This document shows, piece by piece, positions 1 through 64,000 of a stretch of 64,000 nucleotides of DNA. Positions within the stretch are counted from its first letter, which is position 1. Each line of letters begins with the position of its first letter. A program made the translations under genes and the position numbers. This DNA is from Gemmatimonadota bacterium. Its GTDB lineage: Bacteria > Gemmatimonadota > Gemmatimonadetes > Gemmatimonadales > GWC2-71-9. A model generated the notes under the pieces. The model made no database searches and was not told the DNA's origin. It was given only the letters and a program-made list of their open reading frames with translations. The DNA lies in contig QHTZ01000099.1 in NCBI GenBank assembly GCA_003221005.1, positions 1-64,000 on the forward strand, read 5' to 3'.

Positions 1-1545
1 TACGCGCGCGACGGCGCCCGCCTCACCCGCGCCCTCAAGCTGCGCCGCGACGGACTGCGGTTGGCCGCGGACCGCTTCTATGCGCTCCTCGCGAGCTCCG
101 TGGACATCCACGGCACCGATGAAGCAGAGCTGGCCGTGGTGGACCGTCAGGGCGACGGCTCGGTGTCGGTCCGGCTGTACCGGCGTGACCGGGGTTCGAG
201 TGCGGCGTCCGGGGGGGAGGGGGGGCCGGCGTACTACTCCCGCACCTTCCGGCCGGGGGAGACGCGCGAGGTGCGCCTCTACATGCACGGCGGAGACAAC
301 CGGGTGGTGGTGCGGGGCGCCGGGCCGGGAGACATCGCGGTGCGGGCGATCGGTGGCCCGGGGGACGATGAGCTTGTGGACTCTGCCCGGGCGGGGGGCG
401 CGCGGTTCTACGACGACCACGGTAACAATCGCTTCCTCACGGGGCCGGGGACGGCGGTCGACCGGCATCCCTACGCCGAACCGTCCTTCAGCGATCCGAC
501 GCAGGCGCCGCCGCGCGACTGGGGCTCCCGCTGGAACCCGACGGTGCGGCTCCTTTACCTCCCCAAGCTTGGCGTCGTGGCCGGTGCCGGGCAGACGTAC
601 ACGAAATACGGCTTCCGCAAGGAGCCCTACAGCACCCTCATGACCCTCGGGGTCAACTACGCCACCAGTGAACAGCGGTTCCAGGCCGAGTACCTCGGCG
701 AGTTTCGCGGAGTCGGTCGGTCGCTACGGGCGACGCTCGAGGCGCGGGCGTCGGGCATCGATGTCGTCAGCTTTTACGGCTTCGGCAACAACGTCGCGGC
801 CCCGGGTGCGAGCGAGTACTACGACGTGCGCCAGCAGCACTATCTCTTCGCTCCTTCGATCGTGGTACCAATCTCGGAGGCGGTCCAGTTCTCGTTCGGC
901 CCGTTGCTGAAATACGGGCAGACGACTCCGCAAGCAGGCACGCTCATCGATTCGCTCCGGCCCTACGGCGTCAACGGCTTCGGACAGATGGGGGGCCAGG
1001 TGGAGTTCAGCGTCGACACGCGCAACCGGCCGCGAGCCCCCAGCCGAGGCGTTTCGTTGAGCGTGGGAGGGAGCGTGTATCCAGCCGCGTGGGACGTCAC
1101 CTCCGCGTTCGGGGAAGGGCACGCGGAGGCCGCGACGTACCTCACGGCCTCGATCCCGCTGCAACCGACCCTCGCCACGCGCATCGGCGGGAAGAAGGTA
1201 TGGGGGACCTATCCGTTCCACGAGGCGGCGTACGTGGGCGGCTTGAGCAGCGTGCGCGGCTTCCCCGAGTACCGCTTCGGCGGCGACGCTGCGCTGTACG
1301 GCAACGCCGAGCTGCGGCTGCTGCTCACTAAGTTCTACTTCCTAATGCCGGTGGACCTGGGCGTGTTCGGCCTGGCAGACGCGGGACGCGTCTTCGTGGC
1401 GGGCGAGACGTCGGACCGCTGGCACACCGCCACCGGGGGCGGGGTGTGGCTCGCGTTCCTCAGCCGGGGGAACACGCTGAGCGTCGCCACGGCGCGTAGC
1501 GCGGAAGCGACGCTCACCTACGTGCGGGCCGGCTTCGCGTTCTAG
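1..1545 (+). CDS. Outer-membrane beta-barrel / BamA-TamA-like surface antigen protein, 5' partial
   Basis: Frame open from base 1 (YARDGARLTRALKLRRDGLRLAADRF...); C-terminal barrel-like strands, GGLSSVRGFPEYRFGGDAALYGNAELRLLL motif and terminal aromatic (RAGFAF). Confidence 0.8.
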   Translation, partial: YARDGARLTRALKLRRDGLRLAADRFYALLASSVDIHGTDEAELAVVDRQGDGSVSVRLYRRDRGSSAASGGEGGPAYYSRTFRPGETREVRLYMHGGDNRVVVRGAGPGDIAVRAIGGPGDDELVDSARAGGARFYDDHGNNRFLTGPGTAVDRHPYAEPSFSDPTQAPPRDWGSRWNPTVRLLYLPKLGVVAGAGQTYTKYGFRKEPYSTLMTLGVNYATSEQRFQAEYLGEFRGVGRSLRATLEARASGIDVVSFYGFGNNVAAPGASEYYDVRQQHYLFAPSIVVPISEAVQFSFGPLLKYGQTTPQAGTLIDSLRPYGVNGFGQMGGQVEFSVDTRNRPRAPSRGVSLSVGGSVYPAAWDVTSAFGEGHAEAATYLTASIPLQPTLATRIGGKKVWGTYPFHEAAYVGGLSSVRGFPEYRFGGDAALYGNAELRLLLTKFYFLMPVDLGVFGLADAGRVFVAGETSDRWHTATGGGVWLAFLSRGNTLSVATARSAEATLTYVRAGFAF

Positions 1546-1546
1546 G

Positions 1547-4500
1547 ATGGGCCGGGTCGCCGAATCCAAGCTCGACGTTCCGAGCCTCGCTCTGCTGAAC
1601 CGCCTGGTCCAGGAGCCCCTGCCGCTCCGCCTGCGCGCCGGGCCGGTCGCAACGACGTTTCACCGCGACATCTACTTCGACGCGTCCGACTGGTCGCTGC
1701 GCCGGCGCGGGGTGACGTGCCGGTTCCGGATCCAGATGGATGACCGGCGCGTGCTCACCGTGCACGCGATCGGACGCTCGGAGGGCGCCGTGGCGCTCGT
1801 GCTCCCGCAAGTGTTCGAGGCGGACGTACCCGAGCTCGAGGGTGGCCAGGCGCTCACGGGGACCTCGGAGCCGGCACGGCGCCTCCGCGCACTGATCGAG
1901 CCTGGGCTGCTCTTGCCGCGTGTGGCGCTCGAGACCGAGCGGCGCGTGCGTCCCGCGGAGGCGAGATGGTTCGCGCGGGCGCGGTTCGAGCTCGTCTACG
2001 ACGTGGTCACGGTGCGCACCCCCGAGCTCGCCGGGACAATCCAGGAACTCAAGATCCGGCGCCTGCGGGCCGGCCGGCCCAGTCAGGAGGACCTCGCCAG
2101 GGCGTTCGCCCAGGCGTACGAGCTGCGCCCCCTGCTCGTGGACAAGTTCCACCGGGCGGAGCGGCTGCTGCGGGAGCTGGAGCGCGAAGCGCTGGAACGG
2201 GCCGTCGAAGGGGGCCGCGAGGTGGCGGTCGTCGCTCTCCACCAGGGTTGCATCGCACTGCATTCGGATGGTGGCGAGCTTCGGGTCCCGGTGAAAAGGG
2301 GAAGCGGCGAGGATGCGTGCCGCCACGTGCTGCGGACGTGCTTCGGAAGCTCAGACGGCGAGGTACGCTGGCTGGGGATAGCCGCCGCGGCCGGTATCCG
2401 GCCTCCGCTGGAGGTCTGGCTCGCGACGCGCCTCCCCGGCGGGCTCGCGCGCGCCGACGGTGCGGGCCTGGAGTGGCTCCCGCTGGCCGAGATCGTGGCG
2501 CGCGTGGGGTCGCCGGTGTTGCGCGACGCAAGGACACTCGCCGCTCTCACCGTGGCGGCGCGGTCCGATTCCCTGCCTGAGTGGTCGGCCACCATCGCAG
2601 CGACGGCCCCGCCTGACATCCCTCGCACGTCCCTGTCGGCCAGGGGCGTGACCCGTGATGCACTGCGGACCGCGCCCCCGCTGGATCCGCGGCGCCCCGC
2701 CCCGGAGCAGCTGATCAACCCCGAGCTCAGCTGGATCGAGTTTAACAAGCGCGTGCTCGAGCTGGCGGAAGATCCGCGAGTGCCGCTGCTCGCGCGCGTG
2801 CGGTTCCTCTCCATCTTCAGCGCGAACCTGGACGAGTTCGTGATGGTCCGTGTGGGCGCCCTCAAACGAGCGGTGGTCACGGGTGAAGCAGGCCCGAGCG
2901 ATGACGGCCTCACGCCGCAGGACCAGCTCGACGCCATCGCGATCCGCTTGCGCCCATTGCTCGAGCGCCAGGCCCGGTGTCTTGCGGCGAGCCTGGTGCC
3001 CCAGCTGGCCGAGCACGACGTCCGCATCCTGCGCTGGGGCGACTTGTCCCCGCGGCAGCGCGACGCTCTGGTGCGCTATTTCGCGGAGCAGGTCTTTCCC
3101 GTCTTGACGCCGCAGGCCATAACCCGGGCCCCGGGATACCCGTTCCCGCTGATCCCCAATCTCCGGCTCTCGCTCGCGGTCATGTTGCGCGATCCGAGAA
3201 CGGGACCCATGCACTTCGCCTACGTCAAGATTCCGGATGGCCTGCCGCGCTTCGTGAAAGTGCCCGAGGACGGAGGGCTGGTGCCCCTGGAGGATGTCGT
3301 TCGGGCCAATCTGGAGGCGATATATCCCGGGCGGCGCGTCGAAGGGGCCTACGCGTTCCGCCTCACCCGCAGCGGCGAGCCCGACCCCGACGAACAGCAG
3401 GCGACGAGCCTGCTGCGGACGATCCAGGAAGAGACCAAGCGTCGGCCCTACGGGCCGGCCGTGCGCCTCGAGCTGGAGCGGGCGACGCCGGCGGCGTTAC
3501 GGGAGCAGCTGCTGCGGGAATTGCGGTTCGAGGCCGCCGAGGACGTGAGCGCGCTCGGGCCGGGAGACGTGTACGAGGTGGACGGCATCCTGGACCTGGG
3601 AGGGTTGCGCGAGATCGCCGACCTGCCGCTCGAGCAGCTGCAATACCCGGTGTTCCGTGGCCGCTCCCCGCTCCCCGCAGGACGGTCGATCTTCGATATC
3701 CTGGCCGACCGCGACGTCCTGATCCATCACCCGTACGATTCCTTCGAGGCGACGGTGGAGCGCTTGCTCGCCGAAGCGGCGGCGGACCCGGACGTGTTGG
3801 CCATCAAGCTCACGCTGTACCGGGCGGGCGGGAGGTCTGGGGTCGTCGATTCACTGCTGCAGGCGGTGCGGGCCGGCAAAGAAGTGTTCGTCTTCGTCGA
3901 GCTCAAGGCGCGGTTCGACGAGGAGCGCAACATCGAGTGGGCGAAGAAGCTCGAGGAGGCGGGGATCCACGTCGTCTACGGGCTCGTGAACCTAAAGACC
4001 CACGCCAAGACCGCGCTGGTGGTCCGCCGGGAGAAGAGCACGGTCCGGCGCTACGTGCACATCGGGACCGGCAACTACAACGCCGCGACGGCGGCCCTCT
4101 ACACTGACTTGGGCTTGCTGTCGTCCGACGAGGCGCTCGGCGCTGACTTGAATGCGCTGTTCAACGAGCTGTCGGGGTCATCCCGGGCTCCCGAGACCTC
4201 CTACCAGCAGCTGCTCGTCGCGCCGACGCACCTGCTGCCGCGCTTCATCGAGCTGATCGAGCGGGAAGCGGCACATGCCCGCGCGGGGCGCAGCGCTAGG
4301 ATTTGCGTCAAGCTCAACGGCCTCACCGATCCGGAGATGATCGCGACCCTGTATCGCGCCTCCCAGGCCGGGGTCGCGATCGACCTGATCGTGCGCGGCG
4401 TGTGCTCGCTCCGGCCCGGCGTGGCAGGCCTCTCCGAGCGGATCCGCGTCATCAGCCTGCTCGGGCGATTCCTCGAGCACGCCCGGATCTTCTATTTCGC

Positions 4501-4762
4501 CAACGGCGGCGAGCCGGAGTACTACATCGGCTCAGCCGACTGGCGCCCGCGGAACCTGCGCCGGCGGGTCGAGGTCGTGGCGCCCGTGCGCGATCCCGAG
4601 TGCCGCCGCCGGCTCGACGACATCCTGGCCGCGGAGCTCGCGGACCCGACGGCATGGGAGCTGTGTCCGGACGGCGGCTATCAGCGGCGCAGGCCGGAGG
4701 CGACGGGGGACCAGCGCAGCGCCCAGGAGCGATTCATCGATCTCGCCGCCCAGACGGCCTAG
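1547..4762 (+). CDS. ppk1: Polyphosphate kinase 1 with N-terminal CYTH-like and degenerate Nudix-like extensions
   Basis: PPK1 motifs INPELSWIEFNKRVLE, FLSIFSANLDEFVMVR, LKTHAKTALVVRRE, HIGTGNYN, GSADWRPRNLRRRVEVV; N-terminal about 230 aa CYTH-like; next about 140 aa Nudix-like. Confidence 0.9.
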   Translation: MGRVAESKLDVPSLALLNRLVQEPLPLRLRAGPVATTFHRDIYFDASDWSLRRRGVTCRFRIQMDDRRVLTVHAIGRSEGAVALVLPQVFEADVPELEGGQALTGTSEPARRLRALIEPGLLLPRVALETERRVRPAEARWFARARFELVYDVVTVRTPELAGTIQELKIRRLRAGRPSQEDLARAFAQAYELRPLLVDKFHRAERLLRELEREALERAVEGGREVAVVALHQGCIALHSDGGELRVPVKRGSGEDACRHVLRTCFGSSDGEVRWLGIAAAAGIRPPLEVWLATRLPGGLARADGAGLEWLPLAEIVARVGSPVLRDARTLAALTVAARSDSLPEWSATIAATAPPDIPRTSLSARGVTRDALRTAPPLDPRRPAPEQLINPELSWIEFNKRVLELAEDPRVPLLARVRFLSIFSANLDEFVMVRVGALKRAVVTGEAGPSDDGLTPQDQLDAIAIRLRPLLERQARCLAASLVPQLAEHDVRILRWGDLSPRQRDALVRYFAEQVFPVLTPQAITRAPGYPFPLIPNLRLSLAVMLRDPRTGPMHFAYVKIPDGLPRFVKVPEDGGLVPLEDVVRANLEAIYPGRRVEGAYAFRLTRSGEPDPDEQQATSLLRTIQEETKRRPYGPAVRLELERATPAALREQLLRELRFEAAEDVSALGPGDVYEVDGILDLGGLREIADLPLEQLQYPVFRGRSPLPAGRSIFDILADRDVLIHHPYDSFEATVERLLAEAAADPDVLAIKLTLYRAGGRSGVVDSLLQAVRAGKEVFVFVELKARFDEERNIEWAKKLEEAGIHVVYGLVNLKTHAKTALVVRREKSTVRRYVHIGTGNYNAATAALYTDLGLLSSDEALGADLNALFNELSGSSRAPETSYQQLLVAPTHLLPRFIELIEREAAHARAGRSARICVKLNGLTDPEMIATLYRASQAGVAIDLIVRGVCSLRPGVAGLSERIRVISLLGRFLEHARIFYFANGGEPEYYIGSADWRPRNLRRRVEVVAPVRDPECRRRLDDILAAELADPTAWELCPDGGYQRRRPEATGDQRSAQERFIDLAAQTA

Positions 4763-4763
4763 G

Positions 4764-5369
4764 GTGCGGCTCCGGTTGCTGGCCGCGCTGCTCGCGCTCC
4801 CGGCGGCGCGCCTCGGCGCCCAGGGCGCGGCCTGCCGCGAGCCGCGCTACCGCTGGAGCGTCAAGACCGACACTTCCCTCGCCGCGCTCAAGCCACTGCC
4901 GGTCGCAATCCCCGTCATCCTGAGCGCTTGGGAGCCGCCGCCGCTCACCAGCCGCGATCGCTGCGCCAAACGCGGCGGACGCGAGCTTGCGCTCTACCGC
5001 GTCCAGGGCTGGGTGCGGCGCGTCGAGAAGATCAAGGACGATGGCGACTGGCACATCGAGCTCACCGATCGGCTCGATAGCCCTCGGGACTCGTGCATTG
5101 TGGCGGAGATTCCGCCGGCGCGGCTGAGCGCCCGCTACGCGCAGGCCCGCGCCGATCTCGACGCACTCCTTGGGAGCAAGAAGACGGTCAAGAACTTCAA
5201 CCTCGCCCACCCCGTGCGAGTGCAGGTCACCGGAGCCGCGTTCTACGACGGCCAGCACCGGCGCCGCAGGGGTGGGCTGGAGTGGCTCGACGGGGAGCAC
5301 GGCCGCTGCAACTCGTCGGCGCGGGCGTTGTGGGAGATCCATCCGGTGTATCGAGTCGAGCGCCCGTGA
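4764..5369 (+). CDS. Secreted hypothetical protein (GTG start, signal peptide)
   Basis: ORF starts 1 nt after the ppk stop; MRLRLLAALLALPAARLGAQG signal peptide; four conserved-looking Cys. Confidence 0.65.
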   Translation: MRLRLLAALLALPAARLGAQGAACREPRYRWSVKTDTSLAALKPLPVAIPVILSAWEPPPLTSRDRCAKRGGRELALYRVQGWVRRVEKIKDDGDWHIELTDRLDSPRDSCIVAEIPPARLSARYAQARADLDALLGSKKTVKNFNLAHPVRVQVTGAAFYDGQHRRRRGGLEWLDGEHGRCNSSARALWEIHPVYRVERP

Positions 5370-5427
5370 CTCGGCTGACTCCAGTCCTCTGGCAACGCCC
5401 GCTCGGTCACGATACGTTCGCGTCGGC

Positions 5428-8427
5428 ATGGCGTACTGTTCCGAGTGCTCTGCTCCGCTGCCGGCGGACGCGCTGGCGTGCCCCGCTTGCGGGGCCATGA
5501 CCGGTGCGCGGGCGCACGCCGAGGACGAGCGCGTGGACGTCCCGCCGTTCGACCTCGCCCGCCTGCGGAGTGAGCTCGCCGCCTCGGTCGCCCCCCGCTA
5601 CGAGGTGCTGAAGCAGCTAGGAGGCGGTGGGATGGGTACTGTGTTTCTCGCGCGCGAGCCCGCGCTCAAACGCCTCGTCGCCATCAAGGTGCTGGCTCCC
5701 AGCCTCGCGGCAGACCAGACCGCCGTGGCGCGCTTTGAGAGAGAGGCGCGCATGGCCGCGGCCCTTTCTCATCCGAACGTCGTCCAGGTCTATGGGGTGG
5801 GCGAGACGAATGCGGCGAAGCTCCCGTACATCGTCATGCAGTACGTCGCCGGGAAGCCCCTGGACGTACTGATTGCCGAATGGAAGGCCGAAGCGGAGAA
5901 GCAGGGGACCGGGGTCGGGGAACGGGACGCCCGGCGGATTCTGGGCGAGGTCGCGGCCGCACTTGCGGTGGCGCACGAGCGGGACTTCGTCCACCGTGAC
6001 GTCAAGCCGTCCAACATCATGGTCGAAGCCGCGGCCGGTCGCGCCATCGTGGTGGACTTCGGTGTGGCGGCCGCGGCTTCCGCTGCCGCTCGATCCGACT
6101 ACCCGGCACTCACGGCCCGTGGCCTGCTTTTCGGTACCCTCGAGTATATGAGTCCCGAACAGGCGGAGGGCGGCGTCGTGGACGCGAAGAGCGACGTGTA
6201 CAGCCTCGGGCTCGTCGCCTACGAGTTGCTGTCGGGGGAACTCCCGTACTGGGCGGGGTCCGTTTCTGGGTGGATTGAGGCCCACGCGAAGACTGTGCCC
6301 GCGCCGCTCAGCCGGCGCCGACCGGACCTCTCGCCCGCGCTCACAGGCCTGGTGAGTCGCTGCCTCGCGAAAAGCCCCGTGCACCGTCCGAGTGCCGCGG
6401 AGGTCGCTCACGCGCTGCTCCCTTCGACGGAAGCGGACCCGCAATGGCCCCCGCCCGGCCTTGGAGCCCTGCGGGGTCGGGCGAGGACCCTGGGTGGCGT
6501 CGCCCTCGGCGCCACGGCAGCGGGACTCGTCGCCTTCCTCGTGCTGGCGGCCCCGCCCGACGCCATAAGCTTCGGTGCGGACTGGTGGATTCGATTCCGG
6601 CCGGTTCAGGAGGCGGCTGCCACGGCGCTCGGCGTGCGAAGTGTAGCGTCGACCGACGGCTCGGCGGCTGCGGCCCTCTGGCGGATCGTGGTCTGCGCCG
6701 GAATCGGGGGCTTCGTCATCGGCCTGTGGACGGTTCTCGCCCTAGCCGGAGGCGCGCTGCCTGTTCTCGTGCGGGGTCATCGAGTCGGCTGGACGTGGGA
6801 CACCTTGACCGACGTGGCGGCCGACCCCGATGGTCGTACCGGCCTGCTGCTCGCGGGAGCGCGGGAGTGTGCGTATCTGCCGGCCTTCGATCGGCACGAC
6901 ATCCTGAATGAGCGCCGGCGGCGGGCCGCCGCGTGGCTGTGCGCCGGAGTCTGGGGACTCCTCAGCTTCGCGATCTGGGGGACGCTCGTTGCGACCGGTC
7001 TCCTCGCGGTTCTCGGCCTGTCCACGGTGGAGGGACTTGTCGTAGCGGCGCTTATCGCGGGCCCAGCGGCGGCGTGCTCGGCCCCTGGCCTCGCCGCTCG
7101 TCGGCGGGAGCGGCGCCTCCTCGGCGCTCTGAGCACGCGCGGAATACCCACGCCGTCCGCGCGCGGCGTCGCCCCGGTGGCAACTCCCCAGGCGGTGGCC
7201 GAGTGGTACGCCGGGGTCCCTGACGCCGGCTCTCCGGCTCTTGCTCGCCGTGGCGCGCTCGGTCTCGTGCTCAGCGGGGCTTGGTTGGCGGCGGCGGTCG
7301 CCGCCGCACTCGTGAGCCTCGGGCTCGGCGGGGTTGCGCTGGCCGCAGTGACTGCCGGGGCGGTGAGGCGGCAGCTCGCCGTTCAGGTCTCCGAGGTTCC
7401 TGCCACCCTGCGTCACCTCGACGAGGAGGATGCGGTTGGCGCTGCACGACCCGTGTGGGAGTCGTACCTTCCGCGGCCAAGGCGCGTCAGTGACAGCGTG
7501 GTGAACACTTGGGTCCGCGATCTAGCCGCCCAGCCTCCCAAGCTACGTGTCGAGCTACTCCGAAGCGGCGACTCCCTCCTTCCTCTTCTTCAAGCTGCTG
7601 GTCGGCGCGGGCTTTCGGCTGACACGCGGCAGGCGCTCGCGGCCCTGGTGCAGCTGCCCTGGGTGGGCGCGGTGCGCCAGATGGCCGCCGCCGAGTCCGT
7701 GGACGTCTTCGCTGCGGCGCTCGGCGGGCCCGTGTCTGAAATCCCGGCGCCGGCTGACGTGGCGGCGCGAATGCTTCAGCTGCAGCGACCCTTGCGTGAC
7801 TGGGCGATGGCCAATGCCCTGGCCGCGGTCTTGGCCGTGGGGGACGGAGCGCTCGATCGCGCGGCCGCGCGGTTGGGGGAGAACGCTGCGCTGGCCGGGC
7901 ACCTGCTTCGCGCCCCCGACGGGTCTGTGAATTCTTTGAACAGTTTCGGACTCGTGGTGCTCCAGAACCTCGCGTTGCGGCCGCTCGCCGTGATCGAGGA
8001 GTTGCGCCAGCGGCCCGTGCAGGCGCGTGCCCTGCGGGAGGCCGCGGATCGGTTGAGCCGCTATCTCGGCGAGCGGCCGGGGTGGAAGCAAGCGGCTGGG
8101 CTGGCCGGTGACCCGGGCGACCTCGGGCCTTTCACCCGGATCCTGGGCGATCAGCACCTCCTCCCCGGACATCGAGTGGAGCTGCTCCGGGCGGGCTTGG
8201 ACGGCTTCTGCGCCAACGCACGCGAGATCCTCACCGGCCCTGCCGCGCCCCGCGCGGAAAACGTGCGTGCCGCAGGCGCTGCCATGCCAGGCGTGCGCTA
8301 CGCACCGGAGCTCGCTGCGTTGGTGCTCCGGGCCTGGCCCGAGCCGAGCGCGTCCCCGGGGGGCCGGCTGTTCCAGTGGGGGCCCCGCGGAACGTGGGCG
8401 CGCCTGGTGTTCTGCCGGCGGCTGTAG
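5428..8427 (+). CDS. Zinc-ribbon serine/threonine protein kinase with multi-TM C-terminal region
   Basis: MAYCSECSAPLPADALACPACGAM zinc ribbon; kinase motifs LGGGGMGTVFLARE, HRDVKPSNIMVE, VVDFGVA, GTLEYMSPEQ; several hydrophobic segments afterwards. Internal ATG at 5428 preferred over ORF start 5170. Confidence 0.9.
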   Translation: MAYCSECSAPLPADALACPACGAMTGARAHAEDERVDVPPFDLARLRSELAASVAPRYEVLKQLGGGGMGTVFLAREPALKRLVAIKVLAPSLAADQTAVARFEREARMAAALSHPNVVQVYGVGETNAAKLPYIVMQYVAGKPLDVLIAEWKAEAEKQGTGVGERDARRILGEVAAALAVAHERDFVHRDVKPSNIMVEAAAGRAIVVDFGVAAAASAAARSDYPALTARGLLFGTLEYMSPEQAEGGVVDAKSDVYSLGLVAYELLSGELPYWAGSVSGWIEAHAKTVPAPLSRRRPDLSPALTGLVSRCLAKSPVHRPSAAEVAHALLPSTEADPQWPPPGLGALRGRARTLGGVALGATAAGLVAFLVLAAPPDAISFGADWWIRFRPVQEAAATALGVRSVASTDGSAAAALWRIVVCAGIGGFVIGLWTVLALAGGALPVLVRGHRVGWTWDTLTDVAADPDGRTGLLLAGARECAYLPAFDRHDILNERRRRAAAWLCAGVWGLLSFAIWGTLVATGLLAVLGLSTVEGLVVAALIAGPAAACSAPGLAARRRERRLLGALSTRGIPTPSARGVAPVATPQAVAEWYAGVPDAGSPALARRGALGLVLSGAWLAAAVAAALVSLGLGGVALAAVTAGAVRRQLAVQVSEVPATLRHLDEEDAVGAARPVWESYLPRPRRVSDSVVNTWVRDLAAQPPKLRVELLRSGDSLLPLLQAAGRRGLSADTRQALAALVQLPWVGAVRQMAAAESVDVFAAALGGPVSEIPAPADVAARMLQLQRPLRDWAMANALAAVLAVGDGALDRAAARLGENAALAGHLLRAPDGSVNSLNSFGLVVLQNLALRPLAVIEELRQRPVQARALREAADRLSRYLGERPGWKQAAGLAGDPGDLGPFTRILGDQHLLPGHRVELLRAGLDGFCANAREILTGPAAPRAENVRAAGAAMPGVRYAPELAALVLRAWPEPSASPGGRLFQWGPRGTWARLVFCRRL

Positions 8428-8632
8428 TCAATGAGTCGCGCCCTTTGGTTGGGGAAGGAGTCCCACGCTCGGCGCCCTCGCCACACTGATCCGCTCCCTT
8501 GACCTCAGCCGTTATGCGTGAACGTTTCAACTAATGACGGTGCCCTTTCCCATGCTCTCCTGGGGTGGGTTTAGGGGACGTGCAGGTGGTAGGCTTGCTG
8601 CTTTCAGAAACGTGAGGCTGGGGAGGTGCCGC

Positions 8633-10255
8633 ATGGTTCGTCTCCTGGCGATTCTCTGCGGGGTTGTGTCGCTGAGTGGCCTGCTGGGCGGATGCCGCGA
8701 TGACCCGAGTGCTCCGTTCGCGCGGCCGTCGTTCGCAAGTACAACGATTGGAGGTGGGGGATTCGACGGCGCCAATAATGCCGGAGTCATTCCCGGAACT
8801 GAGTGGGCGCCCCACGGGTGGGAACCCGCACGCGACGTGAATGCCTTCGACGTCTGCTTTGCTCAGGGGTTTTGCTTTGCAGGCACCACCATCGAGCCAC
8901 AGTTTTCCGCGGTCGGTAGTGTCGGCGCGGTGCTGGGTGCAGCCCCGAACCCACTTCCTAACCCCGGTTCGGAGTGCCGCGATCCGCGTGATAATCCAGA
9001 CGACCCTAACGATAATCTCCCTCCAGTGCCTGACTGCTTTGCGCTCCTTACGACGGCGAATTTTTTCCGGGGCAGTCCCGACCCCGTCATCAACTTGCGC
9101 AGCGGGCTCCAAACGTGCTTTACCCTGCCCGCTAACACGGGTTGGGTGATGAATTTCGATTGGGCGCTCCTGTCGCGCGCTCCCGCGACTTCTCCGAGCA
9201 CGGATGCATTCGCGGTCGTGCTGGTCGAGGAGGCCAGCACGTGTTTCACCGCCCCGGTGGCACCGCTTGAGGCGTTCCGGATCTCGCGGAGCGAACTGCA
9301 GCAAGGCGCGGTGCCGTTGAAGGAGGGCGGCTGCGGTAGCCTCACCCTCGGTGGCGTGCCTTCCGAATACCCACTCTGCACGGGATGGCAGAATTCCTCG
9401 ATCGACATGTCTGCGTTCGCTGGGAAGCTGGTCCAGGTCTGGCTCTACGTGGACGAAGGCGGGATCGACCCAGGCGTCGCCACCTCGTTCGCGATCGACA
9501 ACCTGAAGTTTGAAGAGACCGTACTGGTCGGTCCCGTGACAGGACCCGCGGAGCCGCTACCGGTGAATACGGTCGTCAACGCATCGGCGAATTTTACGGA
9601 CACAGAAGTCCTGCCCCACACCGCGAGCATCGACTGGGGAGATGGCACGAGTTCCGCCGCTGACGTTACCGAGCCGGCAGGCTCGTCGCCGGGCTCTGCG
9701 AGCGGTAGCCATTCGTACACAACGGCCGGCATTTATTCCGTAACCATATCCGTTTCTGATGGCTCCGGGTCTCCCGGGAAGTCGAGTTTCGACTTCGTCG
9801 TCGTGTTTGACCTGACGGGAGGGGTCGCTGGGTGCGGTTGGATCGACTCTCCAGCGGGCGCGTATCCGCGGGATCCGACTCTGACGGGGAGGGCGAGGTT
9901 CGCGTTCCTCTCCCGGTACCCAAGGGGCTCCACCGTACCGAACGGCGTCACGTTCTTCCGGTTCCGCGCTGGCAATCTACGGTTTAGGAGCACGAGCTAC
10001 GCCTGGCTCGCGATCGTAGGCGCCAAGGCCCAATACAAGGGCGTTGGGCTCATCAACGGTGGGGGAGACTTCGGGCTCCTTGTTTCGGCCATCGACGGAC
10101 AGTTGCCAGGCGGCGGTGGCGTTGACAAACTCCGGATCAAGATCTGGCAGCGACGCACCTTACGTGTCGCATACGACAATCAGGCCGGGGCGCCGGACGG
10201 CGCAGAACCCGTTGCGCCACTGGCGCTGGGGCGCATTGTGATTCGCAACAGATAG
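8633..10255 (+). CDS. Lipoprotein with PKD-like domain
   Basis: MVRLLAILCGVVSLSGLLGGC lipobox; ASIDWGDGTSS...GSHSYTTAGIYSVTISVSDGSG PKD motif. Confidence 0.75.
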   Translation: MVRLLAILCGVVSLSGLLGGCRDDPSAPFARPSFASTTIGGGGFDGANNAGVIPGTEWAPHGWEPARDVNAFDVCFAQGFCFAGTTIEPQFSAVGSVGAVLGAAPNPLPNPGSECRDPRDNPDDPNDNLPPVPDCFALLTTANFFRGSPDPVINLRSGLQTCFTLPANTGWVMNFDWALLSRAPATSPSTDAFAVVLVEEASTCFTAPVAPLEAFRISRSELQQGAVPLKEGGCGSLTLGGVPSEYPLCTGWQNSSIDMSAFAGKLVQVWLYVDEGGIDPGVATSFAIDNLKFEETVLVGPVTGPAEPLPVNTVVNASANFTDTEVLPHTASIDWGDGTSSAADVTEPAGSSPGSASGSHSYTTAGIYSVTISVSDGSGSPGKSSFDFVVVFDLTGGVAGCGWIDSPAGAYPRDPTLTGRARFAFLSRYPRGSTVPNGVTFFRFRAGNLRFRSTSYAWLAIVGAKAQYKGVGLINGGGDFGLLVSAIDGQLPGGGGVDKLRIKIWQRRTLRVAYDNQAGAPDGAEPVAPLALGRIVIRNR

Positions 10256-10278
10256 CTGCGAAGTCGCGCGGATTGGTT

Positions 10279-10312
10279 ATCGAGTGCCAGTGTCTACCGG
10301 CTGGCACTCGAT
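10279..10312. promoter_or_regulatory. Perfect 12-bp inverted repeat (ATCGAGTGCCAG-N10-CTGGCACTCGAT)
   Basis: Read directly; lies between the lipoprotein stop and the CHAT gene ATG at 10330; no downstream T tract. Confidence 0.7.
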
Positions 10313-10329
10313 TCATATGGGAGTTCTGC

Positions 10330-12966
10330 ATGGCGCGTGGCGCAGATCAGCGCTGGCACCGCGCACCGGCATGGCTGTGCATCGCGGCCAGCCTGTGCGT
10401 GGCTCTCCCGGCCCTGCCCGCACTTCCGTCACTCTCCTGCCAGGTTACGGGGTTAGTGACCGCTCGAGACTCGGCCGACGCGACCGCCCGGGATGGGGAT
10501 GCCGCCTACGAGCTGGGCACAAAGCAAGGAGCCGAGTCATCGATCCTCCACTATCTGCGTGCCGCAGAATCTTATCGCCGGATCGGCGCGCTGCCTCAGA
10601 TGGCGGAGATGCTCAGCAACATCGCGTATGTGCATAACAGCCTCGGTAGGCCGGACTCTGCGCTTGTCTATTACAGCCGGCTCATCGTGCTCCTCCGCGA
10701 ATCCCACCAACGCGCCGGCTTGGGCGAGGCGCTCAGCCGAGTGGGAGAGGTCTACCATGGGCTAGGGCAAATGGACTCGGCCCTTTTCCACTACCGAAAC
10801 GCCCTCGTCCTCGCACGGGAAGCGCAAGATCGTCGAACCGAGGGTCGAACGCTCAGTAACATCGGGGTCGCGTTCCAAGCGCTCGGCCGTCCCGACTCCG
10901 CGCTCGGTTACCTCAACCGTGCGTTGGTAATTAGGCAGCAGCTCGGTGACAGCGTGGGGGAAGGCGTCACGCTCAACAATCTCGCGATGGTGCTTCAGTT
11001 GCTGGGCCGTCCGGATTCCGCGCTCGTTTACCTGCGTCACTCCCTGTTGCTCCGCCGCGCGGTGAAGGACCGCGCCGGAGAAGGGACGACGCTGAACAAC
11101 ATCGGCTATTCCTTCGAGCAGCTTGCTCAGCGCGACTCCGCTCTCGCCTACTACCGCGAGGCCCTGCTGGTACTCCGCGAAGTCGGGCGGCGTTGGACCG
11201 TGGGCATTACCCTGGCCAACATGGGTCGCGTGTGGCTCGAGCTTGGGCGGCTCGACTCGGCGTTGGTTTACTTGAACGAGGGACTGGGCTTGAAGCGGGA
11301 GGTCGGAGACAAAGCCGGCGAGACGTGGGCTTTGAATGACCTCGGTCGGGTTTATCAGTCCCTCGGCCAGCCCGATACGGCAGTGAGACTTCTGAACCAG
11401 GCGCTTGCTCTGCTGCGCGAGGTCGGCGATCGCGCGCGCGAGGGAGAAACGCTCTACAACCTTGCTCAGGTGTTTCACCGCTCCAAACGTGACTTCCGAG
11501 CCGCCGTCGCGTACTACGATTCCGCCTCAGCTACGCGGGCTCAAGTCGGCCGTTTCGCCGGCGGCGACGCTAACCGCCTGAGCTTCGCCGAGCAGGACGT
11601 CCAGCTCTACCAGAACTGGGCGCTGGCGTGGCTCGCATGGCCGAACGGCGTGGGCGGCGTGAGTGCGGAGGCGGGCGCCAGGGCTTCGCTGGCGGCGGCA
11701 GAGCGCGGCCGGGCGCAGGCACTCCTGGACCTGATGCGCGGGACGTCTCGGGAAACCGGCCCAGGCCGGGACCTCGCCACCGAAGGTGGGCAACTCCTGG
11801 CGCGCGCCACCCACGGCGGCGCCGCCGTGCTCTCCTACCTCGTCACTCAAGACACGCTGTTGTTGTGGGTGGGGGTGCCTGGGGGCGAGGTCGTCGTCGT
11901 GCGCCGCGCCCTGCCGCGCGACACGCTGGCGCAGCTCGTCGGGGCGTTTCGCGCTGCGCTCGGAGCGGGTGAGCGTGCGGGTCGCGGGCGGCTTGCGTTG
12001 CGGGGCGGCGGGCCGGTCGAAGGCGTGGCGTTCGGGGGGCTTGGCGTCCGGCAAGTGAACACATCGTCCCTCGACTCCGTCGCCCACACGCTGAGCGCGC
12101 TGCTGTTGCCGCCTGGCCTCGGGCAACGCCTGGGGGCGGCCCGGGAGATCGTGGTGGTGCCGCACGGGTCGCTGGGGTTAGTGCCGTTCGCGGCGCTGTT
12201 CCTCGACTCAAGCGCCGCGCCGCTCGGCAATCGCTACGCGGTGCGGTATGCCCCGTCGCTCGCCGCCCTGGGCGAAGCGGAAGCCCGAGCTGGCTTGCCC
12301 ACGGGCTCGGCCCAGACTACAGCGCTTCGCACGGCGCTCGTGGTAGGGAATCCCGTGATGCCGACGAAGTCGAGCTCCGGCGAGACGTTTGCGCTCGGGC
12401 CGCTGCCGCAGGCCGAAGCCGAGGGGCGGTGGGTGGCCCAGCGGCTTGGGACGCCAGTTCTGGTCGGCGCCCAGGCCTCCGAAGCCCAGGTGCGGGGGCG
12501 CCTGCCCCGGGCAGCCGTCGTTCACCTCGCCACGCACGGCTACGCGTATGCCGCCGAAGCCCGCGCGCGCCAGTCGTTCATCGCCTTGGCACCCGGGGCC
12601 GGCCAGGACGGCTTCCTAACGGTTGGGGAGGTGTTGGACGATCCGGCGTTCAAGCTCCGTGCCGACCTCGTGGTGTTGAGCGCCTGCCAAACCGGCCTCG
12701 GTGACTTGAAGCAGGCCGAGGGGACTGTGGGGCTGCAGCGCGCGTTCCTCGCCAAGGGCGCCCGCAGCGTGCTGGTGAGTCTGTGGAGTGTGTCGGACGA
12801 GGCGACAGCGCTGTTAATGAAACACTTCTACACCCACTGGCTCGGCGACACGGATCATCCGTCGAAGGCGGAGGCGCTCAGGCGGGCGCAGGAGGACGTG
12901 CGCGCCCGGCCAGAGTTCCACGAGCCCAAGTATTGGGCGGCGTTCGAGCTGGTGGGGGCGGGGTGA
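10330..12966 (+). CDS. TPR-repeat CHAT-domain (caspase-like) protein with N-terminal export signal
   Basis: Series of regular TPR units (LGRPDSALVYY...); CHAT motifs HLATHGYAY (His) and VVLSACQTGLGDLKQAEGTVGLQRAFLAKGARSVLVSLWSVSDEAT (Cys); hydrophobic N-terminus ending SLSC. Confidence 0.92.
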   Translation: MARGADQRWHRAPAWLCIAASLCVALPALPALPSLSCQVTGLVTARDSADATARDGDAAYELGTKQGAESSILHYLRAAESYRRIGALPQMAEMLSNIAYVHNSLGRPDSALVYYSRLIVLLRESHQRAGLGEALSRVGEVYHGLGQMDSALFHYRNALVLAREAQDRRTEGRTLSNIGVAFQALGRPDSALGYLNRALVIRQQLGDSVGEGVTLNNLAMVLQLLGRPDSALVYLRHSLLLRRAVKDRAGEGTTLNNIGYSFEQLAQRDSALAYYREALLVLREVGRRWTVGITLANMGRVWLELGRLDSALVYLNEGLGLKREVGDKAGETWALNDLGRVYQSLGQPDTAVRLLNQALALLREVGDRAREGETLYNLAQVFHRSKRDFRAAVAYYDSASATRAQVGRFAGGDANRLSFAEQDVQLYQNWALAWLAWPNGVGGVSAEAGARASLAAAERGRAQALLDLMRGTSRETGPGRDLATEGGQLLARATHGGAAVLSYLVTQDTLLLWVGVPGGEVVVVRRALPRDTLAQLVGAFRAALGAGERAGRGRLALRGGGPVEGVAFGGLGVRQVNTSSLDSVAHTLSALLLPPGLGQRLGAAREIVVVPHGSLGLVPFAALFLDSSAAPLGNRYAVRYAPSLAALGEAEARAGLPTGSAQTTALRTALVVGNPVMPTKSSSGETFALGPLPQAEAEGRWVAQRLGTPVLVGAQASEAQVRGRLPRAAVVHLATHGYAYAAEARARQSFIALAPGAGQDGFLTVGEVLDDPAFKLRADLVVLSACQTGLGDLKQAEGTVGLQRAFLAKGARSVLVSLWSVSDEATALLMKHFYTHWLGDTDHPSKAEALRRAQEDVRARPEFHEPKYWAAFELVGAG

Positions 12967-13062
12967 TGCATCCGGCGGCCGCGCGTTGACAGCTCTCGCC
13001 GACCGTGGCCAATTGAGACCGAGTCCGATGGACGGAGTGCTTCTGTGGCGAGGAGGTGAGGC

Positions 13063-13764
13063 ATGAACCGGGCGGTGGTTACCCTGTTTGTCTTGTCGCT
13101 CTTCGGGAGCGATGGGGCGCGGCCCCGGGCAGCGACGGCCCAGAGCAACATCCCGGCAGTGAGCCTGCGGCAGACCGCAGCGGCGCTGGCTCGATCGGGG
13201 ATCGCGCATCGCGACCCGCGGAGCGTGCTAGCCGCGGCGCAGCTACTGATCGTCGCCGAGCGGCCGTCGCCGGGGTTGGAGCGCGTGACCCCGCAGCGTG
13301 CGAGTGTGACCGCGGCCGGATTGCTGCGCGAGGCGGTTCGGATTGCCGTCGAGCAGCACGACGTCGTGACGGCGAACGCCGCCATGGAGCTCGCCGGGAA
13401 TGCCAGGGCGGGGCTGGGCGACGCGGCGCTCGCGAGCGAATTGCGTGCGGCGGCGAGCCTCGGCGCGACGCGGGGCGCGGTCGGCGGCCCCGTCTGGGCC
13501 GACGGGGAGCTGGCCCCGGGCACCGAGGTCGAATACCGGATCACCTTCGAAGGCGACTACCAGCCCAGTCGCCTTGTGGTCACCGCGGGGGACGGGGCGG
13601 CCGACCTCGACTGTCACCTCTACGACGGCTCCCAGCTTGTGGGGAGCGACGCCGGCCACGCCCGGGAGTGCGGGCTCGCGTGGTCGCAACGCTTTACGGG
13701 GGTCCTCACCCTCCGCGTGCATAACTCCGGAGCGGCGACGTACTACGTGCTTGTGAGCAATTAG
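13063..13764 (+). CDS. Secreted hypothetical protein with C-terminal PPC-like beta domain
   Basis: Signal peptide-like N-terminus; C-terminus YRITFEGDYQPSRLVVTAGDGAADLDCHLYDG...LTLRVHNSGAATYYVLVSN. Confidence 0.7.
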   Translation: MNRAVVTLFVLSLFGSDGARPRAATAQSNIPAVSLRQTAAALARSGIAHRDPRSVLAAAQLLIVAERPSPGLERVTPQRASVTAAGLLREAVRIAVEQHDVVTANAAMELAGNARAGLGDAALASELRAAASLGATRGAVGGPVWADGELAPGTEVEYRITFEGDYQPSRLVVTAGDGAADLDCHLYDGSQLVGSDAGHARECGLAWSQRFTGVLTLRVHNSGAATYYVLVSN

Positions 13765-13788
13765 CCGTGCCGGCTGGCGACTCCAGGA

Positions 13789-14664
13789 CTACGGCCCCGC
13801 GGCGACCGCTTCGAGCGCCCCCTGATTCGGGGGCGCTTGGTATTTGAAGAACCGGTACAACAGCCAGAGATCGAGCGTGCCCACGCCTGCCAGGACCGAG
13901 AACGCGGCACCGCCCTCGATCACGTGAAGCTGCTGTAGCAGCGTCGAAATGCCGAACCCCACGACCCACGCGTCGAAGCTCATGCAGATCCGCCGGAACG
14001 TCTCGGGCCGCACCTGACGAATGACCCACGTACCGAGCGGGATGCCGATGACGAGACTGGGAAGGATGTAGGGCAGCAGGCCCGCGCTCTCCGTGGAGAA
14101 CATGCCCGCCAGGTAGTATGCCACGGCGGTGAAGGTGGATTCCGACAGCCTGACCAGCCCGAGCGCGGCTCGGAAGTCCCGCTTCGCGAGACCCTGGTTG
14201 TTCAACATGATCGCGAGGGGCGGTCCGGAGATTGTCGTCACCGAGTACAGCACCCCCAGGCCGCCGCCGAACGCCAACCCCACACGGCGCTCGGCGCGGA
14301 TCGGCTTGCGGAACCCCGCGGCCTGGAGCAGAATCAGCGGCAGCAGCACCACGAACGTCGCCAGCTTCAGCCACCCGGGGTGGACCCGGTGCACCACTGA
14401 CGTCCCCACGACGACGCCGGGGATCAGCCCGAGGATCATGGGGGCGACGCGGCGCCACACGTGCGGCACGCTCGACCGATTGACCCAGAGGACGTAGCCG
14501 TTGAGCACGACCTCGACCCACACCAGCGCCGGGTTGAGGATCCGATTGGTGTAAAAGAGCAGCGCCACCGGCACGGTGATCGACGAGAACCCGTAGCCGA
14601 GCGCGCCGTTGACGGTGGCCGCGAGCAGCGTGATGAGGATCAGAGCGAGCGAGGCTGATGTCAT
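13789..14664 (-). CDS. TauE/SafE family sulfite exporter-like permease
   Basis: Multi-TM; GALGYGFSSITVPVALLF, GGGLGVLYSVTTISGPPLAIMLNNQGLAKRDFRA typical of TauE/SafE. Confidence 0.85.
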   Translation of the reverse strand: MTSASLALILITLLAATVNGALGYGFSSITVPVALLFYTNRILNPALVWVEVVLNGYVLWVNRSSVPHVWRRVAPMILGLIPGVVVGTSVVHRVHPGWLKLATFVVLLPLILLQAAGFRKPIRAERRVGLAFGGGLGVLYSVTTISGPPLAIMLNNQGLAKRDFRAALGLVRLSESTFTAVAYYLAGMFSTESAGLLPYILPSLVIGIPLGTWVIRQVRPETFRRICMSFDAWVVGFGISTLLQQLHVIEGGAAFSVLAGVGTLDLWLLYRFFKYQAPPNQGALEAVAAGP

Positions 14665-14769
14665 GGCTCAGATGCCCCGCCCTGCTGAGCCGCAGTATGC
14701 CGTGTACCGCCTGTCATTAGCATCCCTATCCCCCGGCTTCGCTGTCCGCTCCGTGTGAGCACGTTCGAC

Positions 14770-14804
14770 AAAAAAGGCCCGGCGCACGCTGGGGTGGCCG
14801 GGCC
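14770..14804 (-). terminator. Rho-independent terminator in the 5' region of the tauE-like gene (candidate attenuator)
   Basis: Minus strand GGCCCGGC-N13-GCCGGGCC followed by TTTTTT; no minus-strand gene immediately upstream. Confidence 0.85.
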
Positions 14805-14841
14805 TGGAAGTGCTCAGTGAGTGAAGAGGCTTAGGGATTCC

Positions 14842-14928
14842 TCATGTCGTCCACTGGCGCGCCGTGGCGTCCGTCCAACCCTGCGGCTGGCGGCGACAAC
14901 AACACGCGCGACGACACATCACAGTCAT
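14842..14928 (-). CDS. Candidate Cys-rich leader peptide MTVMCRRACCCRRQPQGWTDATARQWTT
   Basis: 28-codon ORF with Cys-Arg-Arg-Ala-Cys-Cys-Cys; all Cys encoded by TGT; between a promoter-like sequence and the terminator. Confidence 0.45.
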   Translation of the reverse strand: MTVMCRRACCCRRQPQGWTDATARQWTT

Positions 14929-14947
14929 GTTCACGTAACGGGCATGG

Positions 14948-14977
14948 AACCTAGACCGACCCGGGGCGCGTTGTCAA
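14948..14977 (-). promoter_or_regulatory. Sigma70-like promoter TTGACA-N18-TAGGTT
   Basis: Minus-strand TTGACA (14977-14972) and TAGGTT (14953-14948) upstream of the leader ORF. Confidence 0.5.
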
Positions 14978-15039
14978 CCCTGCACGGCGCGGCGCGAGCA
15001 GCGGTTGACACACCCGCCGCGCAGAATCGAGATTCCGCC

Positions 15040-15705
15040 ATGGCCCGCGTCATCTTCTGGGATGTCGATACGCAATACGACTTCATGAGAGCCGAGGGCA
15101 AGCTGTACGTGCCGGAGGCCGAAACGCTCATCCCCAGGCTGAAGCGCCTCACGGATTACGCCCACGGCCACAACATCCGCGTCGTGGCGAGCGCGGACGA
15201 TCACGTCGCGGGCCACCCCGAAATCTCCGACACCCCCGACTGGAAGAACACGTTCCCGCCGCATTGCATGCGCGGCACCCCGGGACAGCAGAAGATCCCG
15301 GAGACCGCCCTGCGGGACCCTCTCGTTATCGAGCCTGCGCGGGCGAATCCGGCCGCCCTGACCGACCGGGTGCGTGCTCACACGGGAGACATCCTGTTCC
15401 ACAAGCACCGCTTCGACGTCTTCACGAATGAGAACGTGATGACCGTGCTCGAGGTGCTCGATCCTCAAGACATCGTGCTCTACGGCGTCGCCCTGGACGT
15501 TTGCGACAAGGCGGCGATCGAAGGCTTGCTGGAGCGGCGTCCCGCGACGCGGCTGTTCGCGGTCACCGATGCGATGAAGCCGATCGACAAGGATGTCGCA
15601 GAGCACCTGCTCAAGGAGTGGGGCGAAGAGGGCGTGCGGCTCGTGAAGACCAAAGAGGTCGTGGAGGAAGGGCTCGTCGCGGAGCTCGCGCGCGCGACCG
15701 CATGA
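15040..15705 (+). CDS. Isochorismatase/nicotinamidase-like cysteine hydrolase
   Basis: VIFWDVDTQYDFM, HKHRFDVFTNENV, DIVLYGVALDVCDKAAIEGLL (nucleophilic Cys region). ATG at 15040 preferred over GTG at 14821. Confidence 0.85.
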   Translation: MARVIFWDVDTQYDFMRAEGKLYVPEAETLIPRLKRLTDYAHGHNIRVVASADDHVAGHPEISDTPDWKNTFPPHCMRGTPGQQKIPETALRDPLVIEPARANPAALTDRVRAHTGDILFHKHRFDVFTNENVMTVLEVLDPQDIVLYGVALDVCDKAAIEGLLERRPATRLFAVTDAMKPIDKDVAEHLLKEWGEEGVRLVKTKEVVEEGLVAELARATA

Positions 15706-16733
15706 GCGAGCCTGCGTTCGGGCGCTTCTTTCTTCCGGGTCCCACCGACGTCCATCCCGAAGTCCTGGCCGCGATGCAGCGGCCGATGATCGGCCATCGC
15801 TCCGGCGCGATGGAGCAGCTGTTGGCGGGGATCGCGCCGGGGCTGGCGCGCCTGTTCCGCACCTCCGGCTCCGTCCTCGTCGGCACGGCGTCCGCGACCG
15901 GGTTCATGGAGCTCGCGGTCCGGAACGGCGTGCGGCGCCGCGCCCTGTCGCTCGTGAACGGAGCGTTCAGCGAGCGCTTCGCGCGCATCGTGGGCGCGTG
16001 CGGCAAGGAGTGCATTCGCCTAGACGTCCCCTTGGGCTGCGCGATCGAGGCCGACATGTTGCGCGACGCTCTGCGGCGCACCCCGGTGGACGCCGTGACA
16101 CTGGTGCATTCCGAGACCTCGACCGGCGTGCTCCAGGACGTCGAGGCTCTCGCCGCCGCGGCGCGTGAGTTCGACGACGTGCTCTTGCTAGTCGACGCGG
16201 TCACGTCGCTCGCCGGATCGCCGGTCGAGCCCGACCGCTGGGGCCTGGATTTCACGTTCACCGGCTCGCAGAAGGCCCTCGCGCTGCCACCCGGCCTGGC
16301 GCTGGGCGTCGCTTCCGAGCGGATGCGCGCGCGGGCGAAGACCCTGCCGGCGCGAGGGCAGACCAACACGCCCGCTATCTCGCTGTTCTATGCGCTCCAA
16401 GTGCAGCTCGCCCGCATCGAGCGGGAGGGCGGAGTCGAGGCCCGCTGGGCGCGGCACGACGCCATGCGGCGTCGCGTCGAGGAATGGAGCGCGGCGCGGG
16501 ACGTGGCCTACGTGCCGCGCGAGGGACGCCGCAGCTGGACGGTGTCGTGCCTCAAGGTTCCAGAGGGCAAGACGGCGCAGGACGTCGTGGCGCCTCTCAA
16601 GCAGCAGGGGTGGACGATCGGCGCGGGGTACGGGGCCCTCAAGGACTCGACGATCCGCATCGGCCACATGGGGGATCACACTGTCGACGGACTCGAGGAG
16701 CTTCTGGGCCTGATTCAGCGGTCGCTCTCATGA
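15702..16733 (+). CDS. Class V aminotransferase (alanine-glyoxylate / phosphoserine aminotransferase-like)
   Basis: FFLPGPTDVHPEVLAAMQRPMIGHRS, DAVTSLAGSPVEPDRWGLDFTFTGSQKALALPPG (PLP Lys); ATGA overlap with upstream gene. Confidence 0.9.
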   Translation: MSEPAFGRFFLPGPTDVHPEVLAAMQRPMIGHRSGAMEQLLAGIAPGLARLFRTSGSVLVGTASATGFMELAVRNGVRRRALSLVNGAFSERFARIVGACGKECIRLDVPLGCAIEADMLRDALRRTPVDAVTLVHSETSTGVLQDVEALAAAAREFDDVLLLVDAVTSLAGSPVEPDRWGLDFTFTGSQKALALPPGLALGVASERMRARAKTLPARGQTNTPAISLFYALQVQLARIEREGGVEARWARHDAMRRRVEEWSAARDVAYVPREGRRSWTVSCLKVPEGKTAQDVVAPLKQQGWTIGAGYGALKDSTIRIGHMGDHTVDGLEELLGLIQRSLS

Positions 16734-18283
16734 CGTTTCGCGTCGTCGTCGCCGACCGGGTCGCAGAGGCGGGCCTCAAGCAGCTGAACGATGCGCCCGA
16801 CATCGAGGTTGCGGCCGTCGCCGGCAAACCGCATGAAGTGCTCGAGCGCGAGCTGGCTCAGGCGCACGCACTGATCGTGCGGAGCGAGACACGGGTCACG
16901 GCGGACCTGCTGACGCACGCGCCCAACCTGCGCGTGATCGCCCGGGCGGGCGCCGGCGTGGACAACATCGACGTGCACGCCGCGACCAGGCGGGGCATCG
17001 CGGTGATGAACGCGCCGGGCGCCAACACAGTGAGTGCGGCCGAGCATGCGATCGCCTTGCTGCTCGCCCTCGTGCGGCGCATTCCTTGGGCCGCCGATGC
17101 CATGCGCCGTGGCGAGTGGGACCGCAAACGGTTCGAGGGCTCTGAGCTCCGCGCCAAGACGCTGGGGATCGTGGGTCTGGGGCGCATCGGCGGGCACGTC
17201 GCCCAGCTCGCCCGCGCCTTCGGGATGCACGTGCTGGGACACGATCCCTATCTCGCCGGCGAGCGCGCCCTGGAGCTCGAGGTGAAGCTCGTGGGGCTGG
17301 ACGAGCTGCTGCGCCACGCCGACGTCGTCACGCTGCACATGGCGCACACCGATCAGACCCACCGTCTGATCAACGCCGAGCGGCTCCAGTTGATGAAGCC
17401 GACGGCCGTGCTCATCAACACGGCGCGCGGCGACCTGGTGGACGAGGCAGCGCTCGCGACCGCGATCGAGCAGGGGCGGATCGCCGGGGCCGCGATCGAC
17501 GTGTTCGCGGTCGAGCCGCTCCCCGCGGATTCGCCGCTCCGCAAGCTCGACCGCGTGATCTTGACGCCCCATCTCGCGGCCTCGACCACCGAAGCCCAGG
17601 AGCGTGTCAGCACCGAGACGTGCGGCGCCGTGCTGGACGCCCTGCTCCGGGGCGACCTGTCGTTCGCGATCAACGTCCCCGGGATCTCAGGCGACACGCT
17701 GCGGCGGCTCGGCCCCGTGCTCGACCTGGCGCGCCGGCTCGGCCGCCTCGCGCTCGCGCTCGGGGACGGGGCGGTGACGGCGGTCGAGCTCGCCTACGGC
17801 GGCGACGACGACGCGGCGCCGCGGCCCGTCCTCCTCGCCGCGCTCGAGGGGCTGCTCTCGGCGATGGGCGTGGAGCAGGTGAGTCTCGTGAACGCGATGC
17901 TCATCGCCGAGGAGCGGGGTATCCGGCACGCACGCAAGACCGCTCCCCCGGAGCCCGGATTCGAGACCACGGTAGGCGTGACACTCGAGACGGCGGCAGG
18001 GCGGGTGCAGGTGGCGGGCGCGCTCGTGGGCGACAGCCACGGCCGCGTGATTGTGATCAGGAACCGCGACGTCCCCGGCGTAATCGGCAACGTCGGCACG
18101 CTGCTCGGGAAAGCGGGGATCAACATCGGGAGCTACCACCAGGCGCGACTCGCCGGCCCGGGCCGAGACGCGCTCGCGGCAATTACGGTGGATCAGGCGC
18201 TCACGGACAAGGTGCTCGGCGCGCTCGCACGGTTACCGGATGTGGTGCAGGTGAGGCTGGCGAATTTGGGGGACGGTAACTGA
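16730..18283 (+). CDS. serA: D-3-phosphoglycerate dehydrogenase
   Basis: RAGAGVDNIDVHAATRRGIAVMNAPGANTVSAAEHAIALLLAL, GLGRIGGHVAQLARAFGM, C-terminal ACT-like NRDVPGVIGNVGTLLGKAGINI; overlaps upstream stop. Confidence 0.95.
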   Translation: MTFRVVVADRVAEAGLKQLNDAPDIEVAAVAGKPHEVLERELAQAHALIVRSETRVTADLLTHAPNLRVIARAGAGVDNIDVHAATRRGIAVMNAPGANTVSAAEHAIALLLALVRRIPWAADAMRRGEWDRKRFEGSELRAKTLGIVGLGRIGGHVAQLARAFGMHVLGHDPYLAGERALELEVKLVGLDELLRHADVVTLHMAHTDQTHRLINAERLQLMKPTAVLINTARGDLVDEAALATAIEQGRIAGAAIDVFAVEPLPADSPLRKLDRVILTPHLAASTTEAQERVSTETCGAVLDALLRGDLSFAINVPGISGDTLRRLGPVLDLARRLGRLALALGDGAVTAVELAYGGDDDAAPRPVLLAALEGLLSAMGVEQVSLVNAMLIAEERGIRHARKTAPPEPGFETTVGVTLETAAGRVQVAGALVGDSHGRVIVIRNRDVPGVIGNVGTLLGKAGINIGSYHQARLAGPGRDALAAITVDQALTDKVLGALARLPDVVQVRLANLGDGN

Positions 18284-18347
18284 AGGCTCGGTCGCCGATT
18301 CCCACGCTTCAGCGTCGGACACGGCGGCGCGGAGAATCCATCCCGCC

Positions 18348-19040
18348 TCACCGCGTGACGATGAACCAGTCCTGGCTGACCCCGACCATCCAGTGAATGA
18401 CCGCGATGTACCACACGGAGCCGAGGCTCAGGCTCACGCGGCCGAACAGCAGTCCCGCCGGGAGGGCGGCGAACGTTTCCGGCAGCGGCCGGCCGAAATG
18501 GGCCGTGACTGACAGTGCGGTCTGAATCGCATTCGCCACGCCTGGTCCCACCCGGCGGGCGAGCCCGAACAGCAACACCCCTCGAAACAGCACTTCCCAA
18601 GCAGCGAAGTAGGGCAGCTCAGTCAGCGCGTAACGCACGAAGCCGCTGGCTGTGACCTGCGGGTCGAGCGGATAGACCGCGCGCACCGCGGCTGAGCCGG
18701 CGCCGATCTTCCCCGCGAGCACCGCGAGCGGAACGCCGACCGCGAGCCACGCGAGCCCCGCCCGCCAGCGGCCCAGCCCCAGCCCCAGCGCGCGCAGCTT
18801 GAGCCCCGCGAGCCCACGCGCGGCGGCCACGGGCACGAGCCCGAGCACGAGCAGCGACACCGCGAAGTGCCAGGCCGGGTCGAGCGGCCGCGCGGTCAAA
18901 GGGGACCAGCCGCGCCCCGCTGACGCCACGCCGATCGTGTCGGCGCGTGCGAGGTAGTAGAACGCCACGAGCACCAGGGCCGCGAGGACGACCAGCCACT
19001 CGGTGGCGCGCGGGGCCTCGGGGCGCGCGGGCGCGCTCAT
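18348..19040 (-). CDS. CPBP-family (CAAX protease-like) membrane protein
   Basis: Multi-TM; WEVLFRGVLLFGLARRVG and downstream TAHFGRP/VIHW segments. Confidence 0.65.
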   Translation of the reverse strand: MSAPARPEAPRATEWLVVLAALVLVAFYYLARADTIGVASAGRGWSPLTARPLDPAWHFAVSLLVLGLVPVAAARGLAGLKLRALGLGLGRWRAGLAWLAVGVPLAVLAGKIGAGSAAVRAVYPLDPQVTASGFVRYALTELPYFAAWEVLFRGVLLFGLARRVGPGVANAIQTALSVTAHFGRPLPETFAALPAGLLFGRVSLSLGSVWYIAVIHWMVGVSQDWFIVTR

Positions 19041-20032
19041 GCGGCCTCCCCCGCTCGCTCACGGCGACTAAGCAGCCACCCTACGGTCTCTGCGATCGCC
19101 GTCGCGAGTGAGCGCGGGGCATAGCCGAGTTCGCAGCGCGCCGGCGTGATGTCCACACGCCGATCCTCGAGGAAGACCCGCACCCATCCCGGTGTGATGG
19201 GCGCCATGCCGCCCAGCCGACCCCACAGCTCCGCCATCCGCGCGGCGGCGAGCGCCGCTGCGGGCGGCAACGCCAGGACCTTCCTGTGCACCCCGGTCGC
19301 CGCTGCTACGAGCGCCAGAAATACGCGGAACGATGCGTTCTCGCCGCCGAGCGCATAGTGGGCGCCGCTCGCGCCGCGGGCCGCGGCGAGGAGGATGCCG
19401 GCCGCCACATCTTCAGCGTGGACGTAGTTGGAGAGCACGTCTCCGTCGGCCAGGCGGACGCGGAAGCGACCGGCGAGGTACAGCGCGATCACGCGGCTTA
19501 CCGCGTTGGCGTCGGTGAGCGGTCCGGGACCCATCACGCGCGTGGGATGCACGATGACCGCGCGGCGTCCAGCCGCGGCGTAGGACTCGACCAGGCGCTC
19601 GCCGGCGAGCTTCGACGTTTCATAGGGCGTGGGCAGCTGGCTCGCTCCGTTGATCGGGGCGCGCCGGTACGGCGGCAGCGTGAGCAGCGTGGACACATGC
19701 ACCAGCCGCTCCACGCCCGAGCGCTGGGCGGCCTCGAGCAGCACGTCCACGGCGCGGACGTTCACTGCCGTGAACTCGCCGGGCTCGCGACTCCACGCGC
19801 GCGCCAGGGCCGCGAGATGCAGCACCGTGTGCGAGCCCGCCACGGCGCGGCGCAGGGAGGCGTCGTCTCGCAAGTCGCCCCGGATCACCTCCACCCGACC
19901 ACGGACTGCGGCGTCCAGCAGCTCAGGCCGCCGCACCAGGACGCGGATCGCCGCACCCGCCGCGAGCAGGCGGCGGATCACGTAGCCCCCGATGAAGCCC
20001 GTCGCACCTGTGACGAGCGTGATCTCATTCAT
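19037..20032 (-). CDS. NAD-dependent epimerase/dehydratase (extended SDR)
   Basis: MNEITLVTGATGFIGGYVIRRLL Rossmann motif, YETSKLAGE catalytic YxxxK. Confidence 0.88.
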   Translation of the reverse strand: MNEITLVTGATGFIGGYVIRRLLAAGAAIRVLVRRPELLDAAVRGRVEVIRGDLRDDASLRRAVAGSHTVLHLAALARAWSREPGEFTAVNVRAVDVLLEAAQRSGVERLVHVSTLLTLPPYRRAPINGASQLPTPYETSKLAGERLVESYAAAGRRAVIVHPTRVMGPGPLTDANAVSRVIALYLAGRFRVRLADGDVLSNYVHAEDVAAGILLAAARGASGAHYALGGENASFRVFLALVAAATGVHRKVLALPPAAALAAARMAELWGRLGGMAPITPGWVRVFLEDRRVDITPARCELGYAPRSLATAIAETVGWLLSRRERAGEAA

Positions 20033-20967
20033 GGCATACTCTCCGAGAAGCGCGGGACCGCCGGACGCGGAGCCAGTGGCAGCGCGGGCCAGGGAATGCC
20101 TGTTGGGCGCCGCCACTGCTGCGTGAGCGCCGGGACCGTCACCAGCTGCAGCCCCACCCCCCAGACGACGCCGGCGAGCGCGTCTACCGCGAAGTGGTTC
20201 TGTGTGTACACGGTGGCGAACACGACCCCGACCGCCTCGATCGTGAACAGCCACGCCACTGGACGTGCGAACCAGCGCCGCGCGGACCAGGCGATGGCGA
20301 TGACGCCGGCGACGTGGGAGCTCGGGAACGCCGTGCCCCGGGAATCGCCGGCGTGATGGAGGAGGTGGTTCAGCCGGTAGACGAGTCCCTCCGTGACGGC
20401 ACCTGAGTGGCGCGCCGACGTGTACCCCGGGCCGTCCACGGGGAACGCGAGGTACACGACGTAGCAGCCCAGGTAGGTGACCAGCAGACGTAACGTCATG
20501 TCGCGTAGCGCGTCGCGCCGTCTGGTGAGCGCGGCCACGAGCGGCGGCCCCAGGACGACGGGGTAATAGGCGAAATAGATCCCCTCCATGATCTCGCTCA
20601 GCCACAGGCTGGGCATCCGACGCATCCAGACTGCGTTCAGATGGACGCCGAAGAGCCTCAGATCGAGCGCCGCCACGAGCGGATCATGCGCCTCCTGGGT
20701 CGAAAGCGCGTGCAGCAGCCCCAGCTCCGTCCAGAAGCCGAATAGCAGCAGCAGCGGATAGAGGTCGAGCACCACCTGCATGGTGGCCGACGGTCCTGCG
20801 GCATCCGCCCGGCGCACGAGCGCAGGCAGGAAAGCGGCGACCACGTGGGCCGCGCAGATGGGTGCGGTAAAGGGAGCCGGCACCCAGCTCGCCCATACCC
20901 CGGCGAGCAGCGCGTTGTATCCCGACACCACCCAGTCCACCGGCAGCGGGTGACGATCTAGAGCCAT
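20029..20967 (-). CDS. PAP2 / Aur1-Ipt1-like phosphatase or phosphotransferase, membrane
   Basis: Multi-TM; YLAFPVDGPGY, GTAFPSSHVAGVIAIAWSAR, YTQNHFAVDALAGVVWG PAP2 motifs. Confidence 0.85.
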   Translation of the reverse strand: MALDRHPLPVDWVVSGYNALLAGVWASWVPAPFTAPICAAHVVAAFLPALVRRADAAGPSATMQVVLDLYPLLLLFGFWTELGLLHALSTQEAHDPLVAALDLRLFGVHLNAVWMRRMPSLWLSEIMEGIYFAYYPVVLGPPLVAALTRRRDALRDMTLRLLVTYLGCYVVYLAFPVDGPGYTSARHSGAVTEGLVYRLNHLLHHAGDSRGTAFPSSHVAGVIAIAWSARRWFARPVAWLFTIEAVGVVFATVYTQNHFAVDALAGVVWGVGLQLVTVPALTQQWRRPTGIPWPALPLAPRPAVPRFSESMP

Positions 20968-21938
20968 TGCGCCTCCCGATACCACGCTGCCGTTTCGGCG
21001 ATCCCACGGGCGGCGGGATACTGCGGCCGGAAGCCGAACTCGGCCACCGCGCGGCCGGGATCGCACACCCAGCGCTCCTGGGTGATCTCGCGCACGCGCT
21101 CGCGGTTCAGGATCGCGGCGCGCGCGCGCGCGGCGGCGCACAGCTCGGCCCCGATCGCGATCAGCTGGGCGACGGGCCGCGGCACGCTCACGAGGCGAGG
21201 CTCGCGCGCGAGCGCGCGGCCCACGAGCGCGGCAAACGCCCGCCAGCTCACCGGCTCGGGATGCGCCAGGCAGTAGGTGCGACCGATCGCCCGGTTGCTC
21301 ACCGCGGCCGCGATGAGTCCGTCCACCAGGTCGCGCACGTAGATCAGGCTGAGCTCCCGGTCCCACGCCCCGATCGTGAGGGCTAGCCCTCGCCGCACGA
21401 AGCGGAAGAACTTGAGCACGCCCCGCTCACGCGGCCCGTAGACGGAGGGCGGCCGGATGATGGTCGTGGGCACGCGATCCGCGTACGCGTGCGCAACCGC
21501 TTCCGCGAGCAGCTTGGAGTGCCCGTAGTGGGAGATCGGGAAGGGCACGGTGTCGGGCGACAAGAGATCGCCGTTGCGGCACGGACCGATGGCCGCGAGC
21601 GAGGACATGACGAGTACTCGCGGCGCGGCGCCGTTGTGACGCGCGGCGGCCTGCAGCACGCGCGCCGTGCCCTCCGTGTTCACTGCGTAGAAATCGGCGG
21701 GGGTCCGGGCTTCCGTCAGGCCCGCGAGATGGAACACGACGTCGGCGCCGGCGAGCACGCGCGTCAGCCGTGCCGGCTCCTCGAGTCCGATCTCGTGATA
21801 GTCGATCGGGAGGTCCGCGATCCAGCGCCGCGGCGCGCCCGTCCGCTCGATGCAGGCGACTGCGTCGCCTCGGGCGAGGAGGGTCTCGATCAGATGACTG
21901 CCGATGAATCCAGCTCCGCCGGTGACGACCGCGCGCAT
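20958..21938 (-). CDS. NAD-dependent epimerase/dehydratase (extended SDR)
   Basis: MRAVVTGGAGFIGSHLIETLL, YGHSKLLAEA, TIIRPPSVYGPRERG. Confidence 0.9.
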   Translation of the reverse strand: MRAVVTGGAGFIGSHLIETLLARGDAVACIERTGAPRRWIADLPIDYHEIGLEEPARLTRVLAGADVVFHLAGLTEARTPADFYAVNTEGTARVLQAAARHNGAAPRVLVMSSLAAIGPCRNGDLLSPDTVPFPISHYGHSKLLAEAVAHAYADRVPTTIIRPPSVYGPRERGVLKFFRFVRRGLALTIGAWDRELSLIYVRDLVDGLIAAAVSNRAIGRTYCLAHPEPVSWRAFAALVGRALAREPRLVSVPRPVAQLIAIGAELCAAARARAAILNRERVREITQERWVCDPGRAVAEFGFRPQYPAARGIAETAAWYREAQWL

Positions 21939-21996
21939 ATGCATCTCCTGTCTTGTGCGCTCGTGGACACGGTCGCACCGCCGGGTCAAGGCCGAG

Positions 21997-22935
21997 TCAA
22001 GGCGCGAGGCGAGCGGGCAGGGTGAGGGCGAGCCGCGCGCCGCCCGGGCCCCAGGCGCGGCGCACGAAGCGGCAGAAGTCGAGCAGCAGACGCGTGTAGG
22101 ATCGGTATTCGGCTGCGCCGGCCTGCGCGAGCTCGGGCGCGAGCAACCGGTGCAGACGGGGCAGGTTGTACCACGGCACGCCGGGATAGAGGTGGTGGAC
22201 CAGATGGTAGTTGAGGTTGCACATGAAGAACGAGACGAACCTGTTGGAACGCACCGTGCGGGTCACGGCGAAGCGGCCGCCATGCCCTGTGAGGGCATGC
22301 TCGGCAAAGGTCCGCACGTTGGTCAGCTGAAGCGCCACCAGCGCCGGAATGAACCAGACGTGCAAGAGAATCCCGGGCGGCACCAGCGCGAACGCCACCG
22401 CGAACGTCATCACGATGAGGACGTACTCGACGATGATGTCCCGCCGCTCCTCCGGCCGGCCCCGCATTGCGTTGGACGGCCCCACCCGCCACACGCCGAA
22501 CAACTCCCCAGCTAGGAGCACAAGTAGCAGCAGCCCGGCGACCACCCGGGGGTCGCGGCTCAGGTTCTCCACCTCGTCCGGATCCCCGGCGCCGCGCTCG
22601 TAGCGGTGATGCGGCAGATGGCCCACGCGGTACGCCGTCACGGAGAGCAGCGCCGGCAGTCCGCACAGGAACGCCACGCCCCGGTTCAACGTGCGATCCC
22701 TGAACATGATGCGGTGCACGCCCTCGTGCATCAGGATCGCGAGGCCCTGCAGCGTCGCGCCGATCAGGAAGTAGCACGCGAGCCGGACGGGGAGCACGGG
22801 CACGCTCACAGCCACGAGCCCGCATCCGGCCCAGATCCCGAGGAAAGCGAGGATCTTCAGGTTCCACCATGGATTGAGCCGGTGCAGCTCGCGGATGTGC
22901 CGCTTCTTCTCGACGGAAATGTCCCGCAGCGTCAT
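21997..22935 (-). CDS. Membrane fatty acid desaturase family protein
   Basis: Three His boxes: HEGVHRIMF, HLPHHRYE, YHLVHHLYPGVPWYNLPRLH. Confidence 0.88.
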   Translation of the reverse strand: MTLRDISVEKKRHIRELHRLNPWWNLKILAFLGIWAGCGLVAVSVPVLPVRLACYFLIGATLQGLAILMHEGVHRIMFRDRTLNRGVAFLCGLPALLSVTAYRVGHLPHHRYERGAGDPDEVENLSRDPRVVAGLLLLVLLAGELFGVWRVGPSNAMRGRPEERRDIIVEYVLIVMTFAVAFALVPPGILLHVWFIPALVALQLTNVRTFAEHALTGHGGRFAVTRTVRSNRFVSFFMCNLNYHLVHHLYPGVPWYNLPRLHRLLAPELAQAGAAEYRSYTRLLLDFCRFVRRAWGPGGARLALTLPARLAP

Positions 22936-23843
22936 CACGGCGTTGGCCACTCGTCGGCGGCAATCCGCTCCACCGCCGCTACCACCGCGTCTGGTCGCTC
23001 CTCGTACACGAAGTGCCCTACATCCGGCACGCTGTCCACGGCGAAGCTCGGCAGCGCCGCGGCAAGCACGGCGACCTCGCGCGGCGGCGGGCCACCCGCG
23101 TGCGGCCACGCGCCTACGATGAGCAGGACGGGACAATGGATCGCGCCGAGGTGCGGGCGAAGCGCTTCCGGCTCCCGCGCCGCGGCCATCGCGAGGTAGG
23201 CCTTGAGTGTGGCGTCCAGGTCTCGCACCGCATCGGCCGTGTACCCGGCCACGGTGGCCTCAGTCACCCAGCCTGTATCGCGCGACGCCGCGGTGAGATA
23301 GTGGTGAATCTGATTTCGCACCCGTCGCACGCCGCCGAACAACTTGATCCACGGGGCGAACTTCATCGCGCGGCGGAACCCCGGCGTGGCAGCCGCCTCG
23401 GCGGGCCCGCCCTCGAGGGAGAGGACGGCGCGCACCAGATCGGGACGCAGGTACGCCAAGCGGTAGGCGATGGCGGCACCCACTGCGTGCGCCACGACGA
23501 TCGCTCCCTGCACCCCCAGGACGTCGAGCACGCGCGCAACGCGGCCCGCCTGGGCCGCGAGCGAGTAGTCGGCGCGAGCCGGGCGGGCGGACCCGCCGAT
23601 CCCGAGCGGCTCGATGACGATCGCCTGGTAGCCCGCGGCCGTGAGCTGCGGCACGAGGGTGCGGTAGGCGAACGCCGAGCCGAACAAGCCGGGAATGAGC
23701 ACGACCGGCGTGCCCTGACCGGCCACGGTCACGCTGAGCGACTCAGCTGGCGCGACGGACACCCGGAGCTCGCCCGTCGTGTCCGCCAGCGCACACAGCA
23801 GCAGCATCCACATGCGTCGCTCCTCAGACTGCGACGCGCCCAT
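22935..23843 (-). CDS. Alpha/beta hydrolase
   Basis: LIPGLFGSAFAYRTLVPQL, VVAHAVGAAIAYRLA, ILLIVGAWPHAGGPP, VPDVGHFVYEERPD; ATGA overlap with desaturase. Confidence 0.85.
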   Translation of the reverse strand: MGASQSEERRMWMLLLCALADTTGELRVSVAPAESLSVTVAGQGTPVVLIPGLFGSAFAYRTLVPQLTAAGYQAIVIEPLGIGGSARPARADYSLAAQAGRVARVLDVLGVQGAIVVAHAVGAAIAYRLAYLRPDLVRAVLSLEGGPAEAAATPGFRRAMKFAPWIKLFGGVRRVRNQIHHYLTAASRDTGWVTEATVAGYTADAVRDLDATLKAYLAMAAAREPEALRPHLGAIHCPVLLIVGAWPHAGGPPPREVAVLAAALPSFAVDSVPDVGHFVYEERPDAVVAAVERIAADEWPTP

Positions 23844-23889
23844 TATGGCGCGACGCGGTCAAGCGGTCGTCAAGGTGAGAGAATGCAAA

Positions 23890-23916
23890 GAGGGGCACGG
23901 ACGCGCCGTGCCCCTC
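23890..23916 (-). terminator. Rho-independent-like hairpin GAGGGGCACGG-ACGCG-CCGTGCCCCTC
   Basis: Perfect 11-bp stem just past the stop of the minus-strand TPR gene, short CTTT on the minus strand. Confidence 0.7.
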
Positions 23917-23935
23917 AATCAGTGGTGGGGTGTCT

Positions 23936-25528
23936 CTAGAACCGGCTCGCCACGAGCGTCACGTCCGCGCCCTGCCACGCCTGCCGGAACCGCTGCTCGG
24001 CCTGGTCGGCGTCGGCGGTCTTCCCTTGCGCCCGCAGCGCCTGCAGCAGCCCGAACAGCGCCCAGCCGTTCTCGGGAAATCGCTTGAGGTCTTCCCGGTA
24101 GACCTGCTCCGCATCGGCGGGGCGGCCGGCCCGTAGGAACAGCGCGCCCAGCGAGTGGCGGATGGGATAGTACCAGATGGGCGGCTCGAAGTAGAGGATC
24201 CCATCTTCGATGCCTCTGGCCGCCTGGAAGTGGGTGATGGCTTCGTCGAGCTGCCCCTTCCGCGCGGCGATCTCTCCCATCAGCGCGTGCATCGCGATCT
24301 CGAGCACGGGCCTGCCTTCTCCGGTCGCTGCGGTCGCTGCCTGCTTCACGGCATCGAGCTCGGCCGCTGCTTCAGCCGATTTTCCGGTGGCCGCGAGGGC
24401 GACCCCGCGCGCGTAGTGCGCCATCGTACTGGCGTAGTGCAGGTCGGTGGGCGGCAGCGGCTGCTGGAGCACGTCGTCCCAGCGGCCGAAGGTCACCAAT
24501 GTCAGGTCGAGGAAGGGAACGAACGACTGCACCATCGGCACCTGCCGTGCCACCTGAAGATCGGTCTTCGTCAGGAGCTTCCGGGCGGCATCTATAGCTG
24601 TCGCGCTCCGGCCAGCCATCGTTGCCGCGAAGGACAGGAAGTGCAGGTTGTGCGGGTAGTACCCGATGGGATATACCCCCATCGGACGCTGGTCCTCGAT
24701 GTAGCTCTCGTCGGTGTGCACCGCGTGCACGTTGCTCTCGATGGCGTCGGCATAGCGGCCGACGCGGATGTAGATGTGCGCCGCCATGTGCACCATGTGC
24801 CCGTCCCCAGGCATCAGGCCCGCCACGCGCTCGGCGCAGGCGATGGCTTTCTCCGGGTGGACCGCCTCGACGGCGTGGATGTAGTAGTGGCACGCGCCCG
24901 GGTGATTGGGATTGCTCTGCAGCACGCGCTCGAGCTGGCTGACGATCTCGAGCGTGCCGGGGTACGGCTCGCCCGCGGGCATCTTCCAGTAGTTCCAGGG
25001 CCGGAGATCCATCAGGGCTTCCGCGTACAGCGTCGCGGCGTCGAGATCGTCGGGAGACTTGCGGACGAGGTCTCCCATGGCGCGCGCGTACGCGGAGTCG
25101 AGCGGCGCGCGGTTGGGCGGCGGCGCTGCCGCGTAGCGCTTCGCTACCGCACGGACGTAGTCGCGCTCGCGCGCGCTGGCCCGCGGCAGATGGGCGAGCG
25201 CGTTTTGCGCGGCGGCGTACGCCGCGACCCCGCTCGCCGAATCCATTGGCGCGTTCACGTGCGGCCCGTAGGCGAGCGCCTTCCCCCAGTAGCACATCGC
25301 GCAATCGGGATCGAGCCGGATCCCCTCGTTGAAGGCGCGGATCGCCTCGGCGTGGTTGAAGCCGAACACCAGGCGTAAGCCCTGGTCGAAGAACTGTTGG
25401 GCTTGCGGAACCTTCGTCGTGATTTCGTGGTGGTGATTGCCGAGATTGGTGTACAGCGGGACGGTGTCGTGCGTGGCGCGCGGTGCCGACAGGGCCAACG
25501 CCAGCAGGGCGCCGAGATGCGCGATCAT
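23936..25528 (-). CDS. Secreted TPR protein
   Basis: NLGNHHHEITTKVPQAQQFFDQGLRLVFGFNHAEAIRAFNEGIRLDPDCAMCYWGKALAYGPHVN, TPR units. Confidence 0.85.
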   Translation of the reverse strand: MIAHLGALLALALSAPRATHDTVPLYTNLGNHHHEITTKVPQAQQFFDQGLRLVFGFNHAEAIRAFNEGIRLDPDCAMCYWGKALAYGPHVNAPMDSASGVAAYAAAQNALAHLPRASARERDYVRAVAKRYAAAPPPNRAPLDSAYARAMGDLVRKSPDDLDAATLYAEALMDLRPWNYWKMPAGEPYPGTLEIVSQLERVLQSNPNHPGACHYYIHAVEAVHPEKAIACAERVAGLMPGDGHMVHMAAHIYIRVGRYADAIESNVHAVHTDESYIEDQRPMGVYPIGYYPHNLHFLSFAATMAGRSATAIDAARKLLTKTDLQVARQVPMVQSFVPFLDLTLVTFGRWDDVLQQPLPPTDLHYASTMAHYARGVALAATGKSAEAAAELDAVKQAATAATGEGRPVLEIAMHALMGEIAARKGQLDEAITHFQAARGIEDGILYFEPPIWYYPIRHSLGALFLRAGRPADAEQVYREDLKRFPENGWALFGLLQALRAQGKTADADQAEQRFRQAWQGADVTLVASRF

Positions 25529-25645
25529 GGCGGAATCCTCCTTCGATCGAGAACCCGGAAGAAGCCCTCTCTTATACTGCGACCGCCAGCTCTTGGCTAG
25601 TCTCGAGCCTCGCCTCTCCCCGCGCCCCGCGCTAGTTTGGCGTTG

Positions 25646-28276
25646 ATGCTGGACGCCCTCGAGTCAGTGCGGGAACGGCTCGCGCCCCACTACGATGTCG
25701 TACGCGAAATCGGGGCCGGGGGCATGGCGCGCGTGTACCTGGCGCTCGAGCAGCACCCCCAGCGGCGCGTCGCGATCAAGGTGCTCGCCCCGGAGCTCGG
25801 CAGTCGGCTCCTGCGTGAGCGCTTCCTCCGTGAAGTGGACCTCTCCTCCAAGCTCAGCCATCCGCACATCGTGCCGATCTTCTCGGCCGGGGAAGCCGGC
25901 GGGCTGTTCTACTACGTCATGCCGTACGTAGAGGGGGAGTCGTTGCGGCTGCGCCTGCTGCGCGAGCGCAAGCTGGCGTTCGAGGACGCCCTTCACATCG
26001 CCCGCGACGTCGCGGACGCGCTCGCCTTCGCGCATGCGCAGGGGGTGATCCACCGCGACATCAAGCCCGAGAACATTCTGCTGTCGGGCGGCCATGCGAT
26101 CGTCGCCGATTTCGGGATCGCGCGAGCGATCAGCGCCGCGGGTGCGCCGGCGCTCACGCAGACGGGGCAGTCCGTCGGCTCCCCCGGCTATATGAGTCCC
26201 GAGCAGGCGCTGGGCGTCCAGCTGGACGCCCGCACCGACATCTACAGTCTCGGGTGCGTGCTGTTCGAAGCGCTCACGGGGGAGCCGCCGGTGCCGAGCC
26301 TCGGAGAGCGGCGCATCCGCAACTGGACGGCCCTGAAATCGTCCGACGTGCTGCGTCAGGCGGACGCCCCGGTCATGCGAGCGGTCCGGCACGCCATCTC
26401 GAGAGCGCTTTCGCCGCTCCCCGACGATCGGTTCGCCACGGCGACGGAGTTCGCCGCGGCAGTCGGGGGCACAGGGCACCGGACGAGCGTGCCGACGCGC
26501 GGAGTCTTCGCGGGGCGGCGCGGACGGCGGATCGCGCTCGCCTCGGCGGGGACGCTCGCGCTGCTCGGCGCGGCCGGGGTGCACCTGCTCCGCACCCAAG
26601 GCCCCCGGTCCAACGAGCGGCGGGTCGCGGTGGCGGTGATCGAGAACCACACCGGTGACCGCGCCCTCGACAACCTGGGGTACATGGCGGCGGATTGGGT
26701 GACGCAGGGCCTCGCCCAAACGGGGCTGGTGGAGGTCGTACCGTCCATATCGGTGATGACCTCCTCGCTCGCCCCCACGGAGCACGGGCCCGCTGCCCCA
26801 CACCTCGACGCCGCCGCGATTCGGGCGCTCGGCCGCGAGACCAGCGCCGGCACCGTGGTCTGGGGCGCGTACTACCGCCAGGGCGACAGCATCCGCTTCC
26901 AGGTCCAGATCTCCGCGGCGGAGGACGGCAAGGTCCTGCGGGCGCTCGACCCCGTCGCCGGGCCCTTGACTCAACCGCTCACCGCTGTCGAAGCCCTGCG
27001 CCAGCGTGTGATGGCCGCGCTCGCGACTCTGTTCGACTCCCGGCTCAACCGTTGGGCGACGAGCGCCAGTCAACCGCCCAACTTCCAAGCCTACCAGGAG
27101 TTCATCGGGGGCCTGGACCGGTTCGTCCAGTTCGACATGCGTGGGGCGATCGCGCACTTCGAGCGGGCGGCGGCGGTGGATACGACGTTTCGGCTCCCCC
27201 TCATCTTCGCCGCGAATGCATACATGAATCTCGGACGGTTCGCCGCGGCGGATTCCCTCGCCCACGTTGCCGAGCGGCACTCCGAGCGGCTCGCACCGCT
27301 CGACCGATTCTACCTCGCGTGGGTGCTGGCGATCTGCCGGGGTGATCGAGCTGAGGCGTTCCGGGCTTCGCGCGCGATGGTGAGTGTCGCGCCCGCGTCC
27401 GAGGCGCTCTACCTCGTCGCGGAGGACGCCATGGCGCTTAATCGTCCGCGCGAAGCGGTGAACGCCCTGACCGCGCTCGGTCCCGACCGCGGCTTCACCC
27501 GCGGCTGGTGGATATACTGGGACGACCTGACCGGCGCACTGCATATGCTGGGCGACCATCGGAGCGAGCTCAAGCAAGCGCTCGAAGGGATACGCCGGTT
27601 TCCCCACAACCTGCAGATCTTGACCACGCAGGTCCGAGCCCTCGCGGCGTTGGGCCGAACCGAAGACGTCGGACGCCTGCTCGCGGCCAGCGTGAACTTC
27701 TCCCCCGAGCTGGGTTTGACGTCGGCGGATGCGATGATGATTGCGGCCGCCGAGCTACGGGCACACGGCTACCCGGCGGCGGCAGACACGGCGCTGGGCC
27801 TGGCCCGCAACTGGCTTGCCGGCCGCTCGCCCGCGGAGTCGGAATCCGACGCGCACCGGTACTGCGTCGCCCTCGTCGCCTACGCTGCGGGACGGCTCGA
27901 CGACGCCCGGCGCGAATTCGAGCGGCTCGTGGCGCGTGGGAGCCGTTGGACCGCAGCCACGGCGGGCGACGCGCCCGACCAGATGGACTATCTCGGGTAT
28001 CTGGGCGCCATCGCCGCGCGCCAGGGAGATCGCGGACGTGCACTCCGCGTCGACAGCACGCTCGCGGGCCTGAAGCGGCCCTATCTATTCGGCCAGCACA
28101 CGATGTGGCGGGCGCGCATCCACGCGCTCCTCGGTGAGCGGGAGCGGGCGATCGCGCTGTTGTGGGAGGCCCTCGGTCAGGGGTACCCGCACTTCCACGG
28201 TCTGCATACGGACCTGGCGTTCGCGTCGCTGCGGGACTACCCGCCGTTCGAAGAGCTGGTCAAGCCGAAGCCGTAG
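25646..28276 (+). CDS. Serine/threonine protein kinase with TM helix and TPR-like C-terminus
   Basis: IGAGGMARVYLALE, VIHRDIKPENILLSGGHAIVADFGIARA, GSPGYMSPEQ. Confidence 0.93.
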   Translation: MLDALESVRERLAPHYDVVREIGAGGMARVYLALEQHPQRRVAIKVLAPELGSRLLRERFLREVDLSSKLSHPHIVPIFSAGEAGGLFYYVMPYVEGESLRLRLLRERKLAFEDALHIARDVADALAFAHAQGVIHRDIKPENILLSGGHAIVADFGIARAISAAGAPALTQTGQSVGSPGYMSPEQALGVQLDARTDIYSLGCVLFEALTGEPPVPSLGERRIRNWTALKSSDVLRQADAPVMRAVRHAISRALSPLPDDRFATATEFAAAVGGTGHRTSVPTRGVFAGRRGRRIALASAGTLALLGAAGVHLLRTQGPRSNERRVAVAVIENHTGDRALDNLGYMAADWVTQGLAQTGLVEVVPSISVMTSSLAPTEHGPAAPHLDAAAIRALGRETSAGTVVWGAYYRQGDSIRFQVQISAAEDGKVLRALDPVAGPLTQPLTAVEALRQRVMAALATLFDSRLNRWATSASQPPNFQAYQEFIGGLDRFVQFDMRGAIAHFERAAAVDTTFRLPLIFAANAYMNLGRFAAADSLAHVAERHSERLAPLDRFYLAWVLAICRGDRAEAFRASRAMVSVAPASEALYLVAEDAMALNRPREAVNALTALGPDRGFTRGWWIYWDDLTGALHMLGDHRSELKQALEGIRRFPHNLQILTTQVRALAALGRTEDVGRLLAASVNFSPELGLTSADAMMIAAAELRAHGYPAAADTALGLARNWLAGRSPAESESDAHRYCVALVAYAAGRLDDARREFERLVARGSRWTAATAGDAPDQMDYLGYLGAIAARQGDRGRALRVDSTLAGLKRPYLFGQHTMWRARIHALLGERERAIALLWEALGQGYPHFHGLHTDLAFASLRDYPPFEELVKPKP

Positions 28277-28290
28277 CTCCCCAGGCAGTC

Positions 28291-30330
28291 CTAATCCGCC
28301 GCCTGCCGCTCGGGCGGCGGCTCCTCGTCCGCGAGCAGCCGGAACGATTTCACGGCATCGCTCAGCTTGTCGGCGGCCTCGGCGAGCCGGTTCGCGGACG
28401 CGGCGATCTCTTCAGTCGAGGCGCTCTGCTGCTCGCTCGACGCCGCGATCTCTTCGGTCGACGCGAGCAGCCCTTCGGTCCCCTGCGCCACGCTGCCGAG
28501 CCGGCTCGTGATCTCCTCCACCAGCGCCCGCACCTCGCCCGTCATTTTCGCGATCTCGCGGCTCCAGGCGTCGTTCGCGGTGGCCTCCGCCGCGACCGTG
28601 CCGAGCCCCTGCGCGGCCGTCTGGGCCGCTTCGCGCGCGGCGGCGCCGCCCTGGGCCAATGCGATGAGGCGCTCGCGCGTAGCGTGAACGCGTGCCAGCA
28701 CACCGCGCACCATGTCTGCGGTCTCGCCGGCCGCCGCGGCGGCCACCGAGGCAAGCTTTCGCACCTCGTCCGCCACCACCGCGAAGCCGCGGCCCTGCGG
28801 GCCGGCCCGCGCGGCTTCGATGGCGGCGTTGAGCGCGAGCATGTTGGTCTGCGTGGCCACCGTCTTGGCTTGGGTTACGAACTTCTGAATCTCACCCGAC
28901 GCCGTCGCGAGGGCGTCGGCCTCCTCCGCGCCTCGCGCGACCTCGTCGGCGAGCTTGGAGAGCTGAGCAGTGCTCTGATCGAGCACCTCCTTGTTCTTGC
29001 GGGCGAGCGTCGCGAGGTTGGTGTTGCGGCGCACCGAGTCTTCAGCGCCCGCGGCGAGGATGGTGAGGATTTGCAGGATCTTCGCCGTGTCGTCCGCCGC
29101 CGCACGGACCAGCTGGGCCTGCTCCGCGGCGCGGCGCGACAGATCCTGGCAGGTCGCGGACATCTCCTGGGTGGAGGCGCTCATCTGCTCGGTCGACGCC
29201 GAGATCTGCGCCGCCATCGCAGCTGCCTCGTCCGCCGCGCCCCGGATCGCCCCTACGAGGCGCCGCAGCGCAACCACCATCGAGTGAACCGAGGACAGCA
29301 GGTCTCCCACCTCGCTCGACCCGGTGCGGTGCGTCACGACGGTGACCGAGAGATCGCCACCCGCCACGCGACTCGCTACCGCCCCCGCGGCCCGCACCGG
29401 CTCGGTCACACGTTCCGTGACCCAGGTGCCCAGGCGCCACACGAGTAATAGGGCGAGGACGAGCAGCGCCGCCGCACCGAGCCAGATCGTGTGCAGGGTC
29501 GACTGCACGGCGGCGTAGGCGCGACTGGTGGGTTGTCGGAACAGCACCCACCATTTTCCCTGGTTCGCGGGCGCAGAAACCACCAGCTCCGGGCCGCGGC
29601 TCGTGCGCACGACCAGGGTCACCGGCCGCTCCTCGCGGGGGATCGCCTGCTCCTGCGCGCCCGGCTCCGGCTGAGCCCGGTTGGGCGTCGCGATCACGTG
29701 GCCCATGTCGTCCACCAGCTCGAGGTAGGCGCCGTCACCCAGATCTGAGGTGGCGAGGAGCTGGCCCAGGCGGTCGAGCGCGACCCCCGCGCGCAGCACG
29801 CCTGCGGGGCGGGCCGCACCGGGCGCGCGCACCGCCACCGCGTACTCGACCGCCGAGCCGGACCGCGACGAATCCCCGGGACTGTAGCCCTCGAACGCCC
29901 CGTCGCGCAGCGCCGCCTGCCACCAGACTTCCTGCTGATAGGTGCCGAGCCCCAGCCTGCCGGTCGACGCGACGACGCCGACGCCGTGGCTATTCGTGAG
30001 CACGAGCTCCGCGATGTCGGAGCGCTGCGGATAGTCCCGGAGGAAGACGGCGAGCTGCGGGTCAGCGCTCGCGGCATCGCGGGCCGCCGTGACGACGAGC
30101 GGCGAGCGCGCCAGCACGTCCACCTCGTGACGGCGCTCGCGCATGTAGCTCGACGCCAGCGTGGCGACGCGTGTGGCGATTTCGCGTCCCCGCGCGTTCG
30201 CCAGGCGCTCGAGGGTGCCGCGCGCGTTCTGGCCGCCCACCAGGGCGACGCCGACCGCGAGCGACACGGCGGCTGCCACTCCCGCGAGGAGCAGGCTCGA
30301 CCGCAGACGCTGGTGCGACGACGTCGCCAT
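28291..30330 (-). CDS. Methyl-accepting chemotaxis protein
   Basis: N-terminal TM plus sensor domain, HAMP, signalling hairpin [34 protein letters not shown]. Confidence 0.93.
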
Positions 30331-30398
30331 GTGGGGTTGGAGGGGCTAAGGTAGGGATGGTTACACACCGGGGCAAGTCCGTTTAATTTCAGGCACTT

Positions 30399-32813
30399 AT
30401 GGGAAGCATCCCGACCTACGACCCCGCCGCCGTCGAGGCCGCGTGGCAAGAGCGCTGGGCCCAAAACCACACCAACGAGCCCGACCTCGACCACCCGTCA
30501 CGGCCATTCTACAACCTCATGATGTTCCCGTACCCGTCGGCCGAGGGGCTGCACGTTGGGAATATGTTCGCGTTTACGGGCGCCGACATTTATGGGCGGT
30601 TCCAGCGGCTCCATGGTCACGACGTGTTCGAGCCGATCGGGTTCGACGCGTTCGGGATCCACTCCGAGAACTACGCGCTGAGCATCGGGGCGCACCCGGC
30701 GCGGCTAATTCCTGAGAACATCGAGACGTTCCGCCGCCAGCTCAAGCGCTTCGGCGCCATGTTCGACTGGCGGCAGGAGCTCTCCACGATTGACCCGCGC
30801 TACTACAAGTGGACCCAGTGGATCTTCCTCCAGCTCTTCAACGCCGGACTCGCCTTCCGCAAGAGGGCGGCGGTGAACTGGTGCCCCGTGTGCAAGACGG
30901 TGCTCGCGAACGAGCAGGTGATCAACGGCTACTGCGAGCGACATCCGGACGTGAAGGTCGAGCAGCGGTTCCTCGAGCAATGGTTCTTCGCCATCACGCG
31001 CTACGCCGAGCGGCTGCTCGGGAATCTGGACCGGCTCGACTGGCCGGAGAGCACGATCGCGATGCAGCGGAACTGGATCGGGCGAAGCGAGGGTGCGGAG
31101 CTCGTGTTCGAGACGCCCGCCGGCCAGAAGATCACCGTGTTCACCACCCGGCCCGACACCGTGTTCGGGGCGACCTACTTGGTGCTGGCCCCGGAGCATC
31201 CGCTGGTCGATGCGCTCACCGCCGTCGAGCAGCAGCCGGCGGTGCGCGCGTACCAGCGCGAGGTCGCGGCCAAGGACATCGTCTCGCGCAAGGTGGGGGA
31301 CAAGACGAAGACCGGGGTGTTCCTCGGCTCGTACGCCCGCAATCCGGCCACGGGCGAGGCGATCCCGATCTGGATCGCGGACTACGTCCTGATGGAGTAC
31401 GGGACCGGCGCGATCATGGCCGTCCCCGCGCACGACGGGCGGGACTTCGAGTTCGCGACCCAGTTCCGCCTCCCGATCGTGCAGGTGGTGCGGCGAGACG
31501 GGGAGGCGCTCCCCTTCGAATCGCTGGACGGCGTTCTCACGGCTTCCGGGCCGTTCGACGGGCTCCCCGCGGCCGAGGGCGGGAAGCGGATCGTCGCTTG
31601 GCTCGCCGGGCGGGGGCTGGGCACGCCGCGCGTGCAGTACCGGCTGCACGACTGGTGCATCTCGCGGCAGCGCTACTGGGGGCCGCCGATCCCGATCATC
31701 CACTGCGAGCGGTGCGGGCCCGTCGGGGTGCCGGAGCGGGATCTCCCGGTCGAGCTCCCCCTGATCGAGGACTTCCGCCCCGACGACACGGGCGTGAGCC
31801 CGCTGGCGCGCCACCGCGAGTGGTACTTCGTGAAGTGCCCCAAGTGCGGCGCCGCAGGGCGGCGCGAGACCGACGTCTCGGACACGTTCCTTGACTCGGC
31901 GTGGTACTTCCTCCGCTACCCCTCCACCGACGAGGACGGCCGGCCGTGGGATCCGCGCCGCACTAAGACGTGGCTTCCCGTGAGTACCTACATCGGGGGC
32001 AACGAGCACGCGGTGCTGCATCTCTTGTATTCGCGGTTCATCACGATGGTGCTGCGGGACCTCGGGCACCTTGAGTTCGAGGAGCCGTTCCCCAAGCTGC
32101 GCGCCCACGGGCTCATCATCAAGGACGGCGCGAAGATGTCCAAGTCGCGCGGCAACGTGGTGATCCCGGACGCCTACATCCAGAAGTGGGGCGCCGACGC
32201 CTTCCGCATGTATCTCATGTTTCTAGGGCCTTTCCAGGAAGGCGGCGACTTCCGGGACGAGGGGATTACGGGCGTCCGTCGCTTCCTGGACAAGGTGTGG
32301 ACACTCGTGTACGACGCGGCCGGCGCGCCGCCGCAGCCCGTCCCGCTCCCGCCGGCCGTGGATCGCAAGCTGCACCAAACCATCCACAAGGTCACCGTGG
32401 ACACGGAGCGGCTTGACTACAATACCGCCATCGCCGCGATGATGGAGTACGTCAACGAATTGCGGAATGCGGAATGCGGAATGCGGAATGCCGTGGAGCC
32501 GCTAGTAGTGATGCTCGCTCCGTACGCGCCGCACGTGGCGGAAGAGCTGTGGCAACGGCTCGGACACGACACTTCGGTGTTCGACGCCGACTGGCCCGCC
32601 TACGACGCGCGGCTCGCGGCGTCGGGGGACGTCGAGATCGCGGTGCAAGTGAACGGCAAGGTGCGTGCGCGACTCACCGTTGCCCGGGGCCTCGACGAAG
32701 CCCAGGTCCGGGCGATCGCCCTGAAAGACGACACCGTGCGCAAGTTCGTGGATGGGAAAGCGGTGAAGAAGACGATCTACGTGCAGGATCGGCTGCTGAA
32801 TCTCGTGGTGTAA
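30399..32813 (+). CDS. leuS: Leucyl-tRNA synthetase
   Basis: MMFPYPSAEGLHVGN (HIGH-type), KMSKSRGNVV (KMSKS), CP1 editing domain, C-terminal NGKVRARLTVARG. Confidence 0.98.
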   Translation: MGSIPTYDPAAVEAAWQERWAQNHTNEPDLDHPSRPFYNLMMFPYPSAEGLHVGNMFAFTGADIYGRFQRLHGHDVFEPIGFDAFGIHSENYALSIGAHPARLIPENIETFRRQLKRFGAMFDWRQELSTIDPRYYKWTQWIFLQLFNAGLAFRKRAAVNWCPVCKTVLANEQVINGYCERHPDVKVEQRFLEQWFFAITRYAERLLGNLDRLDWPESTIAMQRNWIGRSEGAELVFETPAGQKITVFTTRPDTVFGATYLVLAPEHPLVDALTAVEQQPAVRAYQREVAAKDIVSRKVGDKTKTGVFLGSYARNPATGEAIPIWIADYVLMEYGTGAIMAVPAHDGRDFEFATQFRLPIVQVVRRDGEALPFESLDGVLTASGPFDGLPAAEGGKRIVAWLAGRGLGTPRVQYRLHDWCISRQRYWGPPIPIIHCERCGPVGVPERDLPVELPLIEDFRPDDTGVSPLARHREWYFVKCPKCGAAGRRETDVSDTFLDSAWYFLRYPSTDEDGRPWDPRRTKTWLPVSTYIGGNEHAVLHLLYSRFITMVLRDLGHLEFEEPFPKLRAHGLIIKDGAKMSKSRGNVVIPDAYIQKWGADAFRMYLMFLGPFQEGGDFRDEGITGVRRFLDKVWTLVYDAAGAPPQPVPLPPAVDRKLHQTIHKVTVDTERLDYNTAIAAMMEYVNELRNAECGMRNAVEPLVVMLAPYAPHVAEELWQRLGHDTSVFDADWPAYDARLAASGDVEIAVQVNGKVRARLTVARGLDEAQVRAIALKDDTVRKFVDGKAVKKTIYVQDRLLNLVV
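32461..32488 (+). repeat. Four tandem TGCGGAA heptamers inside leuS
   Basis: TGCGGAATGCGGAATGCGGAATGCGGAA read directly; encodes part of LRNAECGMRNAV. Confidence 0.95.
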
Positions 32814-32814
32814 C

Positions 32815-32890
32815 GAGGGACGGGGGACGAGGGACGTGTAGATCCGCTGCCACTCGTCCCCCGTCCCCCGTCCCCCGTCCCGCGTCCCTC
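32815..32890. repeat. Inverted pair of GNGGGAC heptamer arrays (3 copies / 5 inverted copies)
   Basis: GAGGGAC GGGGGAC GAGGGAC (32815-32835), 20-nt spacer, GTCCCCC x3 GTCCCGC GTCCCTC (32856-32890); between convergent genes. Confidence 0.95.
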
Positions 32891-34042
32891 CTAGAACACC
32901 TTCGCGACCATCTCCCCGACAAAGTACCCTACGCCCGCCACTCCGAGTCCCACGACGAACATGTCAGTCCCGCTTCGGATCACCCCCCGGCCGGTGAACA
33001 GGCTGCGCGCCGCGCCGACCAGGAAGTGCGACAGCATGGCGATCGTGAACGCCGTCCACGCCGCTGCGCGGGCCGGCAGCACCAGGAACGGTGCGACGGG
33101 GATCAACGCACCGACGGCGGTCGCGGCGCCCGTGAGCCACCCTTCCTTGAACGGCGTCGCGTGCGCCTCGCCGATCTTCAGCTCCTCGCGCACCTGCTCC
33201 CCCAGCGCGCGCTGCGGGTCCTGCATGACCTCCGAGGCCATGCGGTGCGCCGTACGGGGATCGACGCCCTTGGCCTGGTAGAGCAGCATGAGCTCCTCCT
33301 GCTCCACGTCGGGCATCAGTCGGATCTCTTCCTTCTCCATCGCGATCTCGTGCGCGTACACCTCGAGCTCGCTCTTCGCCGCGAGGTACCCGGAGGCACC
33401 CATCGAGAGCGCGTCCGCGATCATCCCAGCGAGCCCGGACACGAGCACCACGTGCGGCGCCACGTCCGCCCCGATCACACCTGCGACGAGTCCGAAGTTG
33501 GCCGTCAGCCCGTCGTTGAACCCGTACACCACGTTGCGCAGGAAGCCGCCCGACTCGGTCCGGTGCCACGGCTCGGAGCTGCGCCCGGCGAGACTCGCCA
33601 GCGTCTCGGCGTGCTCGGCCGACTCGCGGGCGAGGGTGAGCGACACCTGCCGCGCGTCCGCCGCCCGCGACGCCGCGTGCAGGTCCATGTAGCCCTTCAC
33701 CTCGCGTCCCTCTTCCCGCAGCAACAGCGGCAGCAAGTAGCGCGGCCCGAAGCGTCGCCCCAGCCACGCCAGTATCCGCGCCTTGAAGGACGGCGGCGGG
33801 TCGGTCGCCACCGGTCGGCCGTTGTTAGAGAGCAGCTTGGCCCAGAGCTCGGTGTGTCGCCGCTCCCCGTCGGCGAGCTGCCGGTAGATTTCCTGCTTGC
33901 CCGGGTCGGGCTCTTGAGCCGCAAGCTCCCCATAGAGGTAGGCGGCGTCGGATTCGTCTTGCCAGTGGTGCAGCCATTCGTGTAGGCTGTGCCGATCTGG
34001 CGCTAGGCGTGGGGCGGGGGCGGGGGCGCGGGCCGTCATCAT
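32891..34042 (-). CDS. Ferritin-like (erythrin) domain fused to VIT1/CCC1-type transporter (MbfA-like)
   Basis: N-terminal ESDAAYLYGELAAQEPDPGKQEIYRQLADGERRHTELW; C-terminal VVYGFNDGLTANFGLVAGVIG and following TM helices. Confidence 0.88.
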   Translation of the reverse strand: MMTARAPAPAPRLAPDRHSLHEWLHHWQDESDAAYLYGELAAQEPDPGKQEIYRQLADGERRHTELWAKLLSNNGRPVATDPPPSFKARILAWLGRRFGPRYLLPLLLREEGREVKGYMDLHAASRAADARQVSLTLARESAEHAETLASLAGRSSEPWHRTESGGFLRNVVYGFNDGLTANFGLVAGVIGADVAPHVVLVSGLAGMIADALSMGASGYLAAKSELEVYAHEIAMEKEEIRLMPDVEQEELMLLYQAKGVDPRTAHRMASEVMQDPQRALGEQVREELKIGEAHATPFKEGWLTGAATAVGALIPVAPFLVLPARAAAWTAFTIAMLSHFLVGAARSLFTGRGVIRSGTDMFVVGLGVAGVGYFVGEMVAKVF

Positions 34043-34161
34043 CTAGAAGATAGTCGCAACTTGCAGGATGGCAATAGGTTAGACGATGTCACTGGATGCG
34101 GTCGTCCGCGCGTACTTGAGCGCGACGGCTTACGTCGTTCACGCATCTTAGCTTGCAGGAG

Positions 34162-34701
34162 ATGACGATCTCACTCGCCGTTTCGGACGTTCTGATCGCC
34201 CGAGCCAAATCCGGGGACGTGGAGGCTCTCGAGGCGCTGTACCGCGCCTTCGAGACGCCCGTCTACAACCTGGCGCGCCGCATCCTGCGGAGCCCCGAGG
34301 ACGCGGAGGACGTGCTCCAGGAGACGTTTCTCGAAGTCGTGCGGAGCATTCGCTCGTTCCGGGGCGAGGGGCACCTGTGGAGCTGGATCCGCCAGATCGC
34401 GTCCTCGAAAGCGCTGATGCGCATCCGGCGACATCAAGTTCGGGCGGAGGAAGCGTTCGACGAGGAAGCGACCGCCGGTTCGCCTCCCGTAGGCGTGCCC
34501 GCGCGCGTGGACCTCGAGCGGGCGTTTGAGCGGCTGAGCGAGACGTCGCGCGCGGTGGTGTGGTTTCACGACGTCGAAGGGTATACGCACGAGGAGATTG
34601 CGGAGATGATGGGCAAGACGGTGAGTTTTTCGAAGTCGCAGCTGGCGCGGGCCCACGCGCGGCTGCGGCGCATGTTGGAAGGGGAAGGGGCGACCCGATG
34701 A
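34162..34701 (+). CDS. ECF-family RNA polymerase sigma factor
   Basis: YNLARRILRSPEDAEDVLQETFLEVVRSIRSFRGEGHLWSWIRQIASSKALMRIRR; sigma4 YTHEEIAEMMGKTVSFSKSQLARAHARLRRML. Confidence 0.93.
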   Translation: MTISLAVSDVLIARAKSGDVEALEALYRAFETPVYNLARRILRSPEDAEDVLQETFLEVVRSIRSFRGEGHLWSWIRQIASSKALMRIRRHQVRAEEAFDEEATAGSPPVGVPARVDLERAFERLSETSRAVVWFHDVEGYTHEEIAEMMGKTVSFSKSQLARAHARLRRMLEGEGATR

Positions 34702-35285
34702 TGCACTGCACAATTGAGGAGCTGCTCGCCCTGCGGGCGAACGAAGGATCCGTGTGGGCGCGGCAGCATCTGGAAGCCTGTCCCGCGTGCCGCGCGGAGC
34801 TCGAGGCGCTGTACCAGCGCGTGGCGCAGCTCAAAGCGCTGCCGGTACTGGGGCCCGCCCGGGACCGCTGGCCGGTGATCCGCGACCATCTCGCGGCGCA
34901 GCAGCTGCGCCGCCGCCGGCGCTGGACCGCCTGGGGCCTCGCGGCAGCGGCGGCCGTGATCGGGGTGATCGTGTTGCGCCCCTTCGGGGGCGAGCAAGCG
35001 TACGGGGACGAGCTGGCGCAGGCCAAGCGACAGTCGGCCTCGCTCGAGGCGCAGCTGCAGCGCTACGACCCCGATTCGCGGGTGGAGACCGGTCGCGCGG
35101 CCGCGCTCGCCGCCGAGCTCGAGGACCGGATCGCGGCGGTGGACGCGGAGCTGGCGCGGTTGAATGTCGGCGCGCCGGCTGACCGGGGCGATCGTGACCT
35201 GGTGAAGCTATGGCAGGACCGCGTGGGCCTGATGCAGCAGCTCATGGAAGTCCACGTCACGCGCGCGTCCTACGTCGGGTTGTAG
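34698..35285 (+). CDS. Anti-sigma factor (ZAS-like zinc finger, one TM)
   Basis: MMHCTIEELLALRANEGSVWARQHLEACPACRAELEAL; TM helix; overlaps sigma stop (ATGA). Confidence 0.85.
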   Translation: MMHCTIEELLALRANEGSVWARQHLEACPACRAELEALYQRVAQLKALPVLGPARDRWPVIRDHLAAQQLRRRRRWTAWGLAAAAAVIGVIVLRPFGGEQAYGDELAQAKRQSASLEAQLQRYDPDSRVETGRAAALAAELEDRIAAVDAELARLNVGAPADRGDRDLVKLWQDRVGLMQQLMEVHVTRASYVGL

Positions 35286-35324
35286 CGGGCCGTCGTGGAG
35301 ATCATTCGGAAGGGTAGGAACTAC

Positions 35325-36224
35325 ATGAAGACGGCCACCGCAGTCCTTGCACTCGCGACCCTCATCCTAGGTGGGGCCGGTAGCGCAGCAGGCCAGGAGC
35401 CTCCGCGCGTCCCCGCCGCACCCGCTCCCCCTCGTGCCACGCGCCACCCCCGCGCGTGGGCGTTCTCGATGGACGACCACCACGGCCGGCTGGGGGTGCT
35501 CGTGAACACGGATGCCAACCCCGCGATGGACAGCGTCGGGGCGCGACTCGAGGCGGTGACGCCGGGTGGCCCCGCGGCCAAGGCGGGGCTCAAGGCAGGC
35601 GACGTCATCACGCGATTCAACGGTACCGGGCTCGCCGGCCCGCGGGGCGATGATGACGAGTCAGGTCCCGGCCAGAAGCTCGTGCAGCTGGCGCGTGCGC
35701 TCGCTCCCGGCGACACGGTGCAGATCGAGTATCGCCGGGGGGGCGGGACCGACGTCAAGAAGACGACGCTCGTCGCAGCGGAGGTGGGCGGCATGGGCCG
35801 CATGATGGATATGGACCGCGTCGAGCTACGGGCGCCTCACGTGATGGACATGCTCCCACACGAGGGCGAGTTCTCATTCTGCTTTGGGGACGCCTGGTGC
35901 GACATGGAGCTGGTCAGCCTCAACCCGGACCTGGGCGAGTACTTCGGGACCAAGGAAGGGGTCTTGGTCGTCAAGGCGCCCGCCGACTCGAGCCTGCCGC
36001 TCAAGAGCGGGGACGTGATCCAGGCGATCGGCGCGCGCAAGCCCACGTCCGCTTCCCACGCGATGCGCATCCTGCGCTCTTACGACACCGGCGAGACGGT
36101 CACGATCGAGGTCATGCGGAAGCAGAAGCGGACCAGCATCACCTGGCACGTGCCGAGTCGCGGCGAGCGCGGACGCCCGTACATGCGGGTGCACCGCGAC
36201 TCGGACGAGGACGACCCTAACTAG
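35325..36224 (+). CDS. Secreted PDZ-domain protein
   Basis: Signal peptide MKTATAVLALATLILGGAGSAAGQ; two PDZ-like regions (GGPAAKAGLKAGDVITRFNG; DSSLPLKSGDVIQAIGARKP). Confidence 0.85.
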   Translation: MKTATAVLALATLILGGAGSAAGQEPPRVPAAPAPPRATRHPRAWAFSMDDHHGRLGVLVNTDANPAMDSVGARLEAVTPGGPAAKAGLKAGDVITRFNGTGLAGPRGDDDESGPGQKLVQLARALAPGDTVQIEYRRGGGTDVKKTTLVAAEVGGMGRMMDMDRVELRAPHVMDMLPHEGEFSFCFGDAWCDMELVSLNPDLGEYFGTKEGVLVVKAPADSSLPLKSGDVIQAIGARKPTSASHAMRILRSYDTGETVTIEVMRKQKRTSITWHVPSRGERGRPYMRVHRDSDEDDPN

Positions 36225-36228
36225 CTAA

Positions 36229-36254
36229 CGGGCCACGCAGCTCAGCGTGGCCCG
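36229..36254. terminator. Hairpin CGGGCCACGC-AGCTCA-GCGTGGCCCG between convergent genes
   Basis: Perfect 10-bp stem, 6-nt loop, between stops at 36224 (+) and 36276 (-). Confidence 0.65.
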
Positions 36255-36275
36255 CTGTGCGTCGCGCCGCCGCGC

Positions 36276-38189
36276 TCACTTGCTGCGGCGGGCGTGCGGG
36301 AGTGCCTGGTCGAAGGCGGTGAACTCGAACGGCTTGGGGATGTAGGGCCGGCCGGTGGAGGCGAGGAAGTTGCGCACCTGCTCGTCCACCAGCTGGCCGG
36401 TCGTGAAGATCACCCGCTCGGCATGGGCCGGGTCCTTCACCCGCAGCTCCTCGTACAGCTGCTCTCCGGAGAGGTCGGGCATCCGCATATCCACGACCAC
36501 CGCGTCGAAGGTACCCTCGCGCAGCCGCGCCAACGCGTCTCGGCCGCTCGCCGTGGTCTCGATCTCGTGCCCGCGCGAGGCGAAGTAGCGCTGCAGGGCG
36601 ACGCGGACGGAGGCCTCGTCGTCCACCACGAGAATGCGGAGCCGCTCGCCAGCGGCCGCGCTGGTCGGCGTTCCGGCGAACTGCTCGCTCTCCTGTGACG
36701 CGACGAGCGGCAGCTCGATCGTGAAGTGGGCGCCGCCCGTGGGGGCGTTTTCGGCCCAGATCTTTCCCTCGTGCTCGCGCACGATGCCGAGCGAGATCGA
36801 GAGCCCGAGGCCGGTGCCTGACCCCGTGGGCTTGGTGGTGAAGAACGGATTGAAGATCCGCTCGAGCAGGTTCGGGGGGATCCCGGGGCCGCTGTCCTCC
36901 ACCTCGATCCGGATGACGTTGCCGGCGCGGCGCGTGCTGACGAGCAGGCGCTGGGTGTTCCCCTGGCGCTTCTCCATCGCCTGTTCCGCGTTGGTGATCA
37001 GGTTTAGGAACACCTGCTGCAGCTGGTGCGCGTCGGCCATCGTCTCGGGAAGGTCTTCGTCGTAGTCCCGCACGACTTCGATGCCCCGGACCCGCAGCTC
37101 GTATCCCCGGAGCTCGAGCGCGTCGTCCAGCACCTGATTGAGGGACGTGGAGGTTCGCTCGGGCTTGTGCTGGCGCGCGAAGGTGAGAAGGTTCTGCACG
37201 ATGCGCGACGCCCGGCGTGCCTCGGCGTAGATCATCTCGGCGGCGGTGCGCTGGTCGGGGGGGAAGCGCTTTTCCGTGAGCAACAGCTGGGCGAAGGCGG
37301 AGATACCCGCCAGCGGGTTGTTCAACTCGTGCGCCACGCCCGAGACGAGCTGCCCGATCGCGGACATCTTCTCCGACTGGATCAGCTGCTCCTGCAACAT
37401 CTTCTGATCGGTCACGTCACGAATGAGGCAGAGCACCTCCTCGTCGCGCTGCGGCGTCGAGTACGTCACGGAGATGGTGCGGATCTCCCGGTCCTTGCGG
37501 TAAAACGTCGTCTCGTACTGCCCCGTCTCCCCCGCCAACGCCTTCTGGAAGTGGCCCAGTACCTTGGGAAGCTCGTCGTCGGGGAGCATCGGGGCGAACC
37601 ACTGCCCGATCAGCTCCTCGCGCCGGTACCCCGAGAGCAGCTCGCCGGCGTGATTGACCGTGGTGAACCGGCCGCTCGCGTCGAACGTCACGATCGCGTC
37701 GGACGCCGACTCGACGAGGTTGCGGTAGCGCGCCTCGGAGCGGGCGAGCGTGTCATGGGCCCGCTTTTGGTCGGTGATGTCTCGCAGCATCGCGACGGTC
37801 CCGACCAACTCGCCGTCCAGCTCGAGCGGCGTCGTCGAGACCGCCACGTCGCGTTCGACCCCGTCCAGCCGTATGATCTTTGTCTCGTAGCGCTGTTCCT
37901 CGCCCCCCCGCGCGCGCTGCTCCCGCTCCTCGACGTGCGGCCGCTCCTCCGCGATGACGAGCTCGTTGACCGCCGTGCCCGGCAGGTCTTCGAGCGGCCG
38001 CCCGAACAGCTCGGCGGCGGCGCGGTTGACCGTGAGGATGCGGCGGTCGGTGCCCGTGACCACGACCGCGTCCGCCAGCGCCGCGACGATCTCGCGAGCG
38101 ATGGCGAGCGGATCGAACGCTGCCCGCTTCGCGGTCGCGGCCGATTCCCGCAGCTCCCGCGACGGCGATGTGCGTTGCCGCCTACTCAT
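36276..38189 (-). CDS. PAS-domain hybrid sensor histidine kinase with C-terminal receiver
   Basis: Multiple PAS segments, SGVAHELNNPLAGI H-box, GTGLGLSISLGIV G2 box, receiver ILVVDDEASVRVALQRYF...VVDMRMPDLSG. Confidence 0.93.
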   Translation of the reverse strand: MSRRQRTSPSRELRESAATAKRAAFDPLAIAREIVAALADAVVVTGTDRRILTVNRAAAELFGRPLEDLPGTAVNELVIAEERPHVEEREQRARGGEEQRYETKIIRLDGVERDVAVSTTPLELDGELVGTVAMLRDITDQKRAHDTLARSEARYRNLVESASDAIVTFDASGRFTTVNHAGELLSGYRREELIGQWFAPMLPDDELPKVLGHFQKALAGETGQYETTFYRKDREIRTISVTYSTPQRDEEVLCLIRDVTDQKMLQEQLIQSEKMSAIGQLVSGVAHELNNPLAGISAFAQLLLTEKRFPPDQRTAAEMIYAEARRASRIVQNLLTFARQHKPERTSTSLNQVLDDALELRGYELRVRGIEVVRDYDEDLPETMADAHQLQQVFLNLITNAEQAMEKRQGNTQRLLVSTRRAGNVIRIEVEDSGPGIPPNLLERIFNPFFTTKPTGSGTGLGLSISLGIVREHEGKIWAENAPTGGAHFTIELPLVASQESEQFAGTPTSAAAGERLRILVVDDEASVRVALQRYFASRGHEIETTASGRDALARLREGTFDAVVVDMRMPDLSGEQLYEELRVKDPAHAERVIFTTGQLVDEQVRNFLASTGRPYIPKPFEFTAFDQALPHARRSK

Positions 38190-38860
38190 GTCTCATACGA
38201 TGCCGTCATGGCCTCCCGCATCAGCTTGAGGCTTTTCACCGAGGCGGTGCTTACCTCCTCGGCCTCCTCGCCCTTCGCCACGCAGCGCTTAATGATTTCG
38301 AGAGCATGCAGCGGGTGCTCGTCGTCGTACTTGGCATGCTCCTCGAGCCACCAGCGGCCGCGCGGACCGATCTTCTCGTTGTTGCCCAGGCCCCGCAGCG
38401 CCTTTTCCGAGATCTTCTGCGCCACTCCCTCTACCGCATAGTTCACGGCGCCGACCGCCGCGGCGAATGCCGCCGTACGGCTCATGGCCGTGAGATAGTC
38501 GTGGAACACCCGCGTTTCCGGAATCATCGGCTCCGGGATCTTGAACCGCTCCCGCGGCACGTTGAACCCGTCGCCCATCGCCCGCCACATGGCGTCGTGG
38601 CGCTTCTCCACCCTGATATTATCCCTGAAAAACGCTTGCCCCTCGGCCGGAGAGCGATCCAGCAGCATCTGGAGCCATTGCGGAAAGTCCCGGATGATGG
38701 GGTAGAAGGCAACCAGGAAGTTCTGAACCTTGCCGTCGGCTAGGTGGTTCTCCGACGCCTCTACCACCACCTTCGTGTCGAGGATCGCCTCACGATGCGG
38801 CTCCAACGCCGCATCCAGATCGGCGACCCAAGGCGGGTGGGGAGTGACCTGCACAGTCAT
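38186..38860 (-). CDS. TenA/PqqC-like (haem-oxygenase-fold) protein, possible diiron enzyme
   Basis: FYPIIRDFPQWLQMLL, EKRHDAMWRAMGDGF, AAFAAAVGAVNYAVEGVAQ, EEHAKYDDEHPLHALEII; ATGA overlap with the histidine kinase. Confidence 0.75.
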   Translation of the reverse strand: MTVQVTPHPPWVADLDAALEPHREAILDTKVVVEASENHLADGKVQNFLVAFYPIIRDFPQWLQMLLDRSPAEGQAFFRDNIRVEKRHDAMWRAMGDGFNVPRERFKIPEPMIPETRVFHDYLTAMSRTAAFAAAVGAVNYAVEGVAQKISEKALRGLGNNEKIGPRGRWWLEEHAKYDDEHPLHALEIIKRCVAKGEEAEEVSTASVKSLKLMREAMTASYET

Positions 38861-39086
38861 GCGAGCTCCTTACAGGGCGCGAGCGGTCGGAAACAGGGGA
38901 CCTAGCAAGCGCACTAATCTACACCCGGCATGGAGTGACGCAAATTGAGATAGCGTGGTGACTTGGGACACATCAGGTGGACCCTAGGAAGCCCTCCAGT
39001 TGCACCAGTTTGGGCTGACCCTCGCCCATTGACACGATATATCTACACGCAGTAACTTGACGTAACATCTTACCACAGGTGCAATC

Positions 39087-39623
39087 ATGACACGCGGACT
39101 CGGATGGGACGCCTTCGGCTTCGGGTTTGGCCCGCGAGCCTGGGCCTGGTCGGGGCGGCGGCGCCGCCGGCAATGGTTTGAGTCCGGGGATATGAAGTAC
39201 GTGATCCTCAAGCTGCTCCAAGACAAGCCCCGACATGGCTATGAGGTCATGAAGGAGCTGGAGGAGCGGATGCACGGCTGTTACAGCCCCTCTCCCGGGA
39301 CCGTCTACCCCACCCTGCAGTGGCTCGAGGACGAGGGCCTGGTCACAGCGCGAGACGTGGATGGCAAGAAGGTTTACGAGGTGACCGACGCGGGGCGACA
39401 GTTTCTCCAGGAGCACCGCGACGTCGTAGACGACATCTTCGAGCGGGTGCGCGAGGCGGTGGATCGGGTGGCTGGCGGGGGGATGGTCGACGTCAACCGT
39501 GCCCTCGGGCGGGTGGTCAAGGCCGTATACCGCGCCGGCTGGAAGGTCGATGAAGCGGCGCGGAAACGCGTCGCCGAGCTGCTCGCCAAGGCGGCGGAGG
39601 AGATCGAGGGGCTGGCAAACTGA
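39087..39623 (+). CDS. PadR-family transcriptional regulator
   Basis: YVILKLLQDKPRHGYEVMKELEERMHGCYSPSPGTVYPTLQWLEDEGLVTARDVDGKKVYEVT. Confidence 0.93.
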   Translation: MTRGLGWDAFGFGFGPRAWAWSGRRRRRQWFESGDMKYVILKLLQDKPRHGYEVMKELEERMHGCYSPSPGTVYPTLQWLEDEGLVTARDVDGKKVYEVTDAGRQFLQEHRDVVDDIFERVREAVDRVAGGGMVDVNRALGRVVKAVYRAGWKVDEAARKRVAELLAKAAEEIEGLAN

Positions 39624-39634
39624 CGGAGACGCAG

Positions 39635-40993
39635 ATGGAGCGCGGCAGGCGGCAGGCGATCGTGATGGGCGGCAGCATGGCCGGATTGCTGGCCGCCCGT
39701 GTCTTGAGCGACCACTTCGACCACGTCACTGTGATCGAGCGGGACCGCTTCCCCGAGGGCCCTGAGCATCGCAAGGGCGTGCCCCAGGGGCGACACTTTC
39801 ACATCCTGCTCAAGCGGGGCGAAGCTGCCCTGGCGCGCTTCTTCCCGGATCTGGCGCCGGCGCTCACGGACGGCGGGGCTCCTGTCGTGGACATCGGCGC
39901 CGACATGCGCATCTACCAGTACGGCGACTACAAGGTCCAGTGCGCCACCGAGGCATGTCTGGTTTTTCTGAGCCGCCCGTTTCTGGAGTGGCACGTGCGC
40001 CAGCGGGTGCTTTCCCGCAAGAACGTCGCGGCGCTCGACCAGTGCGACGTCGGAGGACTCATCACCAATGGCGATCACACGCGTGTGAGCGGCGTGACCG
40101 TCCAGCGGTCCCCAGGACGGGGGCAGGAGACACTGGAGGCCGACCTCGTCGTGGACGCTACCGGACGGGGGTCGCAGTCGGCGGCATGGCTGGAAGGGCT
40201 GGGGTATCCCCGACCGCCCGAAACGACCGTGACCGTGGACCTCTCGTACACCAGCCGCGTGTACCGGCGCACGCCTGCCGATCTACCGGGCGCCAAGGCC
40301 GCCTACGCCCTCCCCAAGCCACCGCACGAGAAGCGCTTCGGGGCGCTCTTCCCCATGGAAGGGCAACGCTGGATCGCCACGCTCGGCGGCTGGCTGGGAG
40401 AGTGCGCTCCGGCGCACGAGGCGGGGTTTCTGCAGTTCGCCCGAGGCCTTCCCGCGCCCGACATCGCCGCTGTCCTGCCGCGCCTCGAGCCGCTGACCGA
40501 CTTTGTCGTCCATCACTTCCCGGCGAACCGCTGGCGGCACTACGAGCGCCTGGCCCGGTTTCCCCTAGGCTATCTGATCGTGGGCGACGCCATGTGCAGC
40601 TTCAACCCCGTCTACGGGCAAGGCATGACGGTCAGCGCGCTCGAAGCGCAGACGCTCGATGACTGTTTGCGGGAGCGTGGCGATGGCGACCTGAGCGAGC
40701 TGTCGCGGAATTTCTTCGGGCGCGCGGCCAAGGCGGTGGCCGAAGCCTGGCTGATGACGGTCACTGAGGATTTCCGTCACCCGGGCGTCGCGGGCACCAG
40801 GCCGCGCGGCAGCGGCGTGATGAACTGGTACACGGGGAGGATCTACGAGGCGGCGGTCTACGACGCATACGTGTACCGCTCGTTTCTCCAGGTCCTCACC
40901 ATGCTGCGTCCCCCGGCGAGCCTGCTCGGACCGCGCCTGTTGCTGCGGGTAATGAGTGGGGGCCGGGGCGGAGGCCGGAGACCGAAGGTCTAG
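39635..40993 (+). CDS. FAD-dependent oxidoreductase/monooxygenase-like
   Basis: AIVMGGSMAGLLAARVLSDHFDHVTVIERD dinucleotide-binding; VGDAMCSFNPVYGQGMTVSALEA. Confidence 0.87.
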   Translation: MERGRRQAIVMGGSMAGLLAARVLSDHFDHVTVIERDRFPEGPEHRKGVPQGRHFHILLKRGEAALARFFPDLAPALTDGGAPVVDIGADMRIYQYGDYKVQCATEACLVFLSRPFLEWHVRQRVLSRKNVAALDQCDVGGLITNGDHTRVSGVTVQRSPGRGQETLEADLVVDATGRGSQSAAWLEGLGYPRPPETTVTVDLSYTSRVYRRTPADLPGAKAAYALPKPPHEKRFGALFPMEGQRWIATLGGWLGECAPAHEAGFLQFARGLPAPDIAAVLPRLEPLTDFVVHHFPANRWRHYERLARFPLGYLIVGDAMCSFNPVYGQGMTVSALEAQTLDDCLRERGDGDLSELSRNFFGRAAKAVAEAWLMTVTEDFRHPGVAGTRPRGSGVMNWYTGRIYEAAVYDAYVYRSFLQVLTMLRPPASLLGPRLLLRVMSGGRGGGRRPKV

Positions 40994-41979
40994 CGACCGC
41001 GTCTGTTGCGCAGCTCGTCGAGCGCGCCTTTCACGTACACGCGCGTCATCTGCTTCCGCCACGACAGGTCGAAGTCGGTGTTGTCGAGCGGCTTCGCCGG
41101 GCGGTAGGCCGACTCGGCGGCCGCCGCGATGCGCTCGTCCGAGAGGTGCTCCCCTCGCAGCGCGGCGCCCGCTTCGGGCACCTCCAGGGGTTGGCTTGCC
41201 ACCCCGCCCAGCACGATCCGCGCGTCGGCAACCACGGCGTCATCCCAGCGAACCCACGCCGCGACCCCGAGGACCGGGAAGTCAAAGGACCCGCGGCGGC
41301 GGAGCTTGCGGTATACCGCGTCCCACCCGTCCGGCGGCGGGAGGCGAACCTCGACCAGGATTTCGTCGGGGTGCTTGGCCAGATAGTTGATGCCGTCGTT
41401 CTGATAGAGACGCGCGGCGGGGACCATGCGCTCGCCTCCGGGGCCGACCAGCAGGAATTCCGCGCCGATCGCGACCGCGACGGGCGCGACGTCGGACGAG
41501 CTCACCGCCCAGCAGCGGGGGCTGGACGGCGCCACCCAGCAGATCGCCCCGTCCTTCTTCATGCAGAAGTCGATCGCCTTCCGCCACTCGTAGGTCTGGT
41601 TGTAGTAGTTGCAGCGGGTGTCGAGGCACAGGTTGCCGCCCAGCGTCCCCATGTTGCGGAGCAGCGGAGTGCTCACCAGCTCGGCCGCGTGCGCGACTGC
41701 GGAATACTTCCGGCGGATTGCCGGATGGGCGGCCAGGTCGGTCAAACTCGTGTTTGCGCCGACCACGCATCCCGCATCCCGCATCTCGCATCCCGTGAGC
41801 TCCCGGATTCCCATCAAAGAGATGACGGTGCGCGGCTCTTGATGTCGCCGCTTCATGTTGGGGTAGAGGTCGGTCCCGCCGGCGACGTACATCCCGTCCG
41901 CCCCCGCGTCGGTCTTGGCGGCGACGGCCTCGCGCACGCTGCGAGGCTGGCGATAGGTGAAGCTGGGAAGGCGTAGCAC
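40990..41979 (-). CDS. Molybdenum hydroxylase FAD-binding (medium) subunit with Cys-rich insert
   Basis: YVAGGTDLYPNMKRR, LLRNMGTLGGNLCLDTRCNYYNQTYEWRKAIDFCMKKDGAICWVAPSSPRCWAVSSSDVAPVAVA. Confidence 0.9.
   Translation of the reverse strand: MLRLPSFTYRQPRSVREAVAAKTDAGADGMYVAGGTDLYPNMKRRHQEPRTVISLMGIRELTGCEMRDAGCVVGANTSLTDLAAHPAIRRKYSAVAHAAELVSTPLLRNMGTLGGNLCLDTRCNYYNQTYEWRKAIDFCMKKDGAICWVAPSSPRCWAVSSSDVAPVAVAIGAEFLLVGPGGERMVPAARLYQNDGINYLAKHPDEILVEVRLPPPDGWDAVYRKLRRRGSFDFPVLGVAAWVRWDDAVVADARIVLGGVASQPLEVPEAGAALRGEHLSDERIAAAAESAYRPAKPLDNTDFDLSWRKQMTRVYVKGALDELRNRRGR
41767..41794 (-). repeat. Four tandem GGGATGC/GAGATGC heptamers inside the FAD subunit gene
   Basis: Plus strand GCATCCC GCATCCC GCATCTC GCATCCC. 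Confidence 0.9.
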
Positions 41980-44471
41980 TAGCGATGTCTCGATGCTGTC
42001 GCTATGGTGTCTACGTCTTCCCAGGGCGGCGGCACGTACGTCGGCTCAGGCCAAGGGATGGCGGGGAAGCTGGTGGGGCCGTAGCGGGGCGGCTCTCCCT
42101 TGGCTTTGCGCTTGAGCGCCTTGAGCACCTTCTCGGGGGTGATCGGGACTTCGTCCACGCGGACCCCCACGGCGTCGTACACGGCGTTCGCTACCGCCGG
42201 CATGACGGGGAGGAGCGGTCCCTGTCCGGCCTCTTTCGCGCCGAACGGCCCATTCGGGTCCGGGTGCTCCACGATGTAGGTGACGACGTCACACATCTCG
42301 AGCGTGGTCGGGCTCTTGTACTCGAGCAGGCTGGGGATCTTGTGCACCACGTGGCGATTGGCCCGATACGGCATTTCCTCCATGAGCGCTTCGCCGAGTC
42401 CCATGTAGACGCTGCCTTCGATCTGGCCGATGACCGCCGCCGCGTTGATGCAGCGCCCGACATCGTGGGCGATCCAGATCCGCGGCACCCGCACGATCCC
42501 GGTGTCGGGCTCGACTACCACCTCAGCTACGGCCGCGCTGTACGAATACGCGGGCGACGGTCCCACTCCCGCCCCGCGGTAGCGCCCCGACGCGGGGCTG
42601 CGCGGCGGCGTGTACGACCCCATGGTGCCTACCGTTCCCTGTGCCGCTTCGGCGAGCTGGACCGCCTCGGCGAAGCTGATGGCGCGGGTCGGGTCTGCCG
42701 CGTCGCAGACCCTCCCGTCGGCGAACCGCACCCGCACGGCGCTCACACCGAGGCGCTCCCCGGCATAGCGGGCGAGGATGTCACGTGCCCGTTCGGCGGC
42801 CTGAATAGCCGCGTTTCCGGTCATCAGCGTGACCCGGCTCGAATAGCTCCCCAGGTCCACCGGCGTGAGATCGGTGTCGGCGGCTACGACGGCGACGTCG
42901 AAGGGGTCGAGCCCCAGGACTTCCGCGACGATGATGGCGAGGACGGAGTCCGAGCCCTGGCCGATTTCGGTGGAGCCGCAGAACACCGTCACGCCCCCGC
43001 CGCGGTCGCACTTGAGCTGCACGCCCGAGTGCGGCATGTCGTTCCAGTACACGGGCAGCCCGGCGCCCGTGAGGTAGCTCGAGCAGGCGAGCCCGACGCC
43101 CTGGCCGAACGGCAGCTTGCGGAAGTGGTCCTTCCATCCCGACCCGTCCACCACCTTGCGGATACAGTCGCCCAGGCCGATCGAGCCGACGCGCAGGTAG
43201 TTCGCCGTGACGCTGTCGGGGGGGACGAGGTGGCGGAGCCGCAGCTCGGCGGGATCGAGGCCGAGCTGCTCTGCGATCTTGTCGAGGTGGACCTCGAGGG
43301 CGAAGCGGGGTTGCGGCGTGCCGTGGCCGCGCTTGGGGCCGCACGGCGGCTTGTTGGTGAAGGCGCGTGCGCCCTGGAACTTGTACCGGGGAATGTGATA
43401 CGTGACTGTCTGGAGCGCCCCCGTGTAGTACGTGCTCGCGACGCCGTAGGACCCATACGCTCCGCCGTCGAGCAGCGACCGGAAATGCATCGCCGTGATG
43501 GCGCCATCGCGCTTCACACCCGTCTTCACCCACATGAGCGTCGGGTGGCGCCCGCGGTGGCAGTAGAACACCTCCTCCCGCGTCAGGGTGATCTTCACCG
43601 GCCGGCCGGTCACCATGGCGAGCTTCGCCACCACGATCTCGTGGCTGAAGGGGTCGCTCTTGCCCCCGAACGCGCCGCCGTTGGGCGTCGCGATCACGCG
43701 GATGCGGGCGGGCGGGAGCTCGAGCACCTGGGCCAGGGCGCGGTGCACGTAGTGTGGTGTCTGCGTCGAGCTCCAGAGCGTCAGCTTGCGGTCCGGCGAC
43801 CAGTCCGCCACGGCCGCGTGCTGCTCCATGGGGAGGTGCGTGCTCCCCTCGAAGAAAAGCAGGTCCTCACGCACCAGATCCGCCTCGGCGAAGCCGCGCT
43901 CCACGTCGCCGAATTCGAGGGAGACGACCTTGTGGAGATTGCCCCCGTGTCCGTAGTCGTGGATGCGCGGGTCCGGGGTCTCGACTGCGTCCTCCGCCGA
44001 CGCGATGGCCGCGAGCGGCTCGTACTCGACCACGATCAGGTCGAGCGCCGCGGTAGCGATCTCCTCGCTCCTGGCGGCGACGGCGGCAACCGGGTCTCCG
44101 ACGAATCGCACCTTGTCGAGCGCCAGGGCGTGCTCGTCCTGGCTCACGGGCAGGATGCCGAAGGGGATCGGGAGGTCTCGCCCGGTGAGCACCGCATGCA
44201 CGCCGTCGAGCGCGAGGGCACGCGAGACGTCAATGCGCCGGATACGGGCGTGCGGCTGGGTGGAGCGCAGCACCTTGGCGAACAGCATGCGGGGCAGGAA
44301 CAGGTCATCGGCGAACTTGGTGACGCCGGTGACTTTCGCGGTGGCGTCGACCTTGCGGAACGCCTTCCCAATGCGACGGAAGGACGGGACGGCAGGGGGA
44401 CCCATGCTAGTGTCCTGTATCCCCTTTCCGTCCTTCCGTCGTTCCGTCGCTTTTCTCTTACCGGCGGCCAT
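41979..44471 (-). CDS. Molybdenum hydroxylase molybdopterin-binding large subunit
   Basis: KVTGVTKFADDLFLPRMLFAKVLRSTQPHARI, GGAFGGKSDPFSHEI, STEIGQGSDSVLA, NGPFGAKEAGQGPLLPV. ATG at 44471 (or 44405) preferred over ORF start 44996. Confidence 0.92.
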   Translation of the reverse strand: MAAGKRKATERRKDGKGIQDTSMGPPAVPSFRRIGKAFRKVDATAKVTGVTKFADDLFLPRMLFAKVLRSTQPHARIRRIDVSRALALDGVHAVLTGRDLPIPFGILPVSQDEHALALDKVRFVGDPVAAVAARSEEIATAALDLIVVEYEPLAAIASAEDAVETPDPRIHDYGHGGNLHKVVSLEFGDVERGFAEADLVREDLLFFEGSTHLPMEQHAAVADWSPDRKLTLWSSTQTPHYVHRALAQVLELPPARIRVIATPNGGAFGGKSDPFSHEIVVAKLAMVTGRPVKITLTREEVFYCHRGRHPTLMWVKTGVKRDGAITAMHFRSLLDGGAYGSYGVASTYYTGALQTVTYHIPRYKFQGARAFTNKPPCGPKRGHGTPQPRFALEVHLDKIAEQLGLDPAELRLRHLVPPDSVTANYLRVGSIGLGDCIRKVVDGSGWKDHFRKLPFGQGVGLACSSYLTGAGLPVYWNDMPHSGVQLKCDRGGGVTVFCGSTEIGQGSDSVLAIIVAEVLGLDPFDVAVVAADTDLTPVDLGSYSSRVTLMTGNAAIQAAERARDILARYAGERLGVSAVRVRFADGRVCDAADPTRAISFAEAVQLAEAAQGTVGTMGSYTPPRSPASGRYRGAGVGPSPAYSYSAAVAEVVVEPDTGIVRVPRIWIAHDVGRCINAAAVIGQIEGSVYMGLGEALMEEMPYRANRHVVHKIPSLLEYKSPTTLEMCDVVTYIVEHPDPNGPFGAKEAGQGPLLPVMPAVANAVYDAVGVRVDEVPITPEKVLKALKRKAKGEPPRYGPTSFPAIPWPEPTYVPPPWEDVDTIATASRHR
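44375..44450. repeat. Inverted pair of GACGGAAN octamer arrays at the 5' end of the large-subunit gene
   Basis: GACGGAAG GACGGGAC (44375-44390) and TTTCCGTC CTTCCGTC GTTCCGTC (44425-44448). Confidence 0.9.
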
Positions 44472-44901
44472 AGAGGCTCTCCGGGGCCGGTGTCGAATCT
44501 TCACCACGCAGGCGGGCCGCAGCCATTTCCACCGCTTCGTAGATCTTGTCGCGCAGCAGCGCAAGGGCGGTGAGCAGGAACGCCGGGGTGCAGTAGCCGC
44601 ACTGCGCCGCGCCCAGCTCGGCGAACGTGTCCTGCAACGGGTGCAACTGCCCGCGCGCGGCCATCCCCTCGACGGTTTGCACTCGGCGCCCAGCGCACGC
44701 CTGGCCGAGCACGAGGCAGGACAGCACGGGCCGGTCGTCCAGCAGCACGGTGCAGGTGCCGCATTCGCCCAGCTCGCAACCGTGCTTCGTTCCGGTGAGG
44801 CCGAGGTCCTCGCGCAGCACTTCGAGCAGCGTCTTGTGGGGGGCAAACGCGACCTCGGCCGGCTCGCCGTTAAGGTCGAGCGCGATCTTGACCTTGGCCA
44901 T
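44458..44901 (-). CDS. (2Fe-2S)-binding small subunit of molybdenum hydroxylase
   Basis: GTKHGCELGECGTCTVLLDDRPVLSCL; QCGYCTPAFLLTALALL. Confidence 0.95.
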   Translation of the reverse strand: MAKVKIALDLNGEPAEVAFAPHKTLLEVLREDLGLTGTKHGCELGECGTCTVLLDDRPVLSCLVLGQACAGRRVQTVEGMAARGQLHPLQDTFAELGAAQCGYCTPAFLLTALALLRDKIYEAVEMAAARLRGEDSTPAPESLYGRR

Positions 44902-44959
44902 ACGCGAAACCTAACAGCCTTGGCGCCCCGGCAGTGCAGCGGTATCATTCGCGGCATCC

Positions 44960-46180
44960 ATGGTCCCTCGAGCGATCGCCGCGCCGCTGCTGACACTGGG
45001 TCTCTGGGTCGGTCCAGCTCGCCACCTGACCGCCCAAGCGCCCGCCTACCGCGACAGCGCGGTGCGCATCCTCCGCACAGTCCCCCTCATCGACGGCCAC
45101 AACGACATTCCCGACGCGATCCGCGAGCACGGCGGGCTCGACTCGGTGAACTTCGCGGTACCGCAGCCCAAGCTGATGACCGACATCCCCCGGCTCAGGG
45201 CCGGCGCAGTGGGGGCCCAGTTCTGGGCGGCGTACGTTCCGGTGACGACGCTCCATGGCGGCGAGCACCCCGGCGTTTACGCGCTCGAGCAGATCGACCT
45301 CATCCATCGGCTGTGTCGCAAGTACCCTCAGACGTTCGCAATCGCGCTGACCGCCGCCCAGGTTCAGGCAAACTTCGCCCGGGGACGCATCTCATGCCTC
45401 ATCGGGATCGAGGGCGGTCACGCGATCGAGAACTCGCTTGGAGCGCTGCGGATGTTCTACGCGCTCGGCGTACGCTACATGACCCTGACACACTGGGAGA
45501 CGATTGATTGGGCGGACGCCGCGACTGACAGCGCCAAACACGGCGGCCTGACGCCGTTCGGCGAGGACGTGGTGCGTGAGATGAACCGCCTCGGCATGCT
45601 GGTGGATCTGGCGCACGTGTCGGACGGCACCATGAGCGCGGCGCTGCGCGTGTCGCGCGCCCCCGTCATCTTCTCGCACTCTTCCGCCCGGGCGCTGTCC
45701 AACCACGTGCGCAATGTGCCCGACTCGATCTTGCTGCGGGTCAAGGCAAACGGCGGCATCGTCATGGTGAACTTCTATCCCGCGTTTGTGTCGGAGGCGC
45801 TGCGCCAGCATGAGGAGAGCGGGCAGGCGCGGGTGCGCGCATTCCGCGCGGCGGGGCTCGACAGCGCCGCGATCGCGGACTCGACCCGCCGTTGGGCGGC
45901 GGCGGCACCGCACGCTACCCTCGCTCAGGTTGCGGACCATATCGATTACGTCCGCAAGGTGGCCGGCGTGGACCACGTGGGCGTGGGCTCGGACTTCGAC
46001 GGCATCACCACGACGCCCGACGGCCTGGAGGACGTGTCGAAATTCCCAGATCTGATTGCGGAGCTGCTGCGCCGTGGCTGGACGGCACAGGATATTCGCA
46101 AGCTGGCGGGGCTGAACCTACTGCGAGTGATGAGCGAGGCAGAGAGGGTGGCTGGGCAGGGTCTAGCTGGTAGTCGATAG
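44960..46180 (+). CDS. Membrane dipeptidase (peptidase M19)
   Basis: LIDGHNDIPDAIREHGG, IGIEGGHAIENSLGALRMFYALGVRYMTLTHWETIDWADAATD, VDHVGVGSDFDGI. Confidence 0.95.
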   Translation: MVPRAIAAPLLTLGLWVGPARHLTAQAPAYRDSAVRILRTVPLIDGHNDIPDAIREHGGLDSVNFAVPQPKLMTDIPRLRAGAVGAQFWAAYVPVTTLHGGEHPGVYALEQIDLIHRLCRKYPQTFAIALTAAQVQANFARGRISCLIGIEGGHAIENSLGALRMFYALGVRYMTLTHWETIDWADAATDSAKHGGLTPFGEDVVREMNRLGMLVDLAHVSDGTMSAALRVSRAPVIFSHSSARALSNHVRNVPDSILLRVKANGGIVMVNFYPAFVSEALRQHEESGQARVRAFRAAGLDSAAIADSTRRWAAAAPHATLAQVADHIDYVRKVAGVDHVGVGSDFDGITTTPDGLEDVSKFPDLIAELLRRGWTAQDIRKLAGLNLLRVMSEAERVAGQGLAGSR

Positions 46181-46201
46181 TTCTCCCCGTCTCGCTTTTG
46201 C

Positions 46202-47617
46202 CTATCCTGCCACCTGTTTTCCTGTCGCCTCAAACCCCTTTCTCGTCATCTCGCCCCACACCGCCCGCTGCCTCCATACCGTGAAGAATGCCCGTAGCCG
46301 CCACCACACCGTGCGCTGGCGGTACCCGAAGTTCTCGAGCATCGCGAACAGCACGAGGCGCGCAAGGTCGCCGAGGCGGCGGTAGCGGCGGAAGCTGACC
46401 TCCTCGAGCACCACGGCCCAGAGCGACAGCAGCATCCCGTAACCCCAGGCGACGAGCATGAACAGCAGGGCGAACGAGGTGCTCACTACGCCGGCCGCTG
46501 CCCCCGCGACGGTGATCACGTACCCCAGGACCTCGACGAGGGGCGCGAGCATCTCGCCGAACGTGTAGAACGGCACGGCCACGAGTCCCACGCGGCCGTA
46601 CCGCGGGTTCAGCAGCATGCCCTTGTATTCCCACATCGCGGCGATAAGGCCGCGATGCCAGCGCTCGCGCTGGCGGGCGAGGACGCGCGCCGATTCCGGT
46701 ACCTCGGTCCAGGCCACCGGGTCGGGGATGAAGGAGATCTCGTAGGGGATCTTGCGGAGTCGCAAGTAGCGGTGCAGGCGCACGACGAGGTCGAGGTCTT
46801 CCACGATACTGCTGCTGTGGTAGCCTCCGACCGCGAGCAGGTGGTCCTTGCGGAACAGCCCGAACGCCCCGGAGATGATGAGATTGCCGCCGAGGCGGTT
46901 CCAGCCGAGCCGGCCGAACAGGAACGCCCGCAGGTATTCGACGACCTGGACGCCGGGGAGGAAGTGCCGAGGGACGCGCGCGTCCGTCACGCGGCCATGC
47001 TCGACGACGCAGCCGTTCGCGACGCGCACCGTCCCGCCCACCGCCGCGATCTCACGCCCCAGCAGGAAAGGGCGCGTGAGCCGCAGCAGCGCGTCGGGCT
47101 CGATCAGGGTATCGGCGTCCACGGCGATGACGAGGGGGAAGCGGCTGGCGTTGATGGCAGTGTTGAGCGAGTCCGCCTTGCCGCCGTTTTCCTTGTCGAT
47201 CACGAGGAGACGGGTCCGCGTCCGGGAGCGGTACAGCGCGCGCAGCGTCCGCGTGGGGAGCGTCTCGGGGTAGGTGCGCGGGACCTCGTACAGGTCGAAG
47301 GCGTGCCGCAGCGCCTCGAGCGTGCCGTCCTGCGAGCCGTCGTTCACGACCACCACTTCGTAGTTGCGGTACTCGAGCGTGAGGATCGCGGTCACACTAG
47401 CCTCGATCGTCGCCTGCTCGTTGTGGGCGGGGACGAGGATCGTGATCGGGGGCAGCGCGTCGCTCTGCATCAGGCGCTGGAAGTCGTCGTCTTCGGCGAG
47501 CCGCGTCTGCTCCCAGATCTCGGGGACCGACAGCACGAGCAGCAGGGCGTAGAACGAGTTCAGGGCCAGGAAGTAGACCAGGATCACGAGGTCGGTCGTC
47601 TGAACCAGCTCGGTCAT
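46202..47617 (-). CDS. Family 2 glycosyltransferase, membrane, processive-like
   Basis: ITILVPAHNEQATIEASVTAIL, VVNDGSQDGT, AVDADTLIEPDAL, QRERWHRGL (QxxRW). Confidence 0.92.
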   Translation of the reverse strand: MTELVQTTDLVILVYFLALNSFYALLLVLSVPEIWEQTRLAEDDDFQRLMQSDALPPITILVPAHNEQATIEASVTAILTLEYRNYEVVVVNDGSQDGTLEALRHAFDLYEVPRTYPETLPTRTLRALYRSRTRTRLLVIDKENGGKADSLNTAINASRFPLVIAVDADTLIEPDALLRLTRPFLLGREIAAVGGTVRVANGCVVEHGRVTDARVPRHFLPGVQVVEYLRAFLFGRLGWNRLGGNLIISGAFGLFRKDHLLAVGGYHSSSIVEDLDLVVRLHRYLRLRKIPYEISFIPDPVAWTEVPESARVLARQRERWHRGLIAAMWEYKGMLLNPRYGRVGLVAVPFYTFGEMLAPLVEVLGYVITVAGAAAGVVSTSFALLFMLVAWGYGMLLSLWAVVLEEVSFRRYRRLGDLARLVLFAMLENFGYRQRTVWWRLRAFFTVWRQRAVWGEMTRKGFEATGKQVAG

Positions 47618-48675
47618 GCCGCGAACTCGGCGAGCGCCTGCGTTGAGAGCCCGAGCATGAGGTGAGCCATGTCGCGGGCGTTCTGGTCCGGGCCCACGTC
47701 CGCCTCGAGCAGCGCGTTGCGACCGGGCGGGCCGAAGCGCGTCAGCGCCAGGCCCGCGCGCAGCCGCACCCACCACTCGGGATCGCGCAGCGCAGCCTGC
47801 ACCAGGGGTAGCGTCTGCGGGTCCCCGAGCATGCCGAGCGAGCGCACCGCCTGGGCGCGCACCGACCACTCGGCGGCGGCGGCGGCCCGCGTCAGCGTCG
47901 CGATCGATTCCGCGTGGGGATAGCTCCCGAGCCCCCGCACCGCCTGGGTACGGACCTCCGGGTCGCGATGATCAGCGAGCGCCGTGAGGCGCTCGCGCAG
48001 CGCGGGCTCTTGGAGCCGGGCCGCGAATTCCGCCAGGCGCGCCAGGGCGGGGTCATCGGTCCGGCGCAGCATCTTGAGGAGCAGCTGCACGACGACCGGT
48101 CGGGAGCGCCGCAACATGCCCGCGTAATACGCCCCGACCGTTGGGGCGAGCTTGGGCAGCCGCTCGAGCGCCGCGGTGGCGAGCGCGGCGCTCTCGAGCC
48201 GCTCCAGGGTGGCTACGGCCGCGATGTGCACGGCGGGGTGGGGATCACGCAGCAGCTTGAGGACGCGGGCGGTGTCGGCCGGCACCGCCGCGATGGACAG
48301 GAAGCGCGCCGTCTCGAGGCGCTTCCACCACCGCGCCGAGCCGCTGTTGGCGCGTACCAGCCGGGCCCACCATTGATGCGCGAGCGTGGCGGCGAGCCGC
48401 TGCCACCGGTCCCCCGGCACCCGCGCCGACCAGCTCACGAGCGCGTCCACGGCCAGCGGGGCCGGCAGCCGGGCGAGCCGCAGCAGGACCATACCCACGT
48501 CCGCCTGGCCCAGCGCCCAGCGCTGCATCACCGCGTCGACCGCCAAGCGGCGCGGGTGGACCCGGGCGCGACGCCGCAGCCGAAACCAGCGGTTGAGGAC
48601 GATCAACACGATCAGGGAGGCCAGCAGCACGCCCTGCACGAGCCCGACGATCGCGAGGAACTGGCGGCTCGTCAC
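47614..48675 (-). CDS. HEAT-repeat protein with N-terminal TM
   Basis: HEAT units (DHRDPEVRTQAVRGLGSYP, AAEWSVRAQAVRSLGMLGDPQTLPLVQAALRDPEWWVRLRAGLAL); overlaps GT2. Confidence 0.85.
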   Translation of the reverse strand: MTSRQFLAIVGLVQGVLLASLIVLIVLNRWFRLRRRARVHPRRLAVDAVMQRWALGQADVGMVLLRLARLPAPLAVDALVSWSARVPGDRWQRLAATLAHQWWARLVRANSGSARWWKRLETARFLSIAAVPADTARVLKLLRDPHPAVHIAAVATLERLESAALATAALERLPKLAPTVGAYYAGMLRRSRPVVVQLLLKMLRRTDDPALARLAEFAARLQEPALRERLTALADHRDPEVRTQAVRGLGSYPHAESIATLTRAAAAAEWSVRAQAVRSLGMLGDPQTLPLVQAALRDPEWWVRLRAGLALTRFGPPGRNALLEADVGPDQNARDMAHLMLGLSTQALAEFAA

Positions 48676-49457
48676 CTCCCGACCCAGCGGCGGATCTTCT
48701 CGAGCGCTACCCGCAAACTGATCGGCTTGACGAGATAGTCGAGCGCGCCCGCCTCGAGGCCCCGCAGCTGCTCGGCTTCGTTCCCGTGCACCGTGGTGAA
48801 CACCACCCGGAACGTCCCCGGGCGCTCGCGCTGCAGCGTATCGAAGATGGAGTAGCCGTCCAGCGCCGGGAGGTCGACGTCGAGCAGCAGCAGCGGGTGC
48901 GCCTCCCCGGAGTCGAGGGCGAGCAGCGCGTCCAGTGCCTCGCGGCCGTTGCGGAACAGGCGGAAGCGGTAGCCGCGGGATTGCAGTCCGTAGCTCAGCA
49001 GCTCGGCGAGCGCCGGGTCGTCCTCGACGAGGATCACCTCAGGCGTCTCCGGCCCCGCCCTGGGCCGGTCCGCCGGCATGGATGCCGGTCCAGGCTGCGG
49101 CGCGGCCGGGGTCGATATCGGCGCTTCCAGTCCCAGGGCCCCAGCCAGGCGAAGTACGAACCAGCGCGCCAGCGAACCCCGGTCTGCCTCGGTGTCGCCA
49201 GGCCGCGCCGCCCAATCTTTCGCGGTCTCCTCCATCCCGGCCGCCAGCCGCGAAGCGGACCAGAACCCGTACGAGCCGGCGGACCCGTGGATCTTGTGCA
49301 CCTCACGGCGCAGCGCCTCCAGGGCCTCGACGTCGTCGTTCCGGGCGGCGAGCCGGTCGGCCAGCTGGGCGAGCAGCTGCAACTGCCCGCGGGCGCTCTG
49401 GAGGTACTCCTCGAGCAGCCCCGGTGGCAGCTCCGCTGGGGTCGGGTCGGCGGACAT
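48672..49457 (-). CDS. Hpt-domain plus receiver-domain signalling protein
   Basis: LRREVHKIHGSAGSYGFWSASRLA Hpt; VILVEDDPALAELLSYGLQSRG...LLLDVDLPALDGYSIF...DYLVKPI receiver. Confidence 0.9.
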   Translation of the reverse strand: MSADPTPAELPPGLLEEYLQSARGQLQLLAQLADRLAARNDDVEALEALRREVHKIHGSAGSYGFWSASRLAAGMEETAKDWAARPGDTEADRGSLARWFVLRLAGALGLEAPISTPAAPQPGPASMPADRPRAGPETPEVILVEDDPALAELLSYGLQSRGYRFRLFRNGREALDALLALDSGEAHPLLLLDVDLPALDGYSIFDTLQRERPGTFRVVFTTVHGNEAEQLRGLEAGALDYLVKPISLRVALEKIRRWVGR

Positions 49458-49537
49458 AGTACAACATGGGGAATCCGGCTCCGGGAATGCCATAGCCGCA
49501 GGGGGGATGTCGCTGGCTATAATGGGGTTTGGGGGCT

Positions 49538-50005
49538 ATGCCGCCGCACAACGCCGCGCCGGATCCCGAGGCCGTGGGACTGTGCTTCACCTGCCGCTGG
49601 AAGCGAGCTCTCACGAGTCGGCGCGGCTCGACGTTCTTTCGCTGCGCCCGCGCCGAAACTGACCCCCGCTTCGTGCGCTATCCCCCGCTGCCCGTCCGCT
49701 CGTGCAGCGGCTACGAGGAGGCCATGCTCTACGTCGTCCTGAACCACTACACCCAGCCGCTCGCGGCCGTGGACGCCGTGCGTGCGAAGCACCTCGAGTA
49801 CCTGGAGCGCTACGCCCGCGAGGGCGTGTTTTACGCCTGGGCCCGGCGCGATCCGCCAATCGGCGGCGTGATCGTCGCTCTCGTCCCGGACCGCGCGACG
49901 CTGGAAGCGATCCTCGCGCAGGACCCCTATATCCGGGCGGGCGTCGCGCGCGCTGAGCTCGTCGAGTTCCACGCCGCGAACGTGCGCGGCGCGCTGCGCA
50001 CCTGA
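49538..50005 (+). CDS. Cys-containing small domain fused to YciI-like domain
   Basis: GLCFTCRWKRALTSRRGSTFFRCARAETDPRFVRYPPLPVRSCSGYE followed by MLYVVLNHYTQPLAAVDAVRAKHLEYLERYAREGVFYAWARR. Confidence 0.75.
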   Translation: MPPHNAAPDPEAVGLCFTCRWKRALTSRRGSTFFRCARAETDPRFVRYPPLPVRSCSGYEEAMLYVVLNHYTQPLAAVDAVRAKHLEYLERYAREGVFYAWARRDPPIGGVIVALVPDRATLEAILAQDPYIRAGVARAELVEFHAANVRGALRT

Positions 50006-50023
50006 GTCAGACGGTTCCTGACG

Positions 50024-51085
50024 GTGCGAGGCGTAACCTCAGTCCCCACCGGCAAGTACCGCGCATCACGCCGTGCGGTCTTGGGCGCCGCTATTGCGCA
50101 GGCTCCCCTCGGTCGCCACTATGGGGCCGCGCCCCCCCGAAAACGAGCGAGGTCTTTCGTGGTCCATCCCACGCTGGTGGAGCGGGCCAAACTCTTTCTG
50201 TATCGCTACTTCGAGCGGATCTTCGTGCTGCTGCTCGTGGGCGCGATGGTGGTCATCCACACGCTCGTCGAGCAGAAGTTCGCCTTCCTGAGCTTTTACT
50301 ACCTGCCGGTCATTCTCGCCGGGTTCTACGGCGGGCGGCGGTTCGCCGTGGTCTCGGGGGTGTTCGTAGCGAGCCTGGTGTTCTTCTACCAGGCGGTCCA
50401 GGGGCTGGACATGCTCCCTGGTCTGTACGCGGGCGCCCTGCTCGGCCTCGTTCCATGGGCGGGGTTCCTGATCCTCACCGGCTACGTCGTTGGTCGGCTC
50501 GCCGAGCAGCGCGAGGCGAGGCTCGCCGAGGTGAAGAACGCTTACATGGCGACGCTCGAGCTCCTGGCGTTTCACATCGAGTCGTCCGAGAAGCACCTGC
50601 AGGGGCACAGCAACCGCGTCGCGCAGCTAGCGGAGGCGATCGCGCTCGAGCTGAAGCTGCCGGAGGAGGAACGCGAGAACCTGCGGGTCGGGGCGCTGCT
50701 GCATGAAGTGGGGACGCGCGACCAGCGGCTGCTGCGGCTCCTGTCCCGCTCCGAGAGCGACGCGGCCGTTCCCGTCGCGCGCGCGATGCACGGGGCGGCG
50801 GCGATCATCGCCGAATACGCGCACTATTACGAGATCGTGGGCGAGGACTGGGACATCGATGCGCTCTCGATCCCGGTGACCGTGAAGGTCCTGGCGGTAG
50901 CGGACTCGTTCGAGACACTCCAGATGTCGACGCCGGTGCGCGAAGCGTTCCCGAAGTGGCGGGCGCTGGAGGAGATCGAGAAGGGGGCGGGAAAAACTTT
51001 CGCGCAGGACGTGGTCCGGGCCCTCCGCGTCGTCGCGGGCCGGCCCGAGGTGTCCACGCCCCTCGCCGGCCTCAAGGTCGTCTAG
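50024..51085 (+). CDS. Membrane protein with degenerate HD-type domain (start uncertain)
   Basis: Several TM helices then FHIESSEKHLQGHSNRVAQLAEAIALELKLPEEERENLRVGALLHEVG...VLAVADSFETL. Confidence 0.75.
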   Translation: MRGVTSVPTGKYRASRRAVLGAAIAQAPLGRHYGAAPPRKRARSFVVHPTLVERAKLFLYRYFERIFVLLLVGAMVVIHTLVEQKFAFLSFYYLPVILAGFYGGRRFAVVSGVFVASLVFFYQAVQGLDMLPGLYAGALLGLVPWAGFLILTGYVVGRLAEQREARLAEVKNAYMATLELLAFHIESSEKHLQGHSNRVAQLAEAIALELKLPEEERENLRVGALLHEVGTRDQRLLRLLSRSESDAAVPVARAMHGAAAIIAEYAHYYEIVGEDWDIDALSIPVTVKVLAVADSFETLQMSTPVREAFPKWRALEEIEKGAGKTFAQDVVRALRVVAGRPEVSTPLAGLKVV

Positions 51086-51336
51086 CGGGTCTCGGGCTCC
51101 CGGCGCCCACTCGCGACGCCGCCGGCCACGCCGGCGCCGAACGCGATGGCGGTCGCCACCGTGACGAGCGGTAGGGCGGCGACGGGGAGCGCGAGCGCGG
51201 TGGCTGCCACCCCGGCGACGAGCGGTGCCGCGGGTCGGCGGATGGCATCCACGAAGCGCAGCCGGCGCCGCACGAAGCTGCGGGCCCCCAAGAACCCGCT
51301 CCCCAGGGCCGCAGCGGCGAGCAACAGTCCGATCAT
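51082..51336 (-). CDS. Small hypothetical membrane protein
   Basis: 84 aa, hydrophobic segments; 4-nt overlap with the convergent gene. Confidence 0.5.
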   Translation of the reverse strand: MIGLLLAAAALGSGFLGARSFVRRRLRFVDAIRRPAAPLVAGVAATALALPVAALPLVTVATAIAFGAGVAGGVASGRREPETR

Positions 51337-51406
51337 GCGACCTCCTTGTCCGGACGTCTACGCGGCTCGGGGACGTCTGGTTTCACGCGTGAACGACAGC
51401 GGTCAG

Positions 51407-52318
51407 CTATGTAGCCGGTGGCGGCGCCGCTGCCACCGCCATCCCCATGACGTGGTAGCCCGCGTCCACGTAGACGATCGAGCCGGTGATCGCGCGGGCG
51501 AAGGGGCTCGCGAGGAACGCTGCCGTGTGGCCCACGTCCTCCGCACGGATCGGCCGCGGTAGCGGGGAATTGGCGCTGGTGTAGGCGATCATCTGCTCGA
51601 TGAACCCGATGGCGCTCGCCGCGCGCGACGCCCACGGCCCTGCCGAGATGGCGTTCACGCGCACCCCGAAGCGGCGGCCCGCCTCGTAGGCGAGCGTGCG
51701 GGTGTCGGCCTCGAGGGCCGCTTTCGCGGACGACATCCCCCCGCCATAGCCGGGAATCACCCGCTCGCCCGCCATGTAGGTGAGCGAGAGGAAAGAGCCG
51801 TCAGGACGCATCAGCGGCCCGAGGTGGCGTACGAGCGAGATGTTGCTGTAGGCACTGACGCTGACCGCATCGAGGTACCCGCGGCGGCTCGTGTCGAGCA
51901 GCGGTTTCTTCACCTCGGGGGCGTTGGCAAGGCTGTGGATGACAATGTCGAGCCCCCGGGGGCCGAAATCCTGCTGCAAGCGCGCCGCCGCCCCCTGTAC
52001 GCTGAAATCGCCCACCTCGCGGTAGCGCTTGTTTTCCCGCACCTCCGCCGGCGCGTCCGCAAGCGCGTCGAACGCCGCGTCGAGCGGGTAGATGCGCTCG
52101 AACTCGAGCTTGCCGCTGCCGTCCGACAGCTGCAACGAACCCGCGATCTTGCCGCGCTCGAGCAGCTTGGTGAAGATGCCGAGGGCGGGAGGCCAGGTGC
52201 CGACGCAGATCGACGCGCCGGCTTCGGCCAGCGCCTTGGCGATCGCGAAGCCGAAGCCGCCGTCGTCCGCGACGCCCGCGACGAACGCACGCTTCCCCGT
52301 CAGGTCGATCTTCAGCAT
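51407..52318 (-). CDS. fabI: Enoyl-ACP reductase, FabI-type
   Basis: DLTGKRAFVAGVADDGGFGFAIAKALAEAGA, IHSLANAPEVKKPLLDTSRRGYLDAVSVSAYSNISL, YGGGMSSAKAALEADTRTLAYEAG. Confidence 0.92.
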   Translation of the reverse strand: MLKIDLTGKRAFVAGVADDGGFGFAIAKALAEAGASICVGTWPPALGIFTKLLERGKIAGSLQLSDGSGKLEFERIYPLDAAFDALADAPAEVRENKRYREVGDFSVQGAAARLQQDFGPRGLDIVIHSLANAPEVKKPLLDTSRRGYLDAVSVSAYSNISLVRHLGPLMRPDGSFLSLTYMAGERVIPGYGGGMSSAKAALEADTRTLAYEAGRRFGVRVNAISAGPWASRAASAIGFIEQMIAYTSANSPLPRPIRAEDVGHTAAFLASPFARAITGSIVYVDAGYHVMGMAVAAAPPPAT

Positions 52319-52328
52319 GGGCTTGGGC

Positions 52329-53324
52329 TCACCAGCGAATGGCCGCGCTCCCCCAGGTGAACCCTGAGCCGAACGCCGTGAAGATCAACAGGTCGCCGCG
52401 TCCCACGCGACCGTCGGCAATCGCTTCGTCGAGCGCGATGGGGATCGAAGCGGCGGTGGTGTTGCCGTACTTCTGAATATTCACGTACACCTGATCGTCG
52501 CGCAGCCCGAGCGTCTTCTGCACCATCTCGATGATCCGCAGGTTCGCCTGATGGGGAACGAGGAGTTTCACGTCCGCCGCCGTCAGGCCGTGCGTGCGGA
52601 GCGCGAGCTGGACCGCCTGCGGCATGAGGACCGACGCGAACTTGAACACCTCGCGCCCGTCCATCACGGCGTGGTGCTTGCCCTCGCGCAGCAGCTCCTC
52701 GCTGACGTAGGGATCGTGGGCCAGGCCGGGCGCGTCCACCCACAGCTTCTCGGCGTGGCGCCCATCCGCGAACAGGTGAGTGGACAGCACGCCGCGCCCC
52801 GGGGCGTCCGTGGCGCCCAGGATGGCGACACCCGCCCCGTCGCCGAACAGCACCGCGGTGTCGCGCCCGCGCGTGGTCTTGTCGAGGCCGCGAGAATGCA
52901 CTTCGGCGCCGACGAGCAGGATGCGGCGGTACTGCCCCACCCGGATCCACGCGTCCGCCACGGCGAGGCCGTACAGGAAGCCGCTGCACTGATTGCGGAC
53001 GTCGATCGCCGGGATGCCCGAGAGGCCGAGCTCGCGCTGCAGGAACACGCCGTTGCCGGGCTCGAAGTGATCGGGCGTGCAGGTGCAGTACACGATGCAG
53101 TCGAGATCGCTCGCCTTGAGGCCGGCCTTGGCGAGCGCCCCGCAGGCGGCCTCGCGCGCGAGACTCGCTCCGGTCTCGCCGTCGCTCACCCAGTAGCGGG
53201 TGCGGATGCCGCTGCGTTGCGTGATCCACTCGTCCGAGGTGTCCATCACCTTGGCCAGGTCCTCGTTCGTGACGCACCGCGCGGGGACGTGGAAGGCGGT
53301 GGCGATGAACTCGGTGCGGGGCAT
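52329..53324 (-). CDS. fabH: 3-oxoacyl-ACP synthase III
   Basis: DEWITQRSGIRTRYWV, DVRNQCSGFLYGLAVADAWI, LVPHQANLRIIEMVQKTLGL, KYGNTTAASIPIALDEAI. Confidence 0.95.
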   Translation of the reverse strand: MPRTEFIATAFHVPARCVTNEDLAKVMDTSDEWITQRSGIRTRYWVSDGETGASLAREAACGALAKAGLKASDLDCIVYCTCTPDHFEPGNGVFLQRELGLSGIPAIDVRNQCSGFLYGLAVADAWIRVGQYRRILLVGAEVHSRGLDKTTRGRDTAVLFGDGAGVAILGATDAPGRGVLSTHLFADGRHAEKLWVDAPGLAHDPYVSEELLREGKHHAVMDGREVFKFASVLMPQAVQLALRTHGLTAADVKLLVPHQANLRIIEMVQKTLGLRDDQVYVNIQKYGNTTAASIPIALDEAIADGRVGRGDLLIFTAFGSGFTWGSAAIRW

Positions 53325-53401
53325 GGCTCCTCAGGCAACCGGTTGCGGGGCGCGAGCGAATGGGGAAGATTTCGCCCCCGGCGCGGCAAAGCAAGGGAGC
53401 C

Positions 53402-53659
53402 ATGCAGCTCACGGTCAGCCGAGCACAGCTCGAGGCGGTGCGCGGCGCCAAGCATCTGCCCGACGTGCTGCAACGCGTGCTCGGCGCTGCGCGTCCGCTC
53501 GGCGATGGCTACGTCCTCACGCTGACGTACGAAGAGGCCACCGCCCTGAACGAGCTGTGCGCGTGGAACGTGCACACCGACGCGGGCGGCGCGGTGACGC
53601 CGGCGTCGCGCCCGTTCGACGAGGTCGTCAAGGCGATTCTCACGCATCCGGAGTACTGA
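53402..53659 (+). CDS. Small conserved-looking hypothetical protein
   Basis: 85 aa, MQLTVSRAQLEAVRGAKHLPDVLQRVLGAARPLGDGYVLTLTYEEATALNELCAWN. Confidence 0.6.
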   Translation: MQLTVSRAQLEAVRGAKHLPDVLQRVLGAARPLGDGYVLTLTYEEATALNELCAWNVHTDAGGAVTPASRPFDEVVKAILTHPEY

Positions 53660-53660
53660 G

Positions 53661-53705
53661 GCGGCAGAGGCGGCAGAGGCGGCAAGGGCGGCAAGGGCGG
53701 CAAAG
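53661..53705 (+). repeat. Five tandem 9-bp repeats GCGGCARRG
   Basis: GCGGCAGAG x2, GCGGCAAGG x2, GCGGCAAAG; directly upstream of the S9 peptidase ATG. Confidence 0.92.
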
Positions 53706-54508
53706 AGAAAGGCGGAGCGCATGAGCTGGTTGCGACAGCTGGTACTGATGGGGCTCGTTACCCTTCCCCCGTTCGTCGTCCCCCGTCCCGTTGTTGCTCA
53801 GAAGCGCGCTCTCACGTTCGACGATTTCATCGCCCTCCCGAGCGTCGGCGATCCGCAGCTTTCGCCCGACGGCAGGCGCGTGGCCTACACCGTCACGACC
53901 TACTCGCTCCAGGACAACCGCGGCACGGGGCGCATCTGGATCGCTGACGTCGCGACCGGCGAGGCACGCCAGCTCACCCAGGGGCCTGGGTCGGACCGGC
54001 AGCCGCGCTGGTCGCCGGACGGGAGCACGCTCGGCTTCGTCTCCACCCGCCAGGGGAGTAGCGGGGGGGGCGGTGGCGGCCCGCAGCTGTGGGTGCTGAC
54101 CCTCTCAGGAGGTGAGGCGCGCAAGGTGACGAACCTGCCGGACGGCGTCTCCGACCCGGTGTGGCTGCCCGACGGCAAGGGGCTGCTCGTGACGAGCGAC
54201 ATCAAGTGGCCCGCGGAGCAGGAGATCGACCGCCGCAACGGCAACTATCCCACAGATGCGCGGCTGTGGACCGACCTGTTCTACCGGCACTGGGACGACT
54301 GGCGCGCTGGCAGGCGGCAACACGTCTTCTCCGTGAGCCTTGCCGAAGGCCACGCGACCGATCTGATGCCGGTGGACCGCGACGTCCCCACGATCGCGAC
54401 TTCAGGCGACGGGGACGTGAGCGTCTCCCCAGATGGGCGGGAGATCGCGGTGGCGATCCACGGGGAGCCGGTCGCCGACAACACGAATGTCGACATCTAC
54501 GTCATGGT

Positions 54509-54540
54509 GAGGGATGGGGGACGAGGGACGGGGGACGGGG
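54509..54540 (+). repeat. GNGGGAC heptamer array within the S9 peptidase gene
   Basis: GAGGGAT GGGGGAC GAGGGAC GGGGGAC GGGG. Confidence 0.92.
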
Positions 54541-54602
54541 CAATGCGGCAGGTCTCGAGCGGCCGGGGTTCGAAGCGGATCGGTCACGCCTCATGCTGCT
54601 GC

Positions 54603-54626
54603 GACGGAAGGACGGAAGGACGGAAG
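54603..54626 (+). repeat. Three tandem GACGGAAG octamers within the S9 peptidase gene
   Basis: GACGGAAGGACGGAAGGACGGAAG read directly. Confidence 0.95.
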
Positions 54627-54754
54627 GGGGAAGCCCGACCGAGGTCACAGCGGGGTGGACGTTGTCGGTGGGCTCCTATGTCTGGTGCCCAGACTCGAAG
54701 TGCATCTACGCGGTGGTGGACGAGCGCGGAGCCGAGAACGTGCACCGCATCGAC

Positions 54755-54780
54755 GTTCCGTCCTTCCGTCATTCCGTCGC
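54755..54780 (+). repeat. Inverted NTTCCGTC octamer array within the S9 peptidase gene
   Basis: GTTCCGTC CTTCCGTC ATTCCGTC GC; near-identical to 44425-44450. Confidence 0.92.
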
Positions 54781-55752
54781 CTTTTCGGGCGGCGTCAACA
54801 CGGGCGTCGCTGTCGCTCCCGACGGGAGGAGCTTCGTCCACCTGCACTCGAGCGGCAACCATCCGGCGGAAGTGTGGGTCACCGGGCGGCCGCTCAGCCA
54901 CCACAGCGACGCTGGGATCGCCGGCCTGGACCTGCGTCCCCTCGAGCCGCTCGGCTTCGTCGGCGCGCTCGGTGACTCGGTATTCGGCTGGCTGCTGAAG
55001 CCGCCGGGGTTCGACCCCGCGAAAAAGTATCCACTCGCCTACTTGATCCACGGGGGCCCGCAGGGGGCGTGGCACGATGAGTGGCACGCCCGCTGGAACT
55101 ACCAGATGTTCGCGAGCCGCGGCTACGTCGTCGCCGCCGTGAACTTTCACGGCTCGACGGGCTACGGCCAGAAGTTCACCGACGCGATCTCGCAGCACTG
55201 GGGCGACTACCCGTTCGAGGACCTGATGAAAGGGCTCGACGCCGTGGCGCGCCTGCCGTACGTGGACTCGACCCGCATGGGCGCGGCCGGCGCGTCGTAC
55301 GGCGGCTACATGGTCTACTGGCTCGCGGGCCACACCAACCGTTTCAAGGTGCTGGTGGATCATGACGGGGTCTTCAATCCCACCAGCATGTACGGCAGCA
55401 CCGAAGAGCTGTGGTTCGTGGAGTGGGAGTTCGGTGGGGCGCTGTACGGCAACCGCCCGCTGTACGACAAGTGGTCGCCGCTCGCCTTCGCCGCGAGCTG
55501 GAAGACCCCGATGCTCATCGTCCACTCCCAGCTCGACTATCGGGTGGACCTGTCCGAGGGGTACCAGGCGTTCAGCGCGCTCCGTAAGATGGGGGTACCC
55601 GCGAAGTTCTTATACTTCCCCGACGAGGGACACTGGGTGCTACGCCCTCGCAACCGCCGCATCTGGTGGGGGACGGTGCTCGACTGGCTCGACCAATACC
55701 TGAAGCCGGCAGGGGCTGCGGTTGGAGCGGGGGCGGGGGCGGGGTCACGCTG

Positions 55753-56172
55753 ATGGGCGGCGAACGCTTCCTGACGACGCTCACGCGCACGGCGGCCGGG
55801 GCGCTGCTGCTCGGGCTGCTGTTGGTCCTGGTGCTGCCGCGTCACGCCGGACTGCTGTTGGACTATGTGGACGCGTTCACGCTCGCGTTCTGCTTCACGT
55901 TCATCGGGCATTACGTCGAGGTGCTGCTGCTGGCGCTGCCGCAGATCGAAACCGGTGCCGGTCGCCTGGTGCGGGTGGCGGGCTGGTTCGCGGGCGGGCT
56001 GTGGTGCTACGTGGTGGCGCGCTGGCTGTGGCTCCGCTACGGGCGCGACCTGAACGACCTGCCCGGCCTCGTGTGGGGCGGCGTGTTCTTTATCGGGCTC
56101 GAGCTCGTGGTGCATGCCGCATTGAAGGCGCGCGGCCAGCCCAACTTCTACCAGCCCGCAGCGGAGCCCTAG
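55753..56172 (+). CDS. Small integral membrane protein, hypothetical
   Basis: 139 aa with several TM helices; ATG overlaps the S9 stop. Confidence 0.65.
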   Translation: MGGERFLTTLTRTAAGALLLGLLLVLVLPRHAGLLLDYVDAFTLAFCFTFIGHYVEVLLLALPQIETGAGRLVRVAGWFAGGLWCYVVARWLWLRYGRDLNDLPGLVWGGVFFIGLELVVHAALKARGQPNFYQPAAEP

Positions 56173-58127
56173 CGCCCGGTGCCCGCCCCCGCCCCCGGCT
56201 TCGCCCAAACGTTGTTGTCGCGCCGCACGTCAGGGAACGACTGCTGCGGATCGATCTCGACCTGGACGACCGCCGTCGGCGCCGGCCGGATGTAAACGTA
56301 GCGGTTCCGCAGGAGCCAGATTTCGACCGGCAGGCGCACCCAGGCCTTCGCGCCGTCGGCGAAGCTGAGGCGCAGGTCCACCGGCATCGGGAGCGCGCCC
56401 GGGCTCGAGAGGAAGACGGCGGCGTAGGCCGCCCCCGCTGAGTCCCGCAACGCGGTCACCGAGTCCACCGCCTGATCGACCACGTCGGTCGTGTAGAACC
56501 AGCCACGCCAGAACCACGACAGGTCTTCTCCCAGTCCATCCTCCATCGCGCGGAAGAAGTCGGCGGGCGTGGGATGCCGGAACGCCCAGCGCCGGATGTA
56601 CTCGCGGAACGCGGCGTCGAAGCGCGTGGTGTCGTTCAGGATGTGGTGGCGCAGTAGGTAGAGACCCGTCGCCGGCTTGGTGTATTCCACCTGGCCGAGC
56701 AGCCGCGGCTCCACGCGGTCGGCGGGGAGCATCGCCGGCTGGTCGAGGCCGGTCGTCGCGAACCGCGCCCAGTCGCGCGCGTCCCCGCGGCCCTGCAGCG
56801 TGTCGTGGTAGAACGTCATGCCGGAGTAGATGTTGATGAACGTGTTGAACCCCTCGTCCATCCACGCGTACAGCCGTTCGTTCGAGCCCACGATCATCGG
56901 GAACCACTGGTGGCCGAGCTCGTGCGTCGTGACGCCGAACAAGCCGCGGCCGCCGGAGCGGTCCCCGCAGAACACGATCATCGGGTATTCCATGCCGGCG
57001 ACAGGGCCGGCGACGTTGATCGCCGTCGGATAGGGATAGCGGAACCACTTCTCGGAGTAGTGCTTGATCGTGTGGCGCGCGTACGCGGTGGAGTTCTGCC
57101 AGTCGGCGTTGGCCTCGGGCGGGTAGACGGACTGGATCAGGACGCCGTCCCACCCGCTCGCGTCCCAGATGAAGTTGGGCGCCGCCGCCCAGGCGACGTC
57201 GCGCACGTTCTTCGCGCTGAAGCGCCAGGTCAACGTCGTGCGCTTGCCGGGAGGACGCGTGAACGGCTGCCCTACCTCGGTCTTCGCGATGATGGGCGTG
57301 GTGCTGTCCGATCGCAGCGCCCGCGCCAGGCGGGTGCGCTGGGTGGTCGTGAGCACTTCGACTGGATTGAGCAGCGTGCCCGTGGCCACGACTACGAAGC
57401 TCCGGGGCACGGTGATCTCGAAGTCGAAGTCGCCGTACTCGAGATAGAACTCGCCCTGACCGAGGTACTGCTCCGTGTTCCAGCCGCGGACGTCGTCGTA
57501 CACGGCCATGCGTGGATACCACTGGGCGCTCTCGTACAGCCAGCCTTCGGGGAATTGCTCGCGCCCCATCCGGTCGGAGCCGTGCTCCGGGATCTGGAAG
57601 TGGTAGGCGACGTCGAACGTCGCGGTGCCACCCGGGGCGAGGGGGCGGTCGAGCTCGGCCCGGAGCATCGTCCCGTTTGTGGTCGTGGCGAGCGGGACGC
57701 GGTTGACTGCTTGGCCCACCCGCCGCGCTGCCCGGAACTCCTCGATCGTGAATCCGCCGATGAAGCCACCGCCCGCGAACCGCGCCCCTGGCGGGTTGAT
57801 CGCGGAGCCACGGCTGTCCTCACGGTAGATGTTTTGGTCCACCTGCAGCCACACGTAGCGGAGCGTGTCCGGGGAGTGGTTCGTGTAGCGGATCGTCTCG
57901 CGGCCCGCGATCGTGTGCGTCCCGGTGTCGAGCGTCGCGCGGATCGTGTAGTCGGCGCGCTGCTGCCAGTAGCTCGGTCCCGGCGTGCCCGCGCCGGTGC
58001 GGAGCAGGTTGGGAGCGGGGAGCTCGAGGCGCCGGAACGGCGACGTGTCGGAGACCTGGGGCGGCAGAGCGGGGAGTGCGCGCGGCTGCTGTTGCAAGGC
58101 GGCGATGACGAGCACGAGTGCGAGCAT
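56169..58127 (-). CDS. M1-family metallopeptidase
   Basis: TTHELGHQWFPMIVGSNERLYAWMDEGFNTFINI (HExxH-18-E); signal peptide. Confidence 0.93.
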   Translation of the reverse strand: MLALVLVIAALQQQPRALPALPPQVSDTSPFRRLELPAPNLLRTGAGTPGPSYWQQRADYTIRATLDTGTHTIAGRETIRYTNHSPDTLRYVWLQVDQNIYREDSRGSAINPPGARFAGGGFIGGFTIEEFRAARRVGQAVNRVPLATTTNGTMLRAELDRPLAPGGTATFDVAYHFQIPEHGSDRMGREQFPEGWLYESAQWYPRMAVYDDVRGWNTEQYLGQGEFYLEYGDFDFEITVPRSFVVVATGTLLNPVEVLTTTQRTRLARALRSDSTTPIIAKTEVGQPFTRPPGKRTTLTWRFSAKNVRDVAWAAAPNFIWDASGWDGVLIQSVYPPEANADWQNSTAYARHTIKHYSEKWFRYPYPTAINVAGPVAGMEYPMIVFCGDRSGGRGLFGVTTHELGHQWFPMIVGSNERLYAWMDEGFNTFINIYSGMTFYHDTLQGRGDARDWARFATTGLDQPAMLPADRVEPRLLGQVEYTKPATGLYLLRHHILNDTTRFDAAFREYIRRWAFRHPTPADFFRAMEDGLGEDLSWFWRGWFYTTDVVDQAVDSVTALRDSAGAAYAAVFLSSPGALPMPVDLRLSFADGAKAWVRLPVEIWLLRNRYVYIRPAPTAVVQVEIDPQQSFPDVRRDNNVWAKPGAGAGTGR

Positions 58128-58142
58128 GATGTGAGTCCTCGG

Positions 58143-59087
58143 TTAAGGCGCGTGTGCATCGCGTGCTTCCTTCAAGTATCCACCCGCTACGCCGCCCACG
58201 ACCATCGTGAGCCCGAGCCAGCCGAGGCTCGTGAGCCGCTGGCCGAACAGGAACAGCGCGAGCAGGGTTCCCACGACCGGCTCGATCGTCGCCGCGACGG
58301 CGGTCGGGGCCGCGTCGATGCGGCGCACGCCGGCGAAGAACAGGAAATTCGCCGCCAGCACCGTGGCGAGGGCGAGCGCCACGATGTAGACCCAGCCACC
58401 GAGCGTCGGCGGGGGCACGGGCGGATGCCCTGCCAGAGGAAGCACCAGCCCGAGAATCACGGTTCCGCCCGCGATTTCGAGCAGCAGGACGCGGGCGGCG
58501 CCGTAGCGTGGCACGGACCAGCGGGCGAGCAGGGTCGTGCCGGCATACGAGAGGGCGGCGAGCAGTCCCCCCGCAACCCCCGCGACGAGGCTCGGCGTAG
58601 CCACGCCGGCGAGGCCCGAGCCGTGGCTGCCCCCCTGCACCGTGAGCGCCGCACCCGACATCACCACGAGCGCGAGCAGCAGGCGCGTGGCAGTGAGCGT
58701 CTCGCCGAGCAGCGGCTGCGCCAGCACGGCGACGATCACGGGGGCCGTGTACAAGAGCGCGGCCGCGCTTGCCACCCCGGCGCCCGCGATGCCGAACTGA
58801 TAGGCGACCTCAAACAGCGCGACGAGCGCCCCGCCGCCGAGGCCGACGAGCAGCAGCCCGCGGCGGTCGATCCGGAAGAACCCGGGGTGGAACATGCCGT
58901 ACGCGATGAGCCCGAGTGTGCCGAGCAGGATGCGCCAGAAGCCGATGCCGGTCAGCGCCGCGCCGGCGGCGTACAGCGCGGTGCTGAGCGGGCCGGTCGT
59001 GCCCCACAGGGCGCCCGCACCCAGGGCGAAGAGGTAGCCGGCGAGACGGGTGGTGCGGGCGGGATAATGGGGCGCGGCAACGTCCAT
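58143..59087 (-). CDS. EamA/DMT-family transporter
   Basis: About ten TM helices; GALWGTTGPLSTALYA, ASAAALLYTAPVIVAVLAQPLLGETLT, AATIEPVVGTLLALFLFGQRLTSLGWLGL. Confidence 0.9.
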   Translation of the reverse strand: MDVAAPHYPARTTRLAGYLFALGAGALWGTTGPLSTALYAAGAALTGIGFWRILLGTLGLIAYGMFHPGFFRIDRRGLLLVGLGGGALVALFEVAYQFGIAGAGVASAAALLYTAPVIVAVLAQPLLGETLTATRLLLALVVMSGAALTVQGGSHGSGLAGVATPSLVAGVAGGLLAALSYAGTTLLARWSVPRYGAARVLLLEIAGGTVILGLVLPLAGHPPVPPPTLGGWVYIVALALATVLAANFLFFAGVRRIDAAPTAVAATIEPVVGTLLALFLFGQRLTSLGWLGLTMVVGGVAGGYLKEARDAHAP

Positions 59088-59167
59088 GGACTCGTCCTGG
59101 GAGATCGAGTTGGGAAGTCTAATACACTACGGGTGACATGACCGGTGCGTTCACCCGCCGTGCGGCG

Positions 59168-59956
59168 TCACACCAGCTCCCCCCGCAGCACCGTGACCGC
59201 CTGGCCGCCGAGGATGACGCGGTCGCCCTGTGGCCGGACGCGGACCACTCCGCCCCGGGGCGAGGCCTGGTAGGCGACGAGCTCCGGCTTGCCGAGTCGC
59301 GCGGCCCAGAACGGCGCCAGGGTGCAGTGCGCCGACCCAGTGACGGGATCTTCGTTCACCCCTGCGCGCGGCGCGAAGAAGCGGGAGACGAAGTCGAATC
59401 CCGGAGTTGATGCGCGGCTCGTAACGATGACGCCGCGCGCATCCGCGCGAGCGAGGGCGGCGAAGTCGGGAGCGATCCGCCGCACCGCGGCTTCGCTCTC
59501 AAGCTCCAGCAAATAGTCGAAGCGGCTGCGTCCCACGCTGCGCGGCTGCACGCCGAGCGCCTCGACGAGCCCGGGGGGTGGCTCGGCGGGCGTCGCGGGA
59601 GTGGCCGGGAAATCGAGCTCGATCCAGCCGTCCCACCGCTCGGCCGTGAGCAACCCGCTCTTGGTGTGGAACCGCGCCTGCTGGTCGGGCGCGAGATGGT
59701 GGTCTTCCCACAGCACATGCGCGCTCGCCACCGTGGCATGCCCGCACAGCGCGACTTCGACCGCCGGCGTGAACCATCGCAGGTCGTACCCGTCGTTCTG
59801 GCGGACGAGGAAGGCTGTCTCCGACAGGTTCATTTCCTGTGCGACGTGCTGCATCCAGCCCTCGTCGCGCGGGCTGGGGAGGATGCACACAGCAGCCGGG
59901 TTGCCGGCGAAGGGCTTGTCCGTGAAGGCATCTACCTGGATGATCGCGAGTCCCAT
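59168..59956 (-). CDS. PhzF-family isomerase-like protein
   Basis: QVDAFTDKPFAGNPAAVCIL, NLSETAFLV, LRWFTPAVEVALCGHATVASAHVLW, NEDPVTGSAHCTLAPFWA. Confidence 0.95.
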   Translation of the reverse strand: MGLAIIQVDAFTDKPFAGNPAAVCILPSPRDEGWMQHVAQEMNLSETAFLVRQNDGYDLRWFTPAVEVALCGHATVASAHVLWEDHHLAPDQQARFHTKSGLLTAERWDGWIELDFPATPATPAEPPPGLVEALGVQPRSVGRSRFDYLLELESEAAVRRIAPDFAALARADARGVIVTSRASTPGFDFVSRFFAPRAGVNEDPVTGSAHCTLAPFWAARLGKPELVAYQASPRGGVVRVRPQGDRVILGGQAVTVLRGELV

Positions 59957-60057
59957 GGGCGTCTAAGTGTAATGGACGGGGAGGTTGTGCACGCCGGCGC
60001 CCGAAGAGCGCGAGTGAACTCGCGGCTCGGCGCTCGCCCGTAAGCGGGCGGGTGACG

Positions 60058-60612
60058 TTACCCGGCCGCGCGCTTGGGGAGGGTGCCGAAGCGGCGCTCC
60101 CGGGCGCGGAACTCCTCGATCGCCGCCGCCAAGTCCGCGGGTGCGAAGTCGGGCCACATGCGCTCGGTGAAGTACAGCTCGGCGTAGGCGCATTCCCACA
60201 GGAGGAAGTCGCTGAGCCGCTGCTCGCCCCCCGTCCTGATCAGGAGATCGACGTCGGCCGCCGTGTCGCCGTAGGCTTCTCCGAGCCGACGCGCGAAATC
60301 GGCGCGCGTGTGCTCGCCGGGGGCGAGGCGGCGCGCCGCCTCGACGATCGTGTCGCGGGCCGAGTAGTCGACGGCGAGGCGAAGATGCAGTCTGCGGTTT
60401 CCCGCGGTGGCCAGCTCGGCCGAGGCGAACAGCGTCAGTGCGCCGACGCCGAGTGTGGGCGCGGTTTCGACGATGGGGCGCACGGCGCGGGCGCCGGCGC
60501 GGTGGCCGTGCGTGCGGGCGAGGCCGCGGCGCGTGGCCCAGCGCCCGTTACCGTCCATCACGATGGCAACGTGCAGTCCAGAAGTACTCTGCTTCATAAA
60601 GTCCGTAGGCAA
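60058..60612 (-). CDS. uppS: Short UppS-family cis-prenyltransferase
   Basis: [82 protein letters not shown]; 184 aa. Confidence 0.88.
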
Positions 60613-60625
60613 ATAAAAAACGCCG

Positions 60626-61009
60626 TCAGCGCTCGCGCGTCGCGCGGATCAGCGCCTCCATGTGGTCGAGGTAGTGCTCCAGCGCGCGGCGCCCCGCGGG
60701 AGTGAGCCGGTACTCGGTCTGCGGCACGCGGCCGGCGAAGGACTTGGTGCACTTGATGTACTGCGCGTGCTCGAGCTTGCGCGCGTGCACGCTCAAGTTG
60801 CCGTCGCTCGTCTTGAGGAGCCGCTTCAGCTCGCTGAAGGTGAGCGCGTCGTTCACGGCGAGCGCGCTCACGATCCCGAGCCGGACCCGCTCGTGAATCA
60901 GCCGGTCGAGCTGCGCGGGCGGCGGCTGCCGGCGCCCGCGGGGGACGGGGCGCTCGGCCGCATCCGACCGCCTGGCCGCGGTCGACTTAGCCACCGTACC
61001 TCCGCGCAA
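60626..61009 (-). CDS. Winged-helix transcriptional regulator
   Basis: [72 protein letters not shown]. Confidence 0.87.
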
Positions 61010-61571
61010 TGATGGCGCCGAACACGATGTGCAGGCCGCCGAAGCCCGCCGCCATGCACCAGTTGCCCCACGCCGGCGGTCCGAACAGCGCGACCACGCC
61101 TACCAGCATGAAGCACAGCCCCATCACCGGGACGATCCGCACGGAGAACGTGCCCGCCGTCGCGACGCCCGCGCCATACGACATGAGCCAGGTGGTGGGG
61201 AGCTCCCGCGTCACGCCGGCGCGGTACAGCGCGATCGTGAGGAGGCCGCCGACGACCATGGGTGGGAGGAAGCTCAGGCCAAAGCGGCGGGCGGGGCCGG
61301 AGAGGATCGGGTCGTTCGCCGCATGGGCCTTGCGGGCCAGCGCCCAGCCGCCGATCACCAGCGCTACGACGGCCTCCGCGAGCCAGGTCGCGAGCCACAG
61401 CTCGACACTCGGCTGGCGCGCGGCGAGCAGCGCGGCCGCGAGCGCCGTCGCCCCCACCGCCACCTGGCCCCACCCGGGCACGGCGGTGAAGGCGCCCGCG
61501 CGCTCCATCGTTTCCCTGATGAAGCGCAGGTTGTCCATCGCGCGGTCGTGTAGCGGATGGGGCTGCGACAT
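60987..61571 (-). CDS. Hypothetical multi-TM protein
   Basis: Several TM helices; overlaps the downstream regulator; start [25 protein letters not shown]. Confidence 0.75.
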
Positions 61572-61578
61572 GAGCGAG

Positions 61579-61626
61579 AGGCTAGCTTTCGGCGCGACTC
61601 GTGTCAAGTACTTTACGTTACAAAGT
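61579..61626 (-). promoter_or_regulatory. Promoter TTGACA-N17-TAGCCT with upstream inverted repeat ACTTT-N7-AAAGT
   Basis: Minus-strand -35 at 61607-61602, -10 at 61584-61579, ATG at 61571; inverted repeat at 61610-61626. Confidence 0.6.
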
Positions 61627-62744
61627 CTACGCGTGAGGCGGCGGCTTGCGCCGCAGCAGCGCGCGCAATTTGAGGCTTCGCGCCAGGATGCCGAGCCCGG
61701 GCGCGTCGCCTTCGCGTCGTGGCGTGGCCCGATAGATCAGCACCAGAAGGATCCAGGTCAGCCAGCTCACCCGCTCCGGCCAGCTGAGCGAGCGCAGCAT
61801 GAACCAGCCCTGCGTGTAGGGCGCGGTCCAGGGCAGCCACTCGCCCTGCAGCAGTACGAGCGGCCGGACGAGGACGCGGTTCGCCTCGTACCCGTGCGCG
61901 CTGGGGCGCGCCAGATTCCACAGACACGTCACCTTGCCCCACCCGTGATTGTCGCTCCCGCCCACGACCAGCAGGTCGTGCTGCCGCGCCAGCGCGTCCA
62001 CGCGCGCGCGCGCTTGATCGGGGAACCCGATCGCCTTGGGGGCGCAGTTCGCGATTTCGAACCCGTCCACCCCGGCCCGCACGAAATCGTCGAGATCGTC
62101 CCAGTGGTTTTCCCAGTACTCCGGGATGGACGCGACGGCGATCGCGCCGCGCCGGTGGAGGTCGGCGAAGATGGCCAGCAGCGAGCGCGTGTCCCGGTTG
62201 TAGCGGTCGCGATCGATCGGAGTCAGTTCGCCGAGGGCGAGCAGGTGCTGGCGGTACACGCTCCACTCCACGCCCGGCAGCAGCCGGATCGGCGTCTCGA
62301 TGTGGCCGTCATACAGATGGTTGTGATCGGTGACGTACGACGCCTCGAAGCCCTGGGCCGCGTGCCAGCGCGCGAGGTCAGCGGCGGTCCATCCCGGTCG
62401 CCCATCGTGCGACGCTTCCGTGTGCGCGTGATAGTCGATGACTGTGAACGACGAATCGGCGACCGCGATGCGCGGAACAGGGCGGGGCAGCAGGACGGTC
62501 GCGAACGCGGCACGCTCCAGACTGCGAGCAGCACCTGGGCGCGCCCAAGGCTCAGGAAGGTGAGGGCGTCCAAGACGTCCGAGAGGGGTGCGAGCAGCAG
62601 ATACCCGAGGGGTCGGGTCAGGTCCGCGTCCGCCGCGGGGGCGCGGGTCACTGCGTCCACCAACGCCGGCAGTGGATCCACGGAGCTCCACACCACCAAC
62701 ACGATCAGCGCGAGCGCGATCGGGTGGCGGCGCAGCAGGTTCAC
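61627..62744 (-). pseudogene. Membrane-anchored PHP-domain protein with apparent frameshift near 62515
   Basis: N-terminal TM region VNLLRRHPIALALIVLVVWSS...LLAVWSV in one frame; AFATVLLPRPVPRIAVADSSFTVIDYHAHTEASHDG...VVGGSDNHGWGK in another. Confidence 0.7.
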
Positions 62745-62768
62745 TCGTAGAATCCGAGGGTGAGGGCG

Positions 62769-63302
62769 ATGGAAGCTATTGCCGGAAGCGCCGCCGTGTC
62801 GAGCCTCTCCCGGTTCGCCGGGATCCCGGACCTGGTGCTGGGCCCGCTCGCCCAGCGCCCCGACGCCGATTGGTACCGGGCGCCGCGCGGCAGGTGGTGC
62901 CCGGCGCAAATCGTCCAGCATGTGGCGCTGGGTATCGAATACAGTGCACGGACGTTCGAGGCACGCCGTCACCACGCGCCGATGCGCCGCCGGCGGCGTT
63001 CGGCGCGGCAACTCGTCGGCTACGAGCTGGTGATGCACGTGGGCTGGCTGCCCTCGGGGTTCCAAGCCCCGACGGCGACTCGCCCTGCCGAGCGCCCGGA
63101 GCGGCAGGCGGTCGAGCGGCAGCTCTGCGACGGGGTCGAACTGTTGCAGACGCTTGCGGGCGAGCTGCTGCCGGCCCGCGGCACCGACCTCTTCGTCAAA
63201 CACCCCGCGCTCGGCGACCTCACGCTCCCCGAGTGGCTCGTCTTCCATCTGTGGCACTGCGCGCACCACGCGAAACAGATCCGGGCGCGTCTAGAGGCAT
63301 GA
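62769..63302 (+). CDS. DinB-like family protein
   Basis: GRWCPAQIVQHVALGIEYSARTFEA ... VKHPALGDLTLPEWLVFHLWHCAHHAKQIRARLEA. Confidence 0.8.
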   Translation: MEAIAGSAAVSSLSRFAGIPDLVLGPLAQRPDADWYRAPRGRWCPAQIVQHVALGIEYSARTFEARRHHAPMRRRRRSARQLVGYELVMHVGWLPSGFQAPTATRPAERPERQAVERQLCDGVELLQTLAGELLPARGTDLFVKHPALGDLTLPEWLVFHLWHCAHHAKQIRARLEA

Positions 63303-63457
63303 GCCGCAGCAAGAAGGACAAGGTCACAGTCCGTGTACCGAACCCCGAGGCCCCCGTGAAGGGTCGCCTCAGGACACCGTCGCACAAGGTGCATCGCTCG
63401 AAGAAGGCGTATCGGCGGCAGGAGAAGCATCGGCGGCCCGCTGAGGAGGGTGAATAG
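63299..63457 (+). CDS. Small basic protein, hypothetical
   Basis: MSRSKKDKVTVRVPNPEAPVKGRLRTPSHKVHRSKKAYRRQEKHRRPAEEGE; ATG overlaps upstream stop. Confidence 0.55.
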   Translation: MSRSKKDKVTVRVPNPEAPVKGRLRTPSHKVHRSKKAYRRQEKHRRPAEEGE

Positions 63458-63461
63458 GCCC

Positions 63462-64000
63462 GTGAGCGCAACGTCGCGAGTCCTGACGCTGATGGTCTTG
63501 TGCGGACCGGCTCTCCTGACGGGGGTCGAGGCTCAGGGCGTGCGCGTGGCGGGTCACGTCACGATCCTTGAGAAGCACCGCAAGCCTGCGGGCGACGTCG
63601 GTGACGCAGTTGTTTACCTCGAGGGCGGCGCGCCGGCGGCGGCGCGCCCCGGTGCGTTCGAGATCGCGACCAGCGACAAGGAGTTCGTGCCGCGCGTGCT
63701 GGTCGTGCCTCTGGGTTCGACGGTGAAGTTCCCCAATCACGACCCGTTCGACCACAACGTTTTCTCGGTGAGCGATCCCAACCAATTCGACTTGGGCAAG
63801 TACGGGCGCGGCGACGCGAAGGGCCACATCTTCGCGAGCCCGGGCTTGGTGCGGGTGTTCTGCAACGTCCACCCCCGCATGGTGGCGTTCGTGCTGGTGA
63901 TGGCGACTCGCTTCTTCACCCAGCCGGCGGCGGAAGGCAGTTTTGCCATCGAGGCTGTGCCGCCCGGGCGTTACACGCTGCACGTCTGGCACGACCGCAC
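63462..64000 (+). CDS. Secreted cupredoxin/plastocyanin-like protein, 3' partial (GTG start)
   Basis: Translation from GTG: signal peptide; STVKFPNHDPFDHNVFSVSDPNQFDLGKYG...GLVRVFCNVHPRMVAFVLVM type-1 copper-like His/Cys/His; open to window end. Confidence 0.8.
   Translation, partial: MSATSRVLTLMVLCGPALLTGVEAQGVRVAGHVTILEKHRKPAGDVGDAVVYLEGGAPAAARPGAFEIATSDKEFVPRVLVVPLGSTVKFPNHDPFDHNVFSVSDPNQFDLGKYGRGDAKGHIFASPGLVRVFCNVHPRMVAFVLVMATRFFTQPAAEGSFAIEAVPPGRYTLHVWHDR

Follow-up and report, generated by a model that had tools for sequence, protein, structure and literature searches.

The tauE gene in the window, a stretch of 64,000 nucleotides (G+C 69%) from the Gemmatimonadota MAG of a soil bacterium (2.79 Mb in 141 contigs), is preceded by a short leader which, judged from its sequence, is very likely a cysteine-responsive, ribosome-mediated transcription attenuator. 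Sequence comparison established the parts of this leader, showed them to be conserved and found them repeatedly in front of genes for sulfate assimilation. On this basis we are highly confident that the leader is real and has a role in sulfur metabolism, and it very probably serves as a switch turning on sulfur uptake at cysteine shortage.

Architecture of the tauE leader

In the initial annotation a promoter, a leader ORF with Cys codons, an intrinsic terminator and the tauE start (ATG 14664) were read from the minus strand, and all of them were recovered at the same coordinates (Table 1).

Table 1 Features of the tauE leader in the window and of the second leader in the same genome
Feature	Position	Strand	Basis and remarks
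-35 element TTGACA	14972..14977	-	sequence; TTGACA/TTGACG with 17-nt spacing in 8/9 other tauE leaders
-10 element TAGGTT	14948..14953	-	18-nt spacer; TAGGTT/TAGCTT/TACGTT/TAGTCT in relatives
Alternative in-frame GTG start of leader ORF	14934	-	
Cys-codon leader ORF MTVMCRRACCCRRQPQGWTDATARQWTT*	14842..14928	-	ATG 14928, TGA ending 14842; tandem Cys codons of relatives in register with promoter-proximal start
Fourth leader Cys codon, TGT	14914-14916	-	
TGT TGT TGT, presumed stall site	14896..14904	-	conserved in own-family leaders and G087
Region 1, CCGCCAGCC	14885..14893	-	predicted to fold with region 2 if no ribosome is stalled; 85% of cells paired, 9 leaders
Region 2, GGGTTGGACGG	14871..14881	-	partner is region 1, or region 3 (candidate antiterminator)
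Region 3, CCGGCCACCC	14792..14801	-	overlaps terminator 5' arm and loop; nearly invariant in 9 leaders
Intrinsic terminator AGGCCCGGC-N13-GCCGGGCCT + TTTTT	14770..14805	-	sequence; in all 9 aligned leaders
TauE/SafE (TSUP) permease, regulated gene	13789..14664	-	Pfam TauE PF01925, E 3e-25
Second Cys-rich leader	L183:11650-11797 (own genome, contig C61)		before cysH-cysG-sir

The tandem Cys codons are unremarkable as a motif, TGYTGYTGY occurring 18 times within the 64-kb window, and an ORF of the form start-CCC-stop is found in ~0.7% of random 330-nt stretches. Since the Cys triplet alone is not above chance, the case for a leader rests on conservation. TGT makes up only 17% of the Cys codons in the genes of the window (26 TGT, 129 TGC) but is used for each of the four in the leader.

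The first ATG lies 8-10 nt past the -10 box in 8/9 tauE leaders with a recognisable promoter, which points to leaderless mRNA in the relatives, and the same layout was found for 7/9 promoters of cysC/H leaders. The window leader, with an in-frame GTG at +13 and the ATG at +19 nt past the -10 element, is less clearly leaderless. A leaderless or near-leaderless start would explain why, as remarked earlier, there is no strong Shine-Dalgarno sequence.

The arms of the terminator stem are located at 14805-14797 and 14783-14775 and the T run reaches 14770. None of 200 dinucleotide shuffles matched this terminator, which is therefore no chance occurrence; it is missed by a simple terminator scan because its loop measures 13 nt.

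Conservation and parallel leaders before sulfur genes

A DNA search of 121 related genomes located the block of promoter, Cys ORF and terminator just 5' of TauE in five further genomes. With 102 family genomes and 395 phylum genomes, the close TauE orthologues came to ten in total, each preceded by the leader. Tandem Cys codons were present in 10/10 of these Gemmatimonadota leaders, together with a terminator in each, which is common to the nine own-family leaders and different in the remote G087. Conservation upstream of TauE orthologues had been named in the initial annotation as the check on its reading, and the outcome is in its favour.

Across the aligned leaders TTGACA, the -10 box, the tandem Cys codons, GGGTYGGACGG and the terminator are kept. 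The triple Cys codons are retained in 8/9 own-family leaders and in G087 (as TGT TGT TGC), and two of the three in G129. In both G129 and G132, 5 nt are inserted directly past the Cys codons, which shifts the frame and leaves region 2 intact, so that the C-terminal part of the leader peptide is dispensable. In G040 (L010, upstream of 1501) the Cys codons and the terminator are present and the promoter and start codon are gone; this leader is either a copy that has decayed or the product of an assembly join.

The SerA gene of the divergent operon had been noted as fitting a sulfur/cysteine theme. The isochorismatase/SerA operon is located on other contigs in the 5 relatives in which both genes were found, and because the isochorismatase gene lies on another contig in these genomes, the leader travels with tauE and SerA is a chance neighbour; the neighbourhood was rejected as evidence. 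A pattern of TTGAC, spacer and Cys run, applied to the own genome and the 102 family genomes, returned mostly chance matches in genes with initial Leu codons.

A second, sequence-distinct Cys leader (MPRTCATTVCCKACCMCARSLGSGHGGGALSGGNRT) with promoter and terminator was found in the window's own genome before cysH-cysG-sir. In G044, tauE is divergent to cysC-cysH-sat, with a separate Cys-rich leader on either side, and in genus g16 (L231, L225, L230) a third Cys leader stands 5' of a sulfite reductase gene (NIR_SIR). G087 has a single leader followed by tauE, cysD, cysN and cysH in a row. The PAPS-reductase domain (PF01507) was detected in 31/102 family genomes, including 8/9 TauE genomes; the one without it, G129, is 73% complete. 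In the aligned cysC/H leaders the gaps in the ORF part are multiples of three and those 3' of the ORF are not, which supports translation of the leader ORF. One Cys leader per strand, driving divergent sulfur genes, was also observed at L188:9253-9669 and in L185, L062 and L063. At position 1500 of L141 and L142 (genus g28), TTGACA/TAGGTT is followed by an in-frame TTG ORF with CCCSC; this stretch is identical in both genomes, overlaps the start of a short gene and may be a chance occurrence.

Among Acidobacteriota, several tauE orthologues are preceded by Cys-rich ORFs, e.g. MTDIRCCCCCRCACIGPTMRR, and L068 repeats the complete architecture with the terminator near the tauE ATG. A Cys-rich ORF was found 5' of cysD in 10/12 Acidobacteriota genomes, each of the 10 leaders containing a strong terminator 40-115 nt before the cysD match, as opposed to none of 10 cysD loci without a Cys ORF; because these genomes are mutually related, the counts do not amount to independent trials. 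Among the 12, the genome of L089 carries the public label Acidimicrobiia, groups with the Acidobacteriota loci by sequence and may be mislabelled. A Cys leader is followed by the gene of a TonB-dependent receptor in L063 (416-3001), there directly before tauE, and in L076 (153-2966), which suggests that an outer-membrane receptor belongs to the Acidobacteriota sulfur regulon.

By its sequence context, TauE is a gene of sulfate assimilation. The gene lies immediately 3' of cysH in L074, L075 and L131 (Rokubacteria, Vicinamibacterales and deltaproteobacterial records). Its product is probably a permease for sulfate uptake and less likely an exporter of sulfite; the operon with cysDNH speaks for this, as does the precedent of CysZ from C. 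glutamicum (Cg3112, DUF81), which is required for growth on sulfate (PMC1266029). CysZ belongs to the membrane proteins of the DUF81/TSUP group and its gene is found together with cysDNH (PMC1266029); the TauE of the window is likened to it by family and context.

RNA folding, proposed mechanism and alternatives

Four elements of the model are inferred: that the ribosome stalls, that an antiterminator forms, that cysteine is the signal, and which substrate is transported. RNA polymerase would start near 14940, and the leader ORF would be translated from a leaderless or nearly leaderless start. With sufficient Cys-tRNA, the ribosome would pass the four TGT codons and regions 1 and 2 would pair, upon which region 3 and region 4 would form the terminator and transcription would end before tauE. 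With Cys-tRNA scarce, the ribosome would be stalled at TGT TGT TGT and cover region 1; region 2 would then pair with region 3, the terminator would be blocked and tauE transcribed, resulting in more uptake of sulfur, probably sulfate.

Two-state folds were computed on RNA ending before the terminator 3' arm, the stalled state being defined by a ribosome on the Cys codons. The predicted probability of pairing between regions 2 and 3 was 0.00-0.03 in the unstalled versus 0.64-0.81 in the stalled state, in 9/9 own-family tauE leaders. In the alignment of the tauE leaders 98.8% of cells are paired for regions 2 and 3; in the cysC/H leaders region 2 (GGGGAGCGG) is fully complementary to CCGCTTCCC, with 95% of cells paired. 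The energy of the 2:3 duplex in the tauE leaders is not stronger than that of dinucleotide shuffles (p 0.2-0.6), as expected at such G+C; for the cysC/H leaders and two cysD leaders the corresponding comparison was significant in part. A generic statistic, pairing of the terminator 5' arm with upstream sequence when stalled, gave mixed values and did not discriminate. At equilibrium the terminator prevails in most leaders even in the stalled state, and the attenuator model therefore needs kinetic folding.

No antiterminator had been seen by eye in the initial annotation. A candidate, region 2 with region 3, can now be named; it is plausible as a good model, not a result, and our confidence in the exact pairing is moderate. 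Covariation of terminator and antiterminator stems, which had been suggested as a check, did not appear in the aligned leader pairings, the columns of which are invariant or hardly vary. The reading as a cysteine attenuator was otherwise largely supported, with like architecture before cysH-cysG-sir, cysC-cysH-sat, sir and cysD.

A polycysteine leader might also act mainly via translation or Rho, the hairpin being secondary, as proposed for mycobacteria. The mycobacterial cys leaders are without terminators and Rho was suggested there (PMC1262725), and the unproven statistics of the antiterminator would suit such a mode of action; however, in two phyla the Cys leaders of tauE, cysC/H and cysD come with strong intrinsic terminators, and before cysD these are missing wherever the Cys ORF is missing, so that we regard it as unlikely. 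Still less probable is a separate small RNA or small protein, whose own transcript would end at the terminator, with tauE expressed from a promoter of its own. The short transcript with its terminator would fit an sRNA too, and in the window the terminator is 105 nt away from the ATG of tauE, but the distance is only ~45 nt in relatives and, for the parallel leaders of G128 and L068, ~20-40 nt to the start codon, which leaves little space for a second promoter. Moreover, the element is always 5' of sulfur genes, and Rfam gave no match at the gathering score in the window and chance-level matches only in this region; in addition, the frameshift that G129 and G132 show right behind their Cys codons means that the C-terminal part of the peptide lacks conservation.

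Copper sensing by Cys-rich leader peptides is known, CruR of Bordetella being an example, and a Cys-rich arrest peptide might likewise respond to copper or redox instead of Cys-tRNA. Against this, the regulated genes serve sulfate transport, activation and reduction, with no metal gene among those identified, and the runs of Cys codons are conserved within a variable peptide; we consider it highly improbable. Attenuation by Cys-tRNA is in keeping with the regulated genes being those of the end-product pathway, namely tauE-cysD-cysN-cysH in G087 and the genes behind the sister leaders.

Relation to known cysteine leaders

Candidate cys leader peptides were described in Actinobacteria by Seliverstov et al. 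(2005), who stressed the absence of a terminator (PMC1262725), and leaderless cysteine-rich ORFs were reported by Shell et al. (2015; PMC4633059). For mycobacteria, cysteine-responsive attenuation was reported by Canestrari et al. (2020; doi 10.1111/mmi.14498), as cited in PMC13236596 and PMC9094748. Predicted attenuators of Acidobacteria were almost all left without an associated function by Naville and Gautheret (2010; PMC2965389). In the openly accessible literature covered, no description of terminator-based cysteine attenuation was found, nor of any cysteine attenuation in Gemmatimonadota.

The mycobacterial polycysteine ORFs resemble the present ones in being short and leaderless, which the window leader is less clearly, with Cys runs before sulfur-assimilation operons and cysteine as the presumed signal. 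They differ in that the mycobacterial leaders have no conserved terminator (PMC1262725), whereas each leader here has an intrinsic one, in the phyla concerned and in the TauE-type permease as the regulated gene of the window; the leaders were compared by description, not by sequence. The window leader would thus work like the mycobacterial polycysteine attenuators, yet is not classed as a member because of its conserved terminator. With the trp, his and thr attenuators it shares the run of end-product codons, the order of protector, candidate antiterminator and terminator, and the terminator just before the first gene; unlike in these, a leaderless or near-leaderless start would replace the Shine-Dalgarno sequence and several copies per genome would form one regulon. 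To our knowledge, the classical attenuators of Proteobacteria do not include one for cysteine.

Across Gemmatimonadota and Acidobacteriota, the uptake and assimilation of sulfate are probably under the control of a cysteine-attenuation regulon consisting of several leaderless or near-leaderless poly-Cys leaders with intrinsic terminators per genome. It would be a previously unreported counterpart of the mycobacterial leaders and may have evolved independently of them. The terminator-based variant of the cysteine leader, in two phyla besides Actinobacteria, is new. In Actinobacteria, where terminators are missing, the route from the stalled ribosome to expression was left open; with the terminator plainly present here, cysteine attenuation in its classical form becomes testable. 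Two poorly studied soil phyla gain a concrete sulfur regulon, permeases annotated as TauE/SafE are assigned to sulfate assimilation, and the leader design provides a search signature for more members.

Two further observations concern neighbouring genes of the window. The mechanically predicted ORF of the divergent isochorismatase overruns the leader (14821-15039, plus strand), the homologous start being ATG 15040, and a TPR-CHAT domain protein (PF12770) of the caspase-like protease family is encoded at 10273-12966 on the plus strand.
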